Shown piece by piece: positions 1 through 32,242 of a DNA stretch of 32,242 bases. The DNA is from an uncultured Armatimonadota bacterium (lineage in GTDB: Bacteria; Armatimonadota; Fimbriimonadia; Fimbriimonadales; Fimbriimonadaceae). The stretch is from contig CAILEM010000089.1 in NCBI GenBank assembly GCA_903833215.1, forward strand, positions 1 through 32,242, given 5' to 3'. Both the position numbers and the translations under genes were made by a program. The notes below the pieces were generated by a model. The model did not search any database, was not told the DNA's origin, and worked only from the letters and a program-made list of their open reading frames with translations. Positions within the stretch are counted from its first letter, which is position 1, and every line of letters begins with the position of its first letter.

Positions 1-261
1 AGCACTTCGTTGCTCACCGCTCGCCTTGCGAACCCAACCCACAAGTGTTGCGCGATCCGACTCCGACAGTTCGATAACCATATACTAAAGACGGAATACA
101 GAACTCAATCGTACCGACGACTTAAAGACTCAGAACACTAGTGATCCTGATTGTGAGGATAAGAGCTATCATGCGCCTCCCAGGACGTGGTTTAGTGACT
201 AGTCGCTGTCCAAACGTATAGCTTGTTGAACTGCCTGGACCATCGCATGTTAGGCTCAACC
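1..261. other. Left edge, no gene recognised
   Basis: I see no convincing open frame, RNA fold or repeat in this AT-rich stretch. It lies downstream of the minus-strand XRE gene and could hold its terminator, but no hairpin followed by a T tract is visible. A gene entering from outside the window cannot be excluded. Confidence 0.4.
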
Positions 262-483
262 TCATTCTGAAATCGCCTTTGTCCTGTTCGCCAGATATTT
301 GGAAAGAGAGCCTTGAAATTGTAATAATGCATGGTGTCGTTTGACCCAGCGCAATATCAATATTTCTGGATCTGAGGGGAGAGCGTCCAATTCGCTACGA
401 CAAAGGGTTTCCCATTGATCAGGGCTGGGCGGTCGAAGCTTTGCCGATCCTGTCTTGTTGCAGCTTGACGATGTAAGTTCCAA
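262..483 (-). CDS. Possible small protein overlapping the XRE gene end
   Basis: A minus-strand frame continues past the stop of the XRE gene. The part beyond that stop reads like protein (charged, with a WETLCRSEL segment followed by ILILRWVKRHHALLQF). No good start is visible. The first in-frame option that makes sense is TTG at 483, inside the XRE gene, giving 73 residues with no Shine-Dalgarno. If real it would be translationally coupled to the regulator, as with small partners of XRE proteins. It could equally be a chance frame. Confidence 0.2.
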   Translation of the reverse strand: MELTSSSCNKTGSAKLRPPSPDQWETLCRSELDALPSDPEILILRWVKRHHALLQFQGSLSKYLANRTKAISE

Positions 484-823
484 GCAATTCAATGGGATCG
501 ATTCCGATGGCTCTGGCAAGGGCGACGAACTCAACGACATCGAGAACGCGCTCGCCATGTTCTACTTTGTTCCAAACGGTTGGATGAAAGTCCAATCGAC
601 GAGCTACCTCACGCTGTGACAAGCCAACCGATTCTCTTGCTGCTCGGATCGTCTCAAGCAACAAATCAGATTCGATAGATATTGAGGATTGTCGGGTTCG
701 TTTTGCCAGAACGCATACAGACTTACATTCAGGACTGTAGGTAAGATTGCTACACTTGTGAGCGTCTGAGATGCCAGCGTTAGCAAAGATTGGGGTTGCA
801 ATACCGAAATATCCAAGGTACAA
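419..823 (-). CDS. XRE-family helix-turn-helix transcriptional regulator
   Basis: The C-terminal half is a Cro/C1-type helix-turn-helix: LETIRAARESVGLSQREVA, then RRLDFHPTVWNKVEHGER and VEFVALARAIGIDPIELL, at about residues 55-118. The usual SQxxVA recognition helix and the conserved E in VEHGER are present. The first 50 or so residues are not typical of the family and the assigned start is a TTG at 823. In-frame TTG codons just before the LLET segment are alternatives, so the true protein may be about 80 residues. The gene diverges from the zinc-ribbon cluster that begins 53 bp away at 877, so it is a plausible local regulator of that cluster. DNA target and ligand are unknown. Confidence 0.75.
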   Translation of the reverse strand: MYLGYFGIATPIFANAGISDAHKCSNLTYSPECKSVCVLAKRTRQSSISIESDLLLETIRAARESVGLSQREVARRLDFHPTVWNKVEHGERVLDVVEFVALARAIGIDPIELLGTYIVKLQQDRIGKASTAQP

Positions 824-876
824 GTATATGGCAAAACTGAGTCGGACGTCTGTGTGGGGTTTGCGGTGAGCAGTTT

Positions 877-1323
877 TTGAAGATTCACGACGACGGCTTT
901 TACTGCAAAACCAATAAACAGCTTGGGTTCAAGGCGGCTTGGAAGGCAGGCGTGTTCTTGTTTGTGCTTTCTGCTAGCTATTGCGCGTCCAGCCAGACGT
1001 TCACTAACGATCCTCAAACCCAGCAAACCAGCCCAAAGCCGCCCTGTGGAATGTTTTCCCCGGCAGGTACGGATTGTGTCAAAACAACTGTGCCCAATGA
1101 CACCCATTCGCTGCACTGGGCAGGTCCCGGCATGATAGTTGCCCTTCTTGTGATCGTATCCAGTTCGATAAAGAAGTACATGGCGTTGCAGTCGAGATGT
1201 CCGAATTGCCGGAAGCAGACATGGAGAGAGGATAGCTGGAATTCCCGCACTCGGCAAAGGACGATGCGGTGTTCAAGCTGTGGACATAGTCTAACGGCAT
1301 ACCGAAAGCCTCTCCTTATGTAA
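877..1323 (+). CDS. Membrane-anchored zinc-ribbon protein
   Basis: 148 residues. A hydrophobic stretch near residues 25-40 (VFLFVLSASYCASSQ) looks like a signal peptide. A second hydrophobic segment (MIVALLVIVSSSIKKYMAL) at about 85-103 should anchor the protein. The C-terminus is a zinc ribbon with CPNC and CSSC knuckles (about 108-135). The start is TTG at 877, supported by GGTGAG about 8 nt upstream. It is the first gene of a plus-strand run of cysteine-knuckle proteins and lies divergent to the XRE regulator. No named family is recognised. Function is unknown; the ribbon probably faces the cytoplasm or binds a partner. Confidence 0.68.
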   Translation: MKIHDDGFYCKTNKQLGFKAAWKAGVFLFVLSASYCASSQTFTNDPQTQQTSPKPPCGMFSPAGTDCVKTTVPNDTHSLHWAGPGMIVALLVIVSSSIKKYMALQSRCPNCRKQTWREDSWNSRTRQRTMRCSSCGHSLTAYRKPLLM

Positions 1324-1365
1324 GCCCAAACATTTTACCGATCATATTATTGGAGACGAAAACAT

Positions 1366-1692
1366 ATGGACACTACCTCAGGATTTATAATATTAATAGT
1401 TATAGGCATTTTTGCTTTCGAGTTCATATCCAAGCAAATCAAGAAGAGCAATACTTGCCCAAAATGCGGACGTCAAGGAACATGGAGTGTTGCCGGTCGA
1501 GAGGTTGCAGGGCAACATATGAGGAACTCCTACACCACGCAAACCACCAAAATTCTTGATTCCAAAGGAACTGAAATAGGTAGGACAGAGACCCCCAGTC
1601 ATCACGTTGAGGTTGTTAATGACTATACGGTGCTAAGGCGATGCTCTGCTTGCGGTCACACGTCAACATCGCAGACTTCGAGTCCATTCTAA
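1366..1692 (+). CDS. Small zinc-ribbon protein with N-terminal membrane segment
   Basis: 108 residues. An N-terminal transmembrane helix (FIILIVIGIFAFEFI, about 7-21) is followed by a CPKCG knuckle at about 31-35. A polar middle (repeated TT/TETPS) follows, then a second knuckle CSACGHTS near 93. The two halves of the ribbon are therefore split by an insertion of roughly 55 residues. ATG at 1366 is preceded by GGAGA at good spacing. It follows the previous gene by 42 bp and has the same architecture (membrane helix plus C-terminal CxxCGH), so the two are probably related and co-transcribed. No specific function is recognised. Confidence 0.72.
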   Translation: MDTTSGFIILIVIGIFAFEFISKQIKKSNTCPKCGRQGTWSVAGREVAGQHMRNSYTTQTTKILDSKGTEIGRTETPSHHVEVVNDYTVLRRCSACGHTSTSQTSSPF

Positions 1693-1827
1693 GATCTCCC
1701 AAGCGAGAAAAGCTCCATGTGTTTTCATCTGATCACTACAAATAGCAAGCCAGTAATCTGGGCGCTGAAGCTTGATTCTGAGTCAGCAGTTATGTCTCAA
1801 GCTTCTCAGCCTTGGAGGCTATGAATC

Positions 1828-2568
1828 ATGAAATGTAAATTTTGTCAATCGCAACTCAAAGGAACGGAAAGGTTCTGCGGAGTTTGTGGAAAACCCTGTT
1901 CATTAATCGATGATGACAAATCGACTACTCAGACACCTCTTCGTCCAGAGGATTCTAGCACCTTCGACTGTAGCCTTCCTCTGACCATCGCACCCCCAAA
2001 AACATCGGTGCCAGTTTCCACCCCACCCGCCCGTACACCGTATTCCGTGCCTACAACGACTAGTCATGACTCGGGAAGAGTTCCCCCAGTAAATAATTCG
2101 AGAGAAACTAAAGGTGTAACTCCCGTCAAGCCTGTTCATCAAGTCTGCCAGCCAAAACTCACTAACATAAATCCCAAGGAATACGCGTTGATCCTTCAGA
2201 TGGCGAGTCAGAACAATCAACCCGTCTCACAACCAATCTTTGCGTGTACAGCAAGCCAGACATATAACTGGGTGAGGGTCGTCATACCGCTTTATTTCAA
2301 TATCTTTACTACGTACATGGTGATATCCTCATCGGAACTTGTACTAGCAGACAAAACACTTTGGAAAGGGATGAAAGCTGTCGTCTCAATTCCTTGGGCA
2401 TCGATAAGCATGGTGCGATTCGTTATCAGAGGCGGAATTCTAACCAGCGACATAGAGATTACGTTTCTTGACGGGAAGTCAGTCAAGATCCCAAATATAA
2501 AGCGAAAGATAGCGGAATCAATCAGAGAATACTTGAGGCAAGTAACGCCCTCTGTGCGGATTCTTTAA
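1828..2568 (+). CDS. Zinc-ribbon protein with C-terminal PH-like domain
   Basis: 246 residues. The N-terminus is a double-knuckle zinc ribbon (CKFC at 3-6, CGVCGKPC around 17-24). A long Pro/Ser/Thr-rich linker (about 30-115) follows. The C-terminal ~100 residues alternate strands and end in a helix (VVSIPWASISMVRF, then IEITFLDGKSVKIPNI, then IAESIREYL), which resembles bacterial PH-like/GRAM-type domains. No transmembrane helix is certain, although VVIPLYFNIFTTYMVI is hydrophobic. ATG at 1828 follows GGAGGC with about 7 nt spacing. The PH-like fold is inferred from the pattern, not proven. Same strand and spacing style as the neighbouring ribbon genes. Confidence 0.75.
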   Translation: MKCKFCQSQLKGTERFCGVCGKPCSLIDDDKSTTQTPLRPEDSSTFDCSLPLTIAPPKTSVPVSTPPARTPYSVPTTTSHDSGRVPPVNNSRETKGVTPVKPVHQVCQPKLTNINPKEYALILQMASQNNQPVSQPIFACTASQTYNWVRVVIPLYFNIFTTYMVISSSELVLADKTLWKGMKAVVSIPWASISMVRFVIRGGILTSDIEITFLDGKSVKIPNIKRKIAESIREYLRQVTPSVRIL

Positions 2569-2601
2569 CAGTCTTGTTTCTGAATGACCTCTCGATTAAT
2601 C

Positions 2602-3561
2602 ATGAACTTCTGTACAAACTGTGGCGCAACCTTCGAAGGTAAAGAGTTCTGTACGAATTGCGGTACAGCCGTTGATGAAGAGATATATCAAGACCCTCCA
2701 GTACAGCTACTGGAGGGGATACCGTCAGAAACAAGCAATCCATTCTGTACAAACTGTGGCACAAAAGTCGAGGGGGCAAAGTTCTGTACTAATTGCGGAG
2801 CTACCCTTGAGCAAGAGTCGGTGCTTGAAAGCCAAAGGAAGGGATTAGAGACGACACGGAAGGAAGCCAGCAATATGTCCGTTGCGCCACCACCTCAAGC
2901 AAAACCTCCAGCGCGGACAGAGCAGGAAGCGAGTCCTGTATCAGTGGCGGCAATTAGTAAGAGTCAAGCAAGAATGGTTCAGTGCTCAAACTGTGGACGA
3001 CCATGCTACTTGCACGAAGCCTTTTGTTCGGGATGCGGCAAACCGACGCACAGCAAGGAACACGCTTCTACCAATACCGCTACCTCGGACCCTCCAGCCG
3101 CTTCACCTAGTGTGATTTTGAACCCATTTGCTAATAACGTATCGGCTATAAGTTCGACGGCAGGTGCGCAAACGAGTTCATCAGTAATTGGACCCACCTC
3201 GCTTCCTGCTTCGCGCAACCTTGTCTTGGGTGACTATGCGCCATACGCGGCAATGGCTGGATTTACTGTTGTAGTTGTCGTTCCCCTAACCTACTGGGTG
3301 GCGACAGAGGCAACGAAGTGGTTCATCTATTTGTTGTTATCTTACGCAGGTGCAATGTACGGCGGCTTCCGTGAGTGGTTTAAGGGATACACATGCCCAA
3401 GATGTGGCGGAACAATGTCGTATCGTGTTGCTGTGAAAAGAAGGATCATCGTTCCAGATCACTGGCGATATCTGAAAAGACGGGATTGCCGTTCATGCGG
3501 ACATTCGGGGTGGACGTATTCTACCGATGTGGGCGAGTTTGGTAGTAGCAAGCCAGTTTAG
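2602..3561 (+). CDS. Multi-zinc-ribbon membrane protein
   Basis: 319 residues from the ATG at 2602. That start gives MNFCTNCG at once; an in-frame ATG at 2584 would add six residues. Two near-identical double ribbons of the FCTNCG type occupy about 3-27 and 50-75. A third (CSNCG/CSGCG) lies at about 131-152. A Ser/Thr/Ala-rich linker then leads to two transmembrane segments (about 217-257), and a fifth ribbon half-pair (CPRCGG, then CRSCGHSGW) closes the C-terminus. Tandem FCTNCG ribbons are common in bacterial zinc_ribbon_2 proteins. The gene starts 33 bp after its neighbour and is probably in its operon. Specific function is unknown. Confidence 0.78.
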   Translation: MNFCTNCGATFEGKEFCTNCGTAVDEEIYQDPPVQLLEGIPSETSNPFCTNCGTKVEGAKFCTNCGATLEQESVLESQRKGLETTRKEASNMSVAPPPQAKPPARTEQEASPVSVAAISKSQARMVQCSNCGRPCYLHEAFCSGCGKPTHSKEHASTNTATSDPPAASPSVILNPFANNVSAISSTAGAQTSSSVIGPTSLPASRNLVLGDYAPYAAMAGFTVVVVVPLTYWVATEATKWFIYLLLSYAGAMYGGFREWFKGYTCPRCGGTMSYRVAVKRRIIVPDHWRYLKRRDCRSCGHSGWTYSTDVGEFGSSKPV

Positions 3562-3575
3562 AACCTTACATCGGG

Positions 3576-3758
3576 TTGCCAGTTGGTTTAGTTGTAGCTG
3601 TTGCAGTCGTCGTAATAGCGCCCTGGCTCATTGCGCGCGAACGTCACCATGATTCATCGACTTACCTGGTCGCCCGCGTTCCCCGTTCGTTACAGCGTGT
3701 ACATAGACCCATTCCACCACCTAATAAATCCCCAACAGCCAATTTCAAAGGTATATGA
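3576..3758 (+). CDS. Possible small single-span membrane protein
   Basis: 60-residue frame from a TTG at 3576 to TGA at 3756-3758. The first 19 residues are an uninterrupted hydrophobic helix (GLVVAVAVVVIAPWLI), followed by a basic, proline-rich tail. It fills the gap between the ribbon protein and the YbjN-like gene in the same direction. That position and the helix are the only support: there is no clear ribosome binding site and no recognised family. Confidence 0.35.
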   Translation: MPVGLVVAVAVVVIAPWLIARERHHDSSTYLVARVPRSLQRVHRPIPPPNKSPTANFKGI

Positions 3759-3764
3759 AATTGC

Positions 3765-4301
3765 GTGGAAGATCTTCTTGAGTCAATCCGTAACCATTTT
3801 TCGGATGTAGCCATCGACTACACCGAATCAATTCGTGAACCAAAGCCTGGAAAGAGGACGGTTACCTTTACAATGCCGATCAACGGTGAAAACGTCAGTT
3901 CGTTGTGCCAACTTCGGGTTGAAAGTCGCTTTGTTCGTGTCTTCATTCCGCGTGGCTCACACGTTCCAATCGAGAAACGCCAGGAAGTAGCGGAGCTTCT
4001 TTGCCGGAAGAATTGGGTAATGAGCTTTGGTGCTTTCACCATGAATTGGGAGACCGGCGAAGTCAGATTTGAAGCTTCGATTCCGCGTCAGTCACCTTTT
4101 ACAGGCAGAGAGATGACAACAATGCTGTCTTCTGCCCTCTTGAGCTTGGATTGGACGTGCCTAGCTTTAGACTTCTGTGTAATGGCTGGATATACGCCAC
4201 TGGGAGCGCTGAACCGTGCCGACCATTCATACAGACTTTGGCTGGCACTGAGAGATATTGAAGAAGCTCCTAACCCAGACTTTCCAACACTATCGTTGTG
4301 A
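3765..4301 (+). CDS. YbjN-like domain protein
   Basis: 178 residues from GTG at 3765. The fold pattern matches the YbjN family (type III secretion chaperone-like fold, formerly called a sensory transduction regulator): an N-terminal helix, paired strands, then the conserved-style block RQEVAELLCRKNWVMSFGAFTMNWETGEVRFEASI at about 68-104, and two C-terminal helices. That block mirrors the family's 'N-W-x-x-x-x-G-x-F-x-x-D-x-x-x-G-E-V-R-x' signature. No signal peptide. It is the last gene of the zinc-ribbon run and is followed by a strong terminator at 4313. YbjN proteins act as chaperone-like or regulatory partners in other bacteria; the partner here is unknown. Confidence 0.7.
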   Translation: MEDLLESIRNHFSDVAIDYTESIREPKPGKRTVTFTMPINGENVSSLCQLRVESRFVRVFIPRGSHVPIEKRQEVAELLCRKNWVMSFGAFTMNWETGEVRFEASIPRQSPFTGREMTTMLSSALLSLDWTCLALDFCVMAGYTPLGALNRADHSYRLWLALRDIEEAPNPDFPTLSL

Positions 4302-4312
4302 TAGAAGCTCGT

Positions 4313-4340
4313 GGGGCGGGTTTGAAGCCCGTCCCCTTTT
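4313..4340 (+). terminator. Rho-independent terminator of the zinc-ribbon cluster
   Basis: Eight-pair stem GGGGCGGG (4313-4320) against CCCGTCCC (4328-4335), with one G-T wobble and a 7-nt loop. It is followed within one base by TTTT. It lies 12 bp after the stop of the YbjN-like gene. Confidence 0.75.
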
Positions 4341-4461
4341 GGATCTTGAAACTACCTTTATAGCTTCAATACTATTATAGAAAAAAAACGCAAAAATATT
4401 CCTTCTAAGTGCTTTCGGATTGTCATCAATAAGAAATCGTTTCAAGGTAAACCCAGAAATT
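4341..4461. other. AT-rich spacer
   Basis: Very AT-rich, with an A8 run at about 4381-4388. It separates the plus-strand cluster from the minus-strand protease region. No gene is supported here; a 61-residue minus frame over it has no other evidence. Confidence 0.4.
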
Positions 4462-4650
4462 TCATACTTCGGCACACCTGGTACCTCCCGACTTGAAAGC
4501 GTTTACGATTAGCCAAGCAGATTCCCGCCGTGGAACCTTAGTTTCTTCTTGGATCAGTCTGGCGCATTCCCCAACCCTTGGGCTGATTTCATGTATCCAC
4601 CCGTTTTTTTCAAGTTCGCTTCACGGGAGTCTTAGGCAAGATTCACACAT
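4462..4650 (-). pseudogene. Small ORF interrupted by an in-frame TGA
   Basis: A minus-strand frame begins with ATG at 4650 (AGGA just upstream) and reads MCESCLRLP. It then meets TGA at 4623-4621 and continues in the same frame for 52 more codons (SELEKNGWIHEISPRVG, then ECARLIQEETKVPRRESAWL, then IVNAFKSGGTRCAEV) to a TGA at 4464-4462. The part after the first TGA looks like real amphipathic protein and has no ordinary start of its own. A single base change (CGA to TGA) would explain it. It lies 24 bp downstream of the M41-like gene on the same strand. It may be a small partner gene that is now broken, or a sequencing error. Confidence 0.35.
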
Positions 4651-4674
4651 ATTTCCTGCTTGCACAGGTGCGGT

Positions 4675-5325
4675 TTATTTCGTCGCAAAGTATGCTGCTC
4701 TCTCGGCATCGAGATCTGCTCCACTAACGCGCCATGAACAAACTTCGCCAGGATTCGGGCATCTCGACATTACGTAATCGGTCAAGTGACGAAGGACGTC
4801 TGGATCTTCATCTAAAAGATGTTTCCTGGCAAGACAGTAAGCTGATTGCCTGAAGAAATCCGGAATAAGCTGGAACTCTTGGGTCAGATTGAATGAGTTG
4901 GTGATCATGTCCCAGTTAGGTGAGGAAGCGTCCACGCACACCGTTTCTCCGACCTCTTCGACAAAGCCCGCATACTTCTTGATCATCGAACTTCTCTTTT
5001 GCGGTTTTGCTAGATAGCCTTGAATCTTGGAGATGCAGGCTTCCAGTTCTTCGCGATCCTTTGACCAACGTATTTCGCTGAGATCTTCTGGACTCGGCGG
5101 GAGGTAGAGGTTCTCTGCCACCTCACCCGCGATCTTTACGACGCCCTCATCGAAATCATCAAGGGTTGACCCCTTGGGTTGCTGACAATAGCCTACGCTG
5201 TCATCGTCAGTAACCTCTATATAAATGAGTTCAACCGGCAATTCCAGAGATCGAATCACCGCGTAATGTCCAATTTCGTGGAAAACTGTCCGATACAGTT
5301 CTTCTTTCCTGCATGAGGTGACCAC
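4675..5325 (-). CDS. Stand-alone M41 (FtsH-like) zinc metalloprotease domain protein
   Basis: 216 residues. HEIGH at 16-20, preceded by ELYRTVF, matches the HExxH zinc site of peptidase family M41. KIAGEVAENL at about 64-73 resembles the GGRAAEE segment of FtsH that follows the site. The rest is helical, as in the FtsH protease domain. The AAA+ ATPase and the membrane segments of FtsH are absent, so the protein is a soluble, free protease-like domain; many such relatives are uncharacterised. The GTG start at 5325 sits 5 nt after a TACAAT box, suggesting a leaderless message. The neighbour at 4462-4650 is on the same strand. Whether it cuts proteins is unknown. Confidence 0.72.
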   Translation of the reverse strand: MVTSCRKEELYRTVFHEIGHYAVIRSLELPVELIYIEVTDDDSVGYCQQPKGSTLDDFDEGVVKIAGEVAENLYLPPSPEDLSEIRWSKDREELEACISKIQGYLAKPQKRSSMIKKYAGFVEEVGETVCVDASSPNWDMITNSFNLTQEFQLIPDFFRQSAYCLARKHLLDEDPDVLRHLTDYVMSRCPNPGEVCSWRVSGADLDAERAAYFATK

Positions 5326-5330
5326 GCTTT

Positions 5331-5336
5331 ATTGTA
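5331..5336 (-). promoter_or_regulatory. TACAAT -10 box of the M41-like gene
   Basis: Read on the minus strand the box is TACAAT, ending 5 nt before the GTG at 5325. A poor -35 (TCTTGA with a 15-bp spacer) is the best available. Transcription would begin at or within a base or two of the start codon. Confidence 0.45.
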
Positions 5337-5400
5337 GCAAATTTGAAAAGTTCAAGAGCCAATCAGGCGGAACAACCTGTTCTGACATCTGAATTGAGGT

Positions 5401-5455
5401 GGTGTACCCAATGGTGTACGCAATTTTGCGCGAATCTGATAGGTTTGGGTACACC
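5401..5455. repeat. GGTGTACC repeats beside the tRNA
   Basis: GGTGTACCCA at 5401-5410 and its exact reverse complement TGGGTACACC at 5446-5455 form a perfect 10-bp inverted repeat. A further direct GGTGTACG copy lies at 5413-5420, 12 bp from the first. The group lies 27-80 bp beyond the 3' end of tRNA-Val. Such clusters are reminiscent of integrase arm-type sites or an operator. No integrase gene is in the window. Confidence 0.55.
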
Positions 5456-5481
5456 CGAAATGCCTGTTTAGGTTCAAGAAA

Positions 5482-5556
5482 TGGTGGGCGGTACAGGACT
5501 TGAACCTGTGACCCCTACAGTGTCATTGTAGTGCTCTACCACTGAGCTAACCGCCC
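5482..5556 (-). tRNA. tRNA-Val(GAC)
   Basis: The minus strand folds into a full cloverleaf. The acceptor stem is GGGCGGT against ACCGCCC, with A as discriminator and an encoded CCA (5482-5484). The D arm is GCTC/GAGC. The anticodon stem is CTACA/TGTAG around the loop ATGACAC, with anticodon GAC (plus-strand 5522-5524). The variable loop is GGGTC and the T arm ACAGG/CCTGT with loop TTCAAGT. Anticodon GAC decodes GUC valine. A good promoter lies upstream at 5594-5623. Its 3' end marks the border between AT-richer accessory DNA and the GC-richer region. Confidence 0.95.
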
Positions 5557-5593
5557 CATTACAGCTGAGCTTTACGCCCGCTAGCGAGTCTAA

Positions 5594-5623
5594 ATTATGG
5601 GCTTTGACGAGCTTTGAAGTCAA
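5594..5623 (-). promoter_or_regulatory. Sigma70-type promoter of tRNA-Val
   Basis: On the minus strand TTGACT (5623-5618) and CATAAT (5599-5594) are separated by 18 bp, about 37 bp upstream of the tRNA 5' end. This is the best vegetative promoter in the window and shows the -10 preference used for other calls. Confidence 0.65.
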
Positions 5624-5703
5624 GGTTTGGGGAATTGTTCGGGACGTGATCCTTATCACTTCGCCCAATCGTAATCACTTTCGGCAGGTGTTGTCGGCTT
5701 CCG

Positions 5704-6837
5704 ATGAGTGAATTTCAGTATTACGAGTTTCGGGCGGTGGATCGGGCTTTGACTCGGGCGGAGATGGCGGAGATGCGAGAGGTGTCTTCGCGGGGCGAGA
5801 TAACGAGTTCTAGCTACTCCAACACCTATCACTGGGGTGACTTCAAAGGTGACCCCGGCGACTGGATGAACCGGTTTTTCGATGCGTTCATCTACTATGC
5901 CAACTGGGGGACGCGGGAGCTTTCCTTTCGATTGCCGAAAGCCGTCCTTAGCGAGGATCTGGTCGCTCAGTACTGCAACGATGAAACCCTGACGTGTCGT
6001 GTCTCGGGTCAGCATATCGTGGTCAACTTTCATTCCCCTGACGAGAGGGAGTGGGAGAACTACGCCTATCAGGACATTGGGCTGTCTGAGTTTATGGCTT
6101 TGCGGCAGGAGTTGGCATCCGGAGATTATCGGTGCCTGTATTTGGGCTGGCTCGTGGCCAATGACTGGGAATCAGTGGAGTACGAGGATGAGGATGAGGA
6201 GCTGGAAAACCTTGAGCCGCCGGTTCCGCCTGGGTTGGGAGAACTGACGGCAGCGCAAGAGAGCTTCGTCGAGTTGTTCGAAATCGACCGTGGACTTCTC
6301 GCGGCAGCGGCTATGGCGAGCGCGCCATTAAGGCAGAAAAAGGCTTCGGAGACGGATTTTCACCATTGGGTTCTCGGACTGCCAGCTACGCAAAAGGATG
6401 AATTGCTGGTCCACCTGTTGGGTGAAAATGGCACAGGCCCTGCTCTCGAACTTCGGGCGCGATTCGAGAGGGAGACCGCACCGCTCGTCCCGGGTTGGGC
6501 CCAAGGCAAGCGACGAACAGCCAAGGAATTGATCGGTCTCGGCGCAGAAATCCGAGACCGTCGGAAGCGCGCCAAAGCAGAGGCGGAAACCGCGGAGCGG
6601 AAGCGGTACCTCGACGATCTGATGGCTCGAATTCCGGAGGCTTGGGCGCATATTGAGAGCCTTGTCGAGTTGAAGAATGTGAAGTACTACGACGAAGCGA
6701 TGACGCTGTTGGTCCCGATGCGAGACCTGGCGTTGCGAGGGGATTTACCCGATTGGAAGGTGCGAATTGATGAGTTTCGTTTGCGGCACCGGACAAAGCG
6801 TGCGTTGATTGATCGGCTGCAGAACGCGGGGATTTAA
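5704..6837 (+). CDS. Conserved hypothetical protein (MSEFQYYEF family)
   Basis: 377 residues. The N-terminal half has features I associate with a widespread uncharacterised bacterial family: YYEFRAVDRALTRAEM, then YHWGDFKGDP and WMNRFFDAFIYYANWGTREL. An acidic stretch (EDEDEELENLEPP, about 161-173) links to a mainly helical C-terminal half with a basic coiled-coil-like segment (EIRDRRKRAKAEAETAERKR, about 282-301). There is no signal peptide or membrane helix, so it is cytoplasmic. ATG at 5704 is the first in frame; no strong ribosome binding site is seen. It stands alone, divergent from the tRNA. Biochemical role unknown. Confidence 0.85.
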   Translation: MSEFQYYEFRAVDRALTRAEMAEMREVSSRGEITSSSYSNTYHWGDFKGDPGDWMNRFFDAFIYYANWGTRELSFRLPKAVLSEDLVAQYCNDETLTCRVSGQHIVVNFHSPDEREWENYAYQDIGLSEFMALRQELASGDYRCLYLGWLVANDWESVEYEDEDEELENLEPPVPPGLGELTAAQESFVELFEIDRGLLAAAAMASAPLRQKKASETDFHHWVLGLPATQKDELLVHLLGENGTGPALELRARFERETAPLVPGWAQGKRRTAKELIGLGAEIRDRRKRAKAEAETAERKRYLDDLMARIPEAWAHIESLVELKNVKYYDEAMTLLVPMRDLALRGDLPDWKVRIDEFRLRHRTKRALIDRLQNAGI

Positions 6838-6901
6838 GCGGCTTTTATTCGTCTGGCGGCAGGCTCCAGTGGAATCGAGCGTGTGTTGTCGTCGTGGGTT
6901 G

Positions 6902-7017
6902 GTTCCGGACGCATCCCTTTCAGGGAAGGATGGCTATTCCGCCACATGTTCCAGGGTAGCGTCGTCGCCGACCCAACCCTTCGCTTTTTGGAGAAGATCG
7001 CCGTTGGCGAACCGGAT
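6902..7017. repeat. Extragenic hairpin repeat, copy A
   Basis: Copy of an approximately 115-bp intergenic repeat also present at 10075 and 10222. Shared blocks are GCATCCCTTTCAGGGAAGG, CCAGGGTA...TCGC...ACCCTTCGCTTT and TGGAGAAGATCGCC. The central hairpin 6953-6980 is AGGGT-A-GCGTCG around a TCGC loop. Compared with the other copies it carries paired compensatory changes. A second small hairpin TCGCC-GTT-GGCGA follows. Confidence 0.8.
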
Positions 7018-7020
7018 TTA

Positions 7021-7030
7021 GGGGGGGGGG
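7021..7030 (+). repeat. G10 homopolymer upstream of an outer-membrane gene
   Basis: Ten consecutive G residues begin 84 bp before the ATG of the DUF5916 barrel gene and directly follow repeat copy A. Slipped-strand changes in such tracts often vary promoter spacing or leader length. No clear promoter straddling the tract was recognised. Confidence 0.7.
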
Positions 7031-7104
7031 ACGCCGGTGTTGAGGGTGAGAATCGGGAGGCTCGTTGAAAATCGGCGCGTGCCACAATCATTGGGCGTTC
7101 GCCA

Positions 7105-9096
7105 ATGAACAGAAAAACTAGATCGACGGTTGGTAGGGGATTGCGAGAGATCTTTGCGGTTGCGGCGCTGCTTATCGCGGCGTCTGCAATTGCCCAAGGG
7201 CCGCAGTTGGGGGCGACTCGGTTGGAGCGACCGCCGAAGATGACGGCGGACCCCAATGATCCGAGTTGGGTGAGGTGCCCGGTGGCAACCGGCTTCAAGG
7301 ACTCGTTTACCAATAAGGCGGCAGAGGACCAGACGGAGAGTCGGGTGGGCTACGACGAAGAGGCACTCTATGTGCTTTTTGTCTGCCACGACTCGAAGCC
7401 GGAGAAGATCGTAGGGCGGGAGATCACTCCTGAAGTTTCGTTCAACGGGGAAGATACGGTGACTTTCTCGATTGACACTTACAACACCCACAGCGGGGCG
7501 TCGATTTCCAAGTTCACGGTCAATGCGATCAACACGCGGTCGGAGACGATAGCGGGCGGGCACAGTTCAAAGGCGGAGTGGCGCGGGATTTGGCAGAGCA
7601 CGACCAAGCGATTCGCGGGTGGTTACATCGTCGAGATGCGCATTCCGTGGAAGATTCTGAGCTACCCAAGTGCAGGCAAAGCGGTCGATATGGATCTCAA
7701 TTTCGAGCGATATCAAGCTCGGACGAAAACCACGACCCAATGGGCATACACGACACCTTCCTTTAAGCCCGAACTTCTAGGACGACTCCTGGGTGTAAAC
7801 CCGCCCAAGAAGGATGCCCGGTCGAAGTTGGATTTCCTTGCCTACGATGCGCCGCAAATCCAAGACGGCGTGTTCACCAATCGCGTTGGGATCGACGCTC
7901 GCTATGCCGTTTCCAGTCAGCAAACGGCCCTGCTCAGCTTGAGCCCCGACTTCCTCAACATCGAGCAGCAGATCGCGGGCATCTCGTTTGTGCACACCGA
8001 GCGGTTCCTCAGCGATGCGCGTCCATTCTTCACCGAAGGCGGCGACTACTTCAGCCCCGTCGGTGAGTTTGAGTACGGCATCCCGTTCTACAGCAAGCGA
8101 ATCGGCATGGTGAACATCGGTTCGAAATTCTATGGGCAGGTTTCTCCGACGGCGAAGATCGGAACGCTCGGGGTAGAGCAGAGCGATGGGTCGACCGCTA
8201 CTTTCACCAACTATCAGGTGAACCAAGGGGCAAACTATTCCCAAGCGCTCTATGCATCGACATACGAACTCGCAGATCATCGTGATGCATTGGTAGGCAC
8301 TTCCGTTACCCGGAAGTTTGGCGATTGGGTGTTACACAGCAGTGATGCGATTGACGGTAAGGACGGTCGGACCCAAACGGCGGGGAACGCCTCGGTTGCG
8401 TACTCTGGGGCAAAACTCTATTCCGTCGTGCAAGGTCAGTGGGTGGATTCCAGCTTCGACCCAGTGCTCGCCTATGTGCCTTGGCAAGATCGGCACGGCT
8501 ATTACACGTACACCAACTACAACGACACGTTGGCCAAGGGACCCATCCACGACTGGAATTTCTTCCTCTTCACCCCGAATTTCCATCAAGCGGATGGGAC
8601 GATCCAAGAGCGGGGAATTCAGACGGGGGTGGGCTTCACCACCCGGGAGGATCAGAATTTCTCCATTAATCACACATACACCGAGTACCTCTCGGGAACG
8701 GACTCCTATTGGGATTTGTCGTATGGCATCAACGCGAGTAATCGCTTCAAGCAGGTCAGCGTCCAGTACCAGTTCGGCGAGCAGAACAGCACGGCTTCGC
8801 GATTCATCGATGTGAAAGGGAAGTTGCGTGTGTTCCGGAGCATGGACCTGGGGCTGGAGCAGTCGGTTTTGGTGTTTAGTCCCGATGCTCGGCAGACGGT
8901 TGCCTCGATTGGTTGGCAGATCGACAGCAAGCGCTCACTAACGGGGCGGTTTGTCGACACCAACGGGTTCCAGAACTTCTTCTTGTCATATCAAAGTGCG
9001 GGTTCCAGCGGCACCGATATGTATGTAATCCTTGGCGACCCGAACTCAGTGAAGTTCGCGAAAAGGATTAGCCTGAAGTTCGTTTGGGCGTTTTAG
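7105..9096 (+). CDS. Secreted CBM9-like / DUF5916 outer-membrane beta-barrel protein
   Basis: 663 residues. A signal peptide covers about 1-31 (AVAALLIAASAIAQG). Residues ~45-220 form a carbohydrate-binding family 9/DOMON-like beta-sandwich (DPSWVRCPVATGF, then TESRVGYDEEALYVLFVCHD, EMRIPWKIL). The remainder is the DUF5916 barrel: residues near 290-325 include RFLSDARPFFTEGGDYF, the family hallmark, followed by alternating strands with aromatic girdle residues. The last residue is F (KFVWAF), as expected for insertion by the BAM machinery. Likely role: outer-membrane binding or uptake of glycans or other polymers; the ligand is unknown. It is preceded by a G10 tract and repeat copy A and followed by a shared terminator at 9126. 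Confidence 0.88.
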   Translation: MNRKTRSTVGRGLREIFAVAALLIAASAIAQGPQLGATRLERPPKMTADPNDPSWVRCPVATGFKDSFTNKAAEDQTESRVGYDEEALYVLFVCHDSKPEKIVGREITPEVSFNGEDTVTFSIDTYNTHSGASISKFTVNAINTRSETIAGGHSSKAEWRGIWQSTTKRFAGGYIVEMRIPWKILSYPSAGKAVDMDLNFERYQARTKTTTQWAYTTPSFKPELLGRLLGVNPPKKDARSKLDFLAYDAPQIQDGVFTNRVGIDARYAVSSQQTALLSLSPDFLNIEQQIAGISFVHTERFLSDARPFFTEGGDYFSPVGEFEYGIPFYSKRIGMVNIGSKFYGQVSPTAKIGTLGVEQSDGSTATFTNYQVNQGANYSQALYASTYELADHRDALVGTSVTRKFGDWVLHSSDAIDGKDGRTQTAGNASVAYSGAKLYSVVQGQWVDSSFDPVLAYVPWQDRHGYYTYTNYNDTLAKGPIHDWNFFLFTPNFHQADGTIQERGIQTGVGFTTREDQNFSINHTYTEYLSGTDSYWDLSYGINASNRFKQVSVQYQFGEQNSTASRFIDVKGKLRVFRSMDLGLEQSVLVFSPDARQTVASIGWQIDSKRSLTGRFVDTNGFQNFFLSYQSAGSSGTDMYVILGDPNSVKFAKRISLKFVWAF

Positions 9097-9125
9097 CCAA
9101 AAAGGGAAGGGACAAAAAGAAAGAA

Positions 9126-9148
9126 GGCCGACCCTTGTGGGGCCGGCC
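9126..9148. terminator. Bidirectional terminator between convergent genes
   Basis: GGCCG (9126-9130) pairs with CGGCC (9144-9148) and CCC (9132-9134) with GGG (9139-9141) around a TTGT loop. The hairpin is flanked by AAGAA on the left and ATTTCTT on the right. It sits between the DUF5916 gene (plus) and the 62-aa gene (minus), so it can serve both. Confidence 0.65.
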
Positions 9149-9153
9149 ATTTC

Positions 9154-9342
9154 TTACTTCGGTAGGTCGTCTTTGAACATCAAGTTGACCTGGTGCTCGA
9201 ACATACGATTATATGTGTCGAGGAAGCCATGTTGCTTCTCCGGTTCCTGATTAAGCTCTGACACCTGCGATTGACTCGCCTTTGCTCGCGCGGTGAAGCG
9301 TGGCAATGCGATTGAAGTCCATCTTCGGACGGTAACGATCAT
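9154..9342 (-). CDS. Small hypothetical protein with strong ribosome binding site
   Basis: 62 residues. The N-terminus is basic (TVRRWTSIALPRFTARAKAS) and the C-terminus more polar and acidic (FLDTYNRMFEHQVNLMFKDDLPK). There is no signal peptide or membrane helix. ATG at 9342 is preceded by a perfect AGGAGG with 5 nt spacing, the best Shine-Dalgarno in the window, so it is very probably translated. A leader of about 110 nt with two hairpins lies upstream (9392-9422) and a terminator follows. No family recognised. Confidence 0.65.
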   Translation of the reverse strand: MIVTVRRWTSIALPRFTARAKASQSQVSELNQEPEKQHGFLDTYNRMFEHQVNLMFKDDLPK

Positions 9343-9391
9343 GTTGACCTCCTGTTCGTTATGGTCGCACTAAAGAAACCCGTGCTGTGGG

Positions 9392-9463
9392 CGGACACGT
9401 CGCTGTCCGGGACTCAGGAGTCAGCTTTGAACTGAGTGGTCTGCTTTGATCTACTCCATTGTA
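9392..9463 (-). promoter_or_regulatory. Structured 5' leader and -10 box of the 62-aa gene
   Basis: On the minus strand TACAAT (9463-9458) could be a -10 box; the -35 is weak. The leader then contains GACTC-CT-GAGTC (9422-9411) and CGGACA-GCGACG-TGTCCG (9409-9392) hairpins before the AGGAGG. This could be a cis-acting RNA control element; no known riboswitch class is recognised. Confidence 0.4.
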
Positions 9464-9474
9464 CCTAAGGGAGT

Positions 9475-10074
9475 TAGCAACGGTTGCCGCAGAAAGGTGT
9501 GACCCTTGTTAAGGGACATCGTGGTTTTGGGGCGATGTCGACCCTGTCCGGCTGTTGAGGGTTAGCCTCTCATTACTCGCGATGATGCCTCCAGCCGGAG
9601 CAAAGCGGAGCCTGGAGGCTGGCATCGACCATCTCTCGCAGTCAATACTTTCGAGTTCATCCTCCAAATGGACGTTCTTCGTTCTCTCTGTGGGTTCTGT
9701 GCGCTGTCTGGGTTGGGCGCTCACACCGCTGGGGTGCTGTCTGGCTCCTCCGCGCGAGGCTACGGCGCCCGGGCCCCCCGACGTCCCGAACCGTCGCTTC
9801 ATCGTTTGTCATCGCCCGCCTTCGCCAAGGCTACTGCGCGCCTAAGGGCTGGGCGCGCGCCAAACTCGGCCCTTCGGCCTCAAAAAGTGACGCGCTGACT
9901 GCCCAGCGACGAGAGAACGGCGACGATTATGGACGTTGGGGAGCCCGTCCGCCGTAGCTCTGCGAAGGAGGGAGACGAGTTGGACTTTCCTGTTCCGGAC
10001 CATGCGGGTGTCTTGTCGCGTTCAATGGAAGATTGAATGATCCGCGGCCCCTCCCACGAGGGCCGTCGCCCCAC
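9475..10074. other. Gene-free, repeat-like GC-rich region
   Basis: No convincing gene on either strand. It contains an inverted pair GCCTCCAG/CTGGAGGC around 9588-9618, and a segment near 9810-9895 that translates to PAFAKATAR on the plus strand, with GCGCGCC arms around it. Another near 9945-9980 translates to SFAELRRTGSP on the minus strand. Both peptides are familiar to me as translations of non-coding dispersed repeats in several bacterial phyla. I treat the whole block as a cluster of decayed intergenic repeats. Confidence 0.5.
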
Positions 10075-10197
10075 GTTTCCAGACGCATCCCTTTCAGGGA
10101 AGGGTGGCGCGCTCGATTTCGAGTTCCAGGGTAGAGGTGTCGCCACCTCAACCCTTCGCTTTATGGAGAAGATCGCCGTTGGCGAACCGGAGGGTTA
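10075..10197. repeat. Extragenic hairpin repeat, copy B
   Basis: Nearly identical to copy C over the core (TTCCAGGGTAGAGGTGTCGC onward) and clearly related to copy A. The hairpin is AGGGT-A-GAGGTG, loop TCGC, CACCTC-A-ACCCT at 10128-10155. A CCCTT/AAGGG mini-hairpin precedes it and TCGCC-GTT-GGCGA follows it. Confidence 0.85.
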
Positions 10198-10221
10198 CTT
10201 GCCCTCTTCAAGCTTTTCCTT

Positions 10222-10336
10222 CACATGCCCCTTCAGGGAAGGGTAGCGCGGTTGATTTCGAATTCCAGGGTAGAGGTGTCGCCACCTCAACCCTTCGCTT
10301 TATGGAGAAGATCGCCCTTCACGAACCCAAGGGTTA
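10222..10336. repeat. Extragenic hairpin repeat, copy C
   Basis: Direct repeat of copy B, starting about 145 bp later. The hairpin at 10267-10294 is identical to that of copy B, while the 3' mini-hairpin has decayed (ATCGCCCTTCACGAAC). Its end overlaps the stop codon of the alpha-galactosidase gene (10334-10336), so the insertion may have supplied that gene's terminus or terminator. Confidence 0.85.
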
Positions 10337-12271
10337 TTTGACTTTCGTTAGCTTCAACATCATCACGCCATGCCTGGCGACGGGGGACTGGAAGGTTCCT
10401 TTGAACTTGCCGAGGTCTTTTTGGCGCCAGAGGTCGCGGACCTTGTAATTACCTTTGATGCCGAGGCTCGACCAGTCGACTTTGACCGGTTGCTGCTCTT
10501 CGCCCGTATTGAACAATCCGACGGCGAGAGAGCCATCTTCTAGGGGGCGGGACCAGACTTCGGTTTCGCCGACTTTCGCGACTCGGTGGGCGGCTTTCAC
10601 GAGTGAATCCTGGTCGACGGCGAGGATTTCGTCGTTGGTGAGGAGGCTTAGCGTGAATGGATCGAGGGTGGCGATGTCACCGCTTAGAATCAAAGGCGCA
10701 GCGAGCAAAGACCACATCGAGACCTGGGTGTACTGCTCGTTCGGGGTGAATGGCGTATTGCGCAACGATCCTCCCGAGCCAGCGATTTTGCCAAGCAGAA
10801 GGTAGTCGGGGTCGTTAAACGCGCCGGGGCCGGCATTTCGCTCGAGGTGTTCGCGGGCGTAGAGTTCGAAGCTATCGCGGAAGAGAGTGAAGCCGCTGCC
10901 GAGGTCATCTGCCGTTCGCCAGCTATGGCCGCCGACTTCTTTGCCCCACTTCCACACCTGCCCCATGCCGTATTGGCAAAGGTTGAACACCATGTCGCGC
11001 TTCTGCTCCTTCAGTAGTTTGCCCATGATCTGATAAGGCTTTTTGAAGCCTGGCACTCCGAGCGCTTGCGACTTGTAGGAGCACCAGTCGTATTTCAGCA
11101 GGTCGAAACCCCAGTCGGCAAACGTTTTCGCATCCAATGCCTCGTGGGTGAACGCCCCTTCGTAGCCCGCGCAGGTCGTCGGTCCGGGGGAAGTGTAGAT
11201 CCCCGCTTTGAGGCCCTTGCTATGAAGGTAATCGGTCAGCGCCTTCATGTCCGGGAACTTGCCGTTCGGGATCAGGCGTCCATTCGCATCTCGAGTGGGG
11301 CCGCCAAGGGTTGGATCTTTGCTGCCTGGCACGCGCGCCCAACAGTCATCGATGTTCACAAACTGCCAGCCGTGTCGGCTGAGGCCGGTTTTGATCATCG
11401 CATCGCCAGCGCGACGGAGGATTGAGTCGCTGACGTGATCGAGCCATACGTACCAACTGTTCCAACCCATCTGCGGGGTCAGCGCAATTTGGTCGCCGCA
11501 CACGATCTTGAAGCCGCGCATCGCGATTCCCAGCTTGTTCTTCGCCGTAAGAATGACTTGGTAAGTCCCGCGGTGCTTTAAGCTTCCCGAGATGACTCCG
11601 GTCTTGGAGTCAATCGACAGGCCCTTAGGCAGTCGCATCGCGTCGTACTTGATAGGCACAACGCCGGTTGCGGGGACAAGATACAAGAACGGTGAACCTG
11701 GCCGAACACTAAAAACGCCGGGGCCATTGATTTTTGGGGTCTTAGCCGGTGCCGGGGTGAGAATGATCGGCTTCTCGATCGGCGGGACCAGTGAAACCGG
11801 GGCTTTTCCGTTGTATTCGATGGTTGGATCCGCCCAATCGCCGTGGTCGTAATCGACACCGTCGCCCGCGTCACCAACTTCGAGGCTCAAGGATTTCACG
11901 CCCTTTAGCGACACATTCACCTCAACCGCAGGTGTTTTCCACGAGAGCTTAGGGCTCTTCCATAGCTCTTTGCCATCTCCGACGATTTTGAAAATGACGC
12001 TTGCTCGGCCAGACTTCGCATTGTCATCCACTCCGCAGAATGAATGGAACCGCGTCGCCTTTCCAAAAAGGCGAACCTTAAACGTGCTGTTTGCATGGGT
12101 GCCAATTCCGCGGAGGTAGGCAATGCCAGCAATGGAAAGCGGTGTATCCGTAACTGAGCGATCCTTCATCGCTTTGCCCCACCCTTGGTGAATCTGCGAT
12201 AGGTCAAGCGAAGAAAGCTGAACTGTCTGAAGTTGTGCCGAAAAAGCGATCGAAGCAATAAGTGCGATCAT
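10334..12271 (-). CDS. Secreted NPCBM-containing GH27 alpha-galactosidase
   Basis: 645 residues. A short signal peptide (1-12, MIALIASIAFSA) is followed by an NPCBM/discoidin-like domain (~15-155; RGIGTHANSTFKVRL and GVDDNAKSG are typical). A putative Ig-like module lies at ~183-258 (LPKGLSIDSKTGVISG). The glycoside hydrolase family 27 barrel starts at 264 (TPQMGWNSW) and a small C-terminal beta domain ends the protein. Catalytic residues fit the family: nucleophile D395 in KYDWC and acid/base D456 in WRTADD; NIDDCW at ~307 and KGLKAGIYTSPG at ~352 are substrate-site motifs. It should release terminal alpha-galactose (or another alpha-linked sugar of the family) outside the cytoplasm. The ATG has AAGG upstream. 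It is divergent from the permease gene. Confidence 0.92.
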   Translation of the reverse strand: MIALIASIAFSAQLQTVQLSSLDLSQIHQGWGKAMKDRSVTDTPLSIAGIAYLRGIGTHANSTFKVRLFGKATRFHSFCGVDDNAKSGRASVIFKIVGDGKELWKSPKLSWKTPAVEVNVSLKGVKSLSLEVGDAGDGVDYDHGDWADPTIEYNGKAPVSLVPPIEKPIILTPAPAKTPKINGPGVFSVRPGSPFLYLVPATGVVPIKYDAMRLPKGLSIDSKTGVISGSLKHRGTYQVILTAKNKLGIAMRGFKIVCGDQIALTPQMGWNSWYVWLDHVSDSILRRAGDAMIKTGLSRHGWQFVNIDDCWARVPGSKDPTLGGPTRDANGRLIPNGKFPDMKALTDYLHSKGLKAGIYTSPGPTTCAGYEGAFTHEALDAKTFADWGFDLLKYDWCSYKSQALGVPGFKKPYQIMGKLLKEQKRDMVFNLCQYGMGQVWKWGKEVGGHSWRTADDLGSGFTLFRDSFELYAREHLERNAGPGAFNDPDYLLLGKIAGSGGSLRNTPFTPNEQYTQVSMWSLLAAPLILSGDIATLDPFTLSLLTNDEILAVDQDSLVKAAHRVAKVGETEVWSRPLEDGSLAVGLFNTGEEQQPVKVDWSSLGIKGNYKVRDLWRQKDLGKFKGTFQSPVARHGVMMLKLTKVK

Positions 12272-12372
12272 GAGACCTTAGCGAGATTACCTAGACAAAG
12301 AATCCAGTCGACCCCTCAAACGGACCATACTATTGGTTCGTCCGGAATCTGCTTCCGGCGACCTATCAACCC

Positions 12373-13314
12373 GTGACATCACCGGCTCCAAAAGAAGAAT
12401 TACGGAACGAGCCGATTGGCTGGATCCTTGTGTGCGTTGCCGCCATGCTGTGGGGCACCGACCTGCTGTTTCGTCCAAGTGTCCTGTCCAGCGGGCTCGA
12501 TTCTGTCGCGTTGGTAATGTACGAGCATCTCGCGTTGACGATTATCTTTTTGCCTGCGCTCATCAAGAACTGGCGAACCTGGACCCGATTGAGTTGGCAA
12601 GAGATCGTTGCGCTGTTGTTCATTGCTTGGGGTGGGTCAGGATTGGCCACGGTGCTATTGACCCAAGCTTATGCAGCGGGTGAGCCCGTCACTGCGACGT
12701 TGCTCCAAAAGCTCCAGCCTGCCTTCGCGATCACCTTGGCGGCGCCCATTCTTGGCGAGCGACCCCGCAAGCTGTTTTTCGTTTGCTTCGCGATTGCGAT
12801 GCTGGGTGCTTATCTGATGGCGTTCGGGTTTGCTTGGATCTGGAATCCAACGAGTAAGCAGGCGCTTGTTGCTGCGGGCTACGCCCTTGGCGCGGCAGCG
12901 CTGTGGGGCGGTTGCACTGTCATTGGTCGTTGGTCGCTACGCCACATCGAGCCGTACACCATGTCCGGGCTCCGCTTTACCTTGGCTTTGCCGATGCTCG
13001 TCGGCTGGAACTTGATGATGCGCGGGTCGTTCCAGGCGAAATTCAGCATGCCAGACAAGGCTTGGTTGCCACTCGCAGCGATCGTGTTGCTTCCCGATGC
13101 GCTGGGAATGGCGCTGTACTACATCGGCCTGCGCCGAACCACGGCATCCCAAGCAACCCTTGCTGAGTTGGCTTACCCTGCCACCGCGATCATCCTGGCG
13201 TATCCGATCACCCACGCCTTTTCATTCTGGAAGTGGGTGGGAATCGTCTTGCTCATCGCGAGCTTGTACCTCATCAAATCCGGCAAGTTCGTAAACGCCC
13301 CCGCCGAATCTTGA
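12373..13314 (+). CDS. EamA/DMT-family permease
   Basis: 313 residues from GTG at 12373. About ten hydrophobic helices form two EamA repeats: the first from WILVCVAAMLWGTDLLF, the second from GYALGAAALWGGCTVIGRWSL, each with the typical W-G motif. PVTATLLQKLQPAFAITLAAPILGERP and TLAELAYPATAIILAYPI are the conserved ends of the two repeats. It is an inner-membrane transporter of the drug/metabolite superfamily, probably exporting a small metabolite; the substrate cannot be told from sequence. It diverges from the alpha-galactosidase gene and is convergent, 2 bp apart, with the zinc-ribbon gene that follows. Confidence 0.9.
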   Translation: MTSPAPKEELRNEPIGWILVCVAAMLWGTDLLFRPSVLSSGLDSVALVMYEHLALTIIFLPALIKNWRTWTRLSWQEIVALLFIAWGGSGLATVLLTQAYAAGEPVTATLLQKLQPAFAITLAAPILGERPRKLFFVCFAIAMLGAYLMAFGFAWIWNPTSKQALVAAGYALGAAALWGGCTVIGRWSLRHIEPYTMSGLRFTLALPMLVGWNLMMRGSFQAKFSMPDKAWLPLAAIVLLPDALGMALYYIGLRRTTASQATLAELAYPATAIILAYPITHAFSFWKWVGIVLLIASLYLIKSGKFVNAPAES

Positions 13315-13316
13315 GT

Positions 13317-13835
13317 TCAGTCAGTCTCGCCGATAAGAAAAATCATCAGGCCGGACGAGACGATGTCGAGGATGGCCGCGACCAACATCACGATGCCAAG
13401 CGGACCGAAGACCACGGTCATGCCTATAGTGGTGGGAATCGCTAAGATCCCCGATGCAATTCGGATCCAGCAGAAGATGTTTACGATTCCTCGGACAATT
13501 TCTACTTTGAAGAGGAGACCAAGGCCGATTGCCGATGTGAGGACTCCAATGATCATCATGACCACTTGAATCGGTCCCATCCCTGTCACCTCAACGCCGG
13601 ATTTCTTGGCGGAAAGTGAAATGAGAATTTGGACGATCGTCCAGATTCCGCTAAGTACGAAGTAGCCAGAGATGGTGTAGTAAGCCGGCCAAATCCACGC
13701 GGCAGTCTGCATCAACGGCCGTTTATTGGTTTCGGCAGTCTTGGGACGCGGGACTTTAGAAATATCGGTGTGGCAAAACTGGCACGTCTGGGCCCAGTCG
13801 GGCAAGCTGTTGCTGCATTTAGGACATTGGATCAT
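13317..13835 (-). CDS. Zinc-ribbon membrane protein (four helices)
   Basis: 172 residues. The N-terminal ribbon has CPKCS at 4-8 and CQFCH at 17-21. After a basic linker there are about four transmembrane helices: ISGYFVLSGIWTIVQILI, then PIQVVMMIIGVLTSAIGLGLLF, VNIFCWIRIASGILAI and a final paired stretch. The architecture is that of many small bacterial zinc-ribbon membrane proteins of unknown role, and it resembles the cluster at 877-3561 only in plan. ATG at 13835 follows a TATATA box by 9 nt, implying a very short leader. Confidence 0.8.
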   Translation of the reverse strand: MIQCPKCSNSLPDWAQTCQFCHTDISKVPRPKTAETNKRPLMQTAAWIWPAYYTISGYFVLSGIWTIVQILISLSAKKSGVEVTGMGPIQVVMMIIGVLTSAIGLGLLFKVEIVRGIVNIFCWIRIASGILAIPTTIGMTVVFGPLGIVMLVAAILDIVSSGLMIFLIGETD

Positions 13836-13915
13836 GAGAGTCGTTATATAGGACGTTGCACGATAGTGTTAGTTGCGTGAATAGCTATGTCAAGGACGTA
13901 ATTCTTGCGTAAATC

Positions 13916-16696
13916 GTGCGGAGAATTCGGCGACGGTTTCTTGGGTGGAATACTAGGGGCGGCATGGTGCTACTCGGGATCCTTCTTCTTGCTACCGCTC
14001 GTACGTCATCGCAACAGACTTTTCACGTCCAGGTTGCGCCCTTTACGCACGCTTGTATTGCGGATTCGGAGAGACTTGAGATTGGGACAGCCGAGCCCCA
14101 AACCGAGACGACGGTCCATCTCAAGGGACTGAAACTCAACCCAGCCGAGGGCATGATCGAGGTTTGGATCAAGCCCAAATGGGCAGGAGATGACGGACGT
14201 AATCACCAGCTCTGGACGACAGGAAGGGCTGGTGGTCGCGAACTTCTTCTCGAAAAATCAGATATGGGGATGTTGCGAGCCGTCCTCCGAACGCCGACCG
14301 GGCAAACGGTCTCCCGTACCGATGTGACAAGCTGGAACCCCGGGGACTGGCACCATGTCGTGGTTGGCTGGACGAGCCACAACGGCATGACCGTTGGCCT
14401 GCCCCTATGGGTGGATAAAGTTTGTGTCGATGGCCAAATCACGAGCCATGGTGTGTTCAACCCTGTTGCCATGCCAAACACGATCACGCTGAGTGATGCG
14501 AAATTCAGTGAGTTGATCGTTCGCCCGAAGCTCGATGCCGAGGGCCGATACGGCATGGTTGCTTGCGTATATCGAGATTTCTTTCGAACGGCACCGTATT
14601 CAGGAATCAGGATTGACAAAGACCCTGGACGTGTACCGTCGGACCCTCGGGTGGTAGCTGGACAGCCAAAGCAGTTTGGCTTGCTGGCAGGTAATCAGAA
14701 CAAGTGGGAGCCGCTTGTCGAGAACGTCGTCCGGTATAGCCAATGGGCGTACTTCGATGCGCGCCAGATGATTCAGTGGTCGACGAGTGACCCTTCCGTC
14801 GCAACTGTTGACAAGAAGGGAAGAGTGACCGGCGTTAAGACTGGCAAATGCCTATTACGAGCTGAGTTCCGTGATATGAAGGCTTCCTATCCGATAAATG
14901 TGATTTCGGCTGACAAGCCAGACCTCGACGCGATCAGTATCGAACTGTTGCCGCGATACCGGGCAGACGCCGTAAAAAACAAGATCCTTCCTGGCGAGCT
15001 GGTGAGCGCTCGAGTGCGGATTGGTAATTACGGGCTGGCACCCATCGGAGCTGGAGTAAAGGTCCGCCTGTCGTTGATTCGGCGACGTGAACACGAATTT
15101 CGTCACGCGCCCAACGACAAGCCTTTGGAAGTATTCGAACAAAAGCTGCCCGCTTTGGCACCTGCGCAGGAGACCGTATTAACATTCGCTTGGCCCTACC
15201 CCAAGGAATCCACCTGGATGAAGCTGGAACTCGATCCCGAGAAGCACCTGGATGAGCTCTGCAAAGTCAACAACACCATCGAGGAACTCATGGATGCGCG
15301 ACCCGTCCATCTTGGCTATAGCCCCCTGAATAAGCAAGATGAATTCGCCAAACACGAACTGAATCATGTGGGGTCCTTCAGCTACTACGACTGGATGCGA
15401 GCTGAAAAGAACCGGATGGACGTGATGCTGCAAGAGGCGGTCTATCCGACGACGGGGCCAAACGGTGTGGAAGAGGCCTATCGAATCGACTGCGTCACCG
15501 CCCTTGAGCATGGACAATGGGAGGACGAGCCCTTCATAAAAGAAGCAGGCGAATTCGACGGAGGGTTTCCCATCAACGAAAAGGTGGACCTCATGTCGAT
15601 CGACTGCGCGATCATCCATGAATTTGGTCACGCCATTCTCAGTCAGCCCGACCTGTATGGCTATGGGACGGCAGCCAGAAACGTCCTCATTACCGACGAG
15701 TCAGGCAAACCGGTCGCTGGGACTCCACTTCTGCCGATCCTCGAAGGTGATGCCAATCTGCAATACGCTCCCGCAACCAATGTTCCCTGTGGAGTGGGTT
15801 ATCGATCGCTTATGGATGGTTGCCAGTTATGGCTGCCACCTTCGATGGCGGGGCATATCATGTATTACCGAGGCTACCGTCCAGACCGATTTTGGGGAAC
15901 CCAAGGAAGGCTGGTACCGACACGAGCAAATCGGCTGTTGATCACAGATGCCTATGATCAACCTCTGAAGAATGCCGCCGTCTACGTCTATCACGTAAGC
16001 CAGGCACCGGTTCAGGACAGTGAGGCGAAATACTTCGCCGACCGACCCAAGTTCTTGGGACCGACTGATAACGAAGGGCGATTCCTTTTTCCGAACCAGA
16101 CCGATGACCAATGGGACGACCCGAAGACGGATGTCGTTGAGGGAGCAAAGTCGGTTTGGAACCCATTCGGCACCGCGACGACCGACACTGCGTTCACCCC
16201 AAATGTGTGGGAGGTAGAAGGCCTGCTCCTCATTCGTGTCGTGAGTGGCACTCAATCTGAATATCGATTCATGGACCTGACTCAGTTCAACGATGAGTTC
16301 TTGGCCGGGCACGTCGCCCAAGGTTCTTACACCCTGAGAACAAGCCTAGAGCCATCGAGCACCCCGACTCCCATCGTCAGAAAGCCCATTCCCGAAGCTA
16401 TCAAGAGCGTGAACAAGGCACCGGTAGCGGTGGTTGTGCCTTCCGAATTCACTGTGAAGTGCGGCGAAGAGTTTACGGTGGATGGTTCGAAGAGCTACGA
16501 CCCGGAAGGACAGCCGCTGATCTACCGCTGGAACGTGGGAGAGGGATGGCTCAAAGGGAGTTTGTCTCAGTCCTCCACCTTAAAAGTGAAGGCACCGAGT
16601 ACGCCCCAGGAGCTTTCGTACAAATTCTGGGTGATCGACGGCATTCGCTGCAGCGAAGCCGTCGTGATCAAAGTGAAAGTAGTGAAGCCGAATTAG
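13916..16696 (+). CDS. Large secreted multidomain protein with HExxH metalloprotease-like site
   Basis: 926 residues from GTG at 13916; ATG at 13964 (MVLLGILLL) is an equally good start. A signal peptide is followed by a LamG/concanavalin-like domain (~35-200, WHHVVVGW). A bacterial Ig-like Big_2 module (~285-335, SVATVDKKGRVTGVKTGK) and a CARDB-like beta domain (~340-455) come next. HEFGH at 568-572, followed by AILSQPDLYGYG, resembles the HExxHxxGxPDxY site of M6-like (immune inhibitor A) peptidases, with D579 as a possible third ligand. Residues ~840-925 are a PKD domain (DGSKSYDPEGQPLIYRWNV). It is probably an extracellular polymer-binding protease; activity is unproven. Its stop overlaps that of the tlpA-like gene by 4 bp. 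Confidence 0.85.
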   Translation: MRRIRRRFLGWNTRGGMVLLGILLLATARTSSQQTFHVQVAPFTHACIADSERLEIGTAEPQTETTVHLKGLKLNPAEGMIEVWIKPKWAGDDGRNHQLWTTGRAGGRELLLEKSDMGMLRAVLRTPTGQTVSRTDVTSWNPGDWHHVVVGWTSHNGMTVGLPLWVDKVCVDGQITSHGVFNPVAMPNTITLSDAKFSELIVRPKLDAEGRYGMVACVYRDFFRTAPYSGIRIDKDPGRVPSDPRVVAGQPKQFGLLAGNQNKWEPLVENVVRYSQWAYFDARQMIQWSTSDPSVATVDKKGRVTGVKTGKCLLRAEFRDMKASYPINVISADKPDLDAISIELLPRYRADAVKNKILPGELVSARVRIGNYGLAPIGAGVKVRLSLIRRREHEFRHAPNDKPLEVFEQKLPALAPAQETVLTFAWPYPKESTWMKLELDPEKHLDELCKVNNTIEELMDARPVHLGYSPLNKQDEFAKHELNHVGSFSYYDWMRAEKNRMDVMLQEAVYPTTGPNGVEEAYRIDCVTALEHGQWEDEPFIKEAGEFDGGFPINEKVDLMSIDCAIIHEFGHAILSQPDLYGYGTAARNVLITDESGKPVAGTPLLPILEGDANLQYAPATNVPCGVGYRSLMDGCQLWLPPSMAGHIMYYRGYRPDRFWGTQGRLVPTRANRLLITDAYDQPLKNAAVYVYHVSQAPVQDSEAKYFADRPKFLGPTDNEGRFLFPNQTDDQWDDPKTDVVEGAKSVWNPFGTATTDTAFTPNVWEVEGLLLIRVVSGTQSEYRFMDLTQFNDEFLAGHVAQGSYTLRTSLEPSSTPTPIVRKPIPEAIKSVNKAPVAVVVPSEFTVKCGEEFTVDGSKSYDPEGQPLIYRWNVGEGWLKGSLSQSSTLKVKAPSTPQELSYKFWVIDGIRCSEAVVIKVKVVKPN

Positions 16697-17226
16697 CGGA
16701 GAAGGGACTTGACCGTCTTTTCCAGGGAAGGGAAGAACAGTTCAATATTCGATGGAATGCCGGTGATTGTCCTTGCAACCTTGCCGTCCTTGCCGATCAC
16801 GATGAATGCAGGAATCGCCTCAATACCGAGAGATGTCGACAGCTTGTCGTTTTTCTCCGAGAATGTGTAGGTGAATCCGTGCTGCTTCGCATACTCCTTG
16901 GCGATGGATGGGCGGTCATCTTCTTTGGTTTCTGCACCAACGACGACTAATCCTTTCTTTCCATATTTCTCGTGTAGCTTCTGCATGGTGGGGGAAGCTT
17001 TCTTGCACGGGCCGCACCAAGATGCCCAAAAATCGAGGATCACAACTTTGCCACGTAGATTCTTGTTCGTCCAAACCTTGCCTTTGGTGTCGGTGATCTT
17101 GAAAGCAGGGGCAGCTTTGCCTTCGAACGATTTCAGCAACTTGTTGTAGTCGTCGGGGCCACCCTGGGCATGCGCGACAACGGTCGCAAGGGCCGCTCCG
17201 AGTAGTAATGTGTTCCTAAATCTCAT
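16693..17226 (-). CDS. TlpA-family periplasmic thiol-disulfide oxidoreductase
   Basis: 177 residues from the ATG at 17226, which has CGGAGA upstream; an in-frame extension to 17292 lacks support. A signal peptide ends near residue 20 (VVAHAQ). The AhpC/TSA-thioredoxin fold follows, with KAAPAFKITDTKGKVWT and the active site WCGPC (C71, C74). The cis-proline is in GIEAIPAFIVI. Such proteins reduce periplasmic disulfides, for example in cytochrome c maturation or protection of secreted enzymes; the partner is not visible here. Its stop codon overlaps that of the secreted metalloprotease gene (16693-16696), so the two converge without a spacer. Confidence 0.9.
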   Translation of the reverse strand: MRFRNTLLLGAALATVVAHAQGGPDDYNKLLKSFEGKAAPAFKITDTKGKVWTNKNLRGKVVILDFWASWCGPCKKASPTMQKLHEKYGKKGLVVVGAETKEDDRPSIAKEYAKQHGFTYTFSEKNDKLSTSLGIEAIPAFIVIGKDGKVARTITGIPSNIELFFPSLEKTVKSLLR

Positions 17227-17267
17227 TTGTTTCTCCGTTTTGCGCCCGAGGGCGATGAATTTGATGC

Positions 17268-17295
17268 TTGAATTATGGCTTTTCCGGGGCATAAT
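17268..17295 (+). promoter_or_regulatory. Promoter for a leaderless membrane-protein gene
   Basis: TTGAAT (17268-17273), 16-bp spacer, CATAAT (17290-17295). The GTG at 17302 begins 7 nt after the -10 box, exactly where transcription is expected to start. This favours 17302 over the ATG at 17275, which would lie inside the promoter. Confidence 0.55.
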
Positions 17296-17301
17296 CGCCG
17301 A

Positions 17302-18660
17302 GTGAAACGCTGGTTGGGCGCTCTAATTGCGGTGGTGCTGTCATGCATCCCGATTCTGCTCAACCGTGCTACGTCTTCTGCCCTTCTACGTGATACCGAT
17401 ACCAATGTGTTGCTGGTTACCATTCGTCAACGCAACGCACCCCTGAGTTGGTTCCTGGGCGATTGGCCACTGCTGAACCACTTCTACCGTCCCGTCTCCA
17501 CCTTGTCGTTCGAGCTTGATAATCGGCTTTACGGCACAAACGCAGCGGGTTACGGATTGACCAACGCCCTGCTTTGTATCGTCTGCGTGCTCCTGCTCTT
17601 TTGGTTTCTGCGCGAACTTACAGATAAGCCAGCGATCGCGGCGGCAGGCACCGTCCTATTTGCACTTCAACACGTCGGGTTGGAAAGGTGGTTTGATGGC
17701 CCGCTATTTTGGCTGGCCATGCTGACGGCCGTGGTCGGGATCTATCGGCACCAGCTCAAGTTTTGGAATTGGTTGCCCGCAGTTCTGGTTCTCATCTTCG
17801 CTTCCGACGAGATCGCTTCGTCAGGTGGGTTTGGAGTTGGGACGATCGGTTGGCTTCCTGGCAGAACCGCGACGGTGATGACCGTTTTTGCATTGGCGGC
17901 AATGGCTTGCTACGCAAGGTACGAACGGCTTGGTGCCCGTCGAAAGGAACTTGCCCCGACTCCGCTGGATCCTCCTGCGACTCGGATGACGAAGGTCGAC
18001 ACCGTCAATCGTGGAGGAGGCATCCTGTGGGCAATTCTCAGCCTCGTATGTGTTGCCTTGGCTCTTGCCTCGTACGAGCAGGCGGTGATGCTCCCTGCAA
18101 TCATGCTCGCGATTGCGGTCACGTTGCATTCCAACCGATACAAAGTCCGCTGGGGATGGCAAGCGGGGTTCTGGGCTCTCCTGGTGGCGTACATCATCCT
18201 GCGAAAAGCCGTTATTCCGTCGGGTGTGTCTGGCTACCAAGCCCAGCAGTTCAGGCATGGTCCTGGCGTCTACATCTCGTTGCTCAACTATGCGATGCCG
18301 TTCGTTACGGGAATCACGGGATTTCTTTCCGGGTTGGCCACAAGCCCGCTAGTTCTGCTAACGGGCCCGCCCTACAGCTTTATGTTGAGTGTTGCGACGA
18401 ACCTTACGAGCTTCTATCAGGCAAGACGGCAGTGGGTTCTTGCCTTGGCGGGCTACGGAATGTCGATCATCGCATTCCTACCGATGGCATGGCTTAAGCA
18501 GTTTCCGCACTACCACTACTGGCCAATGGCAATGCGGTCGCTATGCACGGTGATGCTTCTTTGGGTTGCCTACGAGTTGGTGCTCATCGCATGGTCGCCC
18601 CTAACTCGCCAAGCGCCGAAACGACTCGATCCCGCACCTGGTTCGCTTCCTCATCAGTGA
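17302..18660 (+). CDS. GT-C-like polytopic membrane protein
   Basis: 452 residues from GTG at 17302; an in-frame ATG at 17275 would add nine. There are about ten hydrophobic helices. The segment HFYRPVSTLSFELDNRLYG followed by GYGLTNALLCIV resembles the first luminal loop and helix of GT-C-type glycosyltransferases (F-R-P, then N/G-H-x-x-N), which use lipid-linked sugars. The usual acidic D/E pair is only partly evident: DTDTN at about 31-35 may supply it. Enzyme activity is therefore an inference; a role in cell-surface glycosylation is likely. The last 77 bp overlap the end of pheT on the other strand. Confidence 0.72.
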   Translation: MKRWLGALIAVVLSCIPILLNRATSSALLRDTDTNVLLVTIRQRNAPLSWFLGDWPLLNHFYRPVSTLSFELDNRLYGTNAAGYGLTNALLCIVCVLLLFWFLRELTDKPAIAAAGTVLFALQHVGLERWFDGPLFWLAMLTAVVGIYRHQLKFWNWLPAVLVLIFASDEIASSGGFGVGTIGWLPGRTATVMTVFALAAMACYARYERLGARRKELAPTPLDPPATRMTKVDTVNRGGGILWAILSLVCVALALASYEQAVMLPAIMLAIAVTLHSNRYKVRWGWQAGFWALLVAYIILRKAVIPSGVSGYQAQQFRHGPGVYISLLNYAMPFVTGITGFLSGLATSPLVLLTGPPYSFMLSVATNLTSFYQARRQWVLALAGYGMSIIAFLPMAWLKQFPHYHYWPMAMRSLCTVMLLWVAYELVLIAWSPLTRQAPKRLDPAPGSLPHQ

Positions 18661-20629
18661 ACGTCGAATCTGGCTTTCGGAGTTGAATTGCGATTCCGAG
18701 TGCGTGTTTGCCTTCGGGAATGCCCTGGCCCGAGAAAACATCGAACAGCCACTGCTTCTCCAATACACCTGCGCCTGCAACAGAGATTTTGGCAGCGACC
18801 TTCTCAAAGGGTACGGCCTTGTCGATGAGGATCGACATATCACGTCTGACGGCCGGATGGCGACTAACATGGTGCAGCTCCAATCCCGTGTCCCGGGCAC
18901 CGAATGCAGTCTGGAGATCGATTTCGGCCACGAAGGTCTCAGGAGAGAGTCCAGCCTCTTTGGCTACGTTTGGATGCAACTGACCTAGGAAGCCGATTAC
19001 CGTATCTCCAGCGCTCACTTGGGCTTGGCGCGTCGGATGCAGAAGCGGATCGAGTTCGGCAGGAGCGGTGAATTGAACTCGGACACCGACGCCCTGGAGA
19101 GTTGCCTCAAAAGCGCCCTTCAAGGTGAAGAAGCTGGCGCTGGAGGATTCCGGCACGCTCCAGCCTGCTTGAGTTCTTGCTCCAACCGAGAGGAGGGCGA
19201 AGTGATTGGATTCAACGTAGGAATGGTTCTCTTGCGAGAAGACCCGCCCAATCTCGAATAACTGGACATCCTTGGATTGGTTGCGACGACATGCATCGCC
19301 AAGGCTTGATAGCAAGCTGTTTCGCAAATAAGCCATTTCCGGCGATGCAGGCGACCTTGGACCGATGCGTTCGCCGTTTGAAGCATCGAGCGGATGGATG
19401 TCGGAAAGGGAGTGGCTGATGACTTGGCTAAAGCCCGAAAGCAGTGCGGCATTTCTCAACATGTCGGTCCAGAGCTCGAATCCTTGAGGCCCGCCCATGG
19501 TGGTCGTGCCTTGAATGAGCGTTTCTGGGATTTGGTCGTAACCGTGGACACGACCGAGTTCCTCGATTAAATCAATCTCTCGAACGATATCGGGCCGCCA
19601 AGTCGGTGAGAGAACTCGGAAAGCATCATCGTTGACCTTTTCCGGTTTGAAGCCAAGTCGGCTGAGGTACGACTCCGCTTGCTCTGCGGAGATTGGCATC
19701 CCTAACAGTTTTGAGGATCGCGTCACGCGGAGGTCAATCACCGTCTGGGATGGCTTCGTTGGATAGACATCGGCACCGTAAGTGACGACGACTCCGGGAT
19801 CCGCGGCGAGCACGAGTTGCACGCAACGATACAGTGCCGAAACAACTCCTTCTGGGTCGACGCTTCTTTCAAACCGATAGGAGGCCTCGGTGTTCAAACC
19901 TAACTGCTTTCTTGTTCGGCGAACACTGGTGTTGACGAAATGAGCGGATTCGAGCAACACGGTTTGGGTTGAGTCACTGACTTCGGTATCGAGCCCACCC
20001 ATGACGCCTGCCACCGCCACTGGTTTCTCCGCGTCGCAGATCATCATCTGGTCGGATTGAAGCTGATGCTCAAGACCATTAAGGGTGGTAAGCGTTTCAC
20101 CGGGCCTAGCCTTCCTCACGACGATTCGCCCACCGGAAAGCTTGTCGAAATCGAAAGCATGTAGCGGCTGACCGACTTCCAGCATCACATAGTTGGTGAT
20201 ATCAACGAGCAGGCTGATCGGGCGCATGCCTGCTTGCCGAAGACGAGCCTGCATCCAAGGCTCCGAATCCTTTCGGGTGATGGTCTTCAGAATGAGACAG
20301 CCGTACCGAGTGCAATCCGCGGTCTCAATCGTTACGCTCGTATCGGGGGAATCCAGCTGTGCGGATGCCGGGTCGAATCCCTCCACGCCTGTCCGATAGA
20401 GTTCGGTCGACTTGGCACGACCATCTTTCGCGAGGACCTCGCGCGCCAGGCCGAAAACGGAGAGCCCATCACCACGGTTGCTCATGACCTTGATGTCTAG
20501 GACCGGTTCACCTTCGACTTCCTCAATCCCCTCCAGCTCAAAGCCTGCCATGGTGAGCAGGTCGCCGACACCCTCCGCCGAAAGGGAAGTGTCTACAAAA
20601 TCTCGGAGCATTGCGTATGGGAACTTCAT
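18584..20629 (-). CDS. pheT: Phenylalanyl-tRNA synthetase beta subunit, short form
   Basis: 681 residues from ATG at 20629 (MKFPYAMLRDFVDTSLSAEG); an upstream TTG at 20665 is less likely. The usual N-terminal helix segment runs directly into VLDIKVMSNRGDGLSVFGLAREVL, which follows the EMAP-like tRNA-binding domain (B2) in ordinary PheT. About 110 residues are therefore missing and the protein is shorter than the common 790-800. B3/B4 (~100-270), B5 (~295-365), the inactive catalytic-like core (HGYDQIPETL onward) and the C-terminal FDX-ACB domain (~590-681, SRHPAVRRDMSILID) are present. It pairs with PheS to charge tRNA-Phe. pheS is not adjacent. The 3' end overlaps the convergent membrane-protein gene by 77 bp. 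Confidence 0.95.
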   Translation of the reverse strand: MKFPYAMLRDFVDTSLSAEGVGDLLTMAGFELEGIEEVEGEPVLDIKVMSNRGDGLSVFGLAREVLAKDGRAKSTELYRTGVEGFDPASAQLDSPDTSVTIETADCTRYGCLILKTITRKDSEPWMQARLRQAGMRPISLLVDITNYVMLEVGQPLHAFDFDKLSGGRIVVRKARPGETLTTLNGLEHQLQSDQMMICDAEKPVAVAGVMGGLDTEVSDSTQTVLLESAHFVNTSVRRTRKQLGLNTEASYRFERSVDPEGVVSALYRCVQLVLAADPGVVVTYGADVYPTKPSQTVIDLRVTRSSKLLGMPISAEQAESYLSRLGFKPEKVNDDAFRVLSPTWRPDIVREIDLIEELGRVHGYDQIPETLIQGTTTMGGPQGFELWTDMLRNAALLSGFSQVISHSLSDIHPLDASNGERIGPRSPASPEMAYLRNSLLSSLGDACRRNQSKDVQLFEIGRVFSQENHSYVESNHFALLSVGARTQAGWSVPESSSASFFTLKGAFEATLQGVGVRVQFTAPAELDPLLHPTRQAQVSAGDTVIGFLGQLHPNVAKEAGLSPETFVAEIDLQTAFGARDTGLELHHVSRHPAVRRDMSILIDKAVPFEKVAAKISVAGAGVLEKQWLFDVFSGQGIPEGKHALGIAIQLRKPDSTFTDEEANQVRDRVVSALGELGATMR

Positions 20630-21059
20630 GGGCGCGTCTAGTTTACTTCGTGAGCAAACCAACACCGGTGATGCCAGTTTATTGATTGAATGGGCTTTCG
20701 CTGGGAGGCAAGCCGCTCAAGCACCCTGTGCGCAACAGCATGTAACTCGCTGAAATGTCCAAATAGCATCAAGTCGTTGAGGTGTTCTTTGGCCAATGCT
20801 GAGAGCCTAGTGGGAAGACTCAGGTGATAAGGTCAAAAGCGGCTATTGGTGTTTCAAGCGGGTTCGTAAATGTACGTTTTGATCGCGTTTCAGGCTCATT
20901 TTGATCGACTTCGGTCAGTCTGTCGCATGATCGTTGTTAGGTACCTTGTCGGATACTGTCGAATAGTGTAAGCTAAATAAAACGTTTGAATAGTGGGCTA
21001 AGGCAATCCTTTAATGAATGTTAAAGATCCTCCACCTACTGCTCGTGTTATTCCCTAAT
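20630..21059. other. Intergenic region before pheT and the AFGE gene
   Basis: 430 bp between divergent genes. I see no T-box, riboswitch or additional gene for pheT. Near the right end, ATG at 21014 opens a 14-codon frame (MNVKDPPPTARVIP) that ends at 21058, immediately before the GAGGAG of the next gene; it could be a leader peptide or chance. Confidence 0.4.
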
Positions 21060-21060
21060 T

Positions 21061-21066
21061 GAGGAG
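21061..21066 (+). promoter_or_regulatory. Shine-Dalgarno GAGGAG before a non-AUG start
   Basis: GAGGAG lies 8 nt before ATT at 21075 (ACG at 21072 is the other option). No ATG, GTG or TTG in this frame lies between the upstream TGA (21060-21062) and GTG 21174. This site therefore decides the start of the AFGE protein. Confidence 0.55.
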
Positions 21067-21074
21067 AGTTTACG

Positions 21075-21866
21075 ATTCCTATACCGCCATATAATCGAAG
21101 GTTTGTTCCATCCGTAGAAGCTTTTGGTGAACGGAAAACCCTTCTTGAATGGTCGCGCGACCCACGATGCGTCGTGAAGTACGGCACCTTGGCCCACCGA
21201 ATCGGCCAGGCATGGGACCCAGAACAGGCCTTAACCAGGCCAGTTGAACATCGAGATCGCGTCTACACTCGCCCCCTTAAGACGATCGAGGCATTTGGAG
21301 AGACGAAGTCGGTCTCAGAATGGGCAGCCGACCCTCGCACGGTCGTCCTGGCAAACGTGTTCCTCCGTCGCATCCAGCATGGTTGGTCGCCAGAATCCTC
21401 CCTGACCACGTCGGTCAGTGCTGCCGCCGCCAAGCGAGAGGCCAATGCGATGTTGTACGAGGCTTTTGGCGAAGAAAAGACCTTGCGCGACTGGGCCGCC
21501 GATGAGAGATGCAAAGTGTCGGAAATGACGCTCCGCAAGAACATCCATTCCGGCTTGAGCATGGAAGAGGCATTCAAGTTTCGCCGAAAACCAGGTCGAC
21601 ATTTCCTTGGATCTCAAGAAGATTTCAGTGGCGCGCTCAATGAATTGAGGACGGTCGTGGGCTATCTGCGTGAAGGTGGCGAACTGTGGGTTTACACCAC
21701 CAACGATGTGAGCCGAATTTCCTTGATCCACCGGGATGCCCGTCACACCCTCACCGCCGACATGTTCCAAGAACTCTTGGACAAAGAGTTGGTTGAGAAG
21801 ACGTTTGAGACCGATACGATCAAGAACTATGAGTTGACCAAAGCGGGCAAACTCGTCAAATTCTAA
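21075..21866 (+). CDS. Three-repeat 'AFGE' protein, probable DNA-binding; non-AUG start
   Basis: 263 residues if read from ATT at 21075. Three copies of a ~43-residue module occur: VEAFGERKTLLEWSRDPRC, IEAFGETKSVSEWAADPRT and YEAFGEEKTLRDWAADERC. Each is followed by a helix ending in RIxxxWxPExALT or similar. This module is familiar from phage and mobile-element proteins, where it accompanies DNA-binding or nuclease domains; sequence-specific DNA binding is an inference. The C-terminal ~90 residues look like a winged-helix-type domain (LTADMFQELLDKELVEKTF, then YELTKAGKLVKF). The first ordinary start codon, GTG 21174, would cut the first repeat in half. The missing start may be real AUU initiation, a mutation, or a sequencing error. 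Confidence 0.75.
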   Translation: MPIPPYNRRFVPSVEAFGERKTLLEWSRDPRCVVKYGTLAHRIGQAWDPEQALTRPVEHRDRVYTRPLKTIEAFGETKSVSEWAADPRTVVLANVFLRRIQHGWSPESSLTTSVSAAAAKREANAMLYEAFGEEKTLRDWAADERCKVSEMTLRKNIHSGLSMEEAFKFRRKPGRHFLGSQEDFSGALNELRTVVGYLREGGELWVYTTNDVSRISLIHRDARHTLTADMFQELLDKELVEKTFETDTIKNYELTKAGKLVKF

Positions 21867-21870
21867 GCGG

Positions 21871-22191
21871 TTAGCCCTTCTTCGGGTACCACCACAAACT
21901 GTTGTCGGTTGGGTTGACCACGAGAAAACCGTCTTTCAGATTCGGTGAATTCTGATTTTGAGTATTGTTGCCGCCTTGGTTATTGGAGCCCCCTCTCACT
22001 CCGAGTAACGTGCTGAGTTCGGGTTGAGTAATGGCGCTACCCTCGATCATTGCCTTCACTGCCCAGGGATCGGCATGTCGAATCTGGAATTTTACGGGCA
22101 CGCGATTGTCGATTTGTGCCTTGGTGCCACCGGTGCAAAGGGCGATTGAGACGAGAGAAGGAAGCAGGATCAAGCTCAAAACGTATCGCAT
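21871..22191 (-). CDS. Small secreted protein, possibly secretin-N-like
   Basis: 106 residues. A signal peptide (MRYVLSLILLPSLVSIALC) may end at a cysteine, so it could be a lipoprotein, though no perfect lipobox is present. VPVKFQIRHADPWAVKAMIEG resembles the short N0/STN-like strand-helix units of secretins. A Gly/Asn/Gln-rich stretch (GGSNNQGGNNTQNQN) and a C-terminal DNSLWWYPKKG follow. That layout suggests a small envelope component, perhaps related to pilus or secretion machinery; this is weak inference. It ends 4 bp from the convergent AFGE gene. Confidence 0.65.
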   Translation of the reverse strand: MRYVLSLILLPSLVSIALCTGGTKAQIDNRVPVKFQIRHADPWAVKAMIEGSAITQPELSTLLGVRGGSNNQGGNNTQNQNSPNLKDGFLVVNPTDNSLWWYPKKG

Positions 22192-22227
22192 ATAGCTTTC
22201 AACGTTTTCAGCGTCGGCGCGTTACGT

Positions 22228-22629
22228 TTGAATGCCGAGATTCGGAGCAAGAGTTATTGCGAAAAAGAACTGGGTTCAGGATCGCTCAATCCAAGCAAAA
22301 AGAGGTGGCTCCGCGCCAAAATAGCGGGAATGCTTCCAAAGTTGCTTGATAGACACGAGAAAAAGTTTGCGATGCTCCTAGCTTGGATCATCTGTCCAAG
22401 TGTACTTACGCTCTTGGGATTTTATCTCGGCACGATTTTTGGTAGCCGCGAGCACACGAATGACCTCCAGGTCGCAGATATCCACGTCGGTCGCCAGTAC
22501 GCCGCCGTGTTCTTCTGCATCAGCCTCGTGGCAGCTGTGATCGTAACGCTCATCATTCCCAAGGTTGTCGACAAGGATTACGCCGATCGAGAAGCCAAGT
22601 GGGCGAATCGCGGTCACGATCACCACTAA
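22228..22629 (+). CDS. Small two-helix membrane protein
   Basis: 133 residues from TTG at 22228; ATG at 22330 (MLPKLLDRHEKKF) is an alternative start giving 99. Two transmembrane helices, LLAWIICPSVLTLLGFYLGTIF (~50-71) and YAAVFFCISLVAAVIVTLIIP (~91-111), flank a polar loop. A charged tail ends in GHDHH. It is divergent from the small secreted protein, with 36 bp between the starts. No family recognised. Confidence 0.65.
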   Translation: MNAEIRSKSYCEKELGSGSLNPSKKRWLRAKIAGMLPKLLDRHEKKFAMLLAWIICPSVLTLLGFYLGTIFGSREHTNDLQVADIHVGRQYAAVFFCISLVAAVIVTLIIPKVVDKDYADREAKWANRGHDHH

Positions 22630-22644
22630 GAATCCGATTCCGCT

Positions 22645-22706
22645 GTAGGGGCAGGGCGTGCCCTGCTCACCCAACGTTGTCAGCAACAGGCGAGGCACGC
22701 CTCTAC
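22645..22706. repeat. MITE/REP-like palindromic element
   Basis: The element begins GTAGGGGC and ends GCCTCTAC, which pair over eight positions with one wobble. Inside the left half GGGCAGGGC-GTGCCCTGCTC makes its own hairpin, and the right half carries GGCGAGGCACGCCTC. 'GTAGGGGC...' palindromes are a common class of bacterial intergenic repeat. It covers the stop codon of the glycosyltransferase (22703-22705) and could terminate both converging genes. Confidence 0.6.
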
Positions 22707-23911
22707 GAATACGTTCGGCCTTTCCACGTCACACGCCCGCTTTGATGCCAGGCCATCGACCGCAGGATCGTAAAGCTGCCGATTGCCAACGCGACCGGTA
22801 GCATGGGGACCCCGTAGGGTTTGGCCCGAACTATCCCACAGCACAACACACCACTCAAGGCGAACAAGCCTGCGGCAATCGGCATGAAGGATCCGGCGAG
22901 CAGCCAACCCCAGCCGATCAGCATCAACAAGGCAGCAATCCCAATTGACCCCGGAACCGACCCCGTGATTTCGTAGGAGTTCTTCGACATTCCATCGAGG
23001 GTTTCGCGCCAAGTGTTGTACATCTTCACCGCGAGAACCTGTGAGAGGTTGGCAACATCGACCCCGATGCCCTTGTCGGCACACAGACGTCCGATCAGCA
23101 CGTCCTCTAGAATCCGACCCTTCAACGTTTCATTCGGCCACAGCTCCGAGTAAACGTGGCTCCGCCAGAGCCCGAACTGCCCGTTCGTAAACCGGTTGTG
23201 CCCCATGCCGGTAAGGCTGACCAATCCGTAAGGGTTCGTAGCAAGCAAGACCCAACCTACCCAAGCCAAGAACAACGGCTCGATCCCCTCGCCTGAGATG
23301 ATGCGAGGAAACCCGCTGATGACGCCGGTTTTGCGTGATACGCTTTTGGCGAGTGCCTCGATACCCGCCACGAAACCTCGTTCGGGATAAACATCGGCAT
23401 CCAGAAACAGGATCCACTCGGCATCCGAGTCCTCGGAAGCCACCTTCGCCAGTTCGTGACACGCGCGGTTCTTGCCCGTCCAGCCCTTGGGTAGCGGCTC
23501 GCGAGGTCGAATGACGATGGCACCGCATTCACGGGCAATGTCCCCGGTTCCGTCCTCCGACTCGTCATCGAACACATAGACCTTTGGCTTGGTGGCTCCA
23601 TCGCTGCCGAGACCAAGCAGGGCCGGGAGCAAACGTCGCAGATTCTCGGCTTCATTTCTGGCCGGAATTAACACGCAAAGTGTGCACGGCTGAGAATCAG
23701 AAGCCGATTCACGATCCCCAAAATGGGTCGGCGGTTTTGCTCGTTTCATGAACGCCAAGTTGACGAGCGAAACGAACGCGAAGAAGGCATAGAAGCACAC
23801 AAAGAAAAGACCCACGCGTCCAGATTCTGCCCTATATCTCCGATTCGACGAAGGGATGCGGTCTTGGGGTAAAAGCACGAAACCCGTTTTACGACGAGGT
23901 CGTAGATTCAA
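22703..23911 (-). CDS. Family 2 glycosyltransferase, CrtQ/HpnB-like
   Basis: 402 residues. An N-terminal membrane helix lies at ~33-55 (VGLFFVCFYAFFAFVSLVNLAF). The GT2 domain includes LCVLIPARNEAENL, VFDDESEDGT, PLPKGWTGKNRACHELA, LFLDADVYPE and RILEDVLIGRL. Two to three C-terminal helices follow. The GWTGK plus DxD plus ED pattern is that of CrtQ and hopene-associated HpnB-type transferases, so a lipid or carotenoid acceptor is likely but not shown. The TTG start at 23911 lies only 21 bp from the divergent tricorn gene; GTG at 23815, just before the membrane helix, is a realistic alternative. The 3' end lies in a palindromic repeat. Confidence 0.85.
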   Translation of the reverse strand: MNLRPRRKTGFVLLPQDRIPSSNRRYRAESGRVGLFFVCFYAFFAFVSLVNLAFMKRAKPPTHFGDRESASDSQPCTLCVLIPARNEAENLRRLLPALLGLGSDGATKPKVYVFDDESEDGTGDIARECGAIVIRPREPLPKGWTGKNRACHELAKVASEDSDAEWILFLDADVYPERGFVAGIEALAKSVSRKTGVISGFPRIISGEGIEPLFLAWVGWVLLATNPYGLVSLTGMGHNRFTNGQFGLWRSHVYSELWPNETLKGRILEDVLIGRLCADKGIGVDVANLSQVLAVKMYNTWRETLDGMSKNSYEITGSVPGSIGIAALLMLIGWGWLLAGSFMPIAAGLFALSGVLCCGIVRAKPYGVPMLPVALAIGSFTILRSMAWHQSGRVTWKGRTYS

Positions 23912-23932
23912 CGGTTAAATCCCCAACTTATC

Positions 23933-26900
23933 ATGATCTTAATTCCATTTCTCGCCCTCGCTGCGCCGACGCAAGCGAAGTCGTTTGATCCGGGTCCGGA
24001 GCCGCTGCTCATGCGCCACCCGACGATGAACAAAACGACGATCGTGTTCCAATTTGCCGATGACCTTTGGTCGGTGCCTCGATCTGGTGGAAGTGCAACG
24101 CGCTTGACCACTGCGCCGGGTGTCGAGAGCCAGCCGTTCTTTTCTCCTGATGGCAAGTGGATCGCGTTCTCCGGCGAATATGACGGCAACCAGGACGTCT
24201 ATGTGATGCCTGCAGAGGGCGGCGTTCCCCGTCGACTCACCGCACACCCCGCGCCAGATGAGGTTGAAGGCTGGACGCCGGACGGAAAATCCGTCCTGTT
24301 TTCGTCGTCAATGCTCTCGAATTCTGACTTACCTCGGCTGTTCACCGTCCCTGTCACTGGCGGCTTCCCCCAGCCGGTTCCGTTGCCGAGCGGCCGGTTT
24401 GCGTCGTATTCGCCAGACGGAAAGAAATTAGCCTACGTTCCTGGGATCAAATGGGAAGAGGCATGGAAGCGCTACCGCGGCGGACAAACCTATCCGGTCT
24501 GGATCGCGAACCTCAGCGATTCTAAGGTGAAAGAGATCCCGCGCGACAACACCAACGACGAGCAGCCAGCCTGGCTGGGCGACAAGATCTATTACCTCAC
24601 TGATAAGCGAGGACCGGTTGGCCTTTCAAGTTACGACACAACCACCGGTAAAGAGGTTGAGGAGATCAAAGGCGAGGGGTTTGACCTCAAGTCACTCACC
24701 GCTGGGCCAGACGCGCTTGTTTATGAGCGCCTCGGCTCGATCAACATCTTCAACCCCGTAACGCACAAGAGCCACCGCGTCGATATCAAAATCAACGGTG
24801 ACTTTAGGGAAGTTCGTCCCGCCTACAAAGACCTCCGACCCCAAATCGATGGGTTGACCCTTTCACCATCCGGAGCCCGCATCGCGGTTTCGGCTCGCGG
24901 CTGGGTGATGACGGTTCCTGCAAGCAAGGGAGATGCCCGGGTCCTTGACGAAACCCAAGGTGTTCATCGTCGCGCTCCCGATTGGTCACCCGATGGGAAG
25001 ACGATCGCCTACATCACCGACGAGAATGGCAAGCAGCAGCTTGCGCTCTATGACTTGGCGACCTCAAAGGTAAAGACGGTCGACCTCGGAGACGCCCCTG
25101 GGGTCTATGAGACTCCGACTTGGTCACCTGACTCCAGCAAGATCCTGTACACCGACAATAAGCACAATATCTGGATTCTGGACGTCAAGACCAGCAAGAG
25201 CACTTACGTCGATTCGACCATCTACAACAATCCTCGATTCCAGATGGACCCATCGTGGTCGCCTGACTCGAAGTGGATTACTTGGTCCCGCGATCTTGAA
25301 AACCATCTCAACGCGATCTTCCTCTACAGCCTGGAAACGGGCAAGAAGACGCAGATCACCGATGGCTTGGCCGATGCCAAGAGTCCCGTGTTCGATAAAG
25401 ACGGAAAGCACCTCTATTTCTTTGCCAGCACTAACGTCGGTCAGGCGTCAAGTTGGCTGGATCTGTCGAGCTTCAACAACCTCAACGTCGTCAGCTCGGT
25501 TTATGCTGTGGTCCTCAAGAAGGACGGAGCCAATCCGCTTCAGCCGGAAAGTGATGAGGAGACGATTAAGGAACCCGCCAAGCCAGGTGCAGCGCCAGCA
25601 ACCCCTCCCGCATTCCGAATCGACTTAGAGGGGATTGAATCCCGCATCATCGCACTGCCGATGGGGGCTCAGAACTATAGCGCCCTTTATGCGGGGCCAT
25701 CCGGCGTCGTCTTCGCCGGTATCCGACCCAAGCAGGCGACCCCCACCGATGTTGGGGCCGGTGTGACAATCGTGAAGTTCGCACTGGCAGATCGCCAACT
25801 GACTCCTTTCGTCACCAACGCAAGTGATTTCATCGTTTCAAAAGACGGTTCAAAAGCGGTCGTCTTGCGAGGTGGATCGGTTTCGATCGTGCCAACCGCA
25901 GGACCGCCTGCACCTGGCCAGGGAACCGTCAATCTCTCCGGACTTCAGACTAAGATTGATCCGGTGAAAGAGTGGCGCGCCATGTTCCACGAGATCTGGC
26001 GGAACGAGAAGCTGCTCCTCTATTCACCAACATCGAACGGCATCAGCACCGAAGCCATGGATCGCCGCTACGAACCGTTTTTGGCGAACATCTATTCACG
26101 AAACGACCTCAACTATCTGTTCATTGATATGTTGGGTGAGGTTTGCGTCGGTCACATGTTCCCAGGCGGAGGCGACATTCCGAGCGCGACCAACTCGGTG
26201 CCGGGCGGGCTCTTGGGGGCGGACTATGCCTTTGATTCGGGCCGTTATCGCATCACGCGAGTATTCGACGGCGAGCGCTGGAACCCCGGCCTCTACGCTC
26301 CGCTTGCTCAGCCAGGCGTCAGTGCAAAGGCAGGCGAATATCTGCTCGCCATCGACGGCAAAGACCTTTCGACTTCGACCGACGTTTACGAGGCTCTCGA
26401 AGGGAAGGCGGGCAAACAAGTCCGCGTGAAACTCGGCCCCACCGCCGATGGAAAGAACTCAAGAGAAGCCACCGTTGTCCCCATCGCGAACGAGTTTGGC
26501 CTTCGGAGCCGAGCATGGGCTGAGGACAATCGACGCTATGTCGAGAAGATGACCAATGGTCGAGCTGGCTACGTGCACGTGCCCGACACCGCTCAGGGCG
26601 GTTGGACGTCGTTCAATCGCTACTACTACGCTCAGGTCGGCAAAGACGGCATCGTGGTTGACGAGCGGTTCAATCATGGTGGTCTCATCAACGACTTCAT
26701 GATTCGCGAAATGCAGAAGCCCGTCGACGCGCTGTTCGTTCCACGACATGGCAAAGAGTGGCCCACACCCGGCTCTGCCATTTACGGACCGAAGGTGATG
26801 ATTGCCAACCAGTTCGCTGGCTCGGGCGGAGACATGTTCCCGTGGCTCTTCAAGCACGAGAAGGTAGGGAAGTTGGTCGGCAAGCGAACCTGGGGTGGCC

Positions 26901-27178
26901 TCATCGCTGCCTTCGGTTTCCAAATCATTGACGGAGGGCAAATCAACAGCCCCGACATCGCGTTCTATAACCCTCATGACAACACGTGGGACGTCGAGAA
27001 CTGGGGCGTCGCCCCCGACATCGAAGTAGAACTCGACCCCTACGAGTGGCGCCTCGGCCACGACTCCCAGCTAGACCGAGCCATCGCCGAAATCAACAAA
27101 TCCCTAGCCAACTACAAAGCCCCCGCCTACCATCACCCACCCTATCCCGACCGATCGAAGGTCGGCGTTAGGTACTAG
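23933..27178 (+). CDS. Tricorn-like S41 protease
   Basis: 1081 residues, full length for tricorn. A short hydrophobic N-terminus (MILIPFLALAAPTQA) suggests export. A six-bladed then a seven-bladed TolB-like propeller (FFSPDGKWIAFSGEYDG and similar blades, ~25-620) are followed by the C1 helical domain, a PDZ domain (~780-865, AGEYLLAIDGKDLSTSTDVYEAL) and the C2 tail-specific protease domain. Expected catalytic residues are S964 in AGSGGDMF, H741 in VGHMF and E1022 in VENWGVAPDIEVE, close to S965, H746 and E1023 of Thermoplasma tricorn. The residue before the histidine is G740, where Thermoplasma has S745. It trims peptides to small fragments, here probably periplasmic. Confidence 0.92.
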   Translation: MILIPFLALAAPTQAKSFDPGPEPLLMRHPTMNKTTIVFQFADDLWSVPRSGGSATRLTTAPGVESQPFFSPDGKWIAFSGEYDGNQDVYVMPAEGGVPRRLTAHPAPDEVEGWTPDGKSVLFSSSMLSNSDLPRLFTVPVTGGFPQPVPLPSGRFASYSPDGKKLAYVPGIKWEEAWKRYRGGQTYPVWIANLSDSKVKEIPRDNTNDEQPAWLGDKIYYLTDKRGPVGLSSYDTTTGKEVEEIKGEGFDLKSLTAGPDALVYERLGSINIFNPVTHKSHRVDIKINGDFREVRPAYKDLRPQIDGLTLSPSGARIAVSARGWVMTVPASKGDARVLDETQGVHRRAPDWSPDGKTIAYITDENGKQQLALYDLATSKVKTVDLGDAPGVYETPTWSPDSSKILYTDNKHNIWILDVKTSKSTYVDSTIYNNPRFQMDPSWSPDSKWITWSRDLENHLNAIFLYSLETGKKTQITDGLADAKSPVFDKDGKHLYFFASTNVGQASSWLDLSSFNNLNVVSSVYAVVLKKDGANPLQPESDEETIKEPAKPGAAPATPPAFRIDLEGIESRIIALPMGAQNYSALYAGPSGVVFAGIRPKQATPTDVGAGVTIVKFALADRQLTPFVTNASDFIVSKDGSKAVVLRGGSVSIVPTAGPPAPGQGTVNLSGLQTKIDPVKEWRAMFHEIWRNEKLLLYSPTSNGISTEAMDRRYEPFLANIYSRNDLNYLFIDMLGEVCVGHMFPGGGDIPSATNSVPGGLLGADYAFDSGRYRITRVFDGERWNPGLYAPLAQPGVSAKAGEYLLAIDGKDLSTSTDVYEALEGKAGKQVRVKLGPTADGKNSREATVVPIANEFGLRSRAWAEDNRRYVEKMTNGRAGYVHVPDTAQGGWTSFNRYYYAQVGKDGIVVDERFNHGGLINDFMIREMQKPVDALFVPRHGKEWPTPGSAIYGPKVMIANQFAGSGGDMFPWLFKHEKVGKLVGKRTWGGLIAAFGFQIIDGGQINSPDIAFYNPHDNTWDVENWGVAPDIEVELDPYEWRLGHDSQLDRAIAEINKSLANYKAPAYHHPPYPDRSKVGVRY

Positions 27179-27757
27179 ACCGTCTCCTCCGAGCACCAAA
27201 CCCGAGCCCAATGGTCAAAATAAAGCAAGAACTTGTAAGTTGGGCCCTCTCTTTCCGCTCGCGGAAGGAGAGGGAAGGGTGAGGATGGTTTTCGATTTGC
27301 GTGCCTTTGGCACTTTTGTTTCCGGAACATACGAGTTCTCCCCGACTCGAATTTGACATAGACCATGAGCCATCGACGCGAAACCTCAACTTTTGGCTGG
27401 TTTCGTGCCGCAAGATCCCTGCTTCATAGGGCAGCGCAAGACATCCGAAGCTGCCAGTGAATTATCACCAATCCCACAAGAGAAAGTGGCTCCGCGCAAA
27501 CTGTGATTTCTCACGCGAAGGTCGCAAAGGCGCGCAATTTGAAACCAGAGGTATCGGTAGCAGAAATGGCTCAATGGAATCTATCGACTTCATCGAAGCA
27601 ATCACGCGGTCGATTGGGTTGGTCGCAACGCGTCTTGCAGAAGCCGCAAACGTCGACTTGCGGATGACCTGAATCCAGAATTGCTTGAGACCAGTCAAGG
27701 GGTCACTGGTTTCGCTCCGGCCCACACCGCGTCAGCTACTAAGTGTTGTATCATGTG
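27179..27757. other. Gene-free spacer with a long hairpin and repeat-like sequence
   Basis: Apart from the hairpin at 27245-27274, I see no supported gene. Around 27480-27540 the sequence translates to KWLRANCDFSREGRKGAQ, which resembles non-coding dispersed repeats. The frame continues as MESIDFIEAITRSIGLVATRLAEAANVDLRMT to 27672; this could be a gene remnant, but has no start signal or homologue I know. Confidence 0.45.
27245..27274. repeat. 14-bp stem hairpin of the GGAGAGGG/GGGTGAGG repeat class
   Basis: CCCTCTCTTTCCGC (27245-27258) pairs with GCGGAAGGAGAGGG (27261-27274), with a single G-T wobble and only TC between, and is followed by AAGGGTGAGG. Similar CCCTCTCC-n-GGAGAGGG(n)GGGTGAGG elements are scattered between genes in many bacteria. 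It lies about 70 bp after the tricorn stop and may also stop transcription. Confidence 0.65.
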
Positions 27758-27790
27758 AGTGGCAAGGTGCTCTTTCGGCAACTTGCCACT
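27749..27790 (+). promoter_or_regulatory. Promoter and palindromic operator candidate of the toxin-antitoxin pair
   Basis: TATCAT at 27749-27754 can serve as a -10 box. AGTGGCAAG (27758-27766) and CTTGCCACT (27782-27790) form a perfect 9-bp inverted repeat with a 15-nt centre, overlapping the expected transcription start and ending 16 nt before the antitoxin ATG. This is the usual place for autorepressor binding; as RNA it would also be a hairpin next to the ribosome site. Confidence 0.5.
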
Positions 27791-27806
27791 GATAGAGGAG
27801 ATTGTC

Positions 27807-28082
27807 ATGAGTACGACAGCCGTGCACAGATTAACGCCAGTGGACACATCCGGGAGAATTAGTATCGGTAAGGCCAGAGCAGGCAGCCTTTACGACGTCG
27901 CGTTCGAAGCGGACGGCAGAGTGGTTTTAACGCCCATGGTTGCGATTCCAGAGCGTGAACTTTGGCTACACAAGAACCCGGCAGTCAAGGCGATGGTAGA
28001 GACGGGCCTGGCCGAGATGAGCCGTGGTGAAACAGTCTCGATCGACCTTTCTGAATTCCCAGAAGATGACGACGAGGAGTAG
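27807..28082 (+). CDS. Antitoxin, AbrB/swapped-hairpin-like
   Basis: 91 residues from ATG at 27807, which has GAGGAG 6 nt upstream; the longer upstream frame is not needed. The N-terminal half (VDTSGRISIGKARAGSLYDVAFEADGRVVLTPM) resembles the strand-rich swapped-hairpin DNA-binding fold of AbrB-type antitoxins. The rest is helical and ends in an acidic tail (FPEDDDEE) suited to neutralising a basic toxin. The toxin-like gene follows immediately with no spacer. It should repress the operon through the palindrome upstream. The family call rests on pattern and on its partner. Confidence 0.72.
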   Translation: MSTTAVHRLTPVDTSGRISIGKARAGSLYDVAFEADGRVVLTPMVAIPERELWLHKNPAVKAMVETGLAEMSRGETVSIDLSEFPEDDDEE

Positions 28083-28406
28083 TTGACCTACGAGATCCGA
28101 TACACCGCTTCTGCGAGCAAGCAGTTCAGGGACGTCGAGAGGAAAGACCCATCCAAGCACCGTAAGGTGGTCAAGTGCCTTCGCAAACTAGGCGAAGATC
28201 CGAAACAGTCGGGACTGCACTCGCACAAGTACGACTCTATGACCGGGCCCAACGGGGAAGAGATATGGGAGAGTTACATTGAGAACAAAGCGCCAGCCGC
28301 TTGGCGTGTGTTTTGGTGCTACGGCCCCGACGAGACAGAAATTGGTACGCCGGATCGATCAGTCATCAAAGTGATTACCGTCGTTGCGATTACTCCTCAC
28401 CCCTAG
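28083..28406 (+). CDS. RelE/ParE-superfamily-like toxin
   Basis: 107 residues from TTG at 28083, directly after the antitoxin stop; GAGGAG in the antitoxin's last codons serves as ribosome site. The N-terminus (YEIRYTASASKQFRDVER) and the pattern of two helices then strands match RelE/ParE toxins. LHSHKYDSMTGPNGEEIWESYIENKAPAAWRVFWCYG and the terminal VITVVAITPHP recur in an uncharacterised toxin-like family. RelE relatives cut mRNA on the ribosome, while ParE relatives poison gyrase; the sequence does not decide between them. The weak start is usual for keeping toxin below antitoxin. Confidence 0.75.
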   Translation: MTYEIRYTASASKQFRDVERKDPSKHRKVVKCLRKLGEDPKQSGLHSHKYDSMTGPNGEEIWESYIENKAPAAWRVFWCYGPDETEIGTPDRSVIKVITVVAITPHP

Positions 28407-28479
28407 ACGTCGCTGCGAAGTTCGAAGTTGATAGCGATTCGATATCTGCTTTCGGCTCATAGCACTTACAATTCCAATC

Positions 28480-28998
28480 ATGGAGGACTCCCAAGCAGTT
28501 TATGAAATGAGAATGAAACGTGGAGTGATATTCCTATTGCCCATCTTGGTCGCCCTCGGCATCTTCGCAGAACTGCAGGCTCGCTCTCCACACCAAGCGG
28601 CCAGTCGCCGCAAACACCAGTTCGTCAAAACCCTCGGCAGCTGCTACAAGGTCTTCGTGACCCAAGTCGACGAACAGCCCGCCGACGGCGCCTACTGGGG
28701 TGCCTTTGAGGATATCCCGAACACCAACGTCGACGACCTGACGATCACATAAAAGCTGGCCGAGATTGACGAGCCGATGTCGTGCTACACCGACCTGAGC
28801 AATGTGAACTCGATGATCATCGTTCCCACCAAGACCGGCTTAGTCGTCAAGATCGACGGCGGAGATGCCTCGACCGCCTACAACGGTCAGATCGTGGTGA
28901 AAGGAAAAGACATCGTCAGCCGAGCGGTGCGCGACGCCGAAATACCCGATGAAAACTGGGAGAAGACAACCTACCACGACGGCACGTTCGACGACTAG
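28480..28998 (+). pseudogene. Exported protein gene with in-frame TAA
   Basis: One reading frame runs from ATG 28480 to TAG 28996-28998, but is broken by TAA at 28750-28752. Residues 1-90 carry a signal-like helix (VIFLLPILVALGIFAEL, ~15-31) and the sequence GSCYKVFVTQVDEQPADGAYW. After the TAA the same frame goes on as KLAEIDEPMSCYTDLSNVN, then SMIIVPTKTGLVVKIDGGDA and so on, with no break in protein-like composition. A TACAAT box ends 7 nt before the ATG, suggesting a leaderless message. Most simply it is a recent nonsense mutation. Readthrough or a sequencing error remain possible. No family recognised. Confidence 0.6.
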
Positions 28999-29022
28999 TC
29001 GAACCCTCCAGCCCGTGGTTCA

Positions 29023-29051
29023 GAATCTGGATTTTCGGAAAATTCGGATTC
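29023..29051. terminator. Strong hairpin after the interrupted gene
   Basis: GAATCTGGATTTT (29023-29035), loop CGG, AAAATTCGGATTC (29039-29051): 13 pairs including two wobbles. It starts 25 bp after the TAG of the interrupted gene. There is no T tract on either side, so termination is likely but not textbook. Confidence 0.5.
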
Positions 29052-29214
29052 ACTTGCCCTCGCCCACAAGCCTTCCGCGTACGATCCAGCATCGAAACGT
29101 CAACCTTGAAAAGCAATGGACGTTAAGGCCGACAATCGCCCAACTGCCGAAGATATGGTGGCTTTTCCCTTCTGTAGAATGGGTGGGTCGCTGGTGGCTG
29201 CAGTCCAGTTCCAG

Positions 29215-29898
29215 TTATAGTGCCACGGGCGTCATCCATTCACCATGGGGTGGCTTGAGGTCAAGGGGATTTCCCAACTGCAATTGATAATGCCCATCCT
29301 TGGTCACGATCTCGTGGATCGTATGAACTGCGCAATGATTCCCAGAGATTCTAAGGATAGTTCGGACAATCTCAAAAGTCTCCCCTCGACGCCTTACCAT
29401 TGGGTTCGCGAGGTGGTGGCGGGCTAACCATGAAGCTGGAACGGCTCCTTGAAACGGCCCATTATGTTCCGTCTCGGATTCAAAGATCTTTCGAACCCGC
29501 GGGAGCAATTGTGCCTCAACAATATCTGGCGTTGCGACTTCTAGGCCATGAAGCGGACCGGAAAACCAGTTCGAAGGTGAATAGAAAAGACGAACATATT
29601 GAAGTGCCTCCTTTTCGTTACGGATGTCGAGAAAGCCGGCGAGGTCATTGAGGGAATTGACGCGAACATGTCCACCAGTCGTAAAGAGAAAGTAATGTTT
29701 GAAAGAAGGTGACTGGGACTGGAATTCGTCCACCATTAACCTTAGGTGCCCTTGGACCAGAAAGTCGTGAGCAACTTCTAGCGAATTCGGCGAGACAGTG
29801 ACCTTCTCGACCCGCGGCGGCAAGGCTGGGTCAACACAGCCGAACCCACAGATCGTAACGAGTACGAGAGAAAACAGTTTAGTAGATCGAGTTCTCAC
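29215..29898 (-). CDS. Putative lipoprotein
   Basis: 227 residues from GTG at 29898. The N-terminus (MRTRSTKLFSLVLVTICGFGC) is a basic, hydrophobic signal ending at a cysteine, consistent with a lipoprotein although FGC is not a perfect lipobox. The mature part is alpha/beta, with HDFLVQGHLRLMVDEFQSQS, then SLNDLAGFLDIRNEKEALQYVRLFYSP and a basic C-terminal half. No family recognised. TATAAA about 75 bp upstream on the minus strand may be its -10 box. It belongs to a run of minus-strand orphan genes. Confidence 0.7.
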   Translation of the reverse strand: MRTRSTKLFSLVLVTICGFGCVDPALPPRVEKVTVSPNSLEVAHDFLVQGHLRLMVDEFQSQSPSFKHYFLFTTGGHVRVNSLNDLAGFLDIRNEKEALQYVRLFYSPSNWFSGPLHGLEVATPDIVEAQLLPRVRKIFESETEHNGPFQGAVPASWLARHHLANPMVRRRGETFEIVRTILRISGNHCAVHTIHEIVTKDGHYQLQLGNPLDLKPPHGEWMTPVAL

Positions 29899-30206
29899 GA
29901 GCGATTTGGTCCATACGTAAAGCTACCCGCGATCAGGAGCTTCGAAACGCTTGACTTACAGTTGTACGTTTTATAGCAGAATCTCTCTGACACCAAGAAG
30001 GCTGTGTTGGATCGGCCTTCGCTCTTGGACCGTCGAATTTGGTGTTTCCTTCACAGCGATCCGCCTGTATTTCTCCTGCCAGATCCGAGACGGGAAGTTG
30101 ATTGAATGGCAAGACCTAAAGTCGTGGGTGGCCGCTGCGATTTTCTAGATGGTGGCGGTGCAGGTGAGATCACAGCACCCAGGATTGTCCTCACCTCCAA
30201 ATTCCA
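29899..30206. other. Spacer before the lipoprotein gene
   Basis: 308 bp with no supported gene. It contains a promoter-like pair on the minus strand (TCTTGG, 17 bp, TATAAA near 29970-30000). It does not resemble the duplicated leader modules found upstream of the next two genes. Confidence 0.4.
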
Positions 30207-30977
30207 TCAATGATCGTTCTTCAGAAACCACCTCGGAAGGTGCCATCGCGAGTACTCGTTGACGATCTGGTGTTGGAATGTCCCTATATAAGTTCGCGGG
30301 GAGTCTTTGACTCGATCATCAACGAGTCGAAAGATCAAGGGCCTTCCAAAGATTGGGCCAGGAGAGATGAGTTTCCACCAATGATCGCTTAGGATAAGGT
30401 TGTCTACGTCGATATGCCATGGGCCGAGCCGGGACCTGGTTTTTATGTTCGGACGAGCAAATACCAACGGTTCCAAATAAACGAGAATTCCATAGCAACT
30501 GTATGGATGAGTTCGGCAAAATTCCTTCGTGCCATCGCGAATATCCGTCGTGGACCTCACACTCGCGCAACGCAGCAAATCAGAAACGAGAATGCGCTCA
30601 CGTTCGCGAAGTTCGCCAGGCTGCTCAACTGGAAAGCAAGTCTCGGCGTCTTCAAGCCAATGCAACACTTTCTGACCGGTTGGCGAGAGCTTTCTCTTCG
30701 GCAGCGCTCGGTACGAGTCTCGATCGTTCCAATGCGACAGTGGAAGACTAGATGACGATCCGGGCGCTGGGAACTGGTGCGACACTGAGGAATTGCGCGG
30801 CGACGGGGGCACTGGCGTTCCGTATCCATAGGAGATGCTCCCAAGTAGGACGAATGGCAACAATGCTGGGAGGACATGGCGATGAGCATTGTGAGCGGCA
30901 GTCAGGTTACGTTTGGCCCAGCAGCCTTGCTGGCGTTTTTCGACCGGCAAGTCACTCTCAACGCTCTCGTCGTCCAC
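30207..30977 (-). CDS. Hypothetical exported protein with duplicated leader module
   Basis: 256 residues from GTG at 30977. A promoter TTTGGC, 17 bp, ATAGAA ends 7 nt before this GTG, pointing to a leaderless message and supporting the start. A polar N-terminus is followed by a hydrophobic segment (HVLPALLPFVLLGSISYGYG, ~34-53) that may be a signal anchor. A Pro/Ser-rich stretch and then a mixed domain follow (KVLHWLEDAETCFPVEQPGE, then CRTHPYSCYGILVYLEPLVF, then HWWKLISPGPIFGRPLIFRL). The promoter and start region are a diverged copy of the region before the ankyrin gene. No family recognised. Confidence 0.55.
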   Translation of the reverse strand: MDDESVESDLPVEKRQQGCWAKRNLTAAHNAHRHVLPALLPFVLLGSISYGYGTPVPPSPRNSSVSHQFPAPGSSSSLPLSHWNDRDSYRALPKRKLSPTGQKVLHWLEDAETCFPVEQPGELRERERILVSDLLRCASVRSTTDIRDGTKEFCRTHPYSCYGILVYLEPLVFARPNIKTRSRLGPWHIDVDNLILSDHWWKLISPGPIFGRPLIFRLVDDRVKDSPRTYIGTFQHQIVNEYSRWHLPRWFLKNDH

Positions 30978-31156
30978 AAGTTGATTCTATCGCAGATCTC
31001 CTCGTATGCCAAAAGAGCACATCAATATCGCCGCGAAATAGGTTTGCCTGCTTTGGTAGTTTTTTTTAGGCTGTCGGTGGCTTCAGTCATCAGTCCGTGG
31101 ATGAGTGGCATGTGGTGGCCCGTCCTTAACGCACTTCTTTCGGCTGGTATCACAGA
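30869..31156 (-). repeat. Duplicated promoter/leader module, copy 1
   Basis: By eye this stretch aligns with 31767-32056 with roughly two-thirds identity. Shared blocks include GGCGAT(G/T)AGCA, CTCTCGTCG(T/A)CCACAA, GTCGGTGGCTTC and GCATGTGGT. On the minus strand it carries TTTGGC (31013-31008), 17 bp, ATAGAA (30990-30985) and GTG 30977. A plus-strand 96-codon frame across it is broken in the other copy. Confidence 0.65.
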
Positions 31157-31734
31157 TCTCCACTAGATCCACTTAGTATTGGCACGAGAGATCGGAACTC
31201 CTTGAATAGCTTGGCAAGCTGCTGGATTTTGTCCATGTTCTTAGGTGTAAGTTTTTCTCCTGCCAAGAGAAGCAGCCGAATACGCCCGACAATTTCGCTC
31301 GGTGATCGCTTTAAAATAACGGAACCCAATTTTCTGTCTACATTGTCATCCCAATTCTGAACTTCGTTATGCAGCAAGTATCCAATGTAGTTATCTCCTT
31401 TTAAGGTTCCTGCGTTGTTGTTTAAGTTGCCGATGGTCCGTGGCACCAATGTGTCCAGCTTAGGGCCAGCCAATAGGACGGCCCTGAGTAGATCGGTATT
31501 CCAGCGACACAGGGCACTGTGCAGAGGTGTGAGGCCGAATTCGTCTGGTTCATTGACGTTAGCTCCCTCAAGCAAGGCGTGCCTAACCTTTTTCAAATCT
31601 TCCAATCGTAGACCATCAACTAGCTCAGTATCTGCTCGATTCATGTGCACTACAGCGACAGGGACATTCGCCATGAGCCCCGGTATGCAACCGTTACCCC
31701 GATTAAGTAAAGCTAACCAAGCGAAAAAGACCAT
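31150..31734 (-). CDS. Ankyrin-repeat protein
   Basis: 194 residues from ATG at 31734. Residues ~40-95 are ankyrin-type: LEDLKKVRHALLEGANVNEPDEFGLTPLHSALCRWNTDLLRAVLLAGPKLD has the G-A-N-V-N and G-x-T-P-L-H hallmarks. The remainder is helical and ends with IRLLLLAGEKLTPKNMDKIQQLAKLFKEF. One and a half clear repeats are visible. It probably mediates protein binding; in bacteria such proteins are often exported or paired with toxins. A 48-codon frame with a hydrophobic helix (31736-31882) ends one base before this ATG and may be its displaced N-terminus. Confidence 0.72.
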   Translation of the reverse strand: MVFFAWLALLNRGNGCIPGLMANVPVAVVHMNRADTELVDGLRLEDLKKVRHALLEGANVNEPDEFGLTPLHSALCRWNTDLLRAVLLAGPKLDTLVPRTIGNLNNNAGTLKGDNYIGYLLHNEVQNWDDNVDRKLGSVILKRSPSEIVGRIRLLLLAGEKLTPKNMDKIQQLAKLFKEFRSLVPILSGSSGDL

Positions 31735-31735
31735 G

Positions 31736-31882
31736 TCAACAACCTCCCATCAAGTCCTCGGCACAAATACAGCGACACACGGCGATTAGCAACAGTGCTA
31801 GTATCGCATCGCAACGAGTTAAGGGATAGCGGTAGAAACGTGCACTATGAGCAGAAGGCACTTCCATCCTCTCGTCGACCAC
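31736..31882 (-). CDS. Short leader ORF with signal-like helix, before the ankyrin gene
   Basis: 48 codons from GTG 31882, placed 7 nt after ATAATA (31895-31890), with TTTGGC 17 bp further upstream (31918-31913). It encodes VVDERMEVPSAHSARFYRYP, then LTRCDAILALLLIAVCRCIC, and stops at 31738-31736 with ATG of the ankyrin gene following after one base. The same promoter and GTG are conserved before the gene at 30977. It is either a coupled small protein or the N-terminus of the ankyrin protein separated by a one-base frameshift. Confidence 0.4.
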   Translation of the reverse strand: MVDERMEVPSAHSARFYRYPLTRCDAILALLLIAVCRCICAEDLMGGC

Positions 31883-32056
31883 AAATCGATATTATTGCAG
31901 AAAGTCTCGTGTGCCAAATGAGTAAACGTCTATCAGCGCGAAATCCATTCACCGTATTAGCAGTTCTCCTGTAGTCGGTGGCTTCGGTAATCAACCCTCA
32001 GATGAACCGCATGTGGTCGCCTGTCCCAGCCTTTCAGACTGGGCTGGTATAGGGAA
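31767..32056 (-). repeat. Duplicated promoter/leader module, copy 2
   Basis: Diverged copy of 30869-31156. It contains the minus-strand promoter and GTG 31882 that begin the short leader frame. The rest of the module up to 32056 holds no gene. Together with 32057-32120 it is the only non-coding stretch between the ankyrin gene and the partial gene at the window end. Confidence 0.65.
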
Positions 32057-32112
32057 GCCACTTTTGGGGCGAATGGAGATGGAGCCATATCGCCATGTGG
32101 GGCGGGACTGCC

Positions 32113-32173
32113 AATGGCACTCAGAGATCAATGAGTGCCATTCGGATTCCCGCTGCAACGACTTGATCTCTGA
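32113..32173. repeat. Nested inverted repeats at a gene end
   Basis: AATGGCACTC (32113-32122) and GAGTGCCATT (32133-32142) are perfect 10-bp inverted repeats. TCAGAGATCAA (32121-32131) and TTGATCTCTGA (32163-32173) are perfect 11-bp inverted repeats. The two stems share bases and so are mutually exclusive. They span the stop codon of the partial minus-strand gene. Confidence 0.6.
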
Positions 32174-32242
32174 ATGCCGCATACTCGGCACTCATTCGAC
32201 AATACTTATCCGCCGCAAGTCGAGCCTCATCCTCCGTCATTC
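32121..32242 (-). CDS. Partial gene, C-terminal end
   Basis: A minus-strand frame enters from the window edge and stops at TGA 32123-32121. The last 39 codons read MTEDEARLAADKYCRMSAEY followed by AAFRDQVVAAGIRMALIDL, an amphipathic helical sequence. An ATG lies at 32240, so this may be either a whole 39-residue protein or the tail of a longer one. No family can be assigned. Confidence 0.45.
   Translation of the reverse strand, partial: MTEDEARLAADKYCRMSAEYAAFRDQVVAAGIRMALIDL

Follow-up and report, generated by a model that had tools for sequence, protein, structure and literature searches.

Translation of a gene for a regulator-like protein with three AFGE repeats very probably initiates at an AUU codon, at position 21075 of a 32,242-nt window that forms a contig of a 6.2-Mb Armatimonadota draft genome in 168 contigs (G000). 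Syntenic orthologues were found in three further genomes of the same genus, recorded as Fimbriimonas sp. and uncultured Armatimonadetes (G004, G012 and G019), and in the resulting alignments no start codon other than AUU or AUC appears to fit all of the four species from which the arrangement is known. The original prediction of AUU initiation is strongly supported by the conservation of this ATT/ATC codon and by purifying selection acting ahead of the canonical starts. Annotation programs as a rule accept only ATG, GTG and TTG, and genes of this kind are therefore truncated or lost; under ordinary annotation, the AFGE gene would have a DNA-binding-like repeat cut in half.

Start region and its conservation in four species

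Re-reading of the sequence confirmed the predicted layout, in which an open frame of 267 codons runs on the plus strand from GGA 21063 to TAA 21866, GAGGAG stands 8 nt before ATT 21075, ATG, GTG and TTG are absent from the frame ahead of GTG 21174 and three AFGE repeats follow the ATT, the first from about 21117 (Table 1). The 3' end of the 16S rRNA in the source genome is the standard GGATCACCTCCTTT and contains the anti-Shine-Dalgarno (anti-SD) sequence CCTCC, and the AUU codon has an SD sequence at the proper spacing, as a genuine non-canonical start should. Taken singly, the SD pairings of the four species rank with the best 2-13% of the window ATH codons; that of G004 is of ordinary strength, 13% of the window ATH sites being equally good. 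No conserved RNA structure was found at the start, folding being no better than that of shuffled sequences in all four species. Further upstream, G012 and G019 have an inverted repeat TTGT-N9-ACAA about 131 nt before the start, overlapping the -35 element of the promoter; in G000 the repeat is imperfect. Considered as an autoregulatory operator, it was judged too weak, being confined to the promoters of these two species.

Table 1. Features of the AFGE-repeat gene and its upstream region (positions in the window)
Feature	Position	Strand	Remarks
Candidate promoter TTGTCG-17 bp-TAAGCT	20946..20974	+	predicted, weak; G012 has TTGTCT/TAAACT at the same place; G019 sequence aligns
14-codon upstream frame MNVKDPPPTARVIP	21014..21058	+	ATG 21014 to TAA 21056-21058; judged a chance frame, not conserved in three orthologues
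In-frame stop TGA	21060..21062	+	bars any start further upstream in the frame of the gene
Shine-Dalgarno sequence GAGGAG	21061..21066	+	8-nt spacer to ATT; register common to G004, G012 and G019
Probable start codon ATT (AUU)	21075..21077	+	ATT in G004, ATC in G012 and G019; sole near-cognate position common to four species
Coding sequence from ATT	21075..21866	+	263 codons and a stop; comprises three AFGE repeats and a modelled C-terminal winged helix
AFGE repeat 1	21117..21236	+	beta-beta-helix-helix-helix (model); approximate coordinates
First canonical in-frame start GTG	21174..21176	+	within repeat 1; rejected as main start; not a start codon in G004
AFGE repeat 2	21288..21407	+	from sequence and model; approximate coordinates
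AFGE repeat 3	21459..21578	+	from sequence and model; approximate coordinates
C-terminal winged-helix domain	21636..21863	+	model residues 188-263; MarR/MepR-type structural matches

The orthologous proteins are 63% (61-63%; G004) and 53% (G012 and G019) identical to that of G000, and in all three genomes the gene is flanked by pheT and the genes following it on one side and by a gene for a small secreted-type protein and a 133-aa gene on the other. The codon aligned with ATT 21075 is ATT in G004 and ATC in both G012 and G019, and no column of the protein alignment before its isoleucine is invariant. G004 and G012, too, have a TGA in frame four codons ahead of the isoleucine codon, which is itself invariant; G019 lacks it and has a TAA 29 codons upstream of the isoleucine codon with no canonical start in between. 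The first canonical start is encountered at codon 38 in G000 and at codon 61 in G004 (counted from GGA 21063, so that codons 1-4 precede the isoleucine codon and codon 38 is GTG 21174), while in G012 and G019 an ATG without visible SD, which could serve there, stands ten codons past the AUC. The near-cognate codon thus stays non-AUG in these relatives; a distant two-repeat homologue (G007) has instead an ATG nine residues ahead of its first repeat, close to the aligned position without coinciding with it.

Codons 6-37 are under purifying selection, with pN/pS values of 0.13-0.31 in all six species pairs, compared to 1.0-4.3 when the same stretch is read in the other two frames. Substitutions at the first, second and third codon positions number 52/26/122 in this stretch versus 12/13/16 in codons 1-4, which are unconserved (pN/pS 0.43-1.0) with changes spread evenly over the codon positions. 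Codons 6-14 taken alone are modestly conserved (pN/pS 0.22-0.86). A conserved coding sequence therefore exists with no canonical start upstream of it, as expected for a gene with a non-canonical start. Since selection acts on codons 6-37, ahead of every ordinary start, translation has to begin upstream of them all, and since G000 and G004 translate residues 6-37 with no earlier canonical start, the start should be one of the few codons that follow the TGA.

These observations bear on each of the other ways in which the gene could be started. GTG 21174 is the earliest canonical start in the frame, and if it were used, the protein would lack most of repeat 1 and the open frame upstream would be incidental. 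We consider this very unlikely, because the codons that it would leave untranslated are under strong purifying selection, because G004 keeps repeat 1 intact although its earliest canonical start is codon 61 and because truncation at this GTG would, according to the structure model, remove the hairpin and the first helix of repeat 1. A start at codon 15, with the preceding stretch untranslated, would retain the whole of repeat 1 and would fall on an ATG in two of the four species (G012 and G019). It is nevertheless improbable, as this codon is ATA in G004 and GTT, a very poor start, in G000, while in G012 and G019 it has no SD of its own, the SD lying about 40 nt upstream, beside the AUC; moreover, codons 6-14 of these two species differ chiefly at synonymous sites (pN/pS 0.22). 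ATT is a single base away from ATG and the window stems from a draft assembly, so that an ATG at 21075 might have been destroyed by a sequencing or assembly error or by a very recent mutation. The chance of this is negligible, as the three other genomes, which are separate records, have ATT, ATC and ATC at this codon and none has the ATG that would have pointed to such an event.

The 14-codon frame noted earlier just before the ribosome-binding site does exist, and a second frame of 14 codons, which shares the reading frame of the gene, opens at ATG 21018 and closes at TGA 21060-21062. Both end beside the SD, at 21058 and 21062, and could be imagined to deliver ribosomes to the gene by frameshifting, stop readthrough or coupling, making an AUU start unneeded. 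However, G019 contains no such frame, G004 and G012 contain different ones in other registers, and G019 also lacks both the TGA at this place and an in-frame canonical start upstream. There is no conserved RNA structure either, and coupling would still require a start codon for the gene. Delivery of ribosomes from upstream is thus a highly improbable substitute for initiation at the AUU codon, and a role of the 14-codon frame as an upstream peptide or in coupling was rejected because the frame is not conserved in the three orthologues.

Repeats and winged helix of the predicted protein

The structure model of the protein (mean pLDDT 79.2, with low confidence for the first nine residues) has a pTM of 0.32, at which the arrangement of the domains is not reliable. 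Every repeat is modelled as a hairpin followed by three helices (beta-beta-helix-turn-helix), and the repeats are followed by the C-terminal winged helix. The latter matches MepR and other proteins with Z values up to 5.8 (rmsd 2.7 over 64 residues) and has no Pfam match; the winged helix being a common fold, the domain is assigned to no family. With Z values in the middle range and so common a fold, DNA binding is a fair inference rather than a finding, and we regard the modelled protein as probably DNA-binding and regulator-like.

The repeat region, and this region only, matches phrog_3377, annotated as HNH endonuclease, in three stretches (E 2.2e-12), which by sequence places the protein, together with paralogues in the same family, among the AFGE-repeat or phage HNH-associated repeat proteins. 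The repeat is thus common to these proteins and to phage HNH endonucleases, whereas the protein described here ends in a winged helix and yielded no match to an HNH nuclease domain in Pfam or NCBIfam. No match was obtained in a sequence search of the PDB, Foldseek returned nothing from the PDB at E 0.001 or better, and a search of a phage collection gave a single weak match, to the repeat. Unlike the AUU gene, its paralogues in related genomes, with up to about ten AFGE repeats, start at ordinary codons. Proteins consisting almost wholly of AFGE repeats, in frames of up to 757 residues with about ten repeats, are scattered over genomes of the same family (loci L011, L012, L013, L022 and L002), and some copies carry in-frame stops.

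Other non-canonical starts in the genus

The starts of infC were read from the open frame, the SD and the alignment in 16 genomes of the same genus. They are ATA in 11, ATC in four and ATT in one, a canonical start being found in none of the 16, so that the genus uses the AUH class of codons where it is expected. The SD of infC in the genus, GAGGTGA, often overlaps an in-frame TGA. A second regulator gene, encoding an XRE-type helix-turn-helix (HTH) and a cupin domain (G000:C12:78381-79091; L113:18381-19091), has an ATC start with an SD, and this ATC and SD are found at one position in G000, G012 and G019, the sequences being 80-89% identical. The first ATG of the gene in G000 falls inside the HTH. 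Judged from this alignment, the XRE-cupin gene is one with a conserved AUC start.

In a homology survey, 950 kb of the source genome was compared with a 1.5-Mb comparison set in which 223 genes had a homologue. The survey flagged 23 of the 223, and inspection by eye left only infC, the AFGE gene and the XRE-cupin gene without a usable canonical start, most of the other flagged genes being fragments, shadow frames or genes in which a conserved leader precedes an ordinary start. As homologues of these three genes had been put into the comparison set on purpose, three in 223 cannot be read as an unbiased rate; of the remaining genes, about 220, none was judged to lack a usable canonical start. 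A survey of the same 950 kb by coding potential was insensitive, since the N-termini of the AFGE gene and of infC score negative in it, yet it turned up the XRE-cupin gene. Conserved AUH starts are, accordingly, rare in the source genome but extend beyond infC alone. Frames conserved ahead of the ATG were also observed, in G000:C40:70976-71305 and L132 (reverse strand, frame 13106-13522), at rpsO-like (MPLNPELKSST) and rplT-like (MARIKRGLMRHK) genes, as expected for the leader RNAs of ribosomal-protein genes.

Possible control through IF3 and comparison with known systems

Initiation factor IF3 rejects non-canonical starts, and infC exploits this rejection for self-control. By analogy, the weak AUU codon could keep the regulator-like AFGE protein scarce at the step of translation, which would then depend on the strictness of IF3 toward non-canonical starts; when IF3 is scarce, output of the AFGE protein would rise in parallel with that of infC, which itself starts at AUA, AUC or AUU. 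The conservation of the AUU/AUC start suggests that translation is the step at which the cell keeps this protein low, and on balance we lean towards a weak, IF3-sensitive start that limits a regulator. Self-regulation in the strict sense of infC, to which the original prediction had alluded, is not implied, because the AFGE protein is not IF3 nor any other initiation factor; sensitivity to IF3 as known for sigR appears the likelier analogy. More tentatively, it is possible that in Fimbriimonas with large genomes a few regulator genes, among them at least the AFGE gene with its AUU or AUC and the XRE-cupin gene with its AUC, are subject to IF3 along with infC, so that the supply of IF3 would control transcription regulators. 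We found no earlier description in the literature of IF3 control of transcription regulators by non-canonical starts in Armatimonadota.

To our knowledge, conserved AUU/AUC starts outside infC are limited to very few genes, each with control through the start codon. Based on its sequence, the AFGE gene would join this small class of genes with non-canonical starts, and the XRE-cupin gene would make a wider class testable. The Armatimonadota case, with a second regulator of this type in one and the same species, suggests that weak starts limit regulators more widely than has been recorded, and also that comparison of close genomes can reveal genes with non-canonical starts without experiments.

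Among the systems with which the AFGE gene can be compared, infC resembles it in its AUH codon, which follows a good SD; an in-frame TGA often overlaps or abuts that SD. The product of infC senses the codon, resulting in self-regulation, whereas the AFGE gene would at most be regulated by IF3 in trans. For pcnB of E. coli, which encodes poly(A) polymerase, AUU is cited as limiting expression (cited in PMC9410913 and PMC13009471); both genes thus carry an AUU outside infC, and their proteins are unrelated. The weak starts of ccpN (AUA) and cvfC1 (AUU) in Staphylococcus aureus are conserved together with their SDs and give about 10% of the expression from AUG in poor medium, expression of ccpN being higher in rich medium (PMC13009471). 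These genes have a longer, extended SD, rest on initiation mapping and reporters and encode unrelated proteins, while the AFGE case derives from sequence comparison; they resemble the AFGE gene in that a regulator or regulator-like protein has a non-canonical start and an SD conserved among relatives. In Streptomyces, sigR has a GTC start and is held down by IF3, and the stress response becomes deregulated once the weak codon is replaced (PMC5472188). sigR differs from the AFGE gene in its codon, in encoding a sigma factor, in its operon with an anti-sigma factor and in the experimental nature of its IF3 control, the IF3 link of the AFGE gene being a putative one. Conversely, what the two would have in common is a regulator limited by a non-canonical start that is conserved in the genus.
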